64,000 bases of DNA, from contig MHAZ01000017.1 of assembly GCA_001803165.1 (NCBI GenBank), positions 372,001 through 436,000 of the forward strand, written 5' to 3'. This document shows positions 1 to 64,000 of this stretch, in pieces. The position numbers were made by a program, and so were the translations under genes. Below the pieces are notes generated by a model. The model saw only the letters and a program-made list of their open reading frames with translations, had not been told where the DNA came from and made no database searches. The DNA is from Stygiobacter sp. RIFOXYC2_FULL_38_25 (GTDB lineage: Bacteria > Bacteroidota > Ignavibacteria > Ignavibacteriales > Melioribacteraceae). Numbering within the stretch: position 1 is the stretch's first letter; the number at the start of each line of letters is the position of its first letter.

Positions 1-670
1 CGGCGGTAAATCAGCAGCAATGATTGAAGTGAATTGCGAAACTGATTTCGTAGCCAAGAATGATGATTTCTTAAACTTTGCAAATTTGGCTTTGGAAGCT
101 TTAGTTGCTAACAAACCTGAGAACGTTGAAGCGTTAATGGCATTATCAGTAAATGGTAAAAACCTAGCTGATGAATTAAACGCATTAATTGGTAAGATTG
201 GCGAGAAGATTGAAGTTTCCCGCTTCACTATTGAAACAGCAAGCAACGGTGTTATTGTAGATTACATTCACCACGGAAGCAAACTCGGTGTTCTTATTTC
301 TGCCGATAATGTTTCTGCTGAAAAAGCTGCCGACTTTACACCAATGCTTAAGGATTTTGCAATGCAGGTTGCAGCAATGAGACCAATTTCCATCTACCGC
401 GATGAAGTTGACAAAACTTTAATCGAGAAAGAATTGGAAATCTATAAAGAGTTAGCACGTAAAGAGGGCAAGCCGGAACAAATCTTAGAAAAGATTGCTA
501 CTGGTAAGCTTAACAAATATTATGAGGAAAACTGCTTGTATGAGCAAGTTTTTGTTAAGGACAATTCAAAGAAAGTTTCTTCTCTCGTTGATGAGTTCAA
601 CCAAAAAAATGGAACGCAGGCAAAGTTAGTCCAGTTCAAACGTTTTCATCTTAGTGATGAAAAGAAGTAA
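1..670 (+). CDS. tsf: Elongation factor Ts, C-terminal part (5' end outside window)
   Basis: Guanine-nucleotide exchange factor that recycles EF-Tu in translation elongation. The frame is open from base 2, so the N-terminal UBA-like domain lies outside the window. What is visible starts just before the family signature around 'EVNCETDFVAKN', followed by the dimerisation core. The segment 'HHGSKLGVLI' fits the conserved G-K-x-G-V-L element of EF-Ts. The fragment covers roughly 220 residues up to the stop at 668-670. pyrH and frr follow on the same strand, which is the common bacterial order rpsB-tsf-pyrH-frr. A strong terminator lies directly downstream, so pyrH-frr may also have a separate promoter or depend on read-through. 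Identification is very secure; the partial status is due to the window edge. Confidence 0.97.
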   Translation, partial: GGKSAAMIEVNCETDFVAKNDDFLNFANLALEALVANKPENVEALMALSVNGKNLADELNALIGKIGEKIEVSRFTIETASNGVIVDYIHHGSKLGVLISADNVSAEKAADFTPMLKDFAMQVAAMRPISIYRDEVDKTLIEKELEIYKELARKEGKPEQILEKIATGKLNKYYEENCLYEQVFVKDNSKKVSSLVDEFNQKNGTQAKLVQFKRFHLSDEKK

Positions 671-679
671 AACGCGGAA

Positions 680-711
680 AGGTCTTATTTCACAATAAGA
701 CCTTTTTTTTT
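680..711 (+). terminator. Rho-independent terminator after tsf
   Basis: A 10-bp perfect stem (AGGTCTTATT at 681-690 pairing with AATAAGACCT at 695-704) has a 4-base loop and is followed by an uninterrupted T run to 711. It sits 10 bases after the tsf stop and 15 bases before the pyrH start, so it separates the two transcriptionally, at least in part. Confidence 0.9.
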
Positions 712-725
712 ATATTGGAATAGTT

Positions 726-1463
726 ATGAATAATAATCTTAAGTACAAAAGAATATTACTAAAGCTTTCGGGCGAATCTCTTGCCGGTGAAGGTGAATTT
801 GGTATTGATCCGCAGATTCTAACTTTCTTTGCTAAAGAGATAAAGAAAATTCATGAGCTTGGGGTGCAAGTAGGTATAGTTATTGGCGGCGGAAATATTT
901 ATCGCGGGTTAAATGCTAGCGGACAAGGTATTGACCGGGTAACCGGCGACCAAATGGGAATGCTTGCAACGATGATTAATTCTTTGGCTCTTCAGAATAC
1001 TTTGGAAAATAACGGAATGTACACCCGCCTTATGACTGCAATTGATATGAGCGCTATTGCCGAGCCTTACATTCGCCGCAGAGCAATCCGCCATCTCGAA
1101 AAAAAGAGAATTGTAATTTTTGGCGCCGGAACAGGACATCCATACTTCAGTACAGATACAGCCGCTTCTTTACGTGCGGTTGAAATTGAAGCCGACGCAA
1201 TTATAAAAGGCACACGAGTAGATGGCGTTTATAATGAAGATCCGGAAAAAAATCCGGATGCTATTATGTTTAACGAGATTTCTTATTTGGATGTACTTCA
1301 GAAAAACTTACGCGTTATGGATATGACTGCCATTTCGCTATGCAAAGAGAATAATTTGCCAATCATTGTTTTTAATATGGATAAACCGGATAATTTGCTA
1401 AAGCTTGTAACCGGACAAAGTATTGGAACTTCAGTTGGAAATTTTGCAGAAAGTAAGAATTAA
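726..1463 (+). CDS. pyrH: UMP kinase (uridylate kinase)
   Basis: Phosphorylates UMP to UDP with ATP in pyrimidine nucleotide synthesis; a cytoplasmic enzyme of the amino-acid-kinase fold. At 245 residues it has the normal PyrH length. The N-terminal '[20 protein letters not shown]' and the glycine-rich '[10 protein letters not shown]' are the phosphate-binding elements. '[20 protein letters not shown]' and '[15 protein letters not shown]' are PyrH signatures, and '[19 protein letters not shown]' is the typical ATP-site segment. It lies between tsf and frr. No strong Shine-Dalgarno sequence is visible upstream of 726, but no nearer start preserves the conserved N-terminus. Confidence 0.97.
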
Positions 1464-1480
1464 TCTACGAGGACACTATA

Positions 1481-2038
1481 ATGAACAACGAACAAATTAA
1501 AGATGCTAGACAAAGGATGGATAAAACCGTCGAAGCATTTAGAAATGAAATTGCAAAAATTAGAACAGGTAAAGCTACAACCGCTCTTTTAGATGGAATT
1601 AAAGTTGATTATTACGGCACTATGAGTCCGCTGAGCCAAGTAGGGAACGTTAGCGTTCTTGATACTCACACCTTAGCAATTACACCGTGGGATAAATCAA
1701 TGATACAGCTCATTGATAAAGCTATTCTTGCTTCCGGACTTGGCTTAAATCCTATTAGCGATGGAACAAACATTAAAATTCCAATTCCACCGTTAAATGA
1801 GGAACGTAGAAAAGAATTTGTAAAACTTGTTAAAAAGTTTGGCGAGGAATCAAAAGTTGCACTGCGCAATGTCCGCCGCGATGCAAACGATCACTTGAAG
1901 AAGCAAGAGAAAGATAAGAAGATGACGGAAGATGAATTGAAAGAAGCCGAAAAGGAAACACAAAAACTTACGGATGAACACATTGTAAAAATTGATGAGA
2001 TTATTAAGCACAAAGAAAAAGAAATTATGGAAGTCTAA
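1481..2038 (+). CDS. frr: Ribosome recycling factor
   Basis: Acts with EF-G to split post-termination ribosomes. The 185-residue length is exactly that of the family. The N-terminal helix with 'RTGKATTALLDGIKVDYYG' and the beta-domain 'MSPLSQVGNVSVLDTHTLAI' are RRF signatures. The segment 'LNEERRKEFVKLVKKFGEESKVALRNVRRDAND' region is the conserved hinge and C-terminal helix. 'GAGGA' at 1468-1472 provides a ribosome binding site about 8 bases before the ATG. It lies 17 bases after pyrH and ends the translation operon at a terminator. Confidence 0.97.
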   Translation: MNNEQIKDARQRMDKTVEAFRNEIAKIRTGKATTALLDGIKVDYYGTMSPLSQVGNVSVLDTHTLAITPWDKSMIQLIDKAILASGLGLNPISDGTNIKIPIPPLNEERRKEFVKLVKKFGEESKVALRNVRRDANDHLKKQEKDKKMTEDELKEAEKETQKLTDEHIVKIDEIIKHKEKEIMEV

Positions 2039-2070
2039 TTGACGATAAGCAGTAAGCTGATGAAGAATTT

Positions 2071-2109
2071 AAGCCCCAATTCGTTTGTTCGGATTGGGGT
2101 TTTGTTTTT
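2071..2109 (+). terminator. Rho-independent terminator after frr
   Basis: CCCCAATTCG (2074-2083) pairs with CGGATTGGGG (2090-2099) through one G-U pair. A 6-base loop separates the arms and a T-rich tail follows. It lies 33 bases after the frr stop and closes the tsf-pyrH-frr unit. Confidence 0.88.
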
Positions 2110-2668
2110 AGATTATCCTTTTATCAAGTATCCGGTATCAAGGAATTTTTAGATTCTTCTGAATAATATATTTAGAGAAATAGATTTTCTAAGTATTTTT
2201 TGAAAAATGATCTTGTGTATTAGCAAAAATTAGTTTTTTGAAAATGTGTTGTCTGTTCAATTGAATCGCATATAGACTTATCAAGCAGAAATTACTCACT
2301 AAGGGTTAAATTCCCCGTTGCTGCGGCGGGGAGCTTCATTTCAAAAGTTTTTTAAATTCTTAAGAATATTTCATAGGTTTCTAATAACTTAGAGTTCAAG
2401 TTATTGAAAATAATATATTTATTTCTTCTCCTTTCAATATCTGTTTTAGAACAAACTAAGTTGGCACTAATTTAAACACCGATACCTGTCTAACGAGCGA
2501 ATAAGTTTTGGAGGTTAATAAAGATAATAATATAACTTGCGTTTCAAGCGTAACACCTATTTTGTTATGTATTTGTAGTTGATATAGTGGAGTCTTAGTT
2601 GGTTCATTTAGCACAGCAGAATTCAAAAACCTAAAAAATATTTTATAATACTTTCTGGAAAACGCGAT
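2110..2668. other. Noncoding gap of about 560 bases with one REP-like hairpin
   Basis: No credible reading frame, tRNA or other RNA gene was recognised here. The one distinct structure is the CCCCG...CGGGG hairpin listed separately. The sequence just before 2669 has no recognisable promoter or strong ribosome binding site for the next gene. Confidence 0.6.
2306..2342. repeat. REP-like palindrome (CCCCG...CGGGG)
   Basis: A short hairpin (CCCCG at 2313-2317, CGGGG at 2327-2331) with internal GC-rich bases is flanked by 'TTAAATT' on the left and 'AGCTTCATTT' on the right. The layout of a GC-rich hairpin with fixed A/T-rich flanks resembles palindromes mobilised by REP-associated Y1 transposases (RAYT/TnpA_REP). 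No such transposase is in the window. Only one copy is clearly visible here, so family membership is inference. Confidence 0.4.
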
Positions 2669-3544
2669 ATGAAAACAATTCTATTAATATTTATTCTTTT
2701 TACACATGCTAGCGGACAGCAATATACAATAGACTTCGACGGAGAAAAGAATATAGGTCGTAAAGGAAAAGTTAAATATGAGATAGAGCTAATTGATTCT
2801 ACATCGGTCTATGCGAATGATTCTCTTGTTAATAAAGTCCATCATCAAAAGTTGATTAAAACATCTGGGCTAATTGAAAACCTAAAATCAACAAATAACG
2901 GTAAAGAAATCGAATATAAATATGTTGTTGATTATTTTAATGTTGATAATGCAACCGATAAAATAAATCTATTCCCCAAAGGAACTGAAATTAATTTCGG
3001 AATCAATGATAAAAATGAAATGATTTATAAAGTAAAAAATAAATCTTTAAGTGAGAAAGAAATAGAAATTTTAAGTAAAGTATTTGAAATTCGTGATCCT
3101 AAAATGCCCTCAGAAAATGAACTTTTTGGTCCCCAAAAACCAGTTTCCGTTGGGGAGTCTTGGAAAATTGATAGTGCGAAATACGTTTCTACTTTCGAGA
3201 AAGACGGGAGTGTTGACATATCTAATCTAAAAATAACTGGTGTGTTTAAACTTGATGCATTAGAAAGGTTTAATGATAAACAATGCCTAAAAGTAGTAGG
3301 AGCTATAAAAATTGAAGGAATATATCCTGCCGAACCATTACAGTTTTCTGAGATAAGTTCAAATACAACATACAATTATATTGTATTCCTTCCCGTTGAT
3401 AAACCAAATCGAAGATTAAGTGATTCTTTTACTATTAATATTTCTCAAATAGCTAAAGGAAAGGTAACTGAGAATGGGAAAGAATATCTCGTTGAGGGTG
3501 TTAATACAATTATTCAAAGAACTAAACGGATATTCTCATATTAA
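2669..3544 (+). CDS. Hypothetical secreted protein
   Basis: I do not recognise this 291-residue protein. It begins with a short hydrophobic signal peptide (MKTILLIFILFTHASG, probable cleavage near residue 16). The mature part is predicted to be beta-rich, alternating lysine-rich and hydrophobic strands, with 'FGPQKPVSVGESWKIDS' in the middle. That phrase resembles the 'P..pVkvGdsW' segment in secreted bacterial proteins such as the DUF6263-like group, but the assignment is weak. No lipobox cysteine is seen. It stands alone between two long noncoding stretches with no operon partner, and its codon use is A/T-rich. It could be an accessory gene. Confidence 0.6.
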   Translation: MKTILLIFILFTHASGQQYTIDFDGEKNIGRKGKVKYEIELIDSTSVYANDSLVNKVHHQKLIKTSGLIENLKSTNNGKEIEYKYVVDYFNVDNATDKINLFPKGTEINFGINDKNEMIYKVKNKSLSEKEIEILSKVFEIRDPKMPSENELFGPQKPVSVGESWKIDSAKYVSTFEKDGSVDISNLKITGVFKLDALERFNDKQCLKVVGAIKIEGIYPAEPLQFSEISSNTTYNYIVFLPVDKPNRRLSDSFTINISQIAKGKVTENGKEYLVEGVNTIIQRTKRIFSY

Positions 3545-4118
3545 CAGAATTTCTTTTTGAGTATTTAATCTATAAAAAACCGAAAGCATTAATTGGATAA
3601 TTTCAATATTGTTTTTACTTACATAAAGAGCTGTAGTCCAATCAGTAGTGAAATTAAAATAAGAGTAGTGTTAACAAAATTTGGCTCTCGGTTTTGTAAA
3701 TAACTCTTTAGCATGTAATGCTTTCTCAATATTTCCGCTAACTTGAGTGCAGATATCCTTGTTAATGGTTACTTAACGCCTAAGGAGCTATTGTTAGCCA
3801 AATAAAATAAAGTTCACAGTGTATAGCATAGATTTTTATTGGAGTTGATTTGATATTATATTTCTTTTAAGTTGCAACAAAACAGCGGGCGGTTAATGTT
3901 TCTACAATTCCTTATTAATACTTCTAATATTGTTTTCCTTATACCGATAGATGCTATCCAAATCAAACCAATTTTTCATGAATCATTTATAAAAACAATT
4001 ATATGACTTTTCACAGAAGCAGCTGGAAACTAATCCCACGAATTATTACAACCGTAATTCTGCCAAGAATAACTTTATGCTGAATGCCAAACTTATTATT
4101 CAAAATAGAGATCATAAA
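3545..4118. other. Noncoding gap of about 570 bases
   Basis: No gene or RNA was recognised. TTAACGCC (3773-3780) and GGCGGTTAA (3888-3896) form an imperfect inverted pair with one extra G, 107 bases apart. This is reminiscent of integron attC outer arms but too short to stand alone. A possible ATG at 4077 would extend the next gene but gives no signal peptide. Confidence 0.5.
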
Positions 4119-7100
4119 ATGAAAACCAACATCATTAGAGTAATTTATTTTTCAACTTTGCTATTCATCATTTCCTGTGGCTCCCAAAACACCGTTAAGG
4201 TTATAAGTTTTGATCCGGTTGGTGAGGTAAAAAGTCTTACAACATTCTCGGTAGAATTTACAGACGAACTTGCCCCGACAGATACTTTAAATCTATGGTT
4301 AGATGACGAATTCATACAATTCGAACCAAAGATAGTTGGTAAGTTCAAATGGACTTCTCCAACCACTCTAATGTTCTCGCCGGATATCCCGCTTCAGCCA
4401 ATCCAAAGTTATACTGCTCGAATTACCAACAAAGTGTTATTCAACAAAAAGGTAGAACTTGATCAAGATTCATATCAATTCAACACTTCCAAATTCAGTG
4501 CTACTAAAGCTGAGTTTTTCTGGGCTCATATTCCAAACGAAAAATTCAAAGTGAATGTGAAAGCAAATTTGTTTTTCAATTATGATGTTAATCCCGGCAT
4601 GCTAAAAGACTTTCTGAAAATTGAAAGAGAAGGAACAGAGATTAAAGATTTTCAAATTGCTTCGGAAGAAGCATCAAACATAATTGCAATTAGTATAGGC
4701 AACATCGAACAGTCCAACGAAGATCAAGAATACACTATTACGGTCAAGCGAGGGTTACTGTCGGTTGCAGGCAAAGAAGCTACTGTAGAGGACAAAGAAT
4801 TTGATTATGAACTTCCTCCTATTACTCAACTTGCAATTTATGGTGTTACAGCGGGTTTCGATGGACTTAAAGGATGGATTGAAGTTTCAACTTCGCAGAT
4901 GGTTGATGAAAAACGAATTAGGGAATTTGTAAATGTAGACAAGATGAAAAATGCTGCATTCTTTGTTGCCGAAAATACTTTTAGAATTGAGGGAGATATT
5001 GATGTAACCCAAAGCGTCAATCTAAAAATAAAAAAGGGATTGCCTGGATTATATGGCGGTGAATTGGAAAATGAATATGAGCAAGAAGTTAGCTTCGTAA
5101 ATCTTAATTCATCTATAAGTTTTGCTGATAAAAGCGGCAAGTATTTAATGCTAACCGGTCAACGTAATCTGATGGTAAACGCTGTAAATGTTCCGGGCGT
5201 GGATATCGAAGTTTCTCACGTGTTCAAAAACAATATCATCCATTTCCTTAATCAGTACGGCAATTACTACCAGGGCGAAGAAGATTATTATTACGATTCT
5301 TACTATGATGATCAACAAATGGAAAAGTATGGTAGAAGTATTTTAAGGCAATCGATAAACATCAGTAACAAGACAAACTGGCTTGAGAAGTTCACAGTAA
5401 ACCTTGATCAAATTTACACCAGGAAGCTGAAAGGTGTATTCGTTGCTCAGGTAAGATCAACTGAAGAGAGATGGGTTTATGGGTCTAAACTTGTAGCGCT
5501 AACCGATCTTGGAATCATAGCAAAGAGATCGGAAAGTGAATTGTTGGTTTTTGTAAACTCAATTTCTTCGGCAACTCCGGTAGAAGGTGTTGAAATCAGT
5601 TTAATATCCTCAAACAATCAAACTCTGCTCAGCGGAAAGACAAACTCCGATGGTGTTGTAAAATTTCAAGCGATTGAAGATAATTTGAAGGACTTTACAC
5701 CGCGAGTTATTACCGCAGAGAAAGGAGATGACTTCAATTACATCGATCTGCACGAAACGATGATTGAAACATCAAGATTTGATGTGGGAGGACAAACAAC
5801 TTTTTCATCCGGCTTAAAAACATTTTTATATGGCGATAGAAATCTTTACCGTCCCGGAGAGCTTATCAATATAACTGGAATTGTACGCGATGACGATACT
5901 AAGCCGGTTAAGGAAGTCCCGGTAATTATTAAAGTCATTTCCCCTACCGGAAAAATCTTTGATGAGTACAAAAAGAATTTAAATAAAGAAGGTTCCTTCG
6001 AAATTAATTTTTCAATTCCGGGTTACGCTATAACCGGTGAATACCGAGCTGAGGTTTATACCGGCTCCGGCTCATTAATCGGCACATACAGTTTTAGCGT
6101 TGAAGATTTTGTCCCCGATAAAATTCGTGTTAAGCTAGAAAACGAAAAGAAGATTGCTTCCATTGGTGAAACTGTTAAGATTGGCGTGGATGCCGAATAT
6201 TTATTTGGCGCAAAAGCTTCCGGATTAAGATATGAAGTTAGCATTCAGCTTAAACACAGATCATTCGTGAGCACAAAATATCCCTCGTTCGATTTTGCCA
6301 ACTCCAATATGCAAAACAGTAACCTTCAAGCAACTTTTGTTGATGGTAAACTTGATGATAAGGGAAAAGCTGAAATCAGTTACACTGTCCCAAGCACTTT
6401 GGTTTCCAGCGGAAAAGTTGCAGTCTATGCCTTTGTAAGTGTTTTTGATCTTTCAGGAAGAACTGTAAACCGAATGACGACTTTCGATGTCTTTCCGCAA
6501 AAGTATTATATCGGTATAAAATCTCCCGGCTATTACTTTTCTACGAATGACAATATTAATTTTAAGCTGATCGCGCTAGACAAAAATGAAAATACAGCTA
6601 CCGGGTTTAATGCAATAGTAAAACTTATACGGCTTGATTGGCAAACAGTTCTGAAGAAAGATAACTCGAACAGATTCTACTATGCTTCGGAGAAAAAGGA
6701 AGTAAACGTTTGGGAAAAAGATGTTGATCTTTCCGGCGGAGAAAAAAACATTCCGGTGCTTTTAACACAAAGCGGAGAATATGAACTGCGTGTTTACAGA
6801 AAGGGGGAAACCAGTTATCAGAGAAAAGAATTCTATGCTTACGGATGGGGTTCTTCTACCGCATCTTCATTCGAAGTAAACAAAGAAGGAAGAGTTGAAA
6901 TTGTTCTTGATAAGCAGTCGTATGAACCGGGCGAAAGCGCAAAAATACTTTTCACAGCTCCGTTTGCCGGAAGAATGTTAATTACATTTGAAAGAAATGG
7001 TGTTTATGAATACAAATATGTTGAAGTAAAGGAAAGATCAACTGAACTTGTAATTCCAATAAAGGAAAAATTTATCCCCAACGTGTATGTTACTGCTACT

Positions 7101-9512
7101 CTTTTCAAAAAACATACTGTACAAACTTCCACCCCATTTTTTGTGGGACACGGGTATGCTTCACTGAAGGTCGAAAAGAAAAATCTGAGGCTTCCGATCA
7201 CAATTGAAGCGCCTCAAAAAATTAAACCAAACACAAAGACGGAAGTAACTGTAACGGCTGGCGCCGAAAGTGATATCTATGTAACACTAGCCGCTGTTGA
7301 TGAAGGAATTCTACAAATAAAAAATTACTTAACGCCGGATCCTTATGGATTTATGTATGCCAAGCGCGCGCTTGGTGTAACGAGCTATGATTTGTATAAA
7401 CTTCTATTGCCGGAAATTATGGCAATAAAATCATCTCCTGGCGGCGATCAGCTTGCTGCACAACTTCAGAAAAGAAGTAATCCTATTACTACCAAGCGTT
7501 ATAACTTGATTTCGATTTGGAGTGGAATTAGAAAAACTGATGCCAGCGGTCGCGTTAAAATCCCGTTAAATATTCCGCAGTTTAATGGCGAAGTAAGATT
7601 GATGGCAATAGCGTATAGCCAAAACCGTTTTGGATCAGCCGAATCTAAAATGAAAGTAGCCGATGATTTGATTGCTGAACCGCAGATACCCCGCTTTCTT
7701 GCACCGAATGACTCACTGGTTATGCCGGTTACACTTATCAATACGACTAACAAAGCCGGAACAGTTAATGTAAGCGTAAATGTTGAGGGCCCGATTAAAG
7801 TAGTCTCTTCAAAAAGTCAGAGCGCAACTATACCGGCGAATTCAACTTTTGTAGTAAATTTTGCGCTATCAACATGGAATGAACTAGGAGTAGGAAAAAT
7901 ACTTCTAGAGACTTCCGGCTTTGCAAAAATTAAGGATGCGTTTAATATTGCTGTACGACCGGTCTCTCCTTTTGCCACTGAATCTAACGCCGGTTCCATT
8001 AAGGGTGGACAAGAAATAAAGGTTGATATTCCGAACAATTATGTGAGCGGAACAAAATCGACGCAGTTAATTATCAGCAAATTCCCGGCAATTCAATTTG
8101 CAAAACATCTAAAATACCTTGTAGGTTATCCGCACGGATGTGTTGAGCAAACTGTATCGAAGCTATTTCCGCAACTGTATTTCGAAGACCTAGCAAAGCT
8201 TGTTGCGCCGCAGTATTTCAAAACAAATAACCCGGTTTATTTTGTTAAGGAAGGAATTAAGAAGCTCGAATCTATGCAGCTTTATGACGGCTCTCTTTCT
8301 TATTGGTCGGGTTCCGATGAAAGTAATTGGTGGGGAAGTGTTTATGCGGCTCACTTTTTAGTTGAAGCAAAGAAAACTGGTTTCAATGTATCGGAAAGCA
8401 TGCTAAGTAAACTTCTAAATTATATTTCGAAGAAAGCTAGAGAAAAAGGGACGTTTGATTATTATACTTATTACAACAATTCGCGCAGCGTTACTAAAGT
8501 CTCATACAAAGAAATTCCATACTCACTTTATATTTTGGCTCTTGCCGGTAAAGGTGATATTTCGACAATGAATTATTACAAAACCAGACCGGAACTTCTT
8601 TCGAATGATTGTAAATATTTGCTGGCCGGTTCATATGCATTAATGGACAAGTGGGATTCGTATTATGAAACGCTGCCTTCAAATTATAAAGCAGAGAAAA
8701 ACGGAAGGTCATCGGGCGGTTCGTTCGATTCCGAAGCGCGTGCAAACGCTCTTATGCTAAATGTTCTGCTTGAAGTAGAGCCGAACAACAAGCAAATCCC
8801 TTATATAATAAAACACTTATCTCAAATGATGAACCAGATTTACACAACGCAAGAAAGGGCTTTTACTTTTGTTGGATTAGGCAAAGCAGCTAGAATTGCT
8901 GCTATGTCTGATGTAAAGATTGATGTAGTAGCTGATGGAAAAGTAATTGGGACAACCGACGGTAAAGACATCACTCTGAAAATAGATAACAGTTATAAAT
9001 CTCTTGTCTTGAAATCTCAAGGGCATGGGGAGATTTTCTATTTCCTAAATACAGAAGGTGTTAGTACCGGAAATCTAAAAGAATCTGATTCTAGAATGTC
9101 TGTTAGAAGAAAGTATATTGATTTCAGAACCGGCAACCAAATAACAAATGGAAAGTTCTCGCAAGGGCAGCTAATTGTCTGTGAGATTACCCTCTCCGGA
9201 AAAGATAATTCTGCATACAATGTGGCAATTACAGATTTAATTCCATCGGGATTTGAAATTGAAAACCCGCGCCTTTCAACTTCTGCTGAATTGCAAAGTT
9301 ATAAGAGCACAATGAACATACAGTACATGGATATTCGAGACGACAGATTGATTTTATTCACAAATTTACCGTGGAATAAACCGCAGGTGTTCTATTATAT
9401 GCTTCGTGTTGTAAACAAAGGGCGTTTTAATTTGCCGGTAATTAACGCAGAAGCGATGTACGATCCGGAGTTTAATTCGACAAACGGAAGAGGAACTGTG
9501 AGAGTCTACTAA
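4119..9512 (+). CDS. Bacterial alpha-2-macroglobulin family lipoprotein (thioester type)
   Basis: A large periplasmic protease-trapping protein thought to protect the envelope when the wall is breached. I place the start at 4119, not 4077, because the resulting N-terminus is a lipoprotein signal with lipobox 'LLFIISC'. The mature protein would be about 1,780 residues, typical of the family. The order fits bacterial A2M: N-terminal MG domains; an MG2-like region 'KTFLYGDRNLYRPGE' near residue 590; the bait region and A2M domain ('LISIWSGIRKTDASGRVKIPL'); then the thioester motif CVEQ at residue 1341 (codon at 8139) within 'YPHGCVEQTVSKLFPQLY'. The alpha-helical thioester domain ('SLSYWSGSDESNWWGSVYA') and a C-terminal receptor-like domain follow. 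The thioester Cys and Gln are intact, so covalent trapping should be possible. pbpC starts 66 bases downstream, the classic yfhM-pbpC pairing. Confidence 0.93.
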   Translation: MKTNIIRVIYFSTLLFIISCGSQNTVKVISFDPVGEVKSLTTFSVEFTDELAPTDTLNLWLDDEFIQFEPKIVGKFKWTSPTTLMFSPDIPLQPIQSYTARITNKVLFNKKVELDQDSYQFNTSKFSATKAEFFWAHIPNEKFKVNVKANLFFNYDVNPGMLKDFLKIEREGTEIKDFQIASEEASNIIAISIGNIEQSNEDQEYTITVKRGLLSVAGKEATVEDKEFDYELPPITQLAIYGVTAGFDGLKGWIEVSTSQMVDEKRIREFVNVDKMKNAAFFVAENTFRIEGDIDVTQSVNLKIKKGLPGLYGGELENEYEQEVSFVNLNSSISFADKSGKYLMLTGQRNLMVNAVNVPGVDIEVSHVFKNNIIHFLNQYGNYYQGEEDYYYDSYYDDQQMEKYGRSILRQSINISNKTNWLEKFTVNLDQIYTRKLKGVFVAQVRSTEERWVYGSKLVALTDLGIIAKRSESELLVFVNSISSATPVEGVEISLISSNNQTLLSGKTNSDGVVKFQAIEDNLKDFTPRVITAEKGDDFNYIDLHETMIETSRFDVGGQTTFSSGLKTFLYGDRNLYRPGELINITGIVRDDDTKPVKEVPVIIKVISPTGKIFDEYKKNLNKEGSFEINFSIPGYAITGEYRAEVYTGSGSLIGTYSFSVEDFVPDKIRVKLENEKKIASIGETVKIGVDAEYLFGAKASGLRYEVSIQLKHRSFVSTKYPSFDFANSNMQNSNLQATFVDGKLDDKGKAEISYTVPSTLVSSGKVAVYAFVSVFDLSGRTVNRMTTFDVFPQKYYIGIKSPGYYFSTNDNINFKLIALDKNENTATGFNAIVKLIRLDWQTVLKKDNSNRFYYASEKKEVNVWEKDVDLSGGEKNIPVLLTQSGEYELRVYRKGETSYQRKEFYAYGWGSSTASSFEVNKEGRVEIVLDKQSYEPGESAKILFTAPFAGRMLITFERNGVYEYKYVEVKERSTELVIPIKEKFIPNVYVTATLFKKHTVQTSTPFFVGHGYASLKVEKKNLRLPITIEAPQKIKPNTKTEVTVTAGAESDIYVTLAAVDEGILQIKNYLTPDPYGFMYAKRALGVTSYDLYKLLLPEIMAIKSSPGGDQLAAQLQKRSNPITTKRYNLISIWSGIRKTDASGRVKIPLNIPQFNGEVRLMAIAYSQNRFGSAESKMKVADDLIAEPQIPRFLAPNDSLVMPVTLINTTNKAGTVNVSVNVEGPIKVVSSKSQSATIPANSTFVVNFALSTWNELGVGKILLETSGFAKIKDAFNIAVRPVSPFATESNAGSIKGGQEIKVDIPNNYVSGTKSTQLIISKFPAIQFAKHLKYLVGYPHGCVEQTVSKLFPQLYFEDLAKLVAPQYFKTNNPVYFVKEGIKKLESMQLYDGSLSYWSGSDESNWWGSVYAAHFLVEAKKTGFNVSESMLSKLLNYISKKAREKGTFDYYTYYNNSRSVTKVSYKEIPYSLYILALAGKGDISTMNYYKTRPELLSNDCKYLLAGSYALMDKWDSYYETLPSNYKAEKNGRSSGGSFDSEARANALMLNVLLEVEPNNKQIPYIIKHLSQMMNQIYTTQERAFTFVGLGKAARIAAMSDVKIDVVADGKVIGTTDGKDITLKIDNSYKSLVLKSQGHGEIFYFLNTEGVSTGNLKESDSRMSVRRKYIDFRTGNQITNGKFSQGQLIVCEITLSGKDNSAYNVAITDLIPSGFEIENPRLSTSAELQSYKSTMNIQYMDIRDDRLILFTNLPWNKPQVFYYMLRVVNKGRFNLPVINAEAMYDPEFNSTNGRGTVRVY

Positions 9513-9578
9513 CGCAAAACGTGTTTGCAGATTCAGATTCAAAATGCATTCTGGTATTTATTCGTCTCAAGGAATTAG

Positions 9579-11909
9579 ATGTTTACAAAGAAATATAATT
9601 TCAAAAATATTGTTTGGATTATTGAATCAAGAGCAAGCTCTTTGCTTTATGTATCTTTAATTCTGCTGCTTGCTCTTGACTTGTTTTTCCCTCTGCCTGA
9701 GCAAAAGGAATTTTCGAAAGTTATCTATGCAAAAAACGGCTCGCTGCTATCGGCATATTTGACAAGAGATTCTAAATGGCGAATGAAATCAAGCATAGAC
9801 GAAGTTACACCGGATTTGCTTACAGCAATTATTGAAAAGGAAGACAAGTGGTTTTACTGGCACTTTGGAATAAATCCAATTGCAGTTACCAGAGCTCTCT
9901 TACAAAACGTAAGTAGCGGAACACGCGTCTCCGGTGCTTCAACAATAACGATGCAACTTGCAAGAATGCTGGAGCCATCTTCCCGGACTTACGGAAAGAA
10001 ATTCTTAGAGATGCTTCGTGCGTTCCAACTTGAATTACACTACAGCAAGCAGGAAATATTGGAAATGTATTTATCATTACTCCCATATGGAGGAAATATT
10101 GAGGGAATAAAATCCGCTTCATACGTTTATTTCAACCGGCCTCCCGATAAACTCAGTTTGTCGCAATCAATTCTACTCGCGGTTATTCCAAACGATCCTA
10201 ATTCTTTTAGATTGGATAAAGACGCGGCAAAAGCTATTAAGATGAGAAACCTCTGGATTAAAAAATATGACGCCAACAATACATTCACTAAGCGTGATTT
10301 AATTGACGCAATGAACGAACCGGTTTCAGTAAGCCGTTTTCAAGTTAAAAATGAAGCGCCCCACTTCAGCAATTATATAGCGCAACATTTCAGCGGAGAT
10401 AACATAAGAACCTCTCTGGATTTTCAGATTCAGAAAACGGCTGAACGGTTATTAAGCAATTATGTTAATCGTGTAAAATCCAAAAATGTTTCTAACGGGT
10501 CTCTGATTATAATTGATAACAAAACTAATTCTGTGGTTGGCTATTGCGGTTCTGCCGATTTTAATGATGTGGCTTCCTCCGGACAAGTTAATGGTGTGCT
10601 TGCTCTTCGCTCTCCCGGTTCAACTCTCAAACCTGCACTTTATACTTTGGCTTTCGATAACGGAATACTAACGCCTGAGATGAGATTACTTGATACTCCA
10701 ACTGATATTAATGGCTACGAACCCGAAAATTATGATCAGAAATTTAATGGCGAGGTAAGCGCCAAATATGCTTTAGTAAACTCTTTAAACATTCCCGCTG
10801 TTAGGCTTCTACAAAATATTGGTTTGGAAAAATTTGTTTCTTTTCTTTCCAAAGCCGGATTTGCAGACATAGAAAAACAAAAACGGGATCTTGGACTTTC
10901 TGTAATTCTTGGCGGTTGCGGAATCAGATTAGAACAACTCGCAAAATTATTTGCTGCCTTAGCAAATAACGGGAAACTACAATCGCTTAATTATCTTACA
11001 GAAAATACAAATGATGAGAGCAATGGTATCAAACTGTTCTCTCCTTCTGCTTCCTACATAACAAGTCAAATTCTTAGTTCAAACGAGCGGCCAGATTTTC
11101 CTGCCGAATTTCTTTACACAACCAATCTTCCTAAGATCGCGTGGAAGACCGGGACTTCATATGGTAAACGCGATGCCTGGGCTGTTGGCTATAATCCAGA
11201 TTATACAGTAGGCGTTTGGATGGGTAACTTTGACGGAACCGGCGCACCCGAGTTATCCGGCGCCGAAATGGCAGTGCCTCTTCTTTTCGAAATATTTAAT
11301 GCGATAGATTATAAACCAAGAAAAAAATGGTTTGACAAACATAAGGATGTTTTAGAGAGAGATGTTTGCTCGGAAACCGGATTACTTCTTACGGAAAATT
11401 GTGAACACTATATAAAAGATTATTCTATTAAACGTGTTTCTCCTAAGACTAAGTGCAATCTCTACAAAAAATTTTATGTAGATGAAAAAGAAACAATCCA
11501 ATATTGCCCTGAATGCTTACCGAACGAAGACTATAAAAAAGTGAATTACCCGATTTATAGTGCCGAACTAACTTTATGGTATTTGAAAAATAAAATTGTT
11601 TTCAAACGTCCACCTCCACACAATCCGGTGTGTCAAGCGAAACGGTCTGGCGATGGTCCGTTAATTCTTTCACCCTCTGCGGATTATGAATATTTTCTCG
11701 AAGAAAATTCTAAACAGCAAATACTTTTGCAAGCTGCTTCGGATGCTTCAGTTAAAACACAGTATTGGTATATCAACGATCAATTTTATAAAGCTTGCAA
11801 GCCTGGCGATAGAATTTTCTTCCAGCCTGAAGAAGGTATTTTGAGCATTACATGTATGGATGATGTTGGAAGAAAAACAAAAATTCTGACTAGGGTAATA
11901 ATTTATTAG
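9579..11909 (+). CDS. pbpC: Penicillin-binding protein 1C (bifunctional transglycosylase/transpeptidase)
   Basis: Class A PBP that polymerises and crosslinks peptidoglycan, anchored in the inner membrane by one N-terminal segment (about residues 18-36). The GT51 domain shows the catalytic 'EDKWFYWHFG' (Glu88) and 'SGASTITMQLARML'. The transpeptidase domain shows SxxK as S348-T-L-K351, an SxN motif in 'SLNIP', and 'KTGTSYGKRDAWAVGY'. A C-terminal BiPBP_C domain follows. It is rich in cysteines (for example 'CSETGLLLTENC' and 'CPECLP') and distinguishes PBP1C from PBP1A/1B. The 776-residue length matches PBP1C. It sits directly behind the alpha-2-macroglobulin gene, with which it is thought to cooperate in wall repair and defence. 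Confidence 0.95.
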   Translation: MFTKKYNFKNIVWIIESRASSLLYVSLILLLALDLFFPLPEQKEFSKVIYAKNGSLLSAYLTRDSKWRMKSSIDEVTPDLLTAIIEKEDKWFYWHFGINPIAVTRALLQNVSSGTRVSGASTITMQLARMLEPSSRTYGKKFLEMLRAFQLELHYSKQEILEMYLSLLPYGGNIEGIKSASYVYFNRPPDKLSLSQSILLAVIPNDPNSFRLDKDAAKAIKMRNLWIKKYDANNTFTKRDLIDAMNEPVSVSRFQVKNEAPHFSNYIAQHFSGDNIRTSLDFQIQKTAERLLSNYVNRVKSKNVSNGSLIIIDNKTNSVVGYCGSADFNDVASSGQVNGVLALRSPGSTLKPALYTLAFDNGILTPEMRLLDTPTDINGYEPENYDQKFNGEVSAKYALVNSLNIPAVRLLQNIGLEKFVSFLSKAGFADIEKQKRDLGLSVILGGCGIRLEQLAKLFAALANNGKLQSLNYLTENTNDESNGIKLFSPSASYITSQILSSNERPDFPAEFLYTTNLPKIAWKTGTSYGKRDAWAVGYNPDYTVGVWMGNFDGTGAPELSGAEMAVPLLFEIFNAIDYKPRKKWFDKHKDVLERDVCSETGLLLTENCEHYIKDYSIKRVSPKTKCNLYKKFYVDEKETIQYCPECLPNEDYKKVNYPIYSAELTLWYLKNKIVFKRPPPHNPVCQAKRSGDGPLILSPSADYEYFLEENSKQQILLQAASDASVKTQYWYINDQFYKACKPGDRIFFQPEEGILSITCMDDVGRKTKILTRVIIY

Positions 11910-12114
11910 CGTATTTATCTCGCACGCGTTTAACAAATATATGTTCCGGAATTCACTGCGAATACTTCCAATGACTCTTCCTGCATATCCATTACGCTAT
12001 GGTGCTAGATGCTAAGTAACAGCTTCACTTTCCGTGCAGTACGTAATGTTCATTTCGCATGAATCAATTTCTTTGTAATATTGACAAGAGTTTTAAGGAA
12101 AACACTAACTATCT

Positions 12115-12885
12115 ATGTTGGGATTTTTGAAAATCTGCTCGGTAAAAATTCTCTTGGTATTTCTATTAACCGTTTTTAATTCAGTGGTTACTTCACAGGC
12201 TAATATAGTTCCATTAGATGGAGAACCGTTCATTCTCAAAAATTGGTTTATCACCAAAGACTCTCTTAAGGAAGGTAATCTAAAAATTCCTCCAGGAAAA
12301 TTATGGACCCCTATCAGTAGCCACTCTTTGTCTGATTCCGGTAACTGGCTCATCAAAACAGAACTAATTATTCCAGATTCTTTCAGGAAAGAAAATTTAC
12401 TTGGCATATTCGTTAAAAATATTATTTCATCTTATGAGATATTCTGGGATGGTAAAGAAATTGCTCAGAATGGTATTCTTGGTTCAAACCGCAACACCGA
12501 GCAACCGGGAGAATACTTTTTCAATATTCCTTTGTCGCAGAACATTACACATTCAGGTAAACATTCAATAATTATTCGAATTTCAAATCACCATGATGAT
12601 TCCTTCTGGAAATGGTATTATGGAGGAATTGAAATCGGTTCATACGAATCCGGTCTATCAACCCAATACAAAACATATTTCCCGTCCTTCTTAATTATTG
12701 GTCTGCTTTCGGTATCATTTTTATTCAATATTTTTCTATACTTTGCAAGAAACCGGAAACTTGAACATCTGTTATTCAGTTTGATTTGTTTTGTTGTTCT
12801 TCTCGATTCAGTTGTATTTGTTGCACCTATTTATTTTAATGCTTCAACAACATTCAAATCCATCCCGTGGTCATGCTGCTTTTAA
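12115..12885 (+). pseudogene. Truncated 7TMR-DISM sensor protein
   Basis: The 256-residue product has a signal peptide, then a beta-jelly-roll extracellular module matching 7TMR-DISMED2 (about residues 35-180, with 'GNWLIKTELIIPDSFR' and 'SIIIRISNHHDDSFW'). Two membrane helices follow (about residues 191-212 and 221-242). In intact family members seven helices are followed by a histidine kinase, PP2C phosphatase or GGDEF output domain. Here the frame stops inside the third helix region ('SIPWSCCF'), and 23 bases later a convergent gene ends. No output domain or continuation was seen in other frames. It is most likely a decayed remnant; a short decoy receptor is possible but less likely. Confidence 0.65.
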
Positions 12886-12908
12886 AACAAATCTTCTTAT
12901 AGCGAATA

Positions 12909-13598
12909 TTATAACTCAAATATGAAACCTTTTTCTTTGAGTTTATTATAGTTGTGTTTATCGAACTTGTACAAATAAGCAGCTCTAGTTTTACTGTTAG
13001 TTTCTTTTTCTTTCAGTTTTCTTATCAAATCCACTTTGTTGATTTTTTTTCTGAAGTTTCTTTTATCAAGATTTTTCCCGAGAATAGCTTCGTATAATTT
13101 TTGAAGCTGAGGAAGTGTGAACTTTTCCGGAAGCAGTTCAAACCCAATTGGCTTGTACCGAACACGAGTTCTCAGCTTGCTTAAAGCAATATCAATAATT
13201 TTTTGGTGATCGAAAGGAAGTTTCGGTAATTCATCAATCTTTACCCACTTAACTTCGGTTGTATCAACACCGGCGGAAAGAGAATAGTTTTCCGGACTGA
13301 CAAGCGCGAAGTGTCCAATTGTAAAGACCCTCCAATTAGGAAAGCGATCAATACCATCAAATACGGCGATTTCTTCCAAATAGATATTGTTAATGCCGGT
13401 TGTTTCAAATAGAATTCTGCTGGCTGCTGCTTCAACAAGTTCTGTTTTCTTTATAAACCCACCGGGAAGAGCCCACTTTCCTTGATAAGGTTTTCTAGCA
13501 CGTTTGATTAACAATATTTCTAGTGATGATTTTTCGAATCCGAAAATCACGCAATCAATTGAAACGTTCCGTATTACATCCTTCAGCTTGTGAGACAT
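12909..13598 (-). CDS. araR: Nudix-fold transcriptional regulator of pentose genes (AraR/NrtR type)
   Basis: The 229-residue protein has an N-terminal Nudix domain (about residues 10-145) and a C-terminal winged-helix domain (about 150-229, 'PEKFTLPQLQKLYEAILG'). This is the architecture of NrtR and of the Bacteroides L-arabinose repressor AraR. The Nudix box spans residues 47-69, but two catalytic glutamates are replaced: the RExxEE motif reads R61-I-L-F-E65-T. This argues for ligand sensing rather than hydrolysis, as in AraR. It is transcribed divergently from xylB-xylA and lies at the edge of the arabinose/xylose locus. The 146-base divergent region holds two inverted repeats that are good operator candidates. 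A plain Nudix hydrolase or an NAD-responsive NrtR is less likely, since no NAD genes are nearby. Confidence 0.8.
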   Translation of the reverse strand: MSHKLKDVIRNVSIDCVIFGFEKSSLEILLIKRARKPYQGKWALPGGFIKKTELVEAAASRILFETTGINNIYLEEIAVFDGIDRFPNWRVFTIGHFALVSPENYSLSAGVDTTEVKWVKIDELPKLPFDHQKIIDIALSKLRTRVRYKPIGFELLPEKFTLPQLQKLYEAILGKNLDKRNFRKKINKVDLIRKLKEKETNSKTRAAYLYKFDKHNYNKLKEKGFIFEL

Positions 13599-13658
13599 AG
13601 AACTTCCGTTTTTAATAATGCAATAATAATCTACTGCTTTTATAAGTCAAATGAAAAA

Positions 13659-13675
13659 AGTGTCTAAAAGACACT
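13659..13675. promoter_or_regulatory. Candidate AraR operator 1
   Basis: Perfect inverted repeat AGTGTCTAAAAGACACT in the divergent region between the Nudix regulator and xylB. It shares the form GTGTN-N5-NACAC with the second repeat 43 bases downstream (centre to centre). The spacing of about four helical turns would place both on the same DNA face. Assignment to the adjacent regulator is inference from position and symmetry. Confidence 0.6.
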
Positions 13676-13702
13676 ATTTAATTGTGATGTTTAACTTAAA
13701 AA

Positions 13703-13717
13703 GTGTAGTTTGTACAC
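13703..13717. promoter_or_regulatory. Candidate AraR operator 2
   Basis: Inverted repeat GTGTA-GTTTG-TACAC, 28 bases before the xylB start. It has the same half-site (GTGT/ACAC) and 5-base core spacing as operator 1. A lone half-site (AAAGTGTGAGG) follows near 13728. The location close to the xylB start fits repression by steric block. Confidence 0.6.
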
Positions 13718-13744
13718 CATAAACATAAAGTGTGAGGAATTTTA

Positions 13745-15229
13745 ATGTATTCGCTGGGTTTTGATATTGGAAGTTCTTCAATTAAAGCCTCCATTCTCGA
13801 TGCTGATAACGGAACAGTAGTCGCGGAAGGTTTTTATCCTAAAGAAGAAATGACCATTGATTCACCACAGCCTGGATTTGCAGAGCAAAATCCGGAAACG
13901 TGGTGGGAGTATTCAAAACTTCTGCTTAAGCAGCTGCTGAAAGATAAAAATGTTGACGGCCAAAAAATCAAGTCAATAGGCATCTCTTATCAAATGCACG
14001 GACTGGTTTTAGTTGATAAAGAGCAGAATGTTTTGCGACCATCTATTATATGGTGTGATAGCCGCGCGGTAAATATTGGTAACGATGCTTTTAGGGCAAT
14101 TGGCGAAGACTACTGCTTGGGACACTTATTAAACTCTCCGGGAAATTTTACAGCTTCAAAACTAGCGTGGGTAAAACAAAATGAGCCGGAAGTATTTAAC
14201 AAGATTTATAAGTTCATGTTGCCGGGCGATTATATTGCGATGAAGCTTACGGGTCATATTTCAACAACCATTTCCGGTTTATCAGAAGGAATTTTCTGGG
14301 ACTTTACGGAAAATAAAATCTCCGAAAAAGTGTTGGAACAATATGGAATTCCAAACTCATTTATACCCGAAATACATCCTACATTTTCCGTGCAGGGGAA
14401 AATAAAAAGTTCTATAGCTGATGAGCTTGGAATTGCTAAAGATGCCGTAGTTTCTTACCGTGCGGGGGATCAGCCAAATAATGCTTTCTCTCTAAATGTA
14501 TTAAATGCCGGAGAAGTTGCCGCTACTGCCGGAACTTCCGGTGTGGTTTACGGAGTGATAGATCAAGTTAATTATGATGAGTTAAGCCGAGTAAATCAAT
14601 TTGCACATTTAAATCATGCCCGTGATAAAATTAGTCTTGGCGTTTTACTTTGTATCAATGGTACAGGAATCCAAAACTCATGGCTGCGTAAGAACTTTGC
14701 ATCAACGCTATCTTATAATGAAATTAACCAGCTTGCGTCAAAAATTTCAATCGGTTCAGAGGGTGTCTCAGTTCTTCCTTTTGGTAACGGCGCTGAACGA
14801 GTTTTGCAAAACAAAAACATCGGCAGTCAAATTTCCGGATTGGATTTTAATCGCCATAATCATGCACATGTGTTCCGCGCAGCTCAAGAGGGAATCGTGT
14901 TCACATTCAAATATGGTGTTGATATTATGAAGGAAATGGGACTTAACATAAATGTCATTCGCGCCGGGAAAGGGAATATGTTTTTGAGTGAAATCTTTCG
15001 CGAAACACTTGCTAATATAACGGGTGCGTCTATAGAACTTTATGAAACAGACGGAGCGCAGGGTGCCGCAAGAGGCGCCGCAGTTGGCTGCGGAGCGTAT
15101 TCATCATTTGAAGAAGCGTTTGTTTCACTAAAAAAACTTGAAATTATAAATCCAAAGAAAGAATTAATAAGCGTAACGGAAGCGGCATATTCAAAATGGC
15201 TTTCTACTCTTGAAAAAGCATTGCAATAA
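13745..15229 (+). CDS. xylB: Xylulokinase (FGGY family)
   Basis: Phosphorylates D-xylulose to xylulose 5-phosphate. The 494-residue length and FGGY fold match XylB. '[16 protein letters not shown]' is the phosphate-1 loop, '[14 protein letters not shown]' and '[15 protein letters not shown]' are typical xylulokinase segments, and '[15 protein letters not shown]' with '[11 protein letters not shown]' form the second ATP-binding half. '[16 protein letters not shown]' is the C-terminal signature. It is the first gene after the divergent AraR-type regulator, and xylA follows 23 bases later. Because araB lies in the same locus, the substrate call rests on pairing with xylA and on overall similarity to XylB rather than AraB. 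Confidence 0.92.
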
Positions 15230-15252
15230 ATCATATAAAATTAGAGGTAAAT

Positions 15253-16581
15253 ATGAGTTACTTAGTTGGTGAAAAAGAATATTTCAAAGGGATTGGAAAA
15301 ATTCGGTATGAAGGTGCCGAATCAAAAAACCACTTGGCTTACAAATGGTATGATGAAAATAAAGTCGTTTTCGGAAAAAGCATGAAAGATTATTTCCGCT
15401 TTGCCGTTGCTTACTGGCATTCGTTATGTGGAACCGGCGGAGATCCGTTTGGACCTGGAACGAAAAGATTAGAATGGAATGAAAGCAGCGATGCAGTTGC
15501 GCGTGGCAAACAGAAAATGGATGCTGCTTTTGAGCTTATCACAAAACTTGGCATTCCTTATTACTGTTTCCACGATAATGATGTTGTTGATGAAGGCGAT
15601 TCAATTGCTGAGACTGATAAACGTATGCAAGCTATTGTAGAATATGCAAAGGAAAAACAAAAAGCATCGGGCGTTAAATTATTGTGGGGAACAGCAAATT
15701 TGTTTTCACATCCACGTTATATGAATGGCGCAGCAACCAATCCGGATTTTAATGTTGTTGCGTTTGCCGCAACTCAAGTTAAACGTGCTTTGGATGCAAC
15801 TATTGCACTCGGCGGCGAGAATTATGTTTTCTGGGGCGGACGTGAAGGTTATATGTCCTTATTAAACACGAACATGAAACGTGAGAAAGATAATCTCGGA
15901 AGATTTTTAGGAATGGCAAGAGATTACGCTCGGTCACAGGGCTTCACGGGAACATTCTTGATTGAACCCAAACCAATGGAACCATCTAAACATCAGTATG
16001 ATTTTGATACTGAAACAGTAATTGGTTTCTTGCATCATTACGGTTTAGAAAAAGATTTCAAATTGAACATAGAAGTAAACCATGCAACGCTTGCCGGGCA
16101 TACATTCCAGCATGAAATTCAATGCGCAGTTGATGCCGGAATGTTTGGCAGCATAGATGCTAACCGCGGTGATTATCAAAATGGCTGGGATACAGATCAA
16201 TTTCCAATTAATATTTATGAATTAGTTGAAACAATGTTGATAATTGCAGAAGCCGGCGGATTTGGAAAAGGGGGCGTTAATTTCGATGCAAAGGTTAGAA
16301 GGAACTCAACGGATCCGGAAGATTTATTTATTGCTCACATTGCAGGAATGGATGTGTTTGCAAGATCATTGATCATTGCTGAGAAAATCTTAACTCAATC
16401 CGATTACACAAAAATGCGAGCAAACAGATATGCTTCGTTTGATAACGGAGACGGCGCAACATTTGAAAGCGGCAAGCTAGGATTAGTTGATTTATGTAAC
16501 ATAGCGGCTAAGAATGGGGAACCGAAACAGCTCAGCGGTAAACAGGAAATGTTTGAACAGTTGATCAATATGTACATATAA
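15253..16581 (+). CDS. xylA: Xylose isomerase
   Basis: Converts D-xylose to D-xylulose, feeding XylB. At 442 residues it matches the longer class II enzymes. Metal- and substrate-site motifs are present: '[13 protein letters not shown]' with the catalytic His, '[15 protein letters not shown]', '[17 protein letters not shown]', '[16 protein letters not shown]', and '[20 protein letters not shown]'. 'AGAGGT' lies just before the ATG. A good terminator follows, so xylB-xylA can be its own transcript, separate from the transporter and arabinose genes downstream. Confidence 0.97.
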
Positions 16582-16589
16582 CGATTGAT

Positions 16590-16621
16590 GCGGGACTGAA
16601 TTTTTACAGTCCCGCTTTTTA
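16590..16621 (+). terminator. Rho-independent terminator after xylA
   Basis: The 9-bp perfect stem GCGGGACTG (16590-16598) / CAGTCCCGC (16607-16615) has an 8-base A/T loop and a T tail. It starts 9 bases after the xylA stop. Confidence 0.9.
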
Positions 16622-16756
16622 GTGCAAGCGTAAGTTGATTGCACAGTTAATAAGTATGAAATAGTATATTTGCAAAAACCGAAATGAAGTTCTGTTGGAA
16701 ATTCAAATTAACTTCGTTTTAACATGCTGGCGAAATAATAATTGTATCGGTAGTCT

Positions 16757-17803
16757 ATGACTAAAATTATTTACAGACGTGAACAAAACTTCCAACCGGA
16801 TTTTGAAAATATTTGTAAAGTTTTTCAGCATAAAACTCCAAATCGTCCTACATTATTTGAATTCGCGCTTAACGATGAATTAGTCTCGAAGCTATCCGGT
16901 CTTCAATATTTTGATACAAGTGATAGATTAGCGCAGTTTACCAGAATTATATCTGCCTTTAATAACGCCGGTTATGATTATGCTACAATTTCCGGTTGGC
17001 GTACAAAAACCTTAAAATTTCCAAAATCTGAAAGCGAAAAAAAAGAAAGCGTATCGCAAAATGCGGGGTGTATGATTACCGACAGAAATAGTTTTGAAAA
17101 GTATGAATGGCCTAATCCAGATGAGGGCGATTACGATTTATATAGAGATCTTAAAATTTATCTTCCGCACGGAATGAAGTTAATTGCAAGCGGAAATGGC
17201 GGCATACTGGAAAATGTGATTGATATAGTAGGCTTTGAAAATTTATGCATTATGTCTTTGATGGAAGAAGAACTAACGGCAGAAATATTTGATTCTGTCG
17301 GATCAAGATTTTTGCGCTTTTACGAAATTGTTGCGCCGATTGAAACTATTGGAGCTTGTATCGTTAATGATGACTGGGGTTTTAAGAATCAGACTATGCT
17401 TTCGCCGGAGATGCTGAGAAAATGGGTTTTTCCATGGCATAAGAAAATTGTTGAAGCAATACACGATGCCGGTAAGTTTGCGATACTTCATTCGTGCGGA
17501 CAACTAAAAGATGTAATGGATGACGTTATTTATGATATGCGTTACGATGCAAAGCATTCGTTCGAAGATTTAATTACTCCGGTTGAAGAAGCCTATAAAC
17601 TGTGGAGTTCTAAAATTGCAATACTTGGAGGTATTGATTTGGATTTTCTAGCGCGAAGTTCAAAAGGAGATATTTCAAAACGCTCCCGTAATATGTTGGA
17701 AGTAAGCCGGGAAAAAGGAGGATATGCGCTAGGTTCGGGTAACAGTATCCCGAATTATATTCCCGATGAAAATTATCTAGCAATGATTTCGGTTGTTAAC
17801 TAG
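16757..17803 (+). CDS. Uroporphyrinogen decarboxylase (URO-D)-like protein
   Basis: The 348-residue protein belongs to the URO-D/methyltransferase superfamily (TIM barrel). Visible matches are 'APIETIGACIVNDDWGFKNQTMLSPEMLRKWVFPWHKKIVEAIHDAG' in pieces, the metal-site-like 'AILHSCGQL', and 'KIAILGGIDLDFLARS'. The C-terminal 'GGYALGSGNSIPNYIPDENYLAMI' is the usual URO-D-family ending. True HemE has a strict N-terminal 'RxPVWxMRQAGR' motif that is absent, so heme synthesis is not supported. Relatives include cobalamin-dependent methyltransferases (MtaA/CmuA type) and many uncharacterised proteins in sugar loci. It lies between xylA and the sugar symporter on the same strand. Its function here is unknown. 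Confidence 0.75.
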   Translation: MTKIIYRREQNFQPDFENICKVFQHKTPNRPTLFEFALNDELVSKLSGLQYFDTSDRLAQFTRIISAFNNAGYDYATISGWRTKTLKFPKSESEKKESVSQNAGCMITDRNSFEKYEWPNPDEGDYDLYRDLKIYLPHGMKLIASGNGGILENVIDIVGFENLCIMSLMEEELTAEIFDSVGSRFLRFYEIVAPIETIGACIVNDDWGFKNQTMLSPEMLRKWVFPWHKKIVEAIHDAGKFAILHSCGQLKDVMDDVIYDMRYDAKHSFEDLITPVEEAYKLWSSKIAILGGIDLDFLARSSKGDISKRSRNMLEVSREKGGYALGSGNSIPNYIPDENYLAMISVVN

Positions 17804-17843
17804 CTAATAATATTTGAATTAAATAAAAATAAGTGAGGAAAAT

Positions 17844-19598
17844 ATGACTGTTCTACAAACTTTAGACTGGCTAGTTATCGCTGGTTATTTCGCAATTGTC
17901 TTAGGTTTGGCGTGGTGGGTAATGAAGAAACAACAAAAAACATCAACTGATTATTTCTTAGCCGGCAGACACTTAGGTTGGTTTGTGGTTGGTGCGTCAA
18001 TTTTTGCTTCTAACATTGGTTCCGAGCATTTGGTTGGTCTAGCAGGTTCGGGCGCTACAGATGGTGTAGCTATGGCGCATTACGAACTTCATGCATGGTG
18101 CCTGCTGATTTTGGGATGGGTAATGGTTCCTTTTTATATGCGCTCAAAAGTTTTTACCATGCCGGAATTTTTGGAAAGAAGATTTAATCCAAGAGCAAGA
18201 ACGGTGCTCTCGGCAATCTCGTTAGTGGCTTATGTATTAACAAAAATTGCAGTTGGTGTATTTGCCGGTGGTGTGGTTTTTTCGGTTTTGTTACCCGAGA
18301 TGAATTTTATGGGAATGGATAGTTTTTGGATTGGTTCAATCCTGGTAATTGTTATTACCGGGCTTTATACAGTAGTAGGCGGAATGACTGCTGTAGCTTA
18401 TACGGAAGCGCTTCAAACTATCATTCTAATTATTGGATCTGCTTTAGTTACATTTTTTGGACTAGAAGCTTTGGGCGGTTGGGGAGAATTAAAATCAATA
18501 GTTGGTAGTGAAATGTTCAACTTGTGGAAGCCTTTAGTTCCAAATGGAGTAGAAGGAACATGGGCGCCGGTAAAAGAAGTTGGAAGAATGGCGTGGTATT
18601 TCAATGATAATTATCCATGGATAGGAATGTTGTTTGCCGCGCCTATTATAGGATTGTGGTATTGGACAACTGATCAGTACATTGTTCAGAGAACATTATC
18701 CGCTCCAAATGAAACCGAAGCGCGTCGTGGTTCAATCGCCGCATCATTCTTCAAATTATTGCCGGTTTTCATTTTCATCATACCCGGTATAATAAGTTAT
18801 GCTCTGGCAGTAAGCGGAAAAATTCCGGCGCTTCAATCACAATTAATTGGCGCTGATGGAAAAATAATTAGAGACAACGCGCAACAAGCCTTTCCCTTAA
18901 TGGTAGCATATGTATTGCCCGTTGGCGTTAGAGGTATGGTTGTAGCTGGTTTACTGGCTGCGTTAATGAGTTCTCTCGCCGGAGTTTTCAATGCTTGTTC
19001 AACTCTTTTCACAATAGATTTCTATCAAAAATTAAGACCAAACGTTTCGCAAGAAAAATTAGTTTGGGTTGGTAGAGTAGCAACGGTAGTGATGGTAATT
19101 ATAGGATTAATGTGGCTTCCGGTTATTCGTGGCGGCAAAGGGTTGTATGATTATCTTCAAGGAATACAAGCATATTTAGCTCCACCAATCTTTGTTGTTT
19201 TCTTTGCCGGAGTATTTCATAAAAGATTGAATGCAAAAGGTGCGCTTGCTGCACTTTACACCGGATTCGCTCTTGGACTAATACGATTAGCGATAGATAC
19301 ACCGGTAAAACTTGTTAAAGGATTTTCATATTCGGAAGGCTCATTGTTATGGATTATTAATAATATTTTCTTCCAATACTATGGGTTGTTGATATTCATT
19401 GTAAGCTTAATAGTTATGGTTGTTGTTAGTTATATGAGTGAAGTACCGGACTACGCCAAAATATCCGGATTAACATTTGGGACAAGAACAGATGAACAGA
19501 AAAAAACAACTCGCGAAAGCTGGAGTGCAATTGATGTTATTGCTTCCGGAATTGTTCTTGCTTTAATTTTAATTGCGTACATCTATTTCTCCGGTTAA
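17844..19598 (+). CDS. Sodium/sugar symporter (SSS family, SGLT-like)
   Basis: Inner-membrane Na+-coupled sugar transporter, probably for xylose and/or arabinose given its place between xylBA and araBDA. The 584-residue protein has about 14 predicted hydrophobic helices. SSS signatures are 'DYFLAGRHLGWFVVGASIFASNIGSEHLVGLAGSGA' (in parts), the Na+-site region around helix 1, and 'AGLLAALMSSLAGVFNACSTLFTIDFYQ', the SGLT-type helix 8 with the SSL/SST motif. 'GAGG' lies 5-8 bases before the ATG at 17844. araB starts about 30 bases downstream. The exact sugar cannot be read from the sequence. Confidence 0.9.
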   Translation: MTVLQTLDWLVIAGYFAIVLGLAWWVMKKQQKTSTDYFLAGRHLGWFVVGASIFASNIGSEHLVGLAGSGATDGVAMAHYELHAWCLLILGWVMVPFYMRSKVFTMPEFLERRFNPRARTVLSAISLVAYVLTKIAVGVFAGGVVFSVLLPEMNFMGMDSFWIGSILVIVITGLYTVVGGMTAVAYTEALQTIILIIGSALVTFFGLEALGGWGELKSIVGSEMFNLWKPLVPNGVEGTWAPVKEVGRMAWYFNDNYPWIGMLFAAPIIGLWYWTTDQYIVQRTLSAPNETEARRGSIAASFFKLLPVFIFIIPGIISYALAVSGKIPALQSQLIGADGKIIRDNAQQAFPLMVAYVLPVGVRGMVVAGLLAALMSSLAGVFNACSTLFTIDFYQKLRPNVSQEKLVWVGRVATVVMVIIGLMWLPVIRGGKGLYDYLQGIQAYLAPPIFVVFFAGVFHKRLNAKGALAALYTGFALGLIRLAIDTPVKLVKGFSYSEGSLLWIINNIFFQYYGLLIFIVSLIVMVVVSYMSEVPDYAKISGLTFGTRTDEQKKTTRESWSAIDVIASGIVLALILIAYIYFSG

Positions 19599-19625
19599 TA
19601 TTTTGAAATGATCATGAAGGATAAA

Positions 19626-21326
19626 ATGAGTAAATACGCAGTTGGATTAGACTTTGGTACTAATTCTTGCCGTGCGCTGATTGTAAATGTAGAGAACGGA
19701 AACGAACTAGCCTCGCATGTATTTTCATATCCAACCGGAGAAGCGGGAGTTATTGTTGATGATAAAAATCCAAATCTGGCTAGGCAAAATCCCGCCGACT
19801 ATCTGGAAGGAATTGAAGTAACGATTAGACATGCAATTTCAAAAGCAAAAGTTGCTGATCAGAGATTTGATTCTATGGACATAATAGGAATTGGTGTTGA
19901 TACAACCGGAAGCAGTCCAATGCCGGTAGATGAACAAGGCGATGCGTTATGCTTCAAGGAAGAGTTTAAAAATAATCCAGCAGCTTATGTTTGGCTCTGG
20001 AAAGATCACACAAGCTATCAAGAAGCGGCGCAGATTACTGAACTCGCCGCTAAAATTCGTCCTCAATTCCTTGCGAAGATAGGAGGAGCTTATTCATCGG
20101 AATGGTGGTGGAGTAAAATTCTTCATTGCAAAAATGTTGCTCCGGAAGTTTACAACAATGCTTTTAGTTGGGTAGAAATCTGCGATTGGATTCCAGCTAA
20201 TCTTGTGGGCAACTTAAATCCGGCTAACATTAGAAGGAGTATTTGCGCTGCCGGACATAAGGCAATGTTTAATGATTCTTGGAACGGTTTGCCGGATAAG
20301 GAATTTTTAGATGAACTTTCTTCCGGATTAGGCAAGCTTAGAGATCGCTTATTCCCGCAGGCTTATTCCGCGGAACAAAAGATCGGAAATCTTTCCGCTG
20401 AATGGGCAGAGAAACTTGGGCTTTCAACAAATGTTGCAGTAGCTGTTGGCGCATTTGATGCGCACATGGGCGCTGTTGGTGCCGGAGTTAAAGAGGGAAC
20501 ACTTGTAAAAATTCTCGGCACAAGTACATGCGATATTATGATTTCTCCGAAAGGGAAAAATCTTAATGATATTCCCGGCGTTTGCGGAATTGTGGATGGC
20601 TCTGTAATGAATAATTACTTTGGAATTGAAGCCGGGCAATCCGCTGTTGGTGATATATTTTTGTGGTTTGTTAACAATCTTGTTCCGGAAAGCTATGGCA
20701 AAACACAAGAAGAAAAATTTAATAATCTTGAGAAGGAAGCTTCAAAACTAAAACCGGGTGAAACCGGTTTGCTTGCTCTCGATTGGAATAACGGTAACAG
20801 AACAATTCTTGTTGATGTTCGCTTGGGCGGATTACTTCTCGGACAAACGCTCTACACACAGCCGCACGAAATTTACCGTGCTTTGATAGAAGCAACAGCA
20901 TTCGGCGCGCTGGCAATAATTGATAGAATTGAAGAGTATGGAGTTCCAATTAAAGAAGTTGTCAACTGCGGCGGACTCGCGAGTAAAAATCCATTGCTGA
21001 TGCAGATTTATGCGGATATTACAAACCGACCGATGAAGATTTCCAAAAGTGATCAAACTCCCGCGCTTGGCGCGGCAATGTTTTCTGCTGTTGCTGCGGG
21101 TAAAAATAGCGGCGGTTATAATTCTATTGAAGAAGCGCAAAAATGTATGACCGGAACAACCAGTGTTTTTAATCCTATTCATGAAAATGTTGATGTATAT
21201 AAAAAACTTTACAAATTATATAAACAAATGCATGATGGCTTCGGCACAAAGGAATGGAACGGCGGCATGTATAATGTTATGAAAGAGTTGCTGAACATTC
21301 GTGATGAAGTGAGAAGGAGTAAATGA
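19626..21326 (+). CDS. araB: L-ribulokinase
   Basis: Phosphorylates L-ribulose to L-ribulose 5-phosphate. I chose the start at 19626 (MSKYAVGLDFGTNS), with AAGGA a few bases upstream; in-frame ATGs at 19608 and 19614 would add only 4-6 residues. About 566 residues, the AraB length. Signatures: 'VGLDFGTNSCRALIV', 'IGVDTTGSSPMPVDEQG' (TTGS motif), 'YVWLWKDHTSYQEA', 'AVGAFDAHMGAVGAGV', 'ILGTSTCDIM', and 'NCGGLASKNPLLMQIYADI'. These distinguish ribulokinase from xylulokinase. It overlaps araD by 4 bases (ATGA), so the two are probably translationally coupled. Confidence 0.95.
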   Translation: MSKYAVGLDFGTNSCRALIVNVENGNELASHVFSYPTGEAGVIVDDKNPNLARQNPADYLEGIEVTIRHAISKAKVADQRFDSMDIIGIGVDTTGSSPMPVDEQGDALCFKEEFKNNPAAYVWLWKDHTSYQEAAQITELAAKIRPQFLAKIGGAYSSEWWWSKILHCKNVAPEVYNNAFSWVEICDWIPANLVGNLNPANIRRSICAAGHKAMFNDSWNGLPDKEFLDELSSGLGKLRDRLFPQAYSAEQKIGNLSAEWAEKLGLSTNVAVAVGAFDAHMGAVGAGVKEGTLVKILGTSTCDIMISPKGKNLNDIPGVCGIVDGSVMNNYFGIEAGQSAVGDIFLWFVNNLVPESYGKTQEEKFNNLEKEASKLKPGETGLLALDWNNGNRTILVDVRLGGLLLGQTLYTQPHEIYRALIEATAFGALAIIDRIEEYGVPIKEVVNCGGLASKNPLLMQIYADITNRPMKISKSDQTPALGAAMFSAVAAGKNSGGYNSIEEAQKCMTGTTSVFNPIHENVDVYKKLYKLYKQMHDGFGTKEWNGGMYNVMKELLNIRDEVRRSK

Positions 21327-22021
21327 TGCTAGAAAAACTTAAAGAAGAAGTTTTACAAGCGAATTTAGACCTTGTTAAATATGGATTGGTAGTTCTAACT
21401 TGGGGAAACGTAAGTGGAATTGACCGTGAGAAAAATCTTATTGTTATAAAACCAAGCGGTGTTGATTACGACAAGCTTACTCTTAATGATATGGTAGTTG
21501 TTGATATGAACGGTAATATTGTTGAAAGTGATAAGAGACCTTCTTCCGATACGCCGACTCACCTAGAACTTTACAAAGCGTTTCCTAAAATTAGTGGAAT
21601 TACTCACACACACAGCAAATACGCAACAATGTTCGCGCAAGCTAATAGTGAAATTCCATGTTTGGGAACAACACACGCAGACCATTTTTATGGCTCCATC
21701 CCGATAACGCGTTTCCTTCATAAAAAAGAAGTTGAAGAAGGATATGAATTCAATACCGGCAAAATTATTGTTGAATGTTTCAGAAAGCTTGATCCAATAG
21801 CAACTCCCGGTGTGCTGGTTGCCGGACACGCGCCTTTCGCATTTGGAAAAAGTGCATCAGAATCTGTTAGAAATGCTTTTATCCTCGAACGTGTTGCTGA
21901 AATGGCGCTTGGAACATTTCAAATTGATCAAGAGGCTCAGTCTCTTCCAAATTACATTTTAGAAAAACACTATCAAAGAAAGCACGGTCCAAATTCTTAT
22001 TACGGACAAGACAAAAAATAA
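21323..22021 (+). CDS. araD: L-ribulose-5-phosphate 4-epimerase
   Basis: Interconverts L-ribulose 5-phosphate and D-xylulose 5-phosphate, joining the arabinose and xylose branches. 232 residues, class II aldolase/AraD fold. '[14 protein letters not shown]' is the phosphate-binding start. '[10 protein letters not shown]' and '[15 protein letters not shown]' follow, then the zinc-site segments '[15 protein letters not shown]' and 'LGTTHADHF'. Start at 21323 or the adjacent ATG at 21326; AAGGAG at 21314-21319 supports either. The gene overlaps the araB stop. araA follows 20 bases later. Confidence 0.96.
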
Positions 22022-22041
22022 TATCGCATAAAGGAAACGAG

Positions 22042-23529
22042 ATGATAGACTTAAAAAATTATGAAGTTTGGTTCGCAACAGGAAGTCAGCATTTGTATGG
22101 ACCGAAAACTTTGCAGCAAGTGGCAGAAAATTCTCAAGCAATAGTTGATGGATTGAACAGCTCAAACCGTGTGCCTGTAAAAGTCGTTTTCAAACCGGTA
22201 TTAACTACGCCGGAATCAATCACCACACTTTTGACGCAAGCAAACTCTTCCTCAAAATGCATCGGCTTAATCACATGGATGCACACATTCTCTCCGGCTA
22301 AAATGTGGATTAGCGGATTGAAAATTTTACAAAAGCCGTTTTTGCATCTTCACACACAATTTAACCGTGATATCCCGTGGAACTCGATTGACATGGATTT
22401 TATGAATCTCAATCAATCCGCGCACGGCGACCGCGAGTTTGGTTTTATCTGCACTAGAATGAAGAAGGCGAGAAAAGTTGTTGTTGGGCACTGGCAAGAT
22501 GAAAACATTCAAAACCAAATTGCGCAATGGCAGAGAGTTGCTCTAGCATGGGCAGAAACGCAATCTTTAAAAGTTGCCCGCTTCGGTGATAACATGCGCT
22601 TTGTTGCTGTAACCGAAGGAGATAAAGTTGAATCTGAAATTCAGTTCGGTTACTCCGTTAATGGTTTTGGTGTCGGCGATTTGGTAAAAGTTGTAAACTC
22701 TGTTAGCGATAAAGAAATAAATCAGCTTGTTGATTTGTACTTTACAACTTATGATGTTGCTAAAGAAGCTCAAAAAGGTGGAGCCAAATTTGATAACTTG
22801 CGCGAGACTGCCAGAATTGAATTAGGTATGCGTAAGTTTTTGGAGACCGGCGGATTCAAAGCCTTTACTACAACGTTTGAAGATTTACACGGATTAAAAC
22901 AATTGCCCGGACTTGCGGTTCAAAGGTTGATGGCTGATGGTTACGGATTTGGCGCGGAAGGAGATTGGAAAACCGCCGCATTATTACGCGCGGCTAAAGT
23001 TATGTCTGTTGGTTTGCAGGGCGGTACATCATTCATGGAAGATTATACTTACCACATGAACCCCGCCGGAATGCAAGTTCTAGGCGCGCATATGCTTGAA
23101 GTTTGCTCTTCTATTGCTTCAGATAAACCACGATTGGAAGTTCATCAATTAGGAATTGGCGGAAAAGATGATCCGCCAAGATTAGTATTCAACGTTCCAA
23201 CCGGTCTAGCATTGAACGCATCGTTAATACACATGGGTAACCGTTTTAGATTAATTGTTAACGAAGTAGATGTAGTTAAACCGGAACATGATTTGCCTAA
23301 ACTTCCGGTAGCGAGAGCTCTTTGGGTTCCAAAACCAAATCTGCAAATCGGCGCTGCCGCGTGGATTCTCGCCGGCGGTGCTCATCATACTGTTTTCAGT
23401 CAAGCTATTACTCCTGAATACTTTGAAGACTTTGCCGAGATTGCAGGAATTGAATATGTGTTAATTGATAGTTCGACAAATCTCCGCGACTTCAAAAAAG
23501 AACTGAGATGGAATGAATTATATTATTAA
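22042..23529 (+). CDS. araA: L-arabinose isomerase
   Basis: Converts L-arabinose to L-ribulose, the first step of the pathway. The 495-residue length is standard. The N-terminus '[15 protein letters not shown]' is the family hallmark. '[15 protein letters not shown]' and '[15 protein letters not shown]' line the active site. '[26 protein letters not shown]' carries the metal-site Glu, and '[11 protein letters not shown]' and '[10 protein letters not shown]' carry metal-binding Glu and His residues. 'AAAGGAAACGAG' precedes the ATG. It is the last gene of the araBDA unit, and no clear terminator was seen before the accessory region. Confidence 0.97.
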
Positions 23530-23573
23530 CTCACCTTACGCAAAAAGTTTTATCTCGGCGTAACTCAGTGACT

Positions 23574-23648
23574 CCTCTGTGGCACTCTGTGTAAAAAAAA
23601 TAGAAATATCACAAAGAAACACAGAGCAAATACAGAGATTCACAGAGA
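23574..23648. repeat. CTCTGTG/CACAGAG repeat cluster
   Basis: CTCTGTG occurs twice (near 23575 and 23585). It is followed by its reverse complement in ACACAGAG (23619-23626), TACAGAG (23631-23637) and CACAGAG (23641-23647). CTCTGTGT at 23585-23592 and ACACAGAG can form an 8-bp stem across an A-rich loop. Similar 'cacagag' strings are known as dispersed intergenic repeats in several bacterial lineages. Here it marks the edge of the accessory region. Confidence 0.45.
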
Positions 23649-23884
23649 AAAGATATTCATTCTGAATCTTGTATCCTTGAGGCTTGCTGAACTTCTTTGA
23701 GTAGGAGAGCTTCCTAAACTCCCCCCTTTATTTTCTCCCTTGATTAACAAAAAGCCAATTGCTAAGTTGCAAACAGCAACGGGGTTCCATTCTAACAACT
23801 TCTGGGGGAACCGAAAAAGAGACAAGTACGAATTACGATTTATGAATTACGAAGTAACGCCAAATAGATTTTCTTTGAATGAAT

Positions 23885-24022
23885 TATAAACGTGTGTGCT
23901 TGTCCGCCGTTTGCTTGCGGAATGGCAAGAACTTTAAAGCGATTACAAATAAAAACTAAATAAATGCCGGTAGATATGACGCATAATGTGGCCTCAGTCT
24001 GGCGGGATAATTAATAGTTATA
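23885..24022 (+). repeat. Candidate attC-like site 1 (upstream of the first cassette gene)
   Basis: TATAAAC (23885-23891) and GTTATA (24017-24022) are near-complementary outer ends. CCGCC (23904-23908) and GGCGG (24001-24005) are inner arms. A further small hairpin (CTTG..CCGC / GCGG..CAAG, 23899-23929) lies inside. The right arm TGGCGGGATA (24000-24009) is identical to the arm before the third cassette gene. The gene begins 25 bases after the core. The pairing is imperfect and the assignment tentative. Confidence 0.35.
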
Positions 24023-24046
24023 ACAAATTAAATTGAAGAGTTATGT

Positions 24047-24499
24047 ATGGAACAAAGAGTAATGAATTATTTTTCCCTAGGAGGAAGTGTTGCAAGTATT
24101 ATTGCGTTATTGATAGTGCTAATCGAAAAAAGTTCTGATAATCCTCAACTTGTTATTTGGAAAATAATATTAGGTCTAATATGCATATTATTTATGGGTG
24201 GTGTCTGTGTATATATTTATGATTTGTTAAAAGCTGTCTGGATCAATTCAAACTTTACGCTTAAAAAGAAAGCCGCATTAACTACACTTGATGTTTCTAT
24301 TGGCCTTATATTAATTGCAATAGCTTTAGATGCAGTTTTGGCAATAGTTGAATGGAGAGTTTGGTTGTATGATATTGTTAGTTTTTTTTGTCCGGTTAAT
24401 AAAAAATTTGTTTTAATTGGTATAACAAACACCTCAACAGCGACCGCCTCTTCTGTGCGGTCGTTTGATGAGGTTATAGAGCTTGGATTTTCAATGTAA
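24047..24499 (+). CDS. Small membrane protein of unknown function (cassette gene 1)
   Basis: A 150-residue protein with three predicted membrane helices (about residues 10-27, 38-62 and 82-106). I recognise no family. Its C-terminus, from about residue 125 ('ITNTSTATASSVRSFDEV'), is encoded by an attC-like palindrome at 24421-24478. The low-complexity Ser/Thr tail is therefore probably read-through of recombination-site DNA rather than conserved protein. The start ATG at 24047 follows the GTTAT core at 24017-24021 by about 25 bases. The next gene lies on the same strand. Confidence 0.55.
   Translation: MEQRVMNYFSLGGSVASIIALLIVLIEKSSDNPQLVIWKIILGLICILFMGGVCVYIYDLLKAVWINSNFTLKKKAALTTLDVSIGLILIAIALDAVLAIVEWRVWLYDIVSFFCPVNKKFVLIGITNTSTATASSVRSFDEVIELGFSM
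24421..24478 (+). repeat. Compact attC-like palindrome
   Basis: The outer ends TATAAC (24421-24426) and GTTATA (24473-24478) are exact reverse complements. Inside them CCTCA (24432-24436) pairs with TGAGG (24469-24473), and CGACCGC (24441-24447) pairs with GCGGTCG (24457-24463) around a 9-base loop. The unpaired segments are short and asymmetric, as in folded integron attC sites (R''-L''-loop-L'-R'). The left half (TATAACAAACACCTCAA) resembles the start of Vibrio cholerae repeats as I remember them. It overlaps the 3' end of the preceding reading frame. Confidence 0.5.
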
Positions 24500-24552
24500 G
24501 TTATTCTTATAAATATGATTGCAATACTAAACTGATTAATAAATACAAAGTT

Positions 24553-24612
24553 GCGTTGGCAAATCTTAGCCGTTTTGTTTAGGGCGGCGCGTTAGGCGCA
24601 ACGCTGTTATGC
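24553..24612 (+). repeat. Candidate attC-like site 2 (upstream of the DUF262 gene)
   Basis: GCGTTGGC (24553-24560) pairs with GGCGCAACGC (24595-24604), leaving one unpaired G at 24598. Inside, GCCG (24569-24572) pairs with CGGC (24585-24588). A GTTAGGC at 24591-24597 matches the integron core GTTRRRY. A second core, GTTATGC (24606-24612), follows immediately. The DUF262 start lies 25 bases further on. An extrahelical base in the arm is a known attC feature, but the left core is not clear. Confidence 0.4.
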
Positions 24613-24636
24613 CTTTGAAAAATATTGGAGATGAAT

Positions 24637-26223
24637 ATGAAATATCTAGAACCGAAACCCGAAATATTACGGATAGAAGAATTGGTTATAAAGGTCAAAC
24701 AAGGAGATATCAAGCTTCCTAAATTTCAAAGACCATTCGTTTGGAACCGCGATGACATTATTAAATTATTAGATAGTATATATAATGGTTACCCAATCGG
24801 CAGTATTCTTCTTTGGCTTACATTTCAACAATTAGCAAGTGAGAACAAAATTGGTGATTTACATATAAATGAAAGACCTGATGAATATCCAACTAACTAT
24901 CTATTAGATGGCCAACAAAGATTGTCAACATTGTGTGGTACTTTATTCTATGATGGAATTAACAAAGACAGCCAATGGAATGTAGTGTTTGATGTTGAAA
25001 CAGAAACATTTCTTTATCCAGAGGATGAAGAAAAAATTAATTACTTCCCATTAAATAAACTGATTGATACTACAAGTTTTATTAATCAATGCAAAGCTTT
25101 TGAAGCTTCAAAACACAAAATACCATATACTCGAAATGCCGAAAAATTACTAAAATCAATCAAGGATTATAAGGTTGCTGCAGTTACAATCGGAGATATG
25201 AGTTTAGATGAAGTGGCCCCAATCTTTGAAAGAATAAATAGTTCTGGGCGTCAATTAACTATGGTAGATCTAATGAGAGCAGCTACTTGGAAAGGTGGAT
25301 TTGATCTAAATGATGCCATTAATTCAGTAAGAGAGGCCTGTGAGTCAAAATATTTTTATGACATCCCCGATACACACATACTAAGAAATATTTCGGCTTG
25401 TGCTGGTTTAGGTATTCATAAAGAAGGAATTGAAAAACTTCGTGATCGTTCTTCTTCAGAACTCAAAATTGCATCTGATAATTGCACTGAAGCATACAAA
25501 TTGGCTGTTGATTTTTTGTCAACAGAACTTCCCCTTACTTCTATAGCATATTTGCCCTATAGTTTGCAATTAACTCTTCTTGTTGAGTTTTTTAATATCA
25601 ACAAACATCCTAATAAATCCACAAGGAATAAGTTGATAAAATGGTTCTGGAAGACATCCTTTTCTAAATATTTTGGTATTGCTAATACAGCATTAATTAC
25701 GCAATCCTTGGATAATATTAGACTTTTTGCCAAAGGTAAAAAGGATGACTTTGTTATTGAGAAAGAATTTCGCGAAGATACATTCTTAAACGACACCTTT
25801 ATGCTTAACAAAGCAACAAGCAAAGTCTTTGCTCTTTTACTAGCTGATAATAAACCCAACAGTTTATTAAGCGGTGCTGTTATAGACATTGGGAAGGCAC
25901 TTGCCCTAATAAACCGTTTAGAATATCATCATATCTTTCCAAAAGCCTATTTAAAAACAGAAGGATATACGAAAGATGAGTATGATATCCATCTTAATAT
26001 CTGTATGCTCAACTTAACCAACAATCGCGAAATATCTGATAAGAAGCCATCCGAATATTTTCCTGAAATAAAAAGAAGATTGGGAGATAATTTGGAATCA
26101 GTTTTGCTTTCTAATTATTTGGATATGGAATGTTTCGAGCACGCATTAGTAAATGATTTTGAAGCATTTGCTTATCACAGGGCAGAATTATTATCGAACA
26201 AAATAGAAGCATTAATTAGCTAA
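24637..26223 (+). CDS. DUF262/DUF1524 protein, GmrSD-like (cassette gene 2)
   Basis: Probable defence nuclease/NTPase. The start at 24637 is chosen because GGAG (24627-24630) lies 6 bases upstream; TTG at 24625 and ATG at 24631 are alternatives. About 528 residues. The N-terminal DUF262 (ParB/sulfiredoxin-like fold) shows 'IKLPKFQRPFVWNRDDI', 'YPIGSILLW' and the diagnostic 'LLDGQQRLSTL'. The C-terminal part carries a DUF1524/HNH-like motif 'LEYHHIFPKAYL' with 'LNLTNNREISDKKPSEYF' (His-His and Asn residues). This is the arrangement of GmrSD-type modification-dependent restriction proteins and relatives in other phage-defence systems. It is a stand-alone gene flanked by attC-like sites, unlike its chromosomal neighbours. 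Target and activity are unknown. Confidence 0.82.
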   Translation: MKYLEPKPEILRIEELVIKVKQGDIKLPKFQRPFVWNRDDIIKLLDSIYNGYPIGSILLWLTFQQLASENKIGDLHINERPDEYPTNYLLDGQQRLSTLCGTLFYDGINKDSQWNVVFDVETETFLYPEDEEKINYFPLNKLIDTTSFINQCKAFEASKHKIPYTRNAEKLLKSIKDYKVAAVTIGDMSLDEVAPIFERINSSGRQLTMVDLMRAATWKGGFDLNDAINSVREACESKYFYDIPDTHILRNISACAGLGIHKEGIEKLRDRSSSELKIASDNCTEAYKLAVDFLSTELPLTSIAYLPYSLQLTLLVEFFNINKHPNKSTRNKLIKWFWKTSFSKYFGIANTALITQSLDNIRLFAKGKKDDFVIEKEFREDTFLNDTFMLNKATSKVFALLLADNKPNSLLSGAVIDIGKALALINRLEYHHIFPKAYLKTEGYTKDEYDIHLNICMLNLTNNREISDKKPSEYFPEIKRRLGDNLESVLLSNYLDMECFEHALVNDFEAFAYHRAELLSNKIEALIS

Positions 26224-26388
26224 GGCATTATCAGCCGCTCAACGGGTGCTGTGTCTTTCAGTATGGCTTTTGTCTAATAATAAAATAGTAGTTGTAATGT
26301 AAGTTGTTTACCAGAAGGGGTGCCTTCGGCATAAGAAACATTTTTATAAATAAAAGAGGTTGCAGTTAATTGGCATTGCTGTTCATGG

Positions 26389-26416
26389 TGGCGGGATAGA
26401 CGCAAAGTCGTTATTC
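26389..26416 (+). repeat. attC-like right half before cassette gene 3
   Basis: TGGCGGGATA (26389-26398) is the same ten bases found before cassette gene 1. The arm GGGATAGACGC (26393-26403) and core GTTATTC (26410-26416) lie just before the lipoprotein start at 26431. The arm is an exact reverse complement of GCGTCTATCCC at 26966-26976, on the other side of that gene. Confidence 0.45.
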
Positions 26417-26430
26417 GTACCGGGAGAAAG

Positions 26431-26952
26431 ATGGGAATATATTTTAGGAATCTTACTTTTATTGTAATTGTGTTATCAATTATCTCATGCAAAAAAGATA
26501 ACATTGTAGAATCAACACAATCAGATTATTTCCCAATACATGTAGGCGCAATTATCAAATACAAATACACTTCTTCAGCATCTAGTATTGTATATACGTT
26601 TCATGATGAGGGAGAAGCTGTATGGAATATCTCTTCGGTAAAAGACGTTGATGGTTCTTTTATTTATTCTGCTACAGAAACCAAAACTCTTATGTCTTCA
26701 ACTAATGGCGCCACCCCAATTCGTCGTGAGGTGAAGCTGTCATTTGAAATAATTGAAGATAAATCAGCGTTAGTTACATTAAAAGGATTAATTAATATTT
26801 CTTTCAATAGATATAAGAATGATGATAAGTTGAATGGCAATAAAATTATTATCCCCGAAGGGGGATACGTTGATTTTGAAAATAATCTCGGTATTACAAA
26901 AATATTTCGAATTGGTAATAGGTGGTCAGAAACTTATGAATTGGTTAGGTGA
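26431..26952 (+). CDS. Small lipoprotein of unknown function (cassette gene 3)
   Basis: 173 residues. The N-terminus has a lipoprotein signal with lipobox 'LSIISC' (Cys near residue 20) and 'KKD' after it. The rest is predicted beta-rich ('YFPIHVGAIIKYKYTSSASS', 'GGYVDFENNLGITKIFRIGNRW'). The phrase 'YFPIHVGAIIKYKY' recalls the 'yfPl..Gn.w.Y' start of many uncharacterised Bacteroidota/Ignavibacteriota lipoproteins. GGGAG lies just before the ATG. The gene lies between exact 11-base inverted arms, consistent with a mobile cassette. Function unknown. Confidence 0.65.
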   Translation: MGIYFRNLTFIVIVLSIISCKKDNIVESTQSDYFPIHVGAIIKYKYTSSASSIVYTFHDEGEAVWNISSVKDVDGSFIYSATETKTLMSSTNGATPIRREVKLSFEIIEDKSALVTLKGLINISFNRYKNDDKLNGNKIIIPEGGYVDFENNLGITKIFRIGNRWSETYELVR

Positions 26953-26957
26953 ATATG

Positions 26958-27006
26958 TATAACACGCGTCTATCCCATCTGCCCCGCAAAAAGAGCGGGG
27001 CTGATT
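26958..27006 (+). repeat. attC-like left half and hairpin after cassette gene 3
   Basis: TATAAC (26958-26963) and the arm GCGTCTATCCC (26966-26976) begin 6 bases after the lipoprotein stop. They are followed by the hairpin ATCTGCCCCGC / GCGGGGCTGAT (26977-27005, one mismatch, 7-base loop). The matching right half is not seen downstream; only a GTTAAAC core near 27022 follows. The hairpin could alternatively serve as a bidirectional terminator between this gene and the convergent helicase gene. Confidence 0.4.
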
Positions 27007-27086
27007 TAACAAATACATCGTTAAACTCAGTACATGTTTTCGCGGATTATTTATTTGAAGAATTACTTTTGAGACGCCCTCTTTTT

Positions 27087-29180
27087 TTAATAACCGGCAA
27101 ATAAAGAAGTATATCTTTTCCGTGATTTCTTATTACCGATTGCAATTGTTAAAGCTTGTTTTGAACCGATAAGAATCATCATATCTTTTGCACGAGTCAC
27201 AGCAGTATATAATAAATTTCTTTGAAGCATTACATAGTGTGCCGTTGTTATTGGCATTACAACACATGGATATTCTGAACCTTGCGACTTGTGTACTGTT
27301 ATAGCATAAGATAGAGCAATATCGTCAAGCTCAGAAAATTGATAGGGGACAAGCTTGTTGCCAAACTCAACTTCAAGTTTCTGATTCTCATTGTCAATCT
27401 TTGTGATTATTCCAATATCGCCGTTGTAAATATCTTTATCATAATTGTTTCTTAACTGAATTACCTTATCTCCGAGCTTCAATAGCTTATCACCTCTGCT
27501 TAGGAAAATATCACTGTTATTCAGAATACTTTGCTGAACTGAGTTGAGATTATCTACTCCGGTTTCCCCCTTGTACATTGGTGTGAGAACTTGAATATCC
27601 TTTACCGGATCAAATCCATATTTCTCCGGCAACCTTTTTGTGCAGAGGTCAATAATCAGTTCCGGGATTTTAGCTGTATCTGCTTCGTGTATAAAGTAAA
27701 AATCGGATAAGGCTCCGTTTGAGAAGACCGGCAGTTCACCTTTATTTATTCTGTGAGCGTTGACTACTATTTGGCTTTCTTCTGCTTGCCGAAAAATTTT
27801 GGTTAACATTGCAGTAGGTATCTTCCCCGATTCTATCAGATCATGCAAAATATTGCCGCAGCCTACAGATGGTAGCTGGTCAACATCTCCGACTAAAATA
27901 AGTGTTGTTTCATTATCTAATGCGGCAAGCAAATGATGCATTAGTATTGTATCTATCATTGATACTTCATCAACAACTAAAAGGTCGGCATTAAGCGGTT
28001 CGTTTTCATTTACCATGAAGAAATTGTCTTTGGGATTATACTCAAGTAACCGGTGAATGGTTTTTGCCTCCATCCCAATTACTTCACTCATTCTCTTTGC
28101 GGCTCTTCCGGTAGGTGCCGCAAGCATAATTTTTTTTCCAAGCTGCTTGTGAGAATCAATGATGCCCTTTAGTGCTGTAGTTTTGCCGGTTCCGGGACCA
28201 CCGGTGAGTATCAGAATCTTATGTAGTAACGAATTGCGTATTGCTTCCAGCTGTTCTTCCGAATAAAAATCTGTTCTAAGTTTTATACTATCTAATTGTG
28301 CCTGCGATAGCTTGCAGCTAGTACTAAGTAGAACATTTATTTTATTCTCTATACTCCTTTCAGCATGATAATAGTAAGTGAGATAAATGTTATCGCCAAT
28401 TATTTTTATGAGTCCATCATCTTCCATTTCACGGAAGAATAAAAGCGAGTCAGATAAATCCACTTCTATAAGTTCGAAACATTTCTGCACTAATTCCTTA
28501 AGCGGTAGAAATACATGCCCATCATTTGCCGCGTTATTTAGCGAGTACAATATTCCGGATTTTAATCTGTATGGATGTTCATCGGTAAAGCCAACGCTCT
28601 TACCAATCTTATCGGCAGTTCTAAAACCTATTCCCCAAATGTCATAAGTTAATTGATATGGATTCTCTTGTACTTTCCGAATCGAGTTTCTGCCGTAAAC
28701 TTGAAATATCTTCATTGCATATGCTGGTGAAATATCGAAGGATTGCAGATAAATCATTACATCCTTTACAGCTTTTTGCTCGTCCCAAGACTTTTTTATT
28801 AATTCAAGTTTTTTCTTTCCAATTCCTTCAACTTCAAGAAGTCTGCTCGAATCATTATCTAGAATTTCCAGTGTTTCTTCATGAAATACTTCTACTATTT
28901 TTTCAGCTGTAGCCGGTCCTACCCCTTTAATTAATCCGGAACCCAAATATTTTATGATACCGTCGGTAGTGGTAGGAAGTACTATTGAGTAGGATTCTAC
29001 CTTAAACTGCTGTCCGAATTTTGGATGCGTCTCAAACTCGCCGGTTAGTTTTAGCTTTTCTCCAACCTTAATGTTGGATAGAATTCCTACTGCTTTCAAC
29101 CCATTAGATAAGGCAGCTACACTATAACCGTTAGTTTCGTTTCTATATATGAATGATTCTAAGATTGCTTCAATAATCAT
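27087..29180 (-). CDS. recD2: RecD2-like ATP-dependent DNA helicase
   Basis: Superfamily 1B 5'-3' helicase of the RecD/TraA (YrrC) type, found in bacteria without RecBCD and linked to DNA repair. 697 residues, slightly shorter than the usual 720-750. The N-terminal OB-like region (residues 1-70) and tandem helix-hairpin-helix region ('GLIKGVGPATAEKIVEVF', 'LEVEGIGKKKLELI') are the RecD2 hallmark. Walker A is GGPGTGKT at residues 327-334, followed by 'APTGRAAKRM' and the Walker B region 'LLVVDEVSMID'. 'LVGDVDQLPSVGCGNILHD', 'IFRQ', and the C-terminal 'ITVHKSQGSEY' and 'LLYTAVTRAKD' complete motifs III-VI. It is convergent with the cassette region and stands alone. Confidence 0.94.
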   Translation of the reverse strand: MIIEAILESFIYRNETNGYSVAALSNGLKAVGILSNIKVGEKLKLTGEFETHPKFGQQFKVESYSIVLPTTTDGIIKYLGSGLIKGVGPATAEKIVEVFHEETLEILDNDSSRLLEVEGIGKKKLELIKKSWDEQKAVKDVMIYLQSFDISPAYAMKIFQVYGRNSIRKVQENPYQLTYDIWGIGFRTADKIGKSVGFTDEHPYRLKSGILYSLNNAANDGHVFLPLKELVQKCFELIEVDLSDSLLFFREMEDDGLIKIIGDNIYLTYYYHAERSIENKINVLLSTSCKLSQAQLDSIKLRTDFYSEEQLEAIRNSLLHKILILTGGPGTGKTTALKGIIDSHKQLGKKIMLAAPTGRAAKRMSEVIGMEAKTIHRLLEYNPKDNFFMVNENEPLNADLLVVDEVSMIDTILMHHLLAALDNETTLILVGDVDQLPSVGCGNILHDLIESGKIPTAMLTKIFRQAEESQIVVNAHRINKGELPVFSNGALSDFYFIHEADTAKIPELIIDLCTKRLPEKYGFDPVKDIQVLTPMYKGETGVDNLNSVQQSILNNSDIFLSRGDKLLKLGDKVIQLRNNYDKDIYNGDIGIITKIDNENQKLEVEFGNKLVPYQFSELDDIALSYAITVHKSQGSEYPCVVMPITTAHYVMLQRNLLYTAVTRAKDMMILIGSKQALTIAIGNKKSRKRYTSLFAGY

Positions 29181-29402
29181 TTAACAACTTTTAGGATTAA
29201 ATATTAATGGGAAAGATAATCAAGGAACTGAAGAGAAACGAAATAAGAGTTGTCCAATTATTTATTAGTATCAAAGGCTAATCGATCATCCGCAAAAAAG
29301 TAAAACATCTAATCCGCTGTTCATCGTCAAATTTTAGTCTTGTAACCGGTTGTGTAAATTAAAATTCGAGGACACAAAAAGTTTCACTAGAATAATTTTT
29401 TC

Positions 29403-29422
29403 GGGTTTGATTAATCAAACCC
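29403..29422. repeat. Perfect 20-base intergenic palindrome
   Basis: GGGTTTGATTAATCAAACCC is fully self-complementary and is followed by CCTAC. Self-complementary GGG..TTGATTAATCAA..CCC elements with a CCTAC flank resemble REP-type intergenic palindromes. It lies between the divergent helicase and GntR genes, about 190 bases before the promoter, so an operator role is less likely than a repeat element. Confidence 0.5.
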
Positions 29423-29613
29423 CTACCACTACGTTCACTTTCTCTATTCCGGCAATTCTTTATCTAGCCATAAATATTCTTGCTTTGCCGAATTACTCTT
29501 AGGTCACTCACTATTTTCGGTTATCTATATTATGGCGCAACGATCTTTTTCTTTTTCTCCCTCCGTTACCTTATTCACAGTGCAATGCGCCGACACTTTA
29601 AATTATTTTTGAG

Positions 29614-29643
29614 TTGACAGAAACTTCCTTTTTATCATATATT
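29614..29643 (+). promoter_or_regulatory. Sigma-70-like promoter for the GntR-family regulator
   Basis: TTGACA (29614-29619) is separated by 18 bases from TATATT (29638-29643), a close match to the primary-sigma consensus and about 80 bases before the gene start. Bacteroidota-type promoters often differ, so activity in the host is inferred. Confidence 0.5.
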
Positions 29644-29655
29644 ATGTATGACATA
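29643..29655. promoter_or_regulatory. Candidate FadR/GntR operator (autoregulation)
   Basis: TATGT-ATG-ACATA is an inverted repeat with a 3-base centre and the GT...AC core typical of FadR-subfamily GntR operators. It overlaps the last base of the -10 element and the expected transcription start, a position that fits repression. The link to the regulator encoded 67 bases downstream is inference. Confidence 0.45.
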
Positions 29656-29721
29656 TAACGTATTCTATGTTACAAATTTGATTGATTTGGACTTAAAATC
29701 AAACTAAACGGGAAAGAAAAA

Positions 29722-30471
29722 ATGTTTACTCCAGTCGGAAACAAAGAATTACTAAGTATTCGCGTTGCAGATGAGATTGAGGACGCAATCCACACTGGCA
29801 AAATTCAAATCGGGGCAAAGCTTCCTTCTGAATTTGAGCTGTGTGGACAATTTGGTGTCAGTCGTACTGCTGTGCGGGAAGCACTTAGAATGTTAAGTGC
29901 AAAAGGAATGATATCAATCGAAAAAGGAAGAGGCATTTTTGTGAGGGGACTAACCTCTAAAAATGTAACCGATCCCATGCACAGTTATCTTAAAACAAAA
30001 GTTGGCGCATCATACATTATAGATATAATTGAAGCAAGGCAATTTATGGAGCCGGAAATTGCCCGGGTTGCCGCATCAAGCCGTAACGATGGTGATCTGG
30101 AAAAACTCCGTAAAGACATTGAAGCTATGAAAGCTTTCGTTGGGGAACCGGCAGACTGGGCACGGCTCGATATGAATTTTCATCTTAACATCGCACACGC
30201 CACTCAAAACAATCTACTTCCTTTAATGCTTAAGCCGGTTTTTAGATTAATGCCGGAGATAAAATCCAAAATCATGTCGGATGTTCCTGAAGCCAGAGAA
30301 TCTGCTATTATATGGCACTCCAAGATTTTGCAAGCAATTGTAAATGGAGATCCTGAGCAGGCATACAGTGAAATGAAGCAGCACTTAGTTATTGCCAGAG
30401 AACATGCCGAGAGAATGATGAAAGTTGAAGGAATGATAGATACAAGCGAGCCAAAGAAAAACACTAACTGA
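29722..30471 (+). CDS. GntR-family transcriptional regulator (FadR subfamily, FCD domain)
   Basis: 249 residues. The N-terminal winged helix (about residues 8-75) shows 'SRTAVREALRMLSAKGMISIEKGRGIFV', the GntR recognition helix and wing. The C-terminal FCD helical domain (about 95-225) begins 'IIEARQFMEPEIARVAA' and contains 'DMNFHLNIAHATQN' and 'HSKILQAIVNGDPEQA', with the Asp and His residues used for metal/ligand binding. FadR-type regulators commonly sense sugar acids. It lies just before the alginate/uronate locus on the same strand, so a uronate breakdown product (such as KDG or DEH) is a plausible effector, though this is inferred. The upstream palindrome suggests autoregulation. Confidence 0.85.
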   Translation: MFTPVGNKELLSIRVADEIEDAIHTGKIQIGAKLPSEFELCGQFGVSRTAVREALRMLSAKGMISIEKGRGIFVRGLTSKNVTDPMHSYLKTKVGASYIIDIIEARQFMEPEIARVAASSRNDGDLEKLRKDIEAMKAFVGEPADWARLDMNFHLNIAHATQNNLLPLMLKPVFRLMPEIKSKIMSDVPEARESAIIWHSKILQAIVNGDPEQAYSEMKQHLVIAREHAERMMKVEGMIDTSEPKKNTN

Positions 30472-30607
30472 TCAGCAAAAAATAGATTTAGTTCTAGTAA
30501 GAAGGAAAAGCAAAAAAACTAAATACAACTGTACTTAATAGGCGTAACCAGATTTGTACCGGACTCCAACTATTAAAGTAAGTAGAGGAACGAAACTTAA
30601 AAGGATT

Positions 30608-30646
30608 GAAATGTCCGTAAAACATTTCTCAATTGAAAGATTTCAA
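30608..30646 (+). promoter_or_regulatory. Two inverted repeats before the TonB-dependent receptor gene
   Basis: GAAATGT (30608-30614) is repeated inverted as ACATTTC (30622-30628). Directly downstream TTGAAAGATTTCAA (30633-30646) is a second near-perfect palindrome. Both lie within the 65 bases before the start at 30672. They could be operator sites or leader hairpins; the sequence does not decide. Confidence 0.35.
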
Positions 30647-30671
30647 ATGCAATATTAGGAGTAAATCACTA

Positions 30672-33545
30672 ATGAGAAAATCATTCTTATTCGTTTACCT
30701 ATTAATTCTTCTGACCGTTCACGTTAGTTTAGTTTTTGCCGGTGAGACAGGAAAGATAGCAGGCAAAGCAATCGATAAGGGAACCAAAGAGCCACTCTTT
30801 GGCGCCACGATTGTAGTTGTTTCCAAATGGGAAGATGGTGTGGAGAAGAAAGTTACCGAAATGCGTGGCGCATTAACTGACGGGGAAGGTGAATACTTCA
30901 TCCTTAATGTTGCGCCCGGAGTTTACAGTGTTAAAGCTTCTTACATCGGTTACCGGAACGAAATAATTACACAGGTTAGAGTTGATGTTGATAAAACGAC
31001 TGTGGTTCATTTCGCCTTAGACTCTGAAGCAATTGAAGGACGGGAAGTTGTTGTTACTGCTTTTAGTCCTAAGACAGTTGAAAGAGATATTACTGCAACA
31101 AAGCAAGTTTATAATGTTGCAGATGTGCAGAATATAGCCGGCGTTGCATCACTATCAGATATTCTTGAGCTGCAAGCAGATGTTGTTGATGACCACTTCC
31201 GCGGCGGTAGAGTTGGTGAATCACTTTATCTAATAGGCGGCGGCTCTATTGTTAATCCGTTAAATAATTCTCGTGCATTTTCTCCAATCGTAACCGGACT
31301 TCAACAAGTAGAAGTTTACACTTCGGGATTTAGTGCTGAGTATGGTAATGCACAATCCGGCGTTGTTAATATGGTTGCTCGTGAAGGTGGCGAAACGTGG
31401 GAAACAAGAATGGAAGGTTCAACTACTCCTCCATACTACAAATCTTTTGGCGGTTCTGTTTATTCTCCCGATAATCTTGATTTCTATAGGATGCTTCAAG
31501 ATACAAAGACCTGGCTAATGGAAAATCCAACCCAGCCCGGAAGAAGTTTATTTGATCTTGGTTATTCATTCGGAAGTGTTTATTTGCTTCCTACAAGAAC
31601 AACATTAAAAGATTCTCTTTACATCGCGCGGCTTGGGCAGATTGGATTCTTGACATCTATTAGAGACGTTGGGTTAGAATACAACAATACATTTGATACA
31701 AGATTGGATTTTACTACAGGCGGACCAATCGCGAAAAATTTAAAAGTATTTTTAGCAGCCAGGCAAAATATAGGTCACCCGGTTGTTCCAACAACTAATC
31801 CGGATATTTCCCGACAGATTATGAGCAATTTAACTTTTGAGCCAAGCACAGAAGATAAATTCAAATTCCGTTTTGTTTTGGATTCTCAATCGCAAAATAT
31901 TTTATCAAGCAACTGGCTTCGCTGGATCTTCGACCGCACATTCGGCATCACGCAATCAGCTCAAGTTACAAAGCAGTATGGTCTGGATTGGAACCATGTT
32001 TTCAGTCCATCAACAATAATGGAAGTAAAGTTTAACATGCTCAATGTTAAGAATGAAGAACGCGTTGAGCTGCTTCGCGACGGCGAATTTCTTGAAAAGT
32101 ATAGCAACAAAACAAATTGGGTTTACTATCAAGGTCCGGCTAACTATTATGTTGGCAGACCAAACGATGACCGGGGCGATCAAAAAGTAACTACTTATGA
32201 TTTTCACGGAAACATTACCAGCCAGATTAACAAGAGCAATCTTGTAAAAGCCGGTTTGCAGTTAGCTTATTATGATATAGATGTTAACCGCGATATGAAT
32301 ATTGTAGATGCGGGCAGTTACAGAAAAGTTCTGTTCCGTGCATTTCCGTACGAGGGCGGTGCTTACATCCAAGATAAAATGGAGTTTGAAGGATTCATAG
32401 CAAACATTGGTTTGAGATACGATTTCTACAATATGAATGTGGAATATTTTGCGGATGAGTTTTCACCTCTGCGTAATCCAAATTACGATCCTTCCAAACC
32501 ATATTTGGAAAGAGGCTTGTATTACGACCGCGAAGTAGCTAAGAAAGATAAGACAGAACTCTTCAGCAGAATTCAACCGAGAGTTGGTATTTCTTTCCCG
32601 GTTTCAGAAACATCGGTTTTCCATTTGAACTACGGTACGTTTACTCAGCGTCCATCATTTAACCAGGTTTTCTATAATCAGATTACAAGCTTCAATGAAA
32701 TACAAATTCTCGGCAACCCGAGATTAAAACCGGAAAACACGAAAGCTTACGATGTTGGTTTGGTTAACGCATTTCCATATGGTTTGAAACTTGATGTTAG
32801 CGCTTACTACAAAGATGTAACCAACTTAATTGAAACCGCTTATTATTATGATGAACAGCAGTCAGTTTATCAAACATACAGAAACAGAGACTATGCAGAC
32901 ATTAAAGGATTTCATGTTAGTGTTGAAAAAGCCGAAGGACAATTGCGCGGTTATGTGCGTTACAATTATGAAGCAGCAAAAGGAAAAAGCAGTAACGATT
33001 TGAACGCACCGGTTACCTACTTTGAAAAACCGGCTGAAGGACAAGAAGCTATTGACTTGCCGGAACCGGAAGATGTTTATCTCGATTACGATAGAACACA
33101 CAAAGCCGTTTTTAATGTGAGATACAAAACTGTTAAGCAAGAAGGTTTCAGCATAGGAGATATTCATCCTCTTGAAAACGTTAGTATCAGTTTAACGATG
33201 AAAGTTTATACCGGAAGACCCTACACTTGGGATGTTAGCGGACAAGGTCTAAAGTATAACAAACGTACACCAACCGAAACAGATTTACGAATGAGAATCG
33301 AAAAAACTCTTAGAGTAGGTAAGACAAACATGACAATCTACGGCGAGGGATTTAATCTTCTGAATACACAAGTATATAGCTACTCAAGAACATTTAATGA
33401 TGAAAGAAACACACCGAAGTATGAGCTGGACAGAAGCAATGTTCTTACTTATGATGAATATGCGCCGTTTGTTACAAGTCAGGAAATTTATTTGCTAAAT
33501 AATCAGCCGAGATATTTCCGCTTCGGTGTAATCCTAAATTTTTAA
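30672..33545 (+). CDS. TonB-dependent receptor with carboxypeptidase-regulatory-like domain
   Basis: Outer-membrane active transporter, probably for alginate oligosaccharides given its locus. The start at 30672 gives a clean signal peptide (MRKSFLFVYLLILLTVHVSL) with AGGAG 10 bases upstream; a TTG at 30633 would be an unlikely extension. About 957 residues: CarboxypepD_reg-like beta-sandwich (about residues 30-115, 'GKIAGKAIDKGTKEPLFGAT', 'VAPGVYSVKASYIGYR'), plug domain ('SLSDILELQADVV', 'VEVYTSGFSAEYGNAQSGVVN'), then a long beta-barrel. It ends 'RYFRFGVILNF', a typical aromatic-terminated last strand. SusC-like in architecture, but no SusD gene follows. A T9SS-sorted protein gene begins 40 bases downstream. 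Confidence 0.9.
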   Translation: MRKSFLFVYLLILLTVHVSLVFAGETGKIAGKAIDKGTKEPLFGATIVVVSKWEDGVEKKVTEMRGALTDGEGEYFILNVAPGVYSVKASYIGYRNEIITQVRVDVDKTTVVHFALDSEAIEGREVVVTAFSPKTVERDITATKQVYNVADVQNIAGVASLSDILELQADVVDDHFRGGRVGESLYLIGGGSIVNPLNNSRAFSPIVTGLQQVEVYTSGFSAEYGNAQSGVVNMVAREGGETWETRMEGSTTPPYYKSFGGSVYSPDNLDFYRMLQDTKTWLMENPTQPGRSLFDLGYSFGSVYLLPTRTTLKDSLYIARLGQIGFLTSIRDVGLEYNNTFDTRLDFTTGGPIAKNLKVFLAARQNIGHPVVPTTNPDISRQIMSNLTFEPSTEDKFKFRFVLDSQSQNILSSNWLRWIFDRTFGITQSAQVTKQYGLDWNHVFSPSTIMEVKFNMLNVKNEERVELLRDGEFLEKYSNKTNWVYYQGPANYYVGRPNDDRGDQKVTTYDFHGNITSQINKSNLVKAGLQLAYYDIDVNRDMNIVDAGSYRKVLFRAFPYEGGAYIQDKMEFEGFIANIGLRYDFYNMNVEYFADEFSPLRNPNYDPSKPYLERGLYYDREVAKKDKTELFSRIQPRVGISFPVSETSVFHLNYGTFTQRPSFNQVFYNQITSFNEIQILGNPRLKPENTKAYDVGLVNAFPYGLKLDVSAYYKDVTNLIETAYYYDEQQSVYQTYRNRDYADIKGFHVSVEKAEGQLRGYVRYNYEAAKGKSSNDLNAPVTYFEKPAEGQEAIDLPEPEDVYLDYDRTHKAVFNVRYKTVKQEGFSIGDIHPLENVSISLTMKVYTGRPYTWDVSGQGLKYNKRTPTETDLRMRIEKTLRVGKTNMTIYGEGFNLLNTQVYSYSRTFNDERNTPKYELDRSNVLTYDEYAPFVTSQEIYLLNNQPRYFRFGVILNF

Positions 33546-33585
33546 CATCTGAAAATAATTTGTGTTTATAAACGGAGAAAAGTTT

Positions 33586-35823
33586 ATGACAAGAAATAAG
33601 TTCTACAAAGTTTTTTCGATGCTCGTTTTGCTGCTACCGGCTTACGGTTCATTATCTCTTGCACAGATAAGAGAATACCGGATTCACAGCAGAGGAATGC
33701 TGCACGAAACAGTTTTCAACACAGGAGAGATTGGACGCGCCTGGATGACGGGCGAGTCTGGAAACAAAACAAGTGTACCTTTATTTGAATGGCCCGCACG
33801 CTCTGCAAATGTTGTTGACGGATTAGAATACAGCGGGCAGCATAACATCATTGGTGCCGGTGTTTACATTGCGGCAAACTTTGACGGAATGCCTGGAAAA
33901 GATAAACGCATTTTCTCTTTCTGCGGAGGTATCGGAGCGTCTTCACCGGAAGTAACCTTTGGACGCTGGGTTTTTCCTCTGAACATAGAAAGAAAGGAAA
34001 ACTTTCCTGTGTTAGCTAATGGTTCGCTAAATCCAAATTACAATCCGGATGAAGCAGAGGAGATCATTACATCATCATGGGCTACTTCTATTGGAATTAC
34101 TGTTACAAGAACTTCACGCGCGTGGAGCTATCCTGATTACGATGACATGATTATTTATGAATATGAATTTGAATACACCGGCGATACCGACGGCAATCCT
34201 GCTACAATTGAGCAGACCAAAACCTTGAAAGATGCTATGATTTGTTTCAACTATGGTTTTGGTCCTTCTATGTACGGCTATCAAAGAACTTACCAGACTT
34301 GGAAATATGATGGCGGTTTGTACCGCGGCGATCAAAGAGGGTATTGGGATTCGGATTATTGGCTTAGCTTTAATATGGATGTTCAAACAAATCTAAATGT
34401 AGATTTAGCCGGAAAGCCGGAACCGAATAAAGCTTTGTTCCTTCAGAACGCACGTACCGGAGAAAATGGCGGAGGCTTATTGAGCCCACAAGCACCCGGT
34501 TATGCTATGCTTTATTACGATCTGAACCATCTTGCAATTGTTGATCCATTAGATCCAGCGAGAAATGAAAGTGAAGCAGTATCGATTTTAAGAAGCTATA
34601 ACGGTGAATACTATGAATTAGATGAGCAGGGAAGATTCAAACAACCTTGGTCAAATAAAATTAGTACCGGCAACACAAACTCGGTTAAAATGATGAATCA
34701 GTTTTTTAATCCCGATAACAGATACAGCGGAGTTTACGCGGCTAATAGTACAACATGGCCGGAGGTTCCTCATAACGATCCTCGTTGGTATGGCAGAGGG
34801 GCTTATCCTTACAGACAAAGTGCAGATGCGGGGCAGAAAAATTTTGTAACGGGTCCTTATACTTTGAAGCATGGCGATAAATTGAAATTTGCATATGCAG
34901 AAGTTTGCGGATACGGTGCAGAACCCGGAAAAAGAATTGAAGGCGGACAAACATTGAAGCAATGGGCTCCTACTCAATCATGGGACAGAAAAGTTGTAAT
35001 TGATGGAGAAGTTATGACCGAGCATTATCTAACTGATTTCGGTTATCCCGATTATGTTAATTCAAATGTAAGAACAGTTACACAAGTTGCACGCAAAGCA
35101 TTTACTGCATACTTAGGGCAAGAACCGGTTGTACCTACATGGCCGGAAAGTAACCCGAGCAAAGGAAGTTATAAAATACCGATCCCGGTTCCTGCACCGG
35201 CAATCGAGCTTGCTAATACTGCTCTCGGTGATGTGAAAATTAATTGGAATCGTGAAGTAGAAAAGTTTACTCATCCAAGATTGATGGGACCACTTAGCAA
35301 ATTCAGAGTTTACAGAAGTAAAGCGGGAATGGGTCCTTGGAAAATGATTGGCGAAGTTGTTTCGGGAAAAGTAAACAATTCAAACATTTATGAACTGCTT
35401 GATACCGATACCGATTTCAAGATTGGAGAATCCCGCTACTACGCTGTTACTTCTGTTGATGCGAATGGTAACGAAAGTGGTAAGACAAACATTATCAAGT
35501 TTGCAAAGAATGTTGGTTCGGTAGATAAACTTGGAAAAGTTTATGCAGTGCCAAATCCTTTCGTACAGAAATCGGGCTTCCAAGGTACCGGAGACGTTAC
35601 AGATAAGATTGGTTTTTATGGCTTACCCAAAAAATGCACAATCAGAGTTTTTTCGTATTCGGGTCAGCTTGTGGAAACTATTGAACATGACACACCGCTT
35701 TATTCAACAGAGTGGTTTCAGACTACAAAGAACGGACAGGAGATTGCTTCCGGAGTTTATTTCTTTGTTGTAACAACACCGGAAGGAGAAAAGACAACCG
35801 GAAAATTCATCGTTATTAAATAA
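33586..35823 (+). CDS. Large secreted protein with T9SS-type C-terminal domain, partner of the TonB receptor
   Basis: I do not recognise the main domain. The start at 33586 is chosen (GGAG upstream; a GTG at 33562 is the alternative) and gives a signal peptide ending near 'LSLAQ'. About 745 residues. The body is aromatic-rich, with many Tyr/Trp ('SMYGYQRTYQTWKYDGG', 'HNDPRWYGRGAYPYR'), and a fibronectin-like segment precedes the end. The C-terminus 'VYAVPNPFVQ' through 'ASGVYFFVVTTPEGEKTTGKFIVIK' is a T9SS type A sorting domain, so surface export is expected. It lies between the TonB-dependent receptor and a PorV-like protein. It may fill the SusD-like glycan-binding role missing here, but that is a hypothesis. 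Confidence 0.65.
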   Translation: MTRNKFYKVFSMLVLLLPAYGSLSLAQIREYRIHSRGMLHETVFNTGEIGRAWMTGESGNKTSVPLFEWPARSANVVDGLEYSGQHNIIGAGVYIAANFDGMPGKDKRIFSFCGGIGASSPEVTFGRWVFPLNIERKENFPVLANGSLNPNYNPDEAEEIITSSWATSIGITVTRTSRAWSYPDYDDMIIYEYEFEYTGDTDGNPATIEQTKTLKDAMICFNYGFGPSMYGYQRTYQTWKYDGGLYRGDQRGYWDSDYWLSFNMDVQTNLNVDLAGKPEPNKALFLQNARTGENGGGLLSPQAPGYAMLYYDLNHLAIVDPLDPARNESEAVSILRSYNGEYYELDEQGRFKQPWSNKISTGNTNSVKMMNQFFNPDNRYSGVYAANSTTWPEVPHNDPRWYGRGAYPYRQSADAGQKNFVTGPYTLKHGDKLKFAYAEVCGYGAEPGKRIEGGQTLKQWAPTQSWDRKVVIDGEVMTEHYLTDFGYPDYVNSNVRTVTQVARKAFTAYLGQEPVVPTWPESNPSKGSYKIPIPVPAPAIELANTALGDVKINWNREVEKFTHPRLMGPLSKFRVYRSKAGMGPWKMIGEVVSGKVNNSNIYELLDTDTDFKIGESRYYAVTSVDANGNESGKTNIIKFAKNVGSVDKLGKVYAVPNPFVQKSGFQGTGDVTDKIGFYGLPKKCTIRVFSYSGQLVETIEHDTPLYSTEWFQTTKNGQEIASGVYFFVVTTPEGEKTTGKFIVIK

Positions 35824-35846
35824 ATATCTTGTTGAGAGGTATGATA

Positions 35847-36824
35847 ATGAAATTAATTAGAAAAGAGTTTTTAGTTATAGCTCTGGTGATCTTTGCGGTG
35901 GCGATAAAAATTAGCGCATTTGAAAAAGTTGGAACAACATCGTTTCAATTTCTAAAAGTTATTCCCGGAGCACGAGCAAATGCATTATCCGGAGCTTTCA
36001 GTACACTCGCCAATAATTCCGAATCGGTATTTTGGAACCCTGCCGGGTTAGCACGTGTAGCGAATTATGATTTCTCATTCGGCTATGTTGATTGGTTTAT
36101 GGATGTAAAACATTTCTCATTTTCAGCCGCATATAACATGGGCGATATCGGCACAATAGGATTCTTGGGTGTGCTCTCAGATGTTGGTGAAATTGAAGTA
36201 ACAAGTGTAGATCGGCTTGGATTTGTAAATGGTGTTTACAATCCCGGTTTAACGGGAGAAATTATTAATCCAAGTTCTCTGGTACTTGGAGTTTCTTACG
36301 CGAAGAATGTTACTGATAAGTTTGCTTTTGGAGTAACTGTAAAATATGCTTATGAAAATTTGGTTTATAAAAAAGCCGGCGCGTTAATTTTTGACGGTGG
36401 TTTAACATTCAACACCGGATTCAAATCAATTATTCTTGGTGCTGCGGTTCGCCACTTTGGGCAAGAAGTAAAATTCATTGATAAAAGTTATCCGCTTCCG
36501 CAAACATTTAACATAGGAATCTCTTCCTATTTGATTTCACCGGATGATCCGCTCATTACATCAATTGGCGATCAGAGATTGCTTCTTTCCTATGATATGA
36601 TTCAGCCGAGAGATTACGATCAGATGCATAGTGTTGGAATGGAATACAGCTTTAAGGAAATGCTTTTCTTGCGCGGCGGTTATACTTTCAACAGCGATCA
36701 AGAAGGGATTTCTGCCGGTGTTGGTGTTAAGTACTCAAGGTATAGACTCGATTACTCATTTAACGATCACGGTGAATTCTTGGATTCCGTTCACAGATTA
36801 ACCATCGGTTTGGAAATAAACTAA
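35847..36824 (+). CDS. PorV/PorQ-family outer-membrane protein
   Basis: About 325 residues, signal peptide then an OmpP1-like beta-barrel. The opening 'VGTTSFQFLKVIPGARANALSGAFSTLANNSESVFWNPAGLARV' (read in parts) is the PorV/UPF0164 signature: 'GARA..LGGA' followed by 'WNPAGLA'. PorV proteins shuttle T9SS cargo to the surface. Here, directly after a T9SS-sorted protein, it is probably a locus-dedicated partner. The start at 35847 is favoured by GAGAGG about 7 bases upstream; 35829 (TTG) and 35841 are alternatives. The protein ends in 'RLTIGLEIN', a barrel-like last strand. Confidence 0.78.
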   Translation: MKLIRKEFLVIALVIFAVAIKISAFEKVGTTSFQFLKVIPGARANALSGAFSTLANNSESVFWNPAGLARVANYDFSFGYVDWFMDVKHFSFSAAYNMGDIGTIGFLGVLSDVGEIEVTSVDRLGFVNGVYNPGLTGEIINPSSLVLGVSYAKNVTDKFAFGVTVKYAYENLVYKKAGALIFDGGLTFNTGFKSIILGAAVRHFGQEVKFIDKSYPLPQTFNIGISSYLISPDDPLITSIGDQRLLLSYDMIQPRDYDQMHSVGMEYSFKEMLFLRGGYTFNSDQEGISAGVGVKYSRYRLDYSFNDHGEFLDSVHRLTIGLEIN

Positions 36825-36853
36825 AAGTGAATACTTATTAGGAGCATTTAAAC

Positions 36854-38365
36854 ATGCAAAGGATGAATAAAAATTTTTTGAAAAGAGTTTACCTTCTCAT
36901 TCCCTTGTTGTTTGTTGGTTCGGCTCTCATAGCGCAACACCGCGGAGACAACCTTTCTTTACAAGGATTGAGTGGCAAAAATGATATCAGTGTAAAAGCA
37001 TCTGCTATGGGTAGTGCATACACCGCAGTAACGGGAGATATGGCTTCTCTGTTTTTTAATCCGGCGGCGCTTGTTAAACTAAAGCAAATACAAGTTTCAG
37101 TTTCTGCTAATTACTATTCTAAACAGTGGAGAGAAAACCAGAACTACAGACCGGATAGATACTTTGTAACGCTGCCGTTTTATCTTGAAGGACTTTATGT
37201 TCCCGATCCGGCTAATAACGGAAAATGGGATTACCAACTGGCTCAAGATACTTTATACAACTACAACGTAAAAGAACCGGAACTCGGCATTGATTCTTAC
37301 AGCGAAGAGGCTGCAGATTGGAAAAATGATAAAGATGATCTTGGCTTCAATAACTTTACTGTTGCTATGCCGTTTGAATTAGCCGGACAAAAATTTGCCG
37401 CTGCTGCAAGTTTTAACCGCAATAATAATTTTTATGATTACGACCGCAACGATACTTATCTCGATCCTCATATTGGCTATTACGGCTATCCGGGTGATAT
37501 AACGCGCGTAGATGGAATTCATACGCTTACAATGTACTGGTCACGTTTCATTCGCGAAAGAGTTGGTACAATTAATACGATTGATGCTGCGATATCGTAT
37601 GAGTTGAGTGATATGATTTCTATCGGCGCCGGATTCAAAACTATGTGGGGCGAGAGTGACGACATTCAGTCACTAACCAGAATTGGCAGTTTCTTACTTA
37701 GCAATCAGCAGAGATTTGCTTTTAGTTATGAGACTGCTGCAAACACAATTGCCGGAACTTCCGATTATTCTTCAACAAGTTTCAACTTAAGTGCGCTTGT
37801 TGAACTTAACAGATTTAGAATCGGTCTTAAAGTTGATTTGCCTTACACACTTACCCGTGAATGGAAATACACAGAAACTAAAAAAGATTCTGTAGTTACT
37901 ACAAAAACAGTTAACGGAAAAGATAAAGTCGAACTGCCCGCTATATTCAACATTGGATTTAGCTTTCAGCCGGTGGATGCATTTATAATCGCGTTCGATT
38001 ATGAATACGCCCCATACAAAAAAGCTAAATTTAATCTTGGCTCCAACGATGCTACATTTCAGAATTGGGTAAACCAGAACACAATTAGATTTGGTTTAGA
38101 ATTCAAAGCAACAAATTATTTATCACTTCTCGCCGGATATAGAAGCATTCCGCAAACGTATGTTCCCGATGGTGCTGCAATCACAGATAAAGGTCCCGAT
38201 GCCAACAGTTACAATTGCGGAGTTAGTGTTAATCTATTCTTCGGAAGAATTGATTTGGCTTACGAATTGAGAATACTAAAATACTACGACTCATACTTTA
38301 GCAACACAAATTACACATTCGAAAAAAGCTCGAATATCATGATCGGCTACACATATACATTCTAA
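36854..38365 (+). CDS. FadL/OmpP1-like outer-membrane beta-barrel protein
   Basis: 503 residues with a signal peptide (cleavage near 'LIAQ'), then 'ISVKASAMGSAYTAVTGDMASLFFNPAALVKLKQIQVSVSANYY' (seen in parts). This is the 'GAAyTAv..D.sAlfFNPA' start of the OmpP1/FadL/TodX family. The remainder alternates barrel strands and ends in 'SNIMIGYTYTF' with a terminal Phe, as needed for outer-membrane insertion. GGAG precedes the ATG at 36854 by 9 bases. FadL-type channels pass hydrophobic or small solutes. In this locus it may be a passive channel or a structural partner, and the substrate is unknown. Confidence 0.75.
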   Translation: MQRMNKNFLKRVYLLIPLLFVGSALIAQHRGDNLSLQGLSGKNDISVKASAMGSAYTAVTGDMASLFFNPAALVKLKQIQVSVSANYYSKQWRENQNYRPDRYFVTLPFYLEGLYVPDPANNGKWDYQLAQDTLYNYNVKEPELGIDSYSEEAADWKNDKDDLGFNNFTVAMPFELAGQKFAAAASFNRNNNFYDYDRNDTYLDPHIGYYGYPGDITRVDGIHTLTMYWSRFIRERVGTINTIDAAISYELSDMISIGAGFKTMWGESDDIQSLTRIGSFLLSNQQRFAFSYETAANTIAGTSDYSSTSFNLSALVELNRFRIGLKVDLPYTLTREWKYTETKKDSVVTTKTVNGKDKVELPAIFNIGFSFQPVDAFIIAFDYEYAPYKKAKFNLGSNDATFQNWVNQNTIRFGLEFKATNYLSLLAGYRSIPQTYVPDGAAITDKGPDANSYNCGVSVNLFFGRIDLAYELRILKYYDSYFSNTNYTFEKSSNIMIGYTYTF

Positions 38366-38394
38366 GAAATTGATTACAAATAAGGATAAACGAA

Positions 38395-39144
38395 ATGAAA
38401 TTAAAAAATAAGATTGCACTTGTTACGGGCGGCGCAAGAGACATCGGCAGAGCCGTCTCACTCACATTAGCAAAAGAAGGCGCCTCCGTAGTTATTAATT
38501 ATTACGACAATGAAGAACAAGCAAAAGAAACTTTGCAGATGATAAACGATATCGGCGGCAAAGCAATTATTGTTCAAGGTGATATGACTAAATGGGATTC
38601 TGTTCAGAATTTATCTGCTAAAGCAGTAGAAGCTTACGGCAAGATTGATATTCTTGTGAATGTTGCCGGAGGTTTGATGGGACGCCATTTAATCACAGAA
38701 ATGCAAGAAGAGTTTTGGGATTTGGTAATGAACTTGAATTTGAAAAGTGTTTATTACGTATGCAAAGCGGTTATACCAAACATGAATGATGGCGGCGCGA
38801 TTGTGAATTTTACATCGCAAGCGGCAAGAGATGGTGGTGGATTTGGTGCCATTGCATACGCAACAGCAAAAGGCGGTGTCTTAACTTTTACACGGGGATT
38901 AGCAAAAGAACTTGGACCAAAACGAATTAGAGTTAACGCAGTATCGCCGGGAATGATCAATACAACATTTCATGATCAGTTTACGAAACCGGAGATAAGA
39001 GAAAAAGTTGCCGCTTCTACTCCGCTTGGAAGAGAAGGCAATGCACAAGAAGTCGCAGATTTGGTTTTATTCCTTGCTTCGGATTCATCCTCTTTTATAA
39101 ATGGTGAATCGGTAGAAATTAATGGTGGAATATTCTTTTCATAA
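38395..39144 (+). CDS. SDR-family oxidoreductase, candidate DEH reductase
   Basis: 249 residues, classical short-chain dehydrogenase. The cofactor loop is 'VTGGARDIGRAV' (TGxxxGIG type), followed by 'INYYDNEEQAKET'. 'NVAGG' stands for the NNAG motif, and the catalytic Tyr-Lys pair lies in 'YATAK'. 'RVNAVSPGMINTTFHDQF' is the usual substrate-loop start. SDR enzymes reduce 4-deoxy-L-erythro-5-hexoseulose uronate (DEH) to 2-keto-3-deoxygluconate (KDG) in alginate degraders. The neighbours (PL17, KdgF, PL6) support that role. From sequence alone a 3-oxoacyl-ACP-reductase-like activity cannot be excluded. It starts a tightly spaced set of genes running to 49640. Confidence 0.8.
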   Translation: MKLKNKIALVTGGARDIGRAVSLTLAKEGASVVINYYDNEEQAKETLQMINDIGGKAIIVQGDMTKWDSVQNLSAKAVEAYGKIDILVNVAGGLMGRHLITEMQEEFWDLVMNLNLKSVYYVCKAVIPNMNDGGAIVNFTSQAARDGGGFGAIAYATAKGGVLTFTRGLAKELGPKRIRVNAVSPGMINTTFHDQFTKPEIREKVAASTPLGREGNAQEVADLVLFLASDSSSFINGESVEINGGIFFS

Positions 39145-39157
39145 AAATTAGAGAACA

Positions 39158-41335
39158 ATGAAGAAATTAATCTTATTATTTCTTGTAGCTGCAATTTTGT
39201 TTGCACAAAGCAATCATCCCAACCTAATCTTAACTAAGAAAGATGTTCATGTACTTCGGGAGAATTGGGAGAAATATCCGCTCATCAAAAAATCTTTTGA
39301 AGCAGCAAAGGAAAAAGTTGATAACGCACTTGCTTCGCCGATAGATGTTCCTATTCCGAAGGATGCCGCTGCATACACGCACGAAAAACACAAACAAAAT
39401 TATAACGAAATGCAGCTTGCCGGAATTGTCTATCAGGTTACGCAAGAAAAAAAGTATGCAGAGTTTATTAAGCAAATGTTGATGAAGTATGCTGATCTTT
39501 ATCCAACACTTGGAAAACATCCTGCCGCAGCTTCAAACTCTCCCGGCAGATTATTCTGGCAGTCGCTTAACGAAACAGTTTGGCTCGTTAATACTACTCA
39601 AGCGTACGATTGTATATATGATTATCTGACGGCTGCGGAACGAAAAAAAATTGAAGAGAACATATTTCGTAAGATGGTTGATTTCTTACTCACCGAAAGG
39701 GTACACGAATTTGATCTTCTTCATAATCATGGAACCTGGATGGTAGCAGCTGTTGGCATGGCCGGCTATGTTATGGGCGATATAGATCTAGTTGAGAAAT
39801 CTTTATACGGTTCGAAAAAAGATAAAAAATATGGCTTCTTAAAGCAGATTGAAACTTTGTTTTCGCCGGACGGATATTATACTGAGGGCGCATATTATGT
39901 CCGTTATGCACTGGCGCCGTTTTTCCTTTTTGCGGAAGCAATCAACAACAATCAACCCGAGTTAAAGATTTATCTGTTCCGCGATCAGTTATTGAAAAAA
40001 GGTTTTTACGGAGCGATGGAACTAACTTATACCAACGGGGCTTTCATTCCAATCAACGATGCGATTAAAGAGAAAAATTATCTCTCGCCGGAATTGATTA
40101 CATCTCTTAATCTTACTTACAAACACTATGGCAAAGATGATTCCATTTTAGGAATAGCGAAGAGGCAAGATGGCGTAATGCTGAACGAAGCCGGTGTTTT
40201 AGTTGCAGAGGCAATTTCGAAAACTGAAAAATTTGAAAACTACAATTACAAAAGTATAGAGTTTACTGACGGCGCAAACGGTGATGAAGGGGGAATAGCA
40301 TTAATTCGCAACGGTTCTCATAAAGATCAATCGTTATTGGTTATGAAATACACTTCGCACGGTTTGTCACACGGTCATTATGATAAACTTTCATTCTGCT
40401 TTTACGACAACGGAAATGAAATTCTGCAAGATTATGGTTCTTCCCGGTTCATTAACGTTGAGCAGAAATGGGGAGGAAGATACTTGCCGGAAAATAAATC
40501 TTGGGCTATGCAGAGTATTGCGCACAATACAATTTCTGTTGATGAAAAGTGTCAGTTCGAAGGGAAAATTAATTTAGCAGAACAATTTCATTCCGACCGT
40601 CACTTCTTCGAACTATCTAAGGGTGTTCAAATTGTCAGTGCTAAAGATGAACACGCTTTCCCCGGTGTTAAGATGCAAAGAACAATGGCTGTTATAAAAG
40701 ACAAACTTTTGCCTAAGCCAATTGTGGTTGATGTGTTTAAAGTAGATTCGGATAAAGAGCATCAATATGATTTACCTTTTTACTACATGGGTCATTTGAT
40801 CGGGACGAATATCAATTATCTGAATTATGAAAAAGAATTGAAGCCGATGGGAAGTGCTAACGGTTATCAGCATTTATGGAAACAAGCCGAGGGAAACGGA
40901 ACTGGTGTGTTCCAATTTACGTGGTTGAATGAAGACCGGTTTTATACAATTACAAGCAGTGCTGATTCATCAACAAAAATTTACTTTACAAGAATCGGTG
41001 CTAGCGATCCAAAGTTTAATTTGCGTAACGATGCCGGAATTATGCTGAGAAAGAAAGCCGCTTCAAATGTTTTTGCTACTGTTATTGAACCACATGGAGT
41101 ATATGATGGAGTACGCGAGTTTACAGCGGGCTCATTCGGACAAATTGAAAACGTTACTGTGCTCGCATCAAACAGTGAAGATAGCGCCGTACGCATAGTA
41201 GGCAAAAACGGAATTGATTGGACTCTCTTGATTAATAACGGAAAAGCATCTGCTGACGAGAAGCATTCAATTTCTGTCGGTGAAAAAAAATACGACTGGA
41301 CTGGAAATTATAAACTTGTAAAGAATAAAGATTAA
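39158..41335 (+). CDS. Oligoalginate lyase, polysaccharide lyase family 17
   Basis: Exolytic lyase that releases unsaturated monouronates from alginate oligomers. 725 residues: signal peptide (cleavage near 'LFAQ'), alpha/alpha toroid, then a heparinase II/III-like beta-sandwich. Family residues are visible: N190-H191 in 'LHNHGTWMVAA', the catalytic-tyrosine segment 'YYTEGAYYVRYAL' (residues 240-252), and 'HGLSHGHYDKLSF' (401-413) with metal/catalytic histidines. 'ENKSWAMQSIAHNTISVDE' follows. These match PL17 (Alg17C-like) rather than heparinase PL12. The signal peptide indicates a periplasmic location. It lies 13 bases after the SDR gene, consistent with one operon. Confidence 0.88.
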   Translation: MKKLILLFLVAAILFAQSNHPNLILTKKDVHVLRENWEKYPLIKKSFEAAKEKVDNALASPIDVPIPKDAAAYTHEKHKQNYNEMQLAGIVYQVTQEKKYAEFIKQMLMKYADLYPTLGKHPAAASNSPGRLFWQSLNETVWLVNTTQAYDCIYDYLTAAERKKIEENIFRKMVDFLLTERVHEFDLLHNHGTWMVAAVGMAGYVMGDIDLVEKSLYGSKKDKKYGFLKQIETLFSPDGYYTEGAYYVRYALAPFFLFAEAINNNQPELKIYLFRDQLLKKGFYGAMELTYTNGAFIPINDAIKEKNYLSPELITSLNLTYKHYGKDDSILGIAKRQDGVMLNEAGVLVAEAISKTEKFENYNYKSIEFTDGANGDEGGIALIRNGSHKDQSLLVMKYTSHGLSHGHYDKLSFCFYDNGNEILQDYGSSRFINVEQKWGGRYLPENKSWAMQSIAHNTISVDEKCQFEGKINLAEQFHSDRHFFELSKGVQIVSAKDEHAFPGVKMQRTMAVIKDKLLPKPIVVDVFKVDSDKEHQYDLPFYYMGHLIGTNINYLNYEKELKPMGSANGYQHLWKQAEGNGTGVFQFTWLNEDRFYTITSSADSSTKIYFTRIGASDPKFNLRNDAGIMLRKKAASNVFATVIEPHGVYDGVREFTAGSFGQIENVTVLASNSEDSAVRIVGKNGIDWTLLINNGKASADEKHSISVGEKKYDWTGNYKLVKNKD

Positions 41336-41393
41336 AAAGAAGATTATGATCATGAGTAAGATCATGAACAAGGACAATTAAAAAGGAGATACA

Positions 41394-41744
41394 ATGGAAA
41401 GTCAATTTGGAATGAGCGGATACATCTACAATAATGATTATGAATGGGAAACAGTTGGCCAGGGAATTCGAAGAAAGATAATGGGATATAACAAAGATTT
41501 AATGCTGGTATTGGTTGAGTTTAAGAAAGGTTCAATCGGTTACGTTCACAAACATTATCATTCACAAGTTTCGTATCTGATTACCGGCTCTTTTGAAGTT
41601 ACAATCGGCAGCGAGAAGAAAATTCAAAAAGCCGGCGATGTATATTTTCTTGAACCGAATGTTGAACATGGAGTTGTTGCGCTTGAAGATAGTTCACTGA
41701 TTGATGTTTTTGCGCCGCACCGTGAAGATTTTGTAAAAAAATAA
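41394..41744 (+). CDS. kdgF: Cupin protein KdgF (unsaturated uronate linearisation)
   Basis: 116-residue single-domain cupin. KdgF converts the cyclic unsaturated monouronate released by exolyases to linear DEH in pectin and alginate pathways. The metal-binding cupin motif is visible as H52-K-H54-Y-H56-S-Q58 in 'VHKHYHSQVSYLITG', and the second motif has His92 in 'LEPNVEHGV'. 'KAGDVYFLEPNVEHG' is characteristic of KdgF. AAAAGGAG lies directly upstream. There is no signal peptide, so it is cytoplasmic. It is placed between PL17 and a hexuronate-type permease, exactly where such an activity would be needed. Confidence 0.85.
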   Translation: MESQFGMSGYIYNNDYEWETVGQGIRRKIMGYNKDLMLVLVEFKKGSIGYVHKHYHSQVSYLITGSFEVTIGSEKKIQKAGDVYFLEPNVEHGVVALEDSSLIDVFAPHREDFVKK

Positions 41745-41769
41745 TCCAAAAACGTAAACGGAGAATAAC

Positions 41770-43041
41770 TTGAAACAAGTAAAAGGTTTGCGCTGGTGGA
41801 TTATTGGATTAATAGCGCTGGTTACAATCATTAATTATATAGACCGGAATGCGCTCGCGATTATGTGGCCATCTATTTCAAAAGACCTCGGGCTTTCCAA
41901 AGATGATTACAAATGGATTGTTATTGTGTTTATGCTGGCGTATGCCGTAAGCCAAAGTATCTCCGGCAAAATTTATGATAAGATAGGAACTCGGCTCGGT
42001 TTTGTTTTCTCAATTGTAATTTGGTCTTTATCATCCGGACTGCACGGCTTATCAAATTCATTAATGTCTTTCAGTGCTTTGCGTGTTACACTTGGATTCG
42101 GAGAAGCGGGCAACTGGCCTGGCGCAACAAAATCCAATGCAGAATGGCATCCGGTAAAAGAACGCGCATTAGCACAAGGTATTTTTAACGCAGGTGCCTC
42201 AATTGGTGGAATAATTTCCCCTCTGCTAATTGCGTTTCTCTATACAAATTTTGGCTGGCGGACTACTTTTCCAGTTATCGCAACATTCAGTTTAATCTGG
42301 TTAATTCCTTGGCTTATAGTCAATAAAGGCTTACCAAAAACTCATCCATGGCTGAGTGATGAAGAACGGAATTATATTACTAGCGGGCAAGCAAATACAG
42401 CTAATGCGAAGCCGGAAAGAATTTTGAAATGGAGAGAACTATTAAGCTACAAACAATCTTACTCGGTAATCGTTTCAAGATTTTTTCTCGATCCGATCTG
42501 GTGGATGTTTGTCAGTTGGCTGCCAATCTATCTTTTCGAAAAATTCAATTTTGATATTAAACAGATTGGCTACTTTGCTTGGGTTCCGTTTGTTGGGGCC
42601 GCGATCGGTAGTCTTGGAGGAGGCTGGGCGAGCGGTTATCTAATGAAAAAAGGATGGACTGTTAACAAAGCAAGAAAGACTGTAATACTTGTTGGCAACT
42701 TAATATGCTTGCCTGCATTGGTTTTAACTGCGTACGCAAGCACACCATTAACAGCTGTGCTGCTTATTGCAGTCATATTGTTTGGCTTCCAGGTTTCAAT
42801 CAACAATATTCAAACATTGCCAAGCGATTTTCTAACTGGAAAATCTGTAGGCTCGCTAGCGGGACTCGGCGGAATGTCGGCTGCATTTGGTGTAGTTATT
42901 TCAATGCTGCTGGTTCCCGAATTAACAAAAGTGAGCTGGGCGCCATTCTTTATTATGGGCGCTCTTTTAGTCCCGGTCGGTTTAGCATCTGTTTATTTCT
43001 TCAGCGGTAATATTGAAAAAATTCAACTTAAGGATGAATGA
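41770..43041 (+). CDS. MFS transporter, hexuronate (ExuT-like) type
   Basis: 423 residues with 12 predicted membrane helices; anion:cation symporter group of the major facilitator superfamily. Visible signatures are 'INYIDRNALAIMWP' in helix 1, 'AYAVSQSISGKIYDKIGTRLGF' (MFS motif A), and 'LGFGEAGNWPGATKSNAEWHP', characteristic of ExuT/GudP/DgoT transporters. The start codon is TTG at 41770, with GGAG 7 bases upstream; no ATG gives a better N-terminus. The likely cargo is unsaturated monouronate or DEH made by PL17. The next gene starts 4 bases after its stop. Confidence 0.88.
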   Translation: MKQVKGLRWWIIGLIALVTIINYIDRNALAIMWPSISKDLGLSKDDYKWIVIVFMLAYAVSQSISGKIYDKIGTRLGFVFSIVIWSLSSGLHGLSNSLMSFSALRVTLGFGEAGNWPGATKSNAEWHPVKERALAQGIFNAGASIGGIISPLLIAFLYTNFGWRTTFPVIATFSLIWLIPWLIVNKGLPKTHPWLSDEERNYITSGQANTANAKPERILKWRELLSYKQSYSVIVSRFFLDPIWWMFVSWLPIYLFEKFNFDIKQIGYFAWVPFVGAAIGSLGGGWASGYLMKKGWTVNKARKTVILVGNLICLPALVLTAYASTPLTAVLLIAVILFGFQVSINNIQTLPSDFLTGKSVGSLAGLGGMSAAFGVVISMLLVPELTKVSWAPFFIMGALLVPVGLASVYFFSGNIEKIQLKDE

Positions 43042-43044
43042 GTT

Positions 43045-44583
43045 GTGAAGAAAATTTTAGCGGCGCTGTTGTTGATTTCGTCTTTATCACTTGCTGATGT
43101 AAAACTCGCAAGTTTGTTTAAAGACAATACAGTTTTGCAAAGAAACAAAACGGTTTACTTGTGGGGCAAAGCAGATAAGAATGAAAAAATTAAGATCACT
43201 ATAAATTCACAAACTGTTGAAATAGCGGCAGATGAAAACGGAAAGTGGAAAGCTGAATTTCCACCTATGGATGCCGGCGGTCCGTTTGAATTAATTATTG
43301 AAGGCAATAACAAAGTTGTACTGAAGAATATATTGATTGGCGAAGTATGGATTGCTTCGGGTCAATCCAACATGGAGTTTCAGTTAAAAAAATCCGTTGG
43401 CGGCGAAGAAGAAATATCCAAAGCTGATTTTCCATCAATAAGAATTTTTGTTGTTAAACATAAAGTTGCAGATACTCCGCAAGAAGATGTAGAGGGGGAA
43501 TGGCAAGTTTGTTCACCGAAGACAATTGCTAACTTTTCCGGGGTTGCCTATTTCTTTGCCAAAAAACTTTTGACAGAATTGAATGTTCCGGTTGGAATAA
43601 TCCAATCAACGTGGGGAGGAACTCCGGCTGAAGCCTGGATGCCGAAAAGTACTTTGGAAACAGATGAAGACTTCAAGCCGATTCTTACTCGCTGGGATAG
43701 AAAAATAAAAAGTTATCCTTCCGATCTGGAAGAGTTTAACATGAACGGGGAGAAGTTAGTTGCTACTTGGAAAATTGACAGCGCCAATGCGATTGCAAAA
43801 GGAATGGCGCCACCAAGAAAACCTAATAAGCCGGAAGGTCCAGGCACCCGCAATCAGCCAAGTGGTTTATACAATGGAATGATTTATCCTCTTGCGCCAT
43901 TTTCATTTCGTGGTGTTATATGGTATCAAGGCGAAGCGAATGTTGCGCGCGCGTTTCAGTACAGAAGGCTATTCCCGGCATTGATAAAAAACTGGAGAGA
44001 ACTTTGGAATGCCGGAGATTTTCCATTCTACTTTGTACAACTACCTAATTTTCAGCGTGAGCCGGAACCCTCAAAGAGCGGCTGGGCGGAATTGCGTGAG
44101 GCGCAACTTTTAACTCTTGCAGTTCCTAATACCGGAATGGCTGTAACAATTGATATCGGTGATCCGGCAAATCTTCACCCAACAAACAAAGCGGATGTCG
44201 GTTTGCGTCTTGCTCTAATTGCTCTGGATAATATTTATGATCGTGACGAATTTATCTTTTCCGGACCAATTTATAAATCGTACAAAATTGAAGAAGACAA
44301 ATTCGTTATCTCATTCACTCATACGGCAGAAGGATTAATTACGAAAGATGGAAAAACTCTACGCGGATTTAAGATTTGCGGAAAGGATAAAAAGTTTGTT
44401 GAAGCAAAAGCTGAAATAATTGGCAGCGAAATTAAAGTTTGGAATGATGCGCTTAAGAATCCGCTAAGTGTACGATATGCGTGGGCAGATAACCCGGATT
44501 GCAATTTGTACAACAGTGGAATGCTTCCCGCTTCTCCATTTAGAACCGACGATTGGGAAGAAACTACTTTTAACGCAAGATAA
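43045..44583 (+). CDS. Sialate O-acetylesterase-like (SASA/SGNH) carbohydrate esterase
   Basis: 512 residues with a signal peptide (cleavage near 'SLAD'), GTG start at 43045, 3 bases after the MFS stop. The SGNH nucleophile motif is 'WIASGQSNMEFQLK' (Ser in GQSNM), with 'GGTPAEAWMP' and 'IWYQGEANV' as further blocks. The catalytic Asp/His pair lies in the region 'DIGDPANLHPTNKADVG'. Family members remove O-acetyl groups from sialic acid or, in polysaccharide loci, from xylan and other glycans. Bacterial alginates are often O-acetylated, so de-acetylation of alginate is an attractive but inferred role. It ends 11 bases before the first PL6 gene. Confidence 0.82.
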   Translation: MKKILAALLLISSLSLADVKLASLFKDNTVLQRNKTVYLWGKADKNEKIKITINSQTVEIAADENGKWKAEFPPMDAGGPFELIIEGNNKVVLKNILIGEVWIASGQSNMEFQLKKSVGGEEEISKADFPSIRIFVVKHKVADTPQEDVEGEWQVCSPKTIANFSGVAYFFAKKLLTELNVPVGIIQSTWGGTPAEAWMPKSTLETDEDFKPILTRWDRKIKSYPSDLEEFNMNGEKLVATWKIDSANAIAKGMAPPRKPNKPEGPGTRNQPSGLYNGMIYPLAPFSFRGVIWYQGEANVARAFQYRRLFPALIKNWRELWNAGDFPFYFVQLPNFQREPEPSKSGWAELREAQLLTLAVPNTGMAVTIDIGDPANLHPTNKADVGLRLALIALDNIYDRDEFIFSGPIYKSYKIEEDKFVISFTHTAEGLITKDGKTLRGFKICGKDKKFVEAKAEIIGSEIKVWNDALKNPLSVRYAWADNPDCNLYNSGMLPASPFRTDDWEETTFNAR

Positions 44584-44594
44584 ATGGGCATGCT

Positions 44595-46019
44595 ATGAAG
44601 AAAATATTTGCTTTGATGATTTTATCTATTGGCATTCTTTCAGCCGAAGAATATAAAGTGAGTAATGCCGGTGAAATAAAATCTGTGCTAAAAAAAATTC
44701 AGCCGGGCGATAAAGTAATTATGGCTAACGGTGAATGGAATGATGTTTCAATCGTTTTTGATGCTGGCGGAACAAAAGAAAAGCCAATTACATTATGCGC
44801 TGAAACTAAGGGAAAAGTAATTCTAAAAGGCAATTCTACATTAAAAATTGCCGGAGATTATTTGATAGTTGATGGATTGAATTTTCAAGGCGGGTTCATA
44901 GAAAAAGGGGCAGTGATAGAATTCCGCAACGGCACTAAAAAAGAAAGCAATCACTCGCGGCTGACAAACACGGTGATTGAAAATTACAATCATCCCGATA
45001 AAACTGTTGATTACAAGTGGGTTTCACTTTACGGTTCACATAACAGAGTTGATCATTGTTACTTCAGAAATAAAGCTTATCAAGGATGTTTGCTTGTTGT
45101 CTGGCTCTCCGATAAACCAAATTACCACTTGATAGATTCAAATTACTTTGCATACAGACCCGATTTGGGAAACAACGGTGGAGAGATTATACGAGTTGGC
45201 ACCAGCGATTGGTCAATGTATCCTTCTTATACTGTAGTAGAGAAAAATTATTTTGAACAGTGCAATGGTGAAAGAGAAATAATCTCTAACAAGTCATTCT
45301 ATAATACTTATAGATACAACACGTTTGTTGAATGCCAGGGCGCATTAACACTTCGGCACGGTAATAACTGTGAAGTTTACGGCAACTACTTTCTCGGAAA
45401 CAATGTGAAAGGAACCGGCGGCGTTAGAATAATTGGTGAGGGACACAAAGTTTACAACAATTATTTTCAAGACTTAGAAGGAGAAGATGCTTTCTCTGCA
45501 CTTTCAATTATGAATGGGGTTCCAAACTCGCCGCTTAACAGATATTATCAAGTGAAAAACGCTGTTGTAGCCTTTAATACTTTTGTAAACAACCGCCACA
45601 ATATGGAAATCGGAATAGGGAAAAATGAAGAGCTAAGTCTTCCTCCGATAAACTGCACAATCGCAAATAACATTGTCTATTCTACAAAAGGAAAACTTGT
45701 AAAGTTTGTTGATGAGCCGCAAAACTTTAAGTGGGAAGGAAATGTTTTCTTTGGTTCTGAATTAGGAATTTCAAATCCCGGAGGCGTTGAAATAAAAGAC
45801 CCGCAAATGAAAAAGGTTGATGGTTTATTCCGTCCCCAGAATCTTAAAGTAGTACAAAATAACGCAGTCGGGAACTATGAATTTGTTGCTGAAGATATTT
45901 ATGGGCAAAAAAGGAATCTTCTAAAGACAATTGGCTGCGCCGAAGTTGATACGTCGAAAGGAATTCATTTACCGATGAATAAAAATAACACGGGACCTTT
46001 CTGGTTAAGAAATGATTAA
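44595..46019 (+). CDS. Alginate lyase, PL6 family (without sorting domain)
   Basis: 474 residues, signal peptide (cleavage near 'LSAEE') and a right-handed beta-helix of the chondroitinase B/PL6 family. The catalytic pair is visible: Lys233 in 'EIISNKSF' and Arg254 in 'LTLRHGN'. Their 21-residue spacing equals that of Lys250/Arg271 in chondroitinase B. Calcium-site acidic residues in this fold lie in 'EQCNGEREIISNKS'. Other PL6 blocks are 'YKWVSLYGSHNRVDHCYF' and 'GGVRIIGEGHKVYNNYF'. No T9SS domain, so it is probably periplasmic. It overlaps the next PL6 gene by 8 bases. Alginate is the likely substrate given PL17 and KdgF; dermatan sulfate is less likely. Confidence 0.86.
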   Translation: MKKIFALMILSIGILSAEEYKVSNAGEIKSVLKKIQPGDKVIMANGEWNDVSIVFDAGGTKEKPITLCAETKGKVILKGNSTLKIAGDYLIVDGLNFQGGFIEKGAVIEFRNGTKKESNHSRLTNTVIENYNHPDKTVDYKWVSLYGSHNRVDHCYFRNKAYQGCLLVVWLSDKPNYHLIDSNYFAYRPDLGNNGGEIIRVGTSDWSMYPSYTVVEKNYFEQCNGEREIISNKSFYNTYRYNTFVECQGALTLRHGNNCEVYGNYFLGNNVKGTGGVRIIGEGHKVYNNYFQDLEGEDAFSALSIMNGVPNSPLNRYYQVKNAVVAFNTFVNNRHNMEIGIGKNEELSLPPINCTIANNIVYSTKGKLVKFVDEPQNFKWEGNVFFGSELGISNPGGVEIKDPQMKKVDGLFRPQNLKVVQNNAVGNYEFVAEDIYGQKRNLLKTIGCAEVDTSKGIHLPMNKNNTGPFWLRND

Positions 46020-47748
46020 GCAAAATCAGAAAATACTGTTGCTGGTAATACTTCTTTCATTCTCGGCTCAAGCTAAAGAATATTTCGTAACAAATTCAGC
46101 AGAGCTTTCAGCAGCAATATCATTATCCAAACCGGGAGATATGATTATACTGAAAAACGGAACATGGTCTAATATTACAATCAATTTTCAGAATAACGGC
46201 ATTGCCGGCTTTCCGATTACCTTGAAAGCTGAAACTGCCGGACAAGTTACTATTTCCGGTAAGTCGAATTTGAGAATAGGTGGAAACTATTTAGTAGTTG
46301 ACGGATTAGTTTTCAAAAACGGTTATTCGAGTTCCGGTACTGCTGTTATTGAGTTTAAATCATCGAGCGGTGTAGAAAGCAATTATAGCAGACTAACCAA
46401 CACAAGTATCGTTGACTACAATCCCACCGATACAAAAACAGATTATAAATGGATTTCACTTTACGGCACGCATAACAGAGTTGATCATTGTTATCTGAAA
46501 GGGAAAACTCATATTGGAACGACGCTTGTAGTTTGGCTAGCGAGCAAACCAAACTACCATTTGATAGACAGCAATTACTTTGCTTACCGTCCAATATTTC
46601 CGGAGAATGGCGCGGAAACTATCCGTGTTGGTACCAGCGATTGGTCAATGTATGATTCATTTACAACAGTAGAGTACAATTACTTTGAGGAATGTAACGG
46701 CGAGACAGAAATAATTTCGAGTAAGTCGTGCGGCAATATTTATCGTTACAATACTTTTAAGAATTGTGAAGGTACTTTAACATTACGCCATGGCAACCGC
46801 TGTACTGTAGAAGGCAATTTTTTCTTCTGTGGAAAGAAAACAAATACCGGCGGAATAAGAATCATAGGAGAAGATCACAAAGTTGTAAACAACTACATCG
46901 AAGATTCTTACGGAACAAGTTACAAATCGGGAATAACGCTAATGAACGGGGTTCCAAATTCTCCGCTCAACAGATATTTTCAAGTTAAGCGTGCGGTTGT
47001 TGCTAACAATACAATAGTGAACGCAAAAATGTCTTTGAATATTGGAGCCGGGAAAGATTCGGAGCTATCACTTCCGCCGATTGATTGCATTATAGCAAAC
47101 AACATTTTCTATGCAACGGCATCTCCACTTGTTACTTTCGCTGACACACCAATCAACCTAACCTGGAGTGGTAATGTTTTTAACGGAGCTTCAATTGGGA
47201 TGGCTTTACCGGCGGATAACTACAATTTCAATCCACAATTAGTAAAAGGAAGCGATAACATTTATCGTTTGCAAATGGGGAGTTTGGCTATTGATAAGGC
47301 TAACGCCGGTTATAACTATGTTGTAAAAGATTTCGACGGGCAAACCAGAATTATTAATGACATAGGCGCAGATGAATTTTCCAACGAACCGATTGTTATA
47401 AAACCGGTAACTTCTAAGGAAGTTGGACCGGAGTATTTGCGCACCACTTCTATTAATAATAAAGATGAAAATATTCCCGCGTTGTTTAGTTTGTCACAGA
47501 ATTATCCTAATCCATTCAATCCGAAGACAGTTATTAGCTATCAACTATCGGCAATATGCAAGGTAAGATTAAAGGTGTATGACTCACTCGGGAATGAAAT
47601 AGCAACGTTAGTTGATGAAATTAAACCGGCGGGAAAATATAGTTCTACGTTTTCCACACTGGGTTCAACACTCGTTTCCGGAGTTTACTTTTACTCTCTT
47701 ACTGCAGGCAACTATACGGAAACAAAAAAAATGGTTTTACTCAAATGA
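46012..47748 (+). CDS. Alginate lyase, PL6 family, T9SS-sorted
   Basis: 578 residues. The signal peptide ends near 'AQAKEYF'. The PL6 beta-helix (about residues 25-450) shows catalytic Lys238 ('EIISSKSC') and Arg259 ('LTLRHGN'), again 21 residues apart, with 'YKWISLYGTHNRVDHCYL' and 'GGIRIIGEDHKVVNNYI'. The C-terminal 80 residues are a T9SS sorting domain ('LSQNYPNPFNPKTVISYQL' to 'TETKKMVLLK'), so the enzyme should be surface-attached or released, unlike its neighbour. The two PL6 proteins are clearly paralogous. A division between outside and periplasm is suggested. The stop overlaps the next start by 4 bases. Confidence 0.88.
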   Translation: MIKQNQKILLLVILLSFSAQAKEYFVTNSAELSAAISLSKPGDMIILKNGTWSNITINFQNNGIAGFPITLKAETAGQVTISGKSNLRIGGNYLVVDGLVFKNGYSSSGTAVIEFKSSSGVESNYSRLTNTSIVDYNPTDTKTDYKWISLYGTHNRVDHCYLKGKTHIGTTLVVWLASKPNYHLIDSNYFAYRPIFPENGAETIRVGTSDWSMYDSFTTVEYNYFEECNGETEIISSKSCGNIYRYNTFKNCEGTLTLRHGNRCTVEGNFFFCGKKTNTGGIRIIGEDHKVVNNYIEDSYGTSYKSGITLMNGVPNSPLNRYFQVKRAVVANNTIVNAKMSLNIGAGKDSELSLPPIDCIIANNIFYATASPLVTFADTPINLTWSGNVFNGASIGMALPADNYNFNPQLVKGSDNIYRLQMGSLAIDKANAGYNYVVKDFDGQTRIINDIGADEFSNEPIVIKPVTSKEVGPEYLRTTSINNKDENIPALFSLSQNYPNPFNPKTVISYQLSAICKVRLKVYDSLGNEIATLVDEIKPAGKYSSTFSTLGSTLVSGVYFYSLTAGNYTETKKMVLLK

Positions 47749-49640
47749 TAAAAAAACTTTGCTTGATATTTTTCTTTAGTATAATGTTTTTAGCCGACCT
47801 TTCAGTTGCTCAAACATCATGGCAATCCGAAGTAGTTACATTTGATTCAAAAGGAAAACTTGTTTACAAGATTGATAGCGAAGGAAACCGTATTCCGGAT
47901 TTTAGTTACGCTGGATATAAAAATGGAGAAGTTGATATTCCATTTGTTCCGGTAGTTAAGACTATTTCTGCCATTGATGGTGATAACACTGTTAACATTC
48001 AAAGTGCGGTTGATGAAGTTGGCAAGCTTTCTTTGGTGAATGGAATTCGCGGGGCTCTACTTCTTAAAACTGGAAAATATGAAGTAACCGGAACTATAAG
48101 AATTAATCAAAGCGGAATTGTGCTTCGCGGAGAAGGAGACAGTGAAGATGTTTCCAAGAGTACAATAATTTTTGCAAAAGGGAATACCCCTTCTCAGAGA
48201 ACTGTGATTATTGCCGGCGGTGGAAGTAATAACTCTTGGAGTTCACAAGTTGCTGGTACCAAAACAAATATTCTTACAGATAAAATCTATGTTGGCGAAA
48301 AAACATTTCGTGTCGAAAATGTTTCCGGCTACAAAGTTGGGGACAACATAATTATTGTTCATCCAAATTCTTCTGCTTGGCTAAAAGCTGTGGATTATGG
48401 AGGAACTGCAACCGATCCGGGCTGGGCAACTACAGACGGACTAACAATTTTATATAACCGCTTCATCAAGAAAATTTCCGGTGATACAATTACAATTGAC
48501 GCACCCGTGTTCAATAATTTGGATAGAAGCCTTTCTCAATCATATATCTATAAGTATAGCAGAAGCGGTTTATTGACAAACATCGGAATTGAAAACTTAC
48601 GTGTTGATGTTGAAATTCCGGTTAACGATGTACCAACCAACTCGAATGGAAATGAAGCCCATGCCTGGCAAGCGATTGAAATGGTGCAGATTGAAGACGC
48701 ATGGATTAAGAATTCTACAATGATTCATTTCGGGCAATCCGGGGTGATGACCAGTACCGCAACAAGAATTACAATAGACAATTGCAAAGCCATTGATCCA
48801 ATCAGCATTATCACCGGTGAACGCAGATATAATTTTAATATGTATAGGGCTTCTCAATTAATTCTAGTAAGGAATTCTTACACACGCTATGGAAGGCATG
48901 ATTTTGTTTCTAACGGCACGGCTTCAGTTTCCGGCTGCGTTTTCTATAATAATATTAGTGAAAAAACTTACAGCTCGAGTGAAGGACATAGATGGTGGAG
49001 CCAGGGGTTGTTGTTTGATAATCTAACTTATAATTCTCCGAATATGAGTTATGTAATTGGCTTTTACAATCGAGGAGATTACGGTACAAGTCACGGGTGG
49101 GCTGCTGTTCATTCGGTTGCTTGGAACTGTATTGTAAACGGAGGCAAAAATATTATCATACAAAAACCTCCTACTGCTCAAAATTACGCAATTGGTTGCA
49201 GCGCAAATTTAGTTACCGGAAAGACTCCTTACGCACCATACAGCCAGCCGGAAGGATATATTGACGGAACAAACTTTCCTGGGCTGAATCCGAAGTCGCT
49301 ATATCTGGCTCAATTGAATGAAAGACTTGGAGAACCAACTTCCGTTAAAGAACAAATGGGAAGAAGCAAGTACAGTAATGGGTTAAAAGTTTTCTCTAAC
49401 TATCCCAATCCTTTCAATTCAAGTACAACAATTTCCTATGAGCTGGAAAATCCGTTGAGTGTAAAAGTTGTTTTGTATGATTCAATTGGTAGAAAAATGA
49501 AAACCATTGACCAAGGCGAAAAAGGAATTGGAAAACATTCTGTGCAAATAAATTCCGGAGCTTTATCAAGCGGAAATTATTTCTGTGTCTTCAATTTGGG
49601 TTCAGATACGGCAGTTCAAAAAATAGTTTTACTTAAATAA
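47745..49640 (+). CDS. T9SS-sorted right-handed beta-helix protein, probable polysaccharide lyase or glycan-binding protein
   Basis: 631 residues with a signal peptide (cleavage near 'LSVAQ'). 'TVNIQSAVDEVG' and 'GALLLKTGKYEVTGTIRINQSGIVLRGEG' match the start of the pectate-lyase-3/GH55-like beta-helix superfamily. Repeating short strands follow ('IENLRVDVEIP', 'AWIKNSTMIHFGQSGVMT', 'HDFVSNGTASVSGCVF'). A possible active-site cluster includes 'GERRYNFNMY' and 'SSSEGHRWWSQGLLFDNL'. The C-terminus 'VFSNYPNPFNSSTTISYELE' is a T9SS sorting domain. No CAZy family can be named with confidence; alginate lyases with beta-helix folds other than PL6 exist (for example PL31). The 4-base overlap with PL6 points to the same operon and substrate. 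Confidence 0.72.
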   Translation: MIKKLCLIFFFSIMFLADLSVAQTSWQSEVVTFDSKGKLVYKIDSEGNRIPDFSYAGYKNGEVDIPFVPVVKTISAIDGDNTVNIQSAVDEVGKLSLVNGIRGALLLKTGKYEVTGTIRINQSGIVLRGEGDSEDVSKSTIIFAKGNTPSQRTVIIAGGGSNNSWSSQVAGTKTNILTDKIYVGEKTFRVENVSGYKVGDNIIIVHPNSSAWLKAVDYGGTATDPGWATTDGLTILYNRFIKKISGDTITIDAPVFNNLDRSLSQSYIYKYSRSGLLTNIGIENLRVDVEIPVNDVPTNSNGNEAHAWQAIEMVQIEDAWIKNSTMIHFGQSGVMTSTATRITIDNCKAIDPISIITGERRYNFNMYRASQLILVRNSYTRYGRHDFVSNGTASVSGCVFYNNISEKTYSSSEGHRWWSQGLLFDNLTYNSPNMSYVIGFYNRGDYGTSHGWAAVHSVAWNCIVNGGKNIIIQKPPTAQNYAIGCSANLVTGKTPYAPYSQPEGYIDGTNFPGLNPKSLYLAQLNERLGEPTSVKEQMGRSKYSNGLKVFSNYPNPFNSSTTISYELENPLSVKVVLYDSIGRKMKTIDQGEKGIGKHSVQINSGALSSGNYFCVFNLGSDTAVQKIVLLK

Positions 49641-49717
49641 AAGTTATACAGAAGAGATTTTATTGATACTCTAATTGCTAACAAATTAGAAACAAAAAAC
49701 CAACAAGAGAGGTTAAC

Positions 49718-51289
49718 ATGAAAAAAAGTATTCAGCTGTTTATTCTGGTTGCTTTTTTAATACCAGTGATTGCAAACGCGCAGATAAAATCTGCAGCTAC
49801 CGGAAATTGGAACGACGCAGCTACCTGGGTGGGCGGTGCAGTACCTAAAGCAGCGGATGATGTTTCAATTGAAACCGGGCACAAAATAACTCTCAATACA
49901 ACTACTGCAGAGTGCAAGAATTTAACAATAGTAGGCTCGCTCGAATTTCAACTTGATGGAACAGTTTCCGGAATTACTGTTAATGGAGACGTAACTGTAA
50001 AGGCATTGGGTGTATTTCGCGCACCTACAAGAAATCCTGCTGGAGCTGCAAACTCATTTGTTGAACACCTTTTTACAATTAAAGGAAATTTAACAGTCGA
50101 AGCAACCGGCACATTAGATTTTAGAGGCGGCTCAAATAGTTCCGGCACAGCGCATGGTGTATTAACAACATTTGCCGGAACAACAAATACTGAAATCAGT
50201 TTACAGAATTCTACTTATAAGTCAAGTACTTCAGGATCAAACTACGGTGAAGAATTTAATAGTGTAACGGTAAACAAAACCGGTGGCGCAAAAGTAATTC
50301 TTAAGACAGGCAATTTATACGCATCCAATAATTCTTCTGTTGGCGCAACAGTCTGGACTCTTACATCAGGTAAAGTAGAAACAGTTGGGTCGAGTATATT
50401 CGGATTCCTTTCAACCAGTAGTTCCAATTTTACTGGTGGATCAAAAAACAGTTACGTTACTGGCACCCTAGGTAGAGGATTATCAAATGGCGGCGGTTCG
50501 GTTAGAAGAAAATTCCCTGTTGGTGATAATGCTGGAATCCGTAACATTGTTATAGGAGTTGTAGCTCCCGGAAATTCAACCGGGCATATGCTTACGGTAA
50601 AGTGTATCACCGGCAATGCAAATAACAGCAGTAAGTTTGTTGGTGGAATTGATAAAGTTTCTGAAGTAAGATACTACGCTGTTTCATATACACGAAGCGG
50701 CGTTTCTTCTGCCGCCACTTCTGTTACTCTTGATTCAGTTGCAGTAGCTTATGGAACTGACGATGGAGTAAAAGCCGGAAATATAAACTTAAGAGTTGCT
50801 TATTCAACTGATAACAGAACTATATGGACAGGAGTTCAGCAAACAAATCCATACGCTACAAAAACACCCGGTGATACTACAATTGTTGGCGGAGATGTTT
50901 TGGCAGCGCCTATTAATATTAAAGAAGGTGAAACAATCTATTTAGCATTGGCACGTGTTTCCGGTACAACTGAAAATACTTTGGCTGTTGGAACTGATGT
51001 TGAAGAGGAGATTATTCCTTCTAATTATTCTCTTAGTCAGAACTATCCAAATCCGTTTAATCCGAGCACAGTAATCAGCTATCAATTGCCCTCTGCAGGA
51101 TTAGTAACATTAAAGATTTATGATATTTTAGGAAACGAAGTATCAACTTTGGTTAACCAGTTTCAGCAAGCCGGTGCTTATAACGCTCAATTTACAATCA
51201 CCAACTCACAATTGAGCTCAGGAGTTTATTTTTTCAAATTACAGTCCGGAAATTTTACTCAAACAAAAAAAATGTTGCTGCTGAAATAA
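49718..51289 (+). CDS. T9SS-sorted secreted protein with G8-like N-terminal region
   Basis: 523 residues with a signal peptide (cleavage near 'ANAQ'). The mature start 'IKSAATGNWNDAATWVGGAVPKAADDVSIETGHKITLN' (seen in parts) resembles the G8-like 'G.W...tWggg.vP...d.v.I..G..v.l' module of Bacteroidota/Ignavibacteriota surface proteins. A beta-strand-rich, Ser/Thr/Gly-rich middle follows, then a textbook T9SS sorting domain ('LSQNYPNPFNPSTVISYQLP' to 'TQTKKMLLLK'). Its function is unknown; it has no catalytic motif that I can see and may be a surface or matrix protein. It lies 77 bases after the beta-helix gene, so it may share the transcript or have its own promoter, and a terminator follows. 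Confidence 0.75.
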   Translation: MKKSIQLFILVAFLIPVIANAQIKSAATGNWNDAATWVGGAVPKAADDVSIETGHKITLNTTTAECKNLTIVGSLEFQLDGTVSGITVNGDVTVKALGVFRAPTRNPAGAANSFVEHLFTIKGNLTVEATGTLDFRGGSNSSGTAHGVLTTFAGTTNTEISLQNSTYKSSTSGSNYGEEFNSVTVNKTGGAKVILKTGNLYASNNSSVGATVWTLTSGKVETVGSSIFGFLSTSSSNFTGGSKNSYVTGTLGRGLSNGGGSVRRKFPVGDNAGIRNIVIGVVAPGNSTGHMLTVKCITGNANNSSKFVGGIDKVSEVRYYAVSYTRSGVSSAATSVTLDSVAVAYGTDDGVKAGNINLRVAYSTDNRTIWTGVQQTNPYATKTPGDTTIVGGDVLAAPINIKEGETIYLALARVSGTTENTLAVGTDVEEEIIPSNYSLSQNYPNPFNPSTVISYQLPSAGLVTLKIYDILGNEVSTLVNQFQQAGAYNAQFTITNSQLSSGVYFFKLQSGNFTQTKKMLLLK

Positions 51290-51300
51290 TTATTTGATGG

Positions 51301-51332
51301 AATGCCGGTAAAAATATTTGCCGGCATTTTCA
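51301..51332 (+). terminator. Rho-independent terminator closing the alginate locus
   Basis: AATGCCGG (51301-51308) pairs perfectly with CCGGCATT (51321-51328) around a 12-base A/T loop, followed by a T-rich tail. It begins 11 bases after the stop of the G8-like protein gene. Confidence 0.85.
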
Positions 51333-51930
51333 TTTTAATAAGAATCAAATTATTTAGTCGTTATTGAGATTAATTCCTTCGCCGGCAACTGACATTTCCA
51401 AACATTATTGTCATAAAATCAAATTACCTTGAAAAAAATTAGCATGTACTGATCTTCCGTAAATGCATAATATATCCGGACAATTACAAAGGTAGAGGAA
51501 TGGTATATATTTAATACCGCGAAGAAGAAACAGTTCGGTCTATCCGAAAATGAATTGGAAACTTTTATGCCACGCTTTATAAATCATTTACAGCTGATTT
51601 CATGGCTTTTTTAGAACAGAAACTATTCTCCGACCCTTCGACAAAACTAAAAATTTTTACTTAAGTCCTTCAAGTTGGGGCAAAACATGACTCTGTTTTT
51701 GGGTCTTTAACGTGGCTCAATAATAATCGCGGTAAACAAGTGATTATTCCCAGCATTTGGTAGAAGCATTCCGGCGCAGAACATAATTCCCTCGAATTAA
51801 ATTTTTAAACAGTTGTAACGTTTTAATTCCTTCGTGCGTATAGGTAGTAAAGAAAATGATTAACAATGTTGAGAAAGAATAGTCTCAATTGAATCGTATA
51901 AAAATAAACCAAACAAACCAGGGAGTATTT
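51333..51930. other. Noncoding or degraded region of about 600 bases
   Basis: No intact gene is supported. Two stretches read as open, protein-like sequence broken by stops: about 51500-51611 (ending 'RFINHLQLISWLF') and about 51674-51765 ('KHDSVFGSLTWLNNNRGKQV'). They could be remnants of decayed genes. No tRNA or hairpin beyond the terminator at its left edge was recognised. Confidence 0.35.
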
Positions 51931-52461
51931 ATGAGAAGGAAATTATTAAGTTATCTAAGTATAGTATCATTATTATTCATTATTGCCTGTAATCAAACCG
52001 ATGTTACAGATCCAAATGAAAAACCTACAAACAAGAATCTCAAAATGGTAGTTGACAAAGCAGAGTATCAAAAACTGGAAACATTGCGCAAATCCGGTCA
52101 AGGCGCAAGCGATCCTTTCACCATAGAAAAAGTAGAAGTAGTGAAAGACAGTTTGGCAATTACTGTATCTTACCTGGGTGCGGTTTCTTTTTGGGGAACA
52201 AAACTAGAGCACTCCTTTACTTTATGTTGGGCCGGCGAAGTTAGCATACTAATCTACCCGCAACCGGCAAACCTAATATTAACTCATAATGCCAACGGAT
52301 ATTCGGGCAATACAAAATATATTGAAACACTTATGTTTAGCCTAAAAGATCTTGGTATTAATGATAGCAAAGACTACATTTTTAACGTTTTTAGCGATTT
52401 GAATTCAACTGATAAGCCGGATGATTCATCAAATGATGGTGATATAAGCAATAAACCATAA
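51931..52461 (+). CDS. Hypothetical lipoprotein
   Basis: About 176 residues from the ATG at 51931, which is preceded by GGGAG; a TTG at 51889 would add 14 residues without a better signal. The N-terminus is a lipoprotein signal with lipobox 'LLFIIAC' followed by 'NQTDVTDPNEKP', an acidic linker typical of surface lipoproteins in this phylum. The rest is beta-rich ('SLAITVSYLGAVSFWGTKLEHSFTLCW') with an acidic, Asp/Ser-rich tail. No family recognised. It precedes an ECF sigma factor gene by 140 bases but is probably a separate unit. Confidence 0.6.
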   Translation: MRRKLLSYLSIVSLLFIIACNQTDVTDPNEKPTNKNLKMVVDKAEYQKLETLRKSGQGASDPFTIEKVEVVKDSLAITVSYLGAVSFWGTKLEHSFTLCWAGEVSILIYPQPANLILTHNANGYSGNTKYIETLMFSLKDLGINDSKDYIFNVFSDLNSTDKPDDSSNDGDISNKP

Positions 52462-52600
52462 CCAGTAGAATGAACTGAAAATTAAGAATAGAGAGTTATT
52501 AAGAGAAAACCAATAAATTTGAAAACTTAATAACTCTCTAATGCATTACGAAATAAAAAATACTAACAATCGTACTGATTCAAGCAAACGGTAACCATAG

Positions 52601-53158
52601 ATGGGATTTTCCCCGCAACACGAAATAGAGACAGAAAAAAAGCTGATTGCTGCATGCAAAGATTTTGATAGAAATAGTCAAAAAGAACTTTTTAAGCATT
52701 ATTACGGATATGCTTTTAATATTAGTAAACTATTTACTAATACAAGAGAAGATGCAGAAGAAGTTGTGAATGATTGTTTTATAAAGCTTTTTTCGTCTAT
52801 ACATACAATAGACGATACAAAGTCGTTAAAAGCATTTATCAGAAAGATTATTATTAACAGAGCGATAGATAATTTCAGAAAAAATAAAAAACATTACTAT
52901 CACTTGGATATTGAAGAATTAAACGAAGTGCAGATAAAAGAAGATGTTGTTAGTTCGCTAAGATTACAGGAAATATTAAGCTTGCTAAACAAACTACCGG
53001 ATCACCATAGACTGGTTTTTAATTTATATGAAATTGAAAATTACAGTCATGAAGAAATTGCTTCTGAGTTAAATATAAGTGTCAATTCATCCAGAGTTTT
53101 TCTTATGCGTGCTAAAACAAAAATGAAAATGTTATTATCAAAATATAACTATGACTGA
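52601..53158 (+). CDS. RNA polymerase ECF-type sigma factor
   Basis: 185 residues, two-domain sigma factor. Region 2 is seen in 'ELFKHYYGYAFNISKLFTNTREDAEEVVNDCFIKLF' (parts), with the '-10' helix after it. Region 4 is 'LPDHHRLVFNLYEIENYSHEEIASELNISVNSSRVFLMRAKTKMK' (parts), a helix-turn-helix for the -35 element. It matches the sigma-70 family ECF group common in Bacteroidota. It overlaps the following membrane-protein gene by 8 bases, the usual layout of a sigma factor and its cognate anti-sigma factor. The regulon is not evident from the sequence. Confidence 0.92.
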   Translation: MGFSPQHEIETEKKLIAACKDFDRNSQKELFKHYYGYAFNISKLFTNTREDAEEVVNDCFIKLFSSIHTIDDTKSLKAFIRKIIINRAIDNFRKNKKHYYHLDIEELNEVQIKEDVVSSLRLQEILSLLNKLPDHHRLVFNLYEIENYSHEEIASELNISVNSSRVFLMRAKTKMKMLLSKYNYD

Positions 53159-54419
53159 AAAAGAATTTGAAATAAGGCTTAAAGAAAGAATTAATAGCGC
53201 CCTGGAAACCGAGCAGGAAAACTTTACCCAAGAAAATTGGGAAAATTTTGAAAAAAAGTTCTCCGATTATCAAAACAGGAAACGCTTAACTTCTCTCTTG
53301 CGAATTGCCGCAACAATCCTACTTTTTGTTGTAAGCGGAATATCAGTAGTGCTCATTTACAATGAAAATGGCACGAACACAAACCAAACTGCTCTACGTA
53401 ATAATTTTCCACAGCAACGAAAAGAAGAAAGTATTATCCAAAAAGATGAAAAGGAAAACTTAGTATTGCCTCAAGAAAATGAACAAAACAGCGTTGGTAA
53501 GAATCTTGCAGCTCGAGAAGCGAATGCTAAGGGGAATGTTCAGCGAAGCAAGAGCCAACTGACAAAAACTTCTATTCGTAATTCTGAAAATACTATTCCT
53601 CCTCAAAAGGATTCTCAAACTGAGTATAAAGTTGCCATTGAAAACACTATTGGTGCAAATACTAACATCAGCTCCCAATCAAATATTAGGAATGCAGACA
53701 CATTAAAAAATCCGGAACAAGTACCTGGCTTTGTGAAGCAAAATATTCCTATAAACACACATGAATTAGAGAATCCATATCAAATAGATAATTATTCCAA
53801 AAGTATTTTCAGATTTGGTGCAAACATTTCATCAATTGTTAATTATGACCAAGCCAATAGCAACTCAAAATTACATATGGGGTTTGGAATATTTGTAGAA
53901 ATACCATTGTTAGAGGATCTGGTTGTTTATTCAGGCGTTCTTTTCACTAATCAATCAATAAATTTTCAGAGTGTAACAGAGCAGTCAATCGCTATCGGCA
54001 AGCATGTGAAATCTAAAGATTTGTTGTTAATGGGCTTCGATATTCCAATTAATTTGAAATACCGTTTCGATTTTGCCAAAACGAGATTTTTTGTTTCAAC
54101 CGGCGTCTCCTCACTAACATTTCTTAAAGAAAATATTGAAACTACTTATGATGTTAGAAGTACTGTATCCACAATAGCGGGGGGCGGAATTACGATTTTT
54201 CAAACAGTTAGTAAAGAAGAGATGGAAACAAAATCGTTAGGTTCTTTTAATGATTTCTTTTTTGCAAAAATATTAAATGTTTCGTTTGGGCTTGAGCTGC
54301 CTCTTAATTCCAAAAATATTTTATTAATAGAGCCATATTTTAAGTATTCCGTAGGACCTCTCAAAAGTGTAGAAGCATATCCTTCAATTCTGGGAATAAA
54401 TCTTGGAATAATGTTCTAG
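53151..54419 (+). CDS. Putative anti-sigma factor fused to outer-membrane-type beta-barrel domain
   Basis: 422 residues in three parts. Residues 1-47 are cytoplasmic, charged and helical, including 'ENFTQENWENFEKKFSDYQ', similar in place to an anti-sigma N-terminus. One membrane helix lies at about 48-70 ('SLLRIAATILLFVVSGISVVLI'). Then comes a long Gln/Asn/Lys-rich linker (about 75-205), and residues 215-422 look like an outer-membrane beta-barrel ('FRFGANISSIVNY', 'IPINLKYRFDF', ending 'GINLGIMF'). Similar inner-membrane-to-barrel proteins follow ECF sigma genes in Bacteroidota. The overlap with the sigma gene strongly suggests functional coupling. The anti-sigma role and the barrel are inferred from architecture. 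Confidence 0.62.
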   Translation: MTEKEFEIRLKERINSALETEQENFTQENWENFEKKFSDYQNRKRLTSLLRIAATILLFVVSGISVVLIYNENGTNTNQTALRNNFPQQRKEESIIQKDEKENLVLPQENEQNSVGKNLAAREANAKGNVQRSKSQLTKTSIRNSENTIPPQKDSQTEYKVAIENTIGANTNISSQSNIRNADTLKNPEQVPGFVKQNIPINTHELENPYQIDNYSKSIFRFGANISSIVNYDQANSNSKLHMGFGIFVEIPLLEDLVVYSGVLFTNQSINFQSVTEQSIAIGKHVKSKDLLLMGFDIPINLKYRFDFAKTRFFVSTGVSSLTFLKENIETTYDVRSTVSTIAGGGITIFQTVSKEEMETKSLGSFNDFFFAKILNVSFGLELPLNSKNILLIEPYFKYSVGPLKSVEAYPSILGINLGIMF

Positions 54420-54784
54420 AAATTTACTCCCAAAGATTCAACGTTAAAAACGTATTCAGAAATTATTTTTGTCGTTGTTCATCTAAAAGTTACTTCTAAA
54501 AAAATCTTTTCATACTCAAGACTTTCTCCAATTTGCCCCGCATATCATTGCATTAATAGAAAGATTAACAAAGTGAATGCAAAGTTTTGCTGAGGTTACT
54601 TCTACAGAAATATGCCTGCTGCTTTTGACCATCTATTAAAAATGGGGCGAGTTTACCAAGACGTAAATAAGATTGATTTACTACAATAAGTTGCAGCGTG
54701 TCTTTCCGACTCAGGAAAGAGCCTAAATAATTTTTTATCTTTGCAGAGAGATTATAAAATATATTTAACAACAAAGAGTATAAG
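54420..54784. other. Noncoding gap of about 365 bases
   Basis: No gene or RNA recognised. The last 60 bases are A/T-rich, with TTTG near 54740 and TATATTTAAC near 54760. This is loosely like the Bacteroidota promoter pattern (TTTG, then TAnnTTTG about 19-20 bases on) and may drive the SulP gene at 54785. The match is incomplete. Confidence 0.35.
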
Positions 54785-56494
54785 ATGCCTTACATAAAAC
54801 CCAAATTGTTAACCACATTAAAAAATTACGATAGAAAACAATTCTTTGCAGATGCTACAGCAGGAGTAATAGTAGGTATTGTTGCATTACCTTTAGCAAT
54901 TGCGTTTGGTATAGCTAGCGGAGTCACACCGGAAAAAGGAATAATCACCGCGATAATAGCCGGATTTATAATCTCAGCTTTCGGCGGCAGTAGAGTTCAA
55001 ATTGGCGGACCTACAGGAGCTTTCATAATTATTGTTTATGGGATTATACAAAATTATGGAACAACCGGACTGGCAATTGCCACTATAATGGCGGGCGTAA
55101 TCTTAGTAATAATGGGATTGGTAAAATTCGGCTCGTTAATAAAATTTATTCCTTATCCGGTTGTAGTCGGATTTACCAGCGGCATAGCTCTTCTCATATT
55201 TTCAACTCAGATAAAGGATTTCTTCGGTTTGCAAATGGAAAAAGTGCCGTCGGAGTTCCATGAAAAATGGCTGGCTTATTTTGAATCTTTTTCCACGATG
55301 AATTTCAATGTGGTTGGTATTGCATTGTTAGCTATGTTAATCATGATTTTCTGGCCAAAAATTACACACAAGATTCCCGGTTCCTTAATTGCAATTATTG
55401 TAACCACGCTTATCGTAATGATTTTCAAATTACCGGTTGATACAATCGGCAGTAAATTTGGAGAGATACCATCCAATCTTCCTGCACCAAGTTCTTTTGA
55501 AATTAACATTGGAATTATAAAAAACTTAATTGGTCCGGCTACTGTTATAGCATTGCTTGCAGCAATTGAATCGCTTTTATCCGCAGTTGTTGCAGATGGT
55601 ATGATAGGCGGAAAGCACAGAAGTAATATGGAATTGATAGCTCAAGGAATGGCAAATATTGTTGTTCCTATATTCGGAGGGATACCGGCTACCGGAGCTA
55701 TTGCCAGAACAGCTACTAATATTAAAAACGGAGGAAGAACACCCGTCGCAGGAATTATTCATGCTATAACACTTCTTCTTATCATGCTATTTTTTGGAAG
55801 CTATGCCAAACTAATACCTATGGCAACACTTGCTGCAATTCTTGTTATCGTTGCCTATAACATGAGTGAGTGGCATTCCTTTAAATCGCTATTGAAAAGT
55901 CCAAAGAGCGATGTAGTAGTATTGTTAACTACATTCATTTTAACAGTAATATTTGATTTGACCATTGCAATTGAAATAGGAATGGTTCTTGCAGTTCTAC
56001 TATTTATGAAACGTATGGCTGAAGTTTCCAATGTTAGTGTTATAACCAGAGAACTTGAAGATGAAGAAGAAAAGCCGGATTCCAATGCGATTGACAAAAA
56101 GCAAATACCGGAAGGCGTTGAAGTGTTTGAAATAAACGGACCTTTCTTCTTTGGTGCAGCGAAAAAATTCAAAGATGAAATGCTGCAAGTTGAAGAACCC
56201 CCAAAAGTTAGGATTATTAGGATGCGTAACGTTCCTGCTGTAGATGCAACCGGACTGCAGACGCTAAGAGATTTTTATCATGATGCCAAAAAACAAAAAA
56301 CTCATATGATTCTTTCCGGTGTACACACGCAGCCATTGTACGCAATGACTCAAGCGGGGCTGTTTGATTTATATGGTGAGGAAAACATTTTCGGCAACAT
56401 AGATGATGCACTTGATCATGCGAGAGAATTACTAGGGCTGCCTAAACTCGGACGACCAAAAGAATTTGTTCCAACAGTTAAAAGAGAGATGTGA
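54785..56494 (+). CDS. SulP-family anion transporter with STAS domain
   Basis: Inner-membrane transporter of the SLC26/SulP family, which carries sulfate, bicarbonate or other anions. 569 residues. The N-terminal '[27 protein letters not shown]' is the family signature, followed by '[26 protein letters not shown]' and 10 or more further helices up to about residue 415. The C-terminal STAS domain (about 440-555) contains '[16 protein letters not shown]' and '[15 protein letters not shown]', the D-x-T/S-G phosphorylation-type loop. Two genes downstream lies the Ehr-like complex. Bicarbonate or another anion is a reasonable guess from that context, but the substrate cannot be read from the sequence. 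Confidence 0.9.
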
Positions 56495-56532
56495 GAAATA
56501 GATTATATTAGAATTACACAAAGAGAAAATAA

Positions 56533-57207
56533 ATGGATTTGAACGTAAAAGATATTTCTCATTTACTAATGATGCCCGAGAAGGAAGTTCAACAGTTATT
56601 AAAGAAGAAAGAAATACCTTTTCAGCTGTTACACGATAAAATTGTTTTTAATAAGCAGCAGATCATAGAATGGGCGCTTGGGCGGAATCTTTCAATAAAT
56701 GTATCAGGGCATAAAAAATTAAGTGAATATCATATTGATACTGTCGGTACTCTGCTCGATAAAGATTCCTTTCACTATAGTTGTGAACTAGCTGAATCTT
56801 CATATATCGCACAGATGATTTCGCAAATTAGATTTGAAAAAAACGTTGACAGCGAAATTATTGTTCAGCTTTTGAAAAGCAGAGAATCAATGATGAGCAC
56901 AGCTATTGGAAACGGAATCAGTTTGCCTCATCCGCGCGTACCGCTAATGGTTGGTAGAAACAAACCGCTGATTAATTTTTTCTTTCCGATCAAACAGCTT
57001 GACTTAAAATCTATTGACGGAAAGCCGGTTCATACAATTATTCTTCTTATATCTCAAACAATTAAACAACACTTGAGTTTAATAGCTCACTTAAGTTTTT
57101 TGCTTTCGAATCAAGCATTTAGGTTCGCATTGGAAAACCGGTTGGATAGCAGAGAGATATTGGATATTATCAAAAAGATTGAGGAGACAAGAGATAAAGC
57201 TAAATGA
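56533..57207 (+). CDS. HTH-domain protein fused to PTS EIIA (nitrogen/fructose-type) domain
   Basis: 224 residues. The N-terminus (1-55) is a MerR/excisionase-like helix-turn-helix ('DISHLLMMPEKEVQQLLKKKEIPFQLLHDKIVF'). The C-terminal domain (about 70-215) is PTS_EIIA_2. The phosphorylatable His is His133 in 'TAIGNGISLPHPRVPL', the standard 'G.giA.PH' site, here intact. Such proteins sense PTS phosphorylation state and regulate transport or respiratory complexes. There are no sugar PTS components nearby. The gene sits between SulP and the hyf-like genes and overlaps the next by 4 bases, so it is probably a regulator of this operon. Confidence 0.8.
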   Translation: MDLNVKDISHLLMMPEKEVQQLLKKKEIPFQLLHDKIVFNKQQIIEWALGRNLSINVSGHKKLSEYHIDTVGTLLDKDSFHYSCELAESSYIAQMISQIRFEKNVDSEIIVQLLKSRESMMSTAIGNGISLPHPRVPLMVGRNKPLINFFFPIKQLDLKSIDGKPVHTIILLISQTIKQHLSLIAHLSFLLSNQAFRFALENRLDSREILDIIKKIEETRDKAK

Positions 57208-59183
57208 AAGAGCTATCCGATACCGGTAATGTTTTATTGATTGCTGCTTTTGCTATTCAATTGCTCTCAATTGTTTTCCTTTCATTTAAGAATGAGCGGA
57301 AAGCACTCTTTACATCAAACATAACCATGCTTGTTGGGCTAACACTCGGATTAATATCAACTTTATCTTCAACATTATTTTCTTCTGCTGAAATAACATC
57401 GGTGAGTATTTTTTCCGGCTTAATTCGTCTTGATGGACTGAGCCTTTACTTTTTATTTGTCATTCAGCTTGTAGCAATACCAACTACAATTTACTCTATC
57501 TCTTATCTGCGGCATTACGTTGAACAGAAAAGATCTGTTAAAAGCTTTATTACATTTTACATTATACTTTTAATCTCAACTCAGTTTATAGTAATTGCTA
57601 ACCAGGCTATTTTGTTTTTAGTAAGCTGGGAGGTAATGAGTATCTCCGCCTATTTCGCAATTGTTTATGAAAAAGAAAGTGAAGAAGTCCAAACGGGAAG
57701 TTTTTATTATTTCGCTGCATCGCATGTATTAATATTTATTTTATATATAATCTTTTTTTTGTTTCATCATGAAACCGGCAGCTGGTTTTTTAGTGATTAC
57801 CATCTTTCGTTTTCTTCCGGGTTGATGGTTCCGGTAATTTTCATATTATCAATTATTGGCTTTGGAATTAAAGCGGGATTTATGCCATTCCATTTTTGGC
57901 TTCCTCAGGCTCATCCAATTGCGCCAACTGTTCTTAGCGCATTTCTTTCCGGTGTCCTCCTTAAAACCGGTATTTATGGAATTCTTAGAATATATCAATT
58001 TATTAAACCGATGCCGGAATGGTGCGGATGGTTTGTGCTCGTTATAAGTGTAATCAGTGCTATCCTTGGTGTTTGGTATGCGCTGGCACAACACGATATT
58101 AAACGGTTGCTGGCATATCATTCTGTTGAGAATATTGGAATAATCGGCATAGGAATTGGAATTGGATTTATCGGCTCTGCAAATAATTTACCTGCAGTTG
58201 AAGTATTGGGATTTGGCGGTGCGCTTCTGCACACTTTAAATCATGCGATATTTAAAAGCCTTTTGTTTATTGGAAGCGGTGTAGTATATCAAAATCTTGG
58301 AACAAGAAATATAGAATTGATGGGCGGGCTTGTTCACCCGGCAAAATATATTGCAATTCTATTTTTAATTGGCTCGGTCGCCATCAGCGGTATTCCTCCA
58401 TTCAACGGATTCATTTCAGAGTTCATTATTTACATGGGATTTTTCAAAACAGCAAATGAGTTGAAAAACTACTATCCAATACTAATGTTGATGTTTGTTG
58501 TGGGATTAGCTTTTGTAGGCGGATTAGCAGTAGCCTGTTTTACAAAGGTGAATTCAATTATATTTTTGGGAAGCGAGCGAAGTGAAGTAAAACATTTTCA
58601 TACTTCGGTTTACGATTACATCTCACTTGGAATTTTAGCTTTACTATGTATTTCAATTGGATTTTATCCTCAACCGTTTGTTGGCGTGGTTAATAAAGTT
58701 ATTGCAAATGGTTTTACCACCGGAGCTTCATCAGCCTTGGTTGATATTGATTGGCTTTACTTTACAATGATATTTTCTTCTATCGCGCTTGGCGTTTTCG
58801 TTTTATATCTGATTAAAATAAAGCTCGAAAAAAAATATGGCAGAAGAAACTCGGCAGCCTGGGGTTGCGGGTATGAAAATCTTACTCCGCGAATGCAATA
58901 TACTGCTTCGTCTTTTGCGGATGAACTAAACACAATTCCCAAAGCGATTTTGGACTATCACAAGAAAGTTGAAGTCTCGGAAAACGCATTTCCGTTGCAA
59001 TCTAAGTTTAAAAGTCATTCCAAGGATTTTGTTGATAGTAAAATTGTTTTGCCGGCTTTCAATGTTTTGAGAGCACTGGTTGCAAAAATAGAATTTTTGA
59101 GCCAGACGGATATTCGTTATTACATAGGATTTATTTTAATCATCATTGCAATTTATAGTATGATAGCGTTTTTATGGACTTAG
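57204..59183 (+). CDS. hyfB: Proton-channel membrane subunit, HyfB/NuoL-like
   Basis: 659 residues with about 15 hydrophobic helices; antiporter-like subunit of the complex I/Mrp superfamily. Signatures: 'LFLVSWEVMSISAYFAIV', 'KAGFMPFHFWLPQAHPIAPTVLSAFLSGVLLKTGIYGILRI' (seen in parts), with channel Lys and His residues, and 'LLAYHSVENIGIIGIGIGIG'. 'LLHTLNHAIFKSLLFIGSGVV' and 'AISGIPPFNGFISEFIIY' complete it. It matches HyfB/HycC, the group-4 membrane subunit, rather than NuoL. It overlaps the EIIA-like gene before it and the HyfC-like gene after it, so it is co-translated. It presumably conducts H+ or Na+ when the complex turns over. Confidence 0.88.
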   Translation: MKELSDTGNVLLIAAFAIQLLSIVFLSFKNERKALFTSNITMLVGLTLGLISTLSSTLFSSAEITSVSIFSGLIRLDGLSLYFLFVIQLVAIPTTIYSISYLRHYVEQKRSVKSFITFYIILLISTQFIVIANQAILFLVSWEVMSISAYFAIVYEKESEEVQTGSFYYFAASHVLIFILYIIFFLFHHETGSWFFSDYHLSFSSGLMVPVIFILSIIGFGIKAGFMPFHFWLPQAHPIAPTVLSAFLSGVLLKTGIYGILRIYQFIKPMPEWCGWFVLVISVISAILGVWYALAQHDIKRLLAYHSVENIGIIGIGIGIGFIGSANNLPAVEVLGFGGALLHTLNHAIFKSLLFIGSGVVYQNLGTRNIELMGGLVHPAKYIAILFLIGSVAISGIPPFNGFISEFIIYMGFFKTANELKNYYPILMLMFVVGLAFVGGLAVACFTKVNSIIFLGSERSEVKHFHTSVYDYISLGILALLCISIGFYPQPFVGVVNKVIANGFTTGASSALVDIDWLYFTMIFSSIALGVFVLYLIKIKLEKKYGRRNSAAWGCGYENLTPRMQYTASSFADELNTIPKAILDYHKKVEVSENAFPLQSKFKSHSKDFVDSKIVLPAFNVLRALVAKIEFLSQTDIRYYIGFILIIIAIYSMIAFLWT

Positions 59184-60097
59184 AGATTTTACAAGGAATT
59201 ATTTCGATAATAATAATCTTGGGCGTGGCGCCATTGTTTGCCGGAATGGTTAACAAACAAAAAGCCGTTTTAACCGGACGGGTCGGCGCGCCAATACTAC
59301 AGCCCTATTATGAATTGCAACGGCTCATCAAAAAAGAGACTATCAATGCATCCGGCTCTTCTTTTATAAGCCGTATTTCCCCATTAATAAATCTGGTTAC
59401 TTTAATAATTGCAGCGGCAATGCTGCCGGTTGGATTTTGGAAACCGCTTATTAGTTTTGATGGCGATATAATTTTGTTTGCGTACATTTTAGGGCTTGTT
59501 AGATTTTTTCAAATATTGGCAGCAATGGATATTGGAAGTTCGTTCGAAGGAATGGGAGCTGCACGTGAAGCAACATTTGCATTATTTGCCGAGCCGATAT
59601 TCTTTTTTACAATTGGAAGCATTTCATTCATCAGCGGATTTACTTCGCTTTATGATATTTATCATTCAATCCAGCTTACTAATATTTCTTACGAAGTTTT
59701 CATAATTATATGTTCTATCTCGGTCTTTATGCTTGCTGTAACTGAATGCTCAAGAATGCCGGTGGACGATCCCAACACTCATCTTGAACTCACAATGATT
59801 CATGAAGTCATGATCCTGGACAATTCCGGGATTGATTTGTTTCTGTATCAATATTCCAGTTATGTAAAACTTTTTATCTATGCGATTCTTGAAGTATCTT
59901 TTTTCTATCCGTTCAGTAAGCAGAGCTATTTAATCGGAATAATTATTTTTATCACCGGAGCCATTGCTTTAACATTTCTATTAGGTGTTGTTGAAACAAT
60001 AACTTCGAGATACAGAATGAAAAATATTCCCCAGTATTTACTATTTGCCACCGCAATTGGAATATTGAATTTACTGATCTATACTTTTACCAAATGA
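59174..60097 (+). CDS. hyfC: Membrane subunit, HyfC/NuoH-like
   Basis: 307 residues, about eight helices. Family blocks: 'LTGRVGAPILQPYYELQRLIKKETI' (HyfC/HycD-type N-terminal loop), 'GMGAAREATFALFAEPIFFF' and 'PVDDPNTHLELTMIHEVMILDNSGID'. This last block holds the conserved charged 'E..LD.SG' loop that contacts the quinone/hydrogenase module in complex I relatives. It overlaps hyfB by 10 bases and precedes the HyfE-like gene by 7 bases. Confidence 0.88.
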   Translation: MDLEILQGIISIIIILGVAPLFAGMVNKQKAVLTGRVGAPILQPYYELQRLIKKETINASGSSFISRISPLINLVTLIIAAAMLPVGFWKPLISFDGDIILFAYILGLVRFFQILAAMDIGSSFEGMGAAREATFALFAEPIFFFTIGSISFISGFTSLYDIYHSIQLTNISYEVFIIICSISVFMLAVTECSRMPVDDPNTHLELTMIHEVMILDNSGIDLFLYQYSSYVKLFIYAILEVSFFYPFSKQSYLIGIIIFITGAIALTFLLGVVETITSRYRMKNIPQYLLFATAIGILNLLIYTFTK

Positions 60098-60104
60098 GCA
60101 GAAT

Positions 60105-60737
60105 ATGGAAAACGTTTTAAGCATACTTTTTTGTTTGTCGTTGTTTTATGTTTCCGTCACATCGCGGGTAAAAGCTTACGTTACTGTTCTTCGTGTGCAA
60201 GGCATTATTCTATCTGTGCTGTTAATGATTCCCTTCATTTATAAATTTTCAATTTTCGGAATAATTCTCCCCGCTACGCTTTTGCTGGTTAAAGTATATC
60301 TTATTCCTCGTTACATTAACAAAGTTATTCTCGATCTTGATATTAAAAGAAGAATTGAGCCAACTATACAGCAAATGGTTTTTTTACCGATAGTTATTGC
60401 CACAATGGTTATTATTTTTTTAGCGTCGAGCATCCTTTCAAAAAGTACAGAATTAGACGTTATACCGTTTGCATCTGGCTTTTCTGCTATAGTTATCGGC
60501 ATATATATAATTATGTCCCGGAAAAAACTCATTGTCCATGTTTGCGGATTTTTAATCATGGAAAATGGAATATTCTTATTTGGAACGGCTGTTGCTTCGG
60601 AACTCCCAATGATGATTGAGTTAGGAACGCTGCTTGATATTTTTGTCGTAGTATTCTTAATGGGTATAGCTTTAAATAAAATAAGCAGCACTTTTGAAGG
60701 ATTTGAAGTAACACATCTGGGGAGGTTAAAGGACTAA
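60105..60737 (+). CDS. hyfE: Membrane subunit, HyfE-like
   Basis: 210 residues with about seven helices and a NuoK-like C-terminal half ('SGFSAIVIGIYIIMSRKKLIVHVCGFLIMENGIFLFGTAV', seen in parts). 'MENGIFLFG' and 'ELGTLLDIFVVVFLMGIALNKI' are typical of HyfE and match its position in hyf-type clusters. It shares its final base region with the next start (60737). Identification rests on this motif and gene order. Confidence 0.82.
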   Translation: MENVLSILFCLSLFYVSVTSRVKAYVTVLRVQGIILSVLLMIPFIYKFSIFGIILPATLLLVKVYLIPRYINKVILDLDIKRRIEPTIQQMVFLPIVIATMVIIFLASSILSKSTELDVIPFASGFSAIVIGIYIIMSRKKLIVHVCGFLIMENGIFLFGTAVASELPMMIELGTLLDIFVVVFLMGIALNKISSTFEGFEVTHLGRLKD

Positions 60738-62191
60738 TGTTCGAATTCTCAATTTTTATTTTACTTCCATTAGTAACTGCCGGTTTTTGTTATTTCATTA
60801 AAGATTTACGGCCACAATATGGCGCTTCCATAATTGTTGCTTTGTTACATCTTGGTTTATCGTTACTGGTTTTTCTTGGAATTCATCATGCACAATTGCC
60901 GACATTTTTTAGCGTTGATTCATCCAGCAAGTTATTCCTTCCAATTCTTTCGAACGTTTATTTCTGGGTTGTACTTGTTTCATACTCATATTTAAGGAGA
61001 CCGATAACACCCAAAGCCGAAGAAGGGAAAAAATATTATTTCGCACTTGTTAATTTTTATTTAGCGGCAAATTCCGCCGCAATGTTAAGCAGTCATTTTG
61101 GAATGTATTGGGTTGCCTCAGAAGCTACAACACTTAGTGTAGCTCCGCTGATTTATTTTTACCGTAGCGAAGAATCGCTTGAAGCAATGTGGAAATATTT
61201 GTTTTTAGTTTCCGTCGGAATTGCCTTTGCATTTATTGGAATACTATTACTAACGCTTTCCGCTAAAGGAACCGTGCTGGAAGGGCAGCAATTATTTTTC
61301 CGGGACTTTATACGTAATGCCACTAAGCTAAATCCAATATGGTTGAAGGCGAGTTTCATTTTTATTTTTGTTGGGTTAAGTACAAAAATTGGTATAGCAC
61401 CAATGCATTCCGGCGATATTGACGCAACCAGTAATGCGCCAAGTCCAATCGCGGCATTGATGTCCGGCTCTCTTCGTCTAACTGCTTTTCTTGGTGTTAT
61501 GAGAATTTTCCAGATTATTCACCCAACTTCTTCTTATGAATTTGCTCGAACCCTCATCATCATTGGGGCGATTCTATCACTATTTGTAGCATTTGTGTTT
61601 ATGTTCAAAGTAAATAATTATAAACGAATGCTCGCTTATTCTAGCGTTGAGCATTTGGGACTCATTTCATTGGGGCTGGGAGTTGGCGGGTTGGCGTTTG
61701 TTGGTGCAATGTATCACGCAGTTTATAACTCGATTGCCAAAGTAGTTTTATTCATGATGGCAGGAAATATTCACGGGCATTATAAATCCCGTGAAGTAGA
61801 AAAAGTTAGATCGGCGTTAAATATCTTGCCTAAAACCGGATGGCTTTTCCTAATTGCATATTTAGCAATCTCCGGCATTCCTCCATTTGGAATTTTCTTT
61901 AGTGAAATAAAAATCTTCGAGGGAATTCTTTTTTCCGACAGACCCTACCTACTCGGATTAGTAATGTTCTTCATGCTTTTCATATTTATAAATATGGGCA
62001 AGATTATTTTCACTATGCTTTATCAAAAAAGTGAATTAGAACCGCAAACCATAAATGAGGAAAAATTTGAGTTGAACCACCTTGTAGTTATTATTTTGTT
62101 GGTCATGGTAACTATCATCGCTGTGTCATCGCCGGAAATTTTGTACCGGAATATCATGAACATAGCTAAAGACTATGGTATGAGCTTATGA
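60737..62191 (+). CDS. hyfF: Proton-channel membrane subunit, HyfF/NuoN-like
   Basis: 484 residues, about 13-14 helices, a second antiporter-like subunit. Signatures: 'YWVASEATTLSVAPLIYFYRSEESLEAMWKYLFL' (seen in parts), with the Glu of helix 5, 'KIGIAPMHSGDIDATSNAPSPIAALMSGSLRLTAFLG' (parts), and 'MLAYSSVEHLGLISLGLGVGG'. 'MYHAVYNSIAKVVLFMMAGNI' and 'AISGIPPFGIFFSEIKIFEG' complete it. The 'W.A.EATTL..APLI..YR' element is characteristic of HyfF. It overlaps the large-subunit gene by 4 bases. Confidence 0.88.
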   Translation: MFEFSIFILLPLVTAGFCYFIKDLRPQYGASIIVALLHLGLSLLVFLGIHHAQLPTFFSVDSSSKLFLPILSNVYFWVVLVSYSYLRRPITPKAEEGKKYYFALVNFYLAANSAAMLSSHFGMYWVASEATTLSVAPLIYFYRSEESLEAMWKYLFLVSVGIAFAFIGILLLTLSAKGTVLEGQQLFFRDFIRNATKLNPIWLKASFIFIFVGLSTKIGIAPMHSGDIDATSNAPSPIAALMSGSLRLTAFLGVMRIFQIIHPTSSYEFARTLIIIGAILSLFVAFVFMFKVNNYKRMLAYSSVEHLGLISLGLGVGGLAFVGAMYHAVYNSIAKVVLFMMAGNIHGHYKSREVEKVRSALNILPKTGWLFLIAYLAISGIPPFGIFFSEIKIFEGILFSDRPYLLGLVMFFMLFIFINMGKIIFTMLYQKSELEPQTINEEKFELNHLVVIILLVMVTIIAVSSPEILYRNIMNIAKDYGMSL

Positions 62192-63666
62192 AATCACTCG
62201 AAGTTCAGAATAACCAGTGCTTCGATAGAGCAGCTATTCAATTTTTAGATAGAGATGATTTTAGGAATTCCGTATCTGAGCTGATGCAAAACAACTGCCG
62301 AATGATAGCGCTTACACCGGTTGATGTAAACAATGGTCGAAAAATTATTGCTGTACTTGCAGATTCCAGTTCTTCCATGATTCACATGGTTGGAGGAGAT
62401 TTTAGAGAAGGAAAACTTGAGTTTGAAAGCTGGGCAAATGATTTCCCTCAAACAAATTATTTTGAATGCGAGCTCTCGGAAAATTACGGTTATGTGCCGC
62501 TCAATCATCCGTGGCTGAGACCGGTTAGAAAGCAGAATGTTATTTTGAAAAACAAGCCATATCAATTTTTTAAGTTAGAGGGAGAAGAAGTTCACGAAGT
62601 TGCCGTAGGTCCAATCCATGCCGGCGTAATTGAACCGGGTCATTTTAGATTTCAATGCCACGGTGAACTTGTTTACAATCTTGAAATTAACTTGGGTTAT
62701 CAGCACCGTGGAGTTGAAGAACTATTACTTAAAGCAAATCAGAATCAACGAATAATATTGTCCGAATCAATTGCCGGGGATACAACAATAGGTCATGTTT
62801 TTGCTCACTGCAACGCAATCGAAAATCTATCTAATACACAACTAAGTTTACGTGCGGAGGTAATCAGAACTATTGCTTCTGAGATAGAAAGAATAGCAAT
62901 GCATCTCTCGGCTCTCGGCGGAATAGCAAATGATGTTGGATTTGCTTTACCGGCTTCTTCATACGGCAGACTTCGCACACTTGCTATTAATAGTTTGGCT
63001 GCAATTTGCGGCTCAAGATTCGGCAGGGGACTCTTTGTTTACGGCGGCGTACGTTTCGATCTGAACGAAACAATAATTAACACAGTAGTAGAAAATCTCA
63101 AAATTATAAATGATGATGTTCGGGAGATTAACAAGTATTTGTTCTCTTCAGTTGGGGCTTTATCAAGATTTGAGGAAACCGGAATTGTTAATACGAATCT
63201 TGCGAAAAGTATCGGATTGGTTGGTCTAGCTGCGCGTGCTTCCGGTATTGAAGAAGATACTCGTATTAATTTCCCTTATGGTGCTTATCGTTACAATCCA
63301 ATTTCGATGATAACATTAGCAACAGGAGATGTTTTTGCTCGCGCCCGTATGCGTGCAATTGAAATTGAAGAAACGATCCGTTTTGTTTTTGATCAAATAG
63401 AAAATATTCCTCAAGGTGAAATAAAATCCGAGCACGGGAGAATGGCGGCTAATTCCGGAGTTGTATCAATTGTTGAAGGATGCCGCGGCGAAATTGTTCA
63501 CATTGTATTTACTGATGAAGCTAGAGTTTTATCTAACTATAAAATAAAAGATCCTTCGTTTAATAATTGGTACGGGCTTAGTTTGGCTTTGCGAGAAACA
63601 GCAATTTCAGATTTCCCGCTCTGCAACAAAAGTTTTGATTTATCGTATGCCGGACATGATTTATAA
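62188..63666 (+). CDS. hyfG: Large-subunit homologue (HyfG/NuoCD-like) lacking the NiFe cysteine ligands
   Basis: 492 residues. The N-terminal part (1-~115) is NuoC-like, ending 'PLNHPWLRPVRKQ'. The rest is the NuoD/hydrogenase large-subunit fold ('GPIHAGVIEPGHFRFQCHGE', 'LNLGYQHRGVEELL'-like segment, 'RTIASEIERIAMHLSALGGI'). In true group 4 hydrogenases the first ligand motif is CGxC; here the aligned stretch reads 'ESIAGDTTIGH', with Ala196 and Thr199 in place of both cysteines. The C-terminal DPCxxC is replaced by 'DFPLCNKSFDLSYAGHDL' (one Cys, Cys479). A NiFe site therefore cannot form as in hydrogenases, which fits Ehr-type complexes. The catalytic partner reaction is unknown. Confidence 0.86.
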   Translation: MKSLEVQNNQCFDRAAIQFLDRDDFRNSVSELMQNNCRMIALTPVDVNNGRKIIAVLADSSSSMIHMVGGDFREGKLEFESWANDFPQTNYFECELSENYGYVPLNHPWLRPVRKQNVILKNKPYQFFKLEGEEVHEVAVGPIHAGVIEPGHFRFQCHGELVYNLEINLGYQHRGVEELLLKANQNQRIILSESIAGDTTIGHVFAHCNAIENLSNTQLSLRAEVIRTIASEIERIAMHLSALGGIANDVGFALPASSYGRLRTLAINSLAAICGSRFGRGLFVYGGVRFDLNETIINTVVENLKIINDDVREINKYLFSSVGALSRFEETGIVNTNLAKSIGLVGLAARASGIEEDTRINFPYGAYRYNPISMITLATGDVFARARMRAIEIEETIRFVFDQIENIPQGEIKSEHGRMAANSGVVSIVEGCRGEIVHIVFTDEARVLSNYKIKDPSFNNWYGLSLALRETAISDFPLCNKSFDLSYAGHDL

Positions 63667-63695
63667 TTTAATGCACAGTGCAGAATAAAAATTCT

Positions 63696-64000
63696 ATGAA
63701 AGACGCGGTTAAAATAAGAATACTTCAAGGTGATCCGATAGTCCACGATGTTAAGAATGTTGTGCTTCCGGAAAGATACCGAGGGTTACCACTAATCGAA
63801 GATAAATTATGTGCAGACAGTTGTAATAAATGTGCGGTAGTTTGCCCGACAAATGCAATCAAACTAAATCCGGTGAGTATAGATTTGGGTTTGTGTGTGT
63901 TCTGTCCATTATGTGAGGAAACTTGTCCGGAATCTATAATACACTTCTCTCAGAATTATCATACAGCTGTTGATGAAAGAGCCAATTTGAAGATTACTTC
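63696..64000 (+). CDS. Ferredoxin-like/small-subunit protein, HyfI-type (cut by window end)
   Basis: The frame opens at ATG 63696 and runs off the window after about 101 residues. The visible part contains two [4Fe-4S] motifs: 'CADSCNKCAVVCP' (residues ~40-52) and 'CVFCPLCEETCP' (~69-80). In hyf/Ehr clusters a ferredoxin-type N-terminus fused to a NuoB-like small subunit is common at this position. The NuoB-like part would lie beyond 64000, so the fusion is predicted, not seen. The gene begins 29 bases after the large-subunit stop and would carry electrons to it. Confidence 0.78.
   Translation, partial: MKDAVKIRILQGDPIVHDVKNVVLPERYRGLPLIEDKLCADSCNKCAVVCPTNAIKLNPVSIDLGLCVFCPLCEETCPESIIHFSQNYHTAVDERANLKIT

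Follow-up and report, generated by a model that had tools for sequence, protein, structure and literature searches.

The window analysed here, a 64,000-nucleotide stretch of contig MHAZ01000017.1 from Stygiobacter sp. RIFOXYC2_FULL_38_25, contains a row of three same-strand genes. An earlier note on this DNA had read them as an integron cassette array lacking an integrase; the three open reading frames were present as it described them, as were the GTTAT cores at positions 24017, 24606 and 26410. Identification of a leader, attC sites and an attI-like core defines the contents of the locus as a leader, an attI-like site and three cassettes, with intI absent (Table 1). The unit reaches further left than first proposed, to about 23740, by way of a leader that it has in common with intI.

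Table 1 Features of the locus, with positions counted from the first nucleotide of the window
Feature	Position	Strand	Description
Leader A	23740..23872	+	promoter-like TTGA (23740-23743) - N19 - TAAGTTG (23763-23769), then conserved leader
attI-like site	23950..24023	+	GTTATAA core (24017-24023); cassettes presumed to insert after G24017
Cassette 1 gene	24047..24499	+	150-aa protein, hydrophobic stretches, no family
attC site 1	24420..24612	+	R'' GTATAAC, left arm CACCTCAACAGCGACCGC, right arm GGCGGCGCGTTAGGCGC, R' GTTATGC
Cassette 2 gene	24625..26223	+	532-aa GmrSD_N (DUF262) protein, candidate defence gene
attC site 2	26225..26416	+	R' GTTATTC at 26410-26416; left half degenerate
Cassette 3 gene	26431..26952	+	173-aa lipoprotein-like protein; its family is also found on cassettes at other loci
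Possible decayed attC after cassette 3	26957..27026	+	left-half-like GTATAAC-AC-GCGTCTATCCC, core GTTAAAC at 27020-27026

The cassette 1 gene overlaps attC site 1 at its 3' end, and its product matched nothing in Pfam, PADLOC, NCBIfam or 145 further genomes of the order. The cassette 2 protein matched PF03235 (E 3.2e-32, 112.7 bits against a cut-off of 33.2) and the PADLOC model PDC-M55C (E 1.4e-84). Its previous label, DUF262/DUF1524, holds for the GmrSD_N part; DUF1524 gave no Pfam match, though the translated sequence contains an HHIFPK motif. None of 11 loci with GmrSD relatives contained attC within flanks of about 1.5 kb, and a contig search with the GmrSD protein returned 31 pattern matches and no relative. 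Relatives of the cassette 3 protein were detected in 8 of the 145 other genomes and adjoined attC in four of the seven loci scanned. Since the GmrSD relatives lacked attC and cassette 1 had no relative, just one of the three genes is seen beside attC elsewhere.

attC and attI-like sites of the array

attC sites were searched with a covariance model (R1) trained on 21 sites adjoining integron integrases in Ignavibacteria; the window, two sites of another type (L010:18355-18457 and L023:6058-6135) and any sites truncated at a contig end were kept out of the training set. Two-sided changes occupied 79 cells of the alignment compared with 24.6 in shuffles, indicating that the attC structure co-varies in this lineage. 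Used in place of IntegronFinder, the lineage model revealed two attC sites well above background, site 1 (81.3 bits, E 1.4e-15, 21 of 23 model pairs standard) and site 2 (45.6 bits, E 4.2e-8, 16 of 23 pairs standard), the next match having an E-value of 0.24. In an ungapped PWM scan the right halves of both sites ranked 1 and 2 among 127,936 positions and their left halves 12 and 10. Site 2 is probably decayed. A de novo attC finder with a minimum length of 50 gave a single window match scoring at least 34, which was site 1; this is above chance, since three Markov sequences of 64 kb, each scanned on one strand, gave no such match.

Across 39 genomes, ten of which supplied training sites, intI over the cut-off was found in 18, all with R1 matches (best 59 candidates per genome scored), and in none of the eight genomes without R1 matches. 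R1 is a model of this lineage and gave 2 weak matches in 25 loci scanned from a set of 80. The R' cores of the two window sites do not fit GTTRRRY; judged by eye, this motif fits 3 of the 21 training sites, 12 being GTTATAY, and the rule therefore does not hold for the lineage. The ten bases TGGCGGGATA previously noticed in two arms lie at 24000-24009 and 26389-26398.

Cores 24606 and 26410 were correctly taken as those of attC sites; the third, 24017, is better described as attI-like. As an attC core it scored at background in R1, with a right-half PWM rank of 568 of 127,936. The stretch ending at this core aligns with sequence downstream of intI in Stygiobacter electus (L077) and in L080 and L078, and 18 of 28 intI loci have a core of the form TAATAGTTAT or TAATAGTTA[TG] at a distance of 109-189 bp downstream of intI. 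These 28 loci are partly dependent (one attI is shared by L084 and L020), and L094 has only 15 bases behind intI. Homology and position thus point to an attI-like site, here 139 bp behind the leader with no intI between them. For the attI test, 36 of 38 segments were used, hand-picked from the listed R1 matches and several of them short; L263 (20 kb, with an intI fragment) was left out. Fourteen of the 36 had further attC upstream, and in L228 attC lay upstream of the core itself. L262, added to the set afterwards, had no core on either strand, and L254 has its core match 75 bp from attC, perhaps by chance.

Signals at the right end were weak. The candidate after cassette 3 had a de novo score of 32, its right part reached 13.4 bits in R1 (E 0.24), and its left and right halves ranked 24 and about 6 of approximately 128,000 in the PWM scan; it is a possible attC, decayed or truncated. 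The 11-base inverted arm pair reported around the third gene is present (GGGATAGACGC at 26393-26403 and its partner at 26966-26976). The pair was rejected as the terminal repeats of a separate mobile element because, by a rough calculation, about 0.6 inverted matches of 11 bases within 600 bp are expected per 4 kb, and because each arm fits an attC half-site.

Leader copies and the origin of integrase-less units

The promoter-like sequence of the leader is of Bacteroidota type, and TTGA-N19-TAnnTT was found in all 15 strong leader copies of the genome. A leader model (R2), with the window in its training set, gave 99.6 bits at 23744-23872. It also detected the leader upstream of intI on contig C8 of the same genome (86.9 bits) and in two congeners. 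In G002:C220 the leader stands before an intI fragment (48.8 bits); in G003:C61 it stands before intI, with a weak match (21.4 bits, E 8e-4). A known RNA family was rejected: there was no Rfam gathering match, and four miRNA-family matches with E below 1, over the repeat 23544-23656, lay far under their cut-offs. A GGTTCC/GGAACC hairpin in the leader was considered as an RNA switch; judged by eye, its arms do not co-vary.

One strong leader copy precedes intI and 14 are without it. Among these 14, the attI core was exact in eight and variant in four, and none was found within 400 bp at C19:52572 and C21:133670. In 12 of the 15 copies a same-strand attC came within 2.3 kb after the leader; at C4:108996 and C4:136516 no good attC was found, though the contig continues. 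The window locus is one of about a dozen integrase-less platforms scattered in a Stygiobacter-like genome. As had been suggested, integrase genes and attC sites were sought genome-wide: at least 34 attC sites were found (best 150 candidates scored), and the only TIGR02249 match over the cut-off, among the matches listed, was the frameshifted intI on C8, not C17, in line with the absence of an integrase from the locus.

Flanking genes were compared with those of related genomes. araA was matched in 7 and recD2 in 10 of 23 genomes (own genome included), and among the genomes listed the two lie side by side in the own genome only; since the relatives searched do not carry these flanking genes next to each other, none of them gave an empty site corresponding to the locus in the window. 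At C19:52572, where the platform lacks an attI core, the flanking genes are 315-404 bp apart in G001, G004 and G005, corresponding to an empty site; the insertion could be delimited to the gene borders, and its counterpart in G002 carries a variant attI core. At least one intI-less leader unit has been gained between genes that neighbour each other in three congeners.

Two accounts of the integrase-less units were weighed. Ordinary local decay, in which complete integrons here and elsewhere each lost intI by deletion, is plausible without being probable. In Xanthomonas, integrases are commonly inactivated or lost (PMC12444791), the C8 intI is itself frameshifted, and leader and attI flank intI in both C8 and G003:C61. 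Against this, about seven copies of the window's attI type have, by eye, a common leader-attI spacer, and even copies with the other attI type are similar in the bases directly behind the leader. The common spacer and the similar post-leader bases are more easily accounted for if integrase-less units were copied ready-made than by a dozen independent deletions. We put forward, tentatively, a distributed integron in Stygiobacter and its relatives, in which one integrase serves many stand-alone promoter and attI platforms, each with one to few cassettes. Copying of the platforms themselves to new chromosomal sites belongs to this reading and is equally tentative. If platforms had been copied to many sites, a dozen loci would each express captured cassettes in first-gene position, a mode of expression that would replace storage in one long silent array.

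Folding of the attC sites and other readings of the locus

At minimum energy, the bottom-strand folds of the two window attC sites contained none of the 23 attC pairs. The lowest-energy fold of site 1 was a nested hairpin at 24421-24478 and not the long helix (for the bottom strand of 24420-24612, -25.7 kcal/mol with the local hairpin versus -14.3 with the attC helix forced); for 26225-26416 the values were -13.1 kcal/mol free and +9.2 forced. In the same test, 11 of the 21 training sites formed at least 14 pairs and nine formed none. As these nine intI-adjoining sites also fail to fold, the test does not discriminate. The modelled non-attC fold speaks against good activity of the window sites, without excluding their attC identity.

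The compact palindrome singled out in the earlier note is genuine (bottom strand of 24415-24485, -14.2 kcal/mol, z -4.35) and overlaps the left half of the long site 1. It could itself be the working attC (24420-24479, R'' GTATAAC, R' GTTATAG), with the long site older and decayed, being the structure into which the strand actually folds and scoring 34 in the finder once the minimum length was lowered to 40. We regard this as improbable, since the long site outscores it (39 versus 34), no other position in the window matches the lineage better than the right half of the long site, and the gene after cassette 1 begins behind core 24606.

That the leader is a generic dispersed intergenic promoter element, unrelated to integrons and lying beside cassettes by chance, is very improbable. 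Other dispersed intergenic repeats exist in the genome, and no attC was found in the loci scanned at six weaker own leader matches (C20:249, C1:94581, C6:12494, C11:130648, C1:106955 and C2:11943) or at G002:C294, G002:C7 and G003:C403; against this reading stand the same-strand attC behind 12 of the 15 strong copies and the position of the leader ahead of intI in three genomes. The proposal that there is no integron at all, and that three unrelated genes lie among chance GTTAT cores and hairpins, draws on the shortness of the cores, a right end without a firm attC, the background score of 24017 as attC and the non-canonical folds, and can practically be dismissed in the face of the E-values obtained for both attC sites with a model built without the window.

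The locus is very probably best explained as a cassette array that derives from an integron and has no integrase gene, and the first interpretation is supported in kind. We infer that an IntI made at another locus of the lineage, acting in trans, would have inserted circular cassettes at attI, that attI x attC recombination would use the folded bottom strand of attC, and that the leader promoter would be active and transcribe the inserted genes, leading to their expression. The three cassettes share one orientation, the first two ending in attC and the third probably in a decayed or truncated attC. With the C8 intI split and attC sites that are either degenerate or misfold, the array would now be frozen.

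Significance and comparison with known integrons

The usual picture of an integron is a single integrase with a single attI and a single array. If promoter-attI platforms were dispersed and served in trans, a genome could express many captured cassettes simultaneously, all of them in first position. Some CALINs would then be functional platforms and not debris. The lineage attC model, the attI core and the leader make the platform idea testable in this group, which is not known to include pathogens. CALINs and integrase loss are already known; the many dispersed leader-attI platforms look like a new form of these.

A CALIN is a cluster of attC sites without an integron integrase (PMC9024848). 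Like a CALIN so defined, the window has two attC sites, one cassette orientation and no intI nearby; unlike a bare attC cluster, it has retained an attI-like site and, ahead of it, a promoter-like leader. With exactly two attC sites, the second degenerate, the locus stands at the CALIN threshold of at least two. Complete integrons are reported to have been found earlier in Ignavibacteriae (PMC9024848); the C8 locus is of this kind, with intI frameshifted, whereas the window locus has no integrase.

In the atypical integrons of Treponema, intI is transcribed toward attI (PMC3607928). Similarly, most lineage intI loci with attC have the array 3' of intI, on the same strand and with the attI core between; attC lies on the other side of intI at a few loci (L010, L012, L017 and L021). 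This lineage differs from Treponema in belonging to another phylum and in having many further integrase-less platforms. Integrons of Xanthomonas are reported with intI inactivated or deleted and with CALINs at several loci of a genome (PMC12444791). In both cases cassette arrays outlive the integrase and CALINs occur at several loci, but here a leader-attI unit, of a kind that the cited passages do not describe, recurs at about a dozen loci.

attC sites in the window and across the order

The window locus is well supported as a cassette array without integrase, and it lies between an L-arabinose isomerase gene and a RecD2 helicase gene. The three GTTAT cores, the shared arm TGGCGGGATA, the palindrome and the three same-strand reading frames reported in an earlier note were all confirmed at their positions.

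Features of the cassette array and its flanks (window positions)
Feature	Position	Strand	Remark
L-arabinose isomerase gene	22042-23529		left flank; NF002795
Dispersed intergenic repeat	23530-23670		cacagag-rich, about 140 bp
Leader	23740-23872
attI-like core	24017
Cassette 1 gene	24047-24499	plus
attC site 1	24420-24612
Palindrome	24421-24478		nested in site 1
Cassette 2 gene	24625-26223	plus	GmrSD_N protein
attC site 2	26225-26416
Cassette 3 gene	26431-26952	plus
attC-left-half-like sequence	26957-27026		directly 3' of the cassette 3 stop
RecD2 helicase gene	27087-29180	minus	right flank; TIGR01448

attC sites were collected at loci of integrases over the cut-off of the TIGR02249 profile, using a de novo finder requiring complementary R''/R' and L''/L'. 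Alignment of 21 sites, all outside the window (4 on contig C8 of the present genome and 17 in nine others), gave a lineage covariance model, R1, with 23 pairs. In this alignment 93.2% of cells pair and two-sided changes affect 79 cells, against 24.6 in shuffles; the pairing signal was destroyed when the partner was shifted by one to three columns. An enlarged set of 83 distinct sites, whose alignment was fitted to the model, showed 90.8% pairing and 320 two-sided cells against 115.6. R1 matches at E up to 0.01 were found in 31 of 39 genomes, including all 18 (the present one counted in) with an integron integrase gene (intI) over the TIGR02249 cut-off; no such gene was found in the eight genomes without R1 matches. 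A 78-bp attC-like sequence with 63% GC near the intI of one relative (L023:6058-6135, genome G011) is unlike the attC sites of the lineage and is perhaps a cassette from another phylum.

Scanning the 64-kb window with R1 gave two attC sites, site 1 at 81.3 bits (E 1.4e-15) and site 2 at 45.6 bits (E 4.2e-8). The third-best match reached 13.4 bits (E 0.24), and nothing beyond the two sites exceeded that score in an unfiltered scan of 23300-27300. The genome-wide search that the earlier note had called for gave 34 R1 matches at E up to 0.01 among the best 150 candidates scored, spread over C1, C2, C3, C4, C8, C9, C12, C16, C17, C19, C20, C21 and C22 of this 4.41-Mb, 22-contig genome, in which the window lies on C17. 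The only integron integrase over the cut-off was on C8 (L009:9752-10857). It is split into overlapping reading frames (L009:9752-10156 and 10153-10857), through a real frameshift or a sequencing error, and its larger piece scores 325 bits (cut-off 265).

At minimum energy, the bottom strand of site 1 alone forms the palindrome as a nested hairpin and not the attC fold (-25.7 kcal/mol free, -14.3 with the attC helix forced; site 2, -13.1 and +9.2). Among the training sites, at least 14 expected pairs formed in 11/21, 9 in 1/21 and none in 9/21, the penalty for the attC fold being up to 22 kcal/mol; since nine true sites form none of the expected pairs, folding cannot separate true from false sites here. 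By these energies site 2 is probably no longer functional, and site 1 may work poorly. With a finder score of 34, against 39 for the long site 1, the palindrome on its own could be a compact attC site. The sequence behind cassette 3 reads GTATAAC-AC-GCGTCTATCCC and has 11-base complementarity to the attC half preceding that cassette. It carries no extrahelical C, which is present in 21/21 training sites, and may be a half-site, truncated or inverted.

The attI-like core and the leader element

The earlier note read core 24017 as attC. This was not borne out: judged by motif position 3' of intI and by alignment, the core is attI-like. In most attC-bearing intI loci of the lineage the array lies 3' of intI on the same strand, as do all listed R1 matches in L078, L079, L080, L084, L086, L087, L109 and L144. 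The motif TAATAGTTA[TG] occurs 109-189 bp 3' of intI in 18/28 loci; its frequency of 21.7 per Mb and strand (all loci, true sites included) predicts about 0.24 in 28 x 400 bp. Among the ten loci missing it, near variants were seen by eye in three, the array is on the opposite side in three more, and the sequence behind intI is just 15 bases long in one. In the window it is found at 24012 and at two further places (19408 plus, 32140 minus), and 23950-24023 can be aligned with sites of Stygiobacter electus (L077), L080 and L078. Orientation differs in L010, L017 and L021, where attC lie on the other side and other strand of intI, and in L012, where they lie 5' of intI on its own strand; the order may thus have two integron layouts side by side. 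Two attI types occur in the present genome, one GGCGGGATAATTAATAGTTAT-like (window, C2, C19:1889), the other GGTGCAGCATAAGTAATAGTTAT preceded by a GCAGCACCGTGCATATATATG stretch (C8 behind intI, C16); leaders are common to both (L212:3932-4011 compared with window 23950-24023).

The leader was found again elsewhere in the present genome. A model built on 15 copies, the window copy included (R2), returned 24 places at E up to 0.01: the 15 used in training all exceed 50 bits, the other nine score lower, and no attC was found at the six of these nine that were scanned. Relatives gave six matches in G002 and three in G003, both congeners; four other genomes together had five weak ones (E 6e-4 to 6e-3). 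On C8 the leader (48754-48870) lies 5' of intI (from 48919); a leader also precedes an intI fragment at a contig end (G002:C220), and a weakly matched one precedes intI in G003:C61. TTGA-N19-TAnnTT, with a spacing of exactly 19 bases, is present in 15/15 own copies and upstream of the S. electus intI despite no R2 match there; neither the G002:C220 nor the G003:C61 stretch tested contains it. This putative promoter resembles the primary sigma factor consensus of Bacteroides fragilis, which has TTTG near -33 and TAnnTTTG at -7 (PMC7366714).

A same-strand attC follows within 2.3 kb in 12/15 own copies, C8 with its intI counted in; of the others, C16:1344 lies at a contig end, C4:108996 has no attC and C4:136516 has only a partial attC-like match 4 kb on. 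The 14 leaders without intI are followed by an exact attI core in 8 cases (64-188 bp behind) and a variant in 4, with none that near in 2; on C8, where intI intervenes, the core lies 1123 bp behind the leader. Congener units without intI combine leader and attC with an exact core (G003:C361) or a variant core (G002:C483). No attC was found in the stretch scanned at G002:C294, G002:C7 and G003:C403, and the G002:C369 and C112 loci are cut by contig ends.

Two repeats were also observed in the present genome. Copies of the intergenic repeat left of the window leader lie at C21:622250, C6:166342 and C6:4599 (88-92% identity), and weak Rfam miRNA-family matches fall on it. A roughly 200-bp repeat occupies about ten places, including L207 (minus-strand query 3953-4157), C4:108752-108971, C1:18769, C21:191948, C19:57644, C12:33551, C17:296856 and C16:67821; one copy stops 25 bp before the C4:108996 leader and another lies behind the C19:52572 unit.

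Cassette genes and gain of units

Read from sequence comparison, such units are gained, as at C19:52572. In the present genome about 2830 bp separate the matched stretches of the two genes flanking this unit; the corresponding distances are 315, 335 and 404 bp in the congeners G004 (S. electus 09-Me), G005 and G001, with no attC there. The place is occupied in G002 (leader, variant attI core and attC) and measures 1.7 kb without attC in G003. Of the two leaders lacking a recognisable attI core, one is the copy at C19:52572. Whether occupied or empty, this intergenic region retains a motif close to AACTACATAATTGGGTGGTTT (L207 minus-strand query 1855-1882; L281, L282, L283, L284).

In hand-picked segments upstream of attC and away from intI, an attI core was present on the array strand in 9/37 and on the other strand in 0/37; arrays that carry attI but lack intI thus seem to occur outside the present genome too. 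The nine came from G024 (two), G026, G007, G021, G037, G036, G012 and G004, and no intI over the TIGR02249 cut-off was found at these places; G024 is a one-contig genome without any intI over cut-off.

Cassette 1 had no relative among the 145 other genomes of the order, and cassette 3 had matches in 8 of them, with attC beside the gene in 4/7 loci scanned and on both sides in two (L070, L072). Cassette 2 carries a candidate phage-defence gene; the best PADLOC model for its protein is PDC-M55C (E 1.4e-84), and no attC was found near relatives in the stretches scanned at 11 loci.

Relation to known integrons

Published work already covers CALINs, arrays whose integrase is dead, and complete integrons of Ignavibacteriae (PMC9024848, PMC12444791, PMC9668308); according to PMC9668308, CALIN cassettes can be mobilised by IntI acting in trans. 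No description of dispersed leader-attI platforms was found in the literature searched, which was covered partially and with narrow terms. The window array is therefore of an ordinary kind, and the genome-wide pattern of dispersed platforms is probably a new variant. An atypical intI-array orientation is already known from Treponema (PMC3607928), and most attC-bearing intI loci of this lineage share it, with the attC array 3' of intI.
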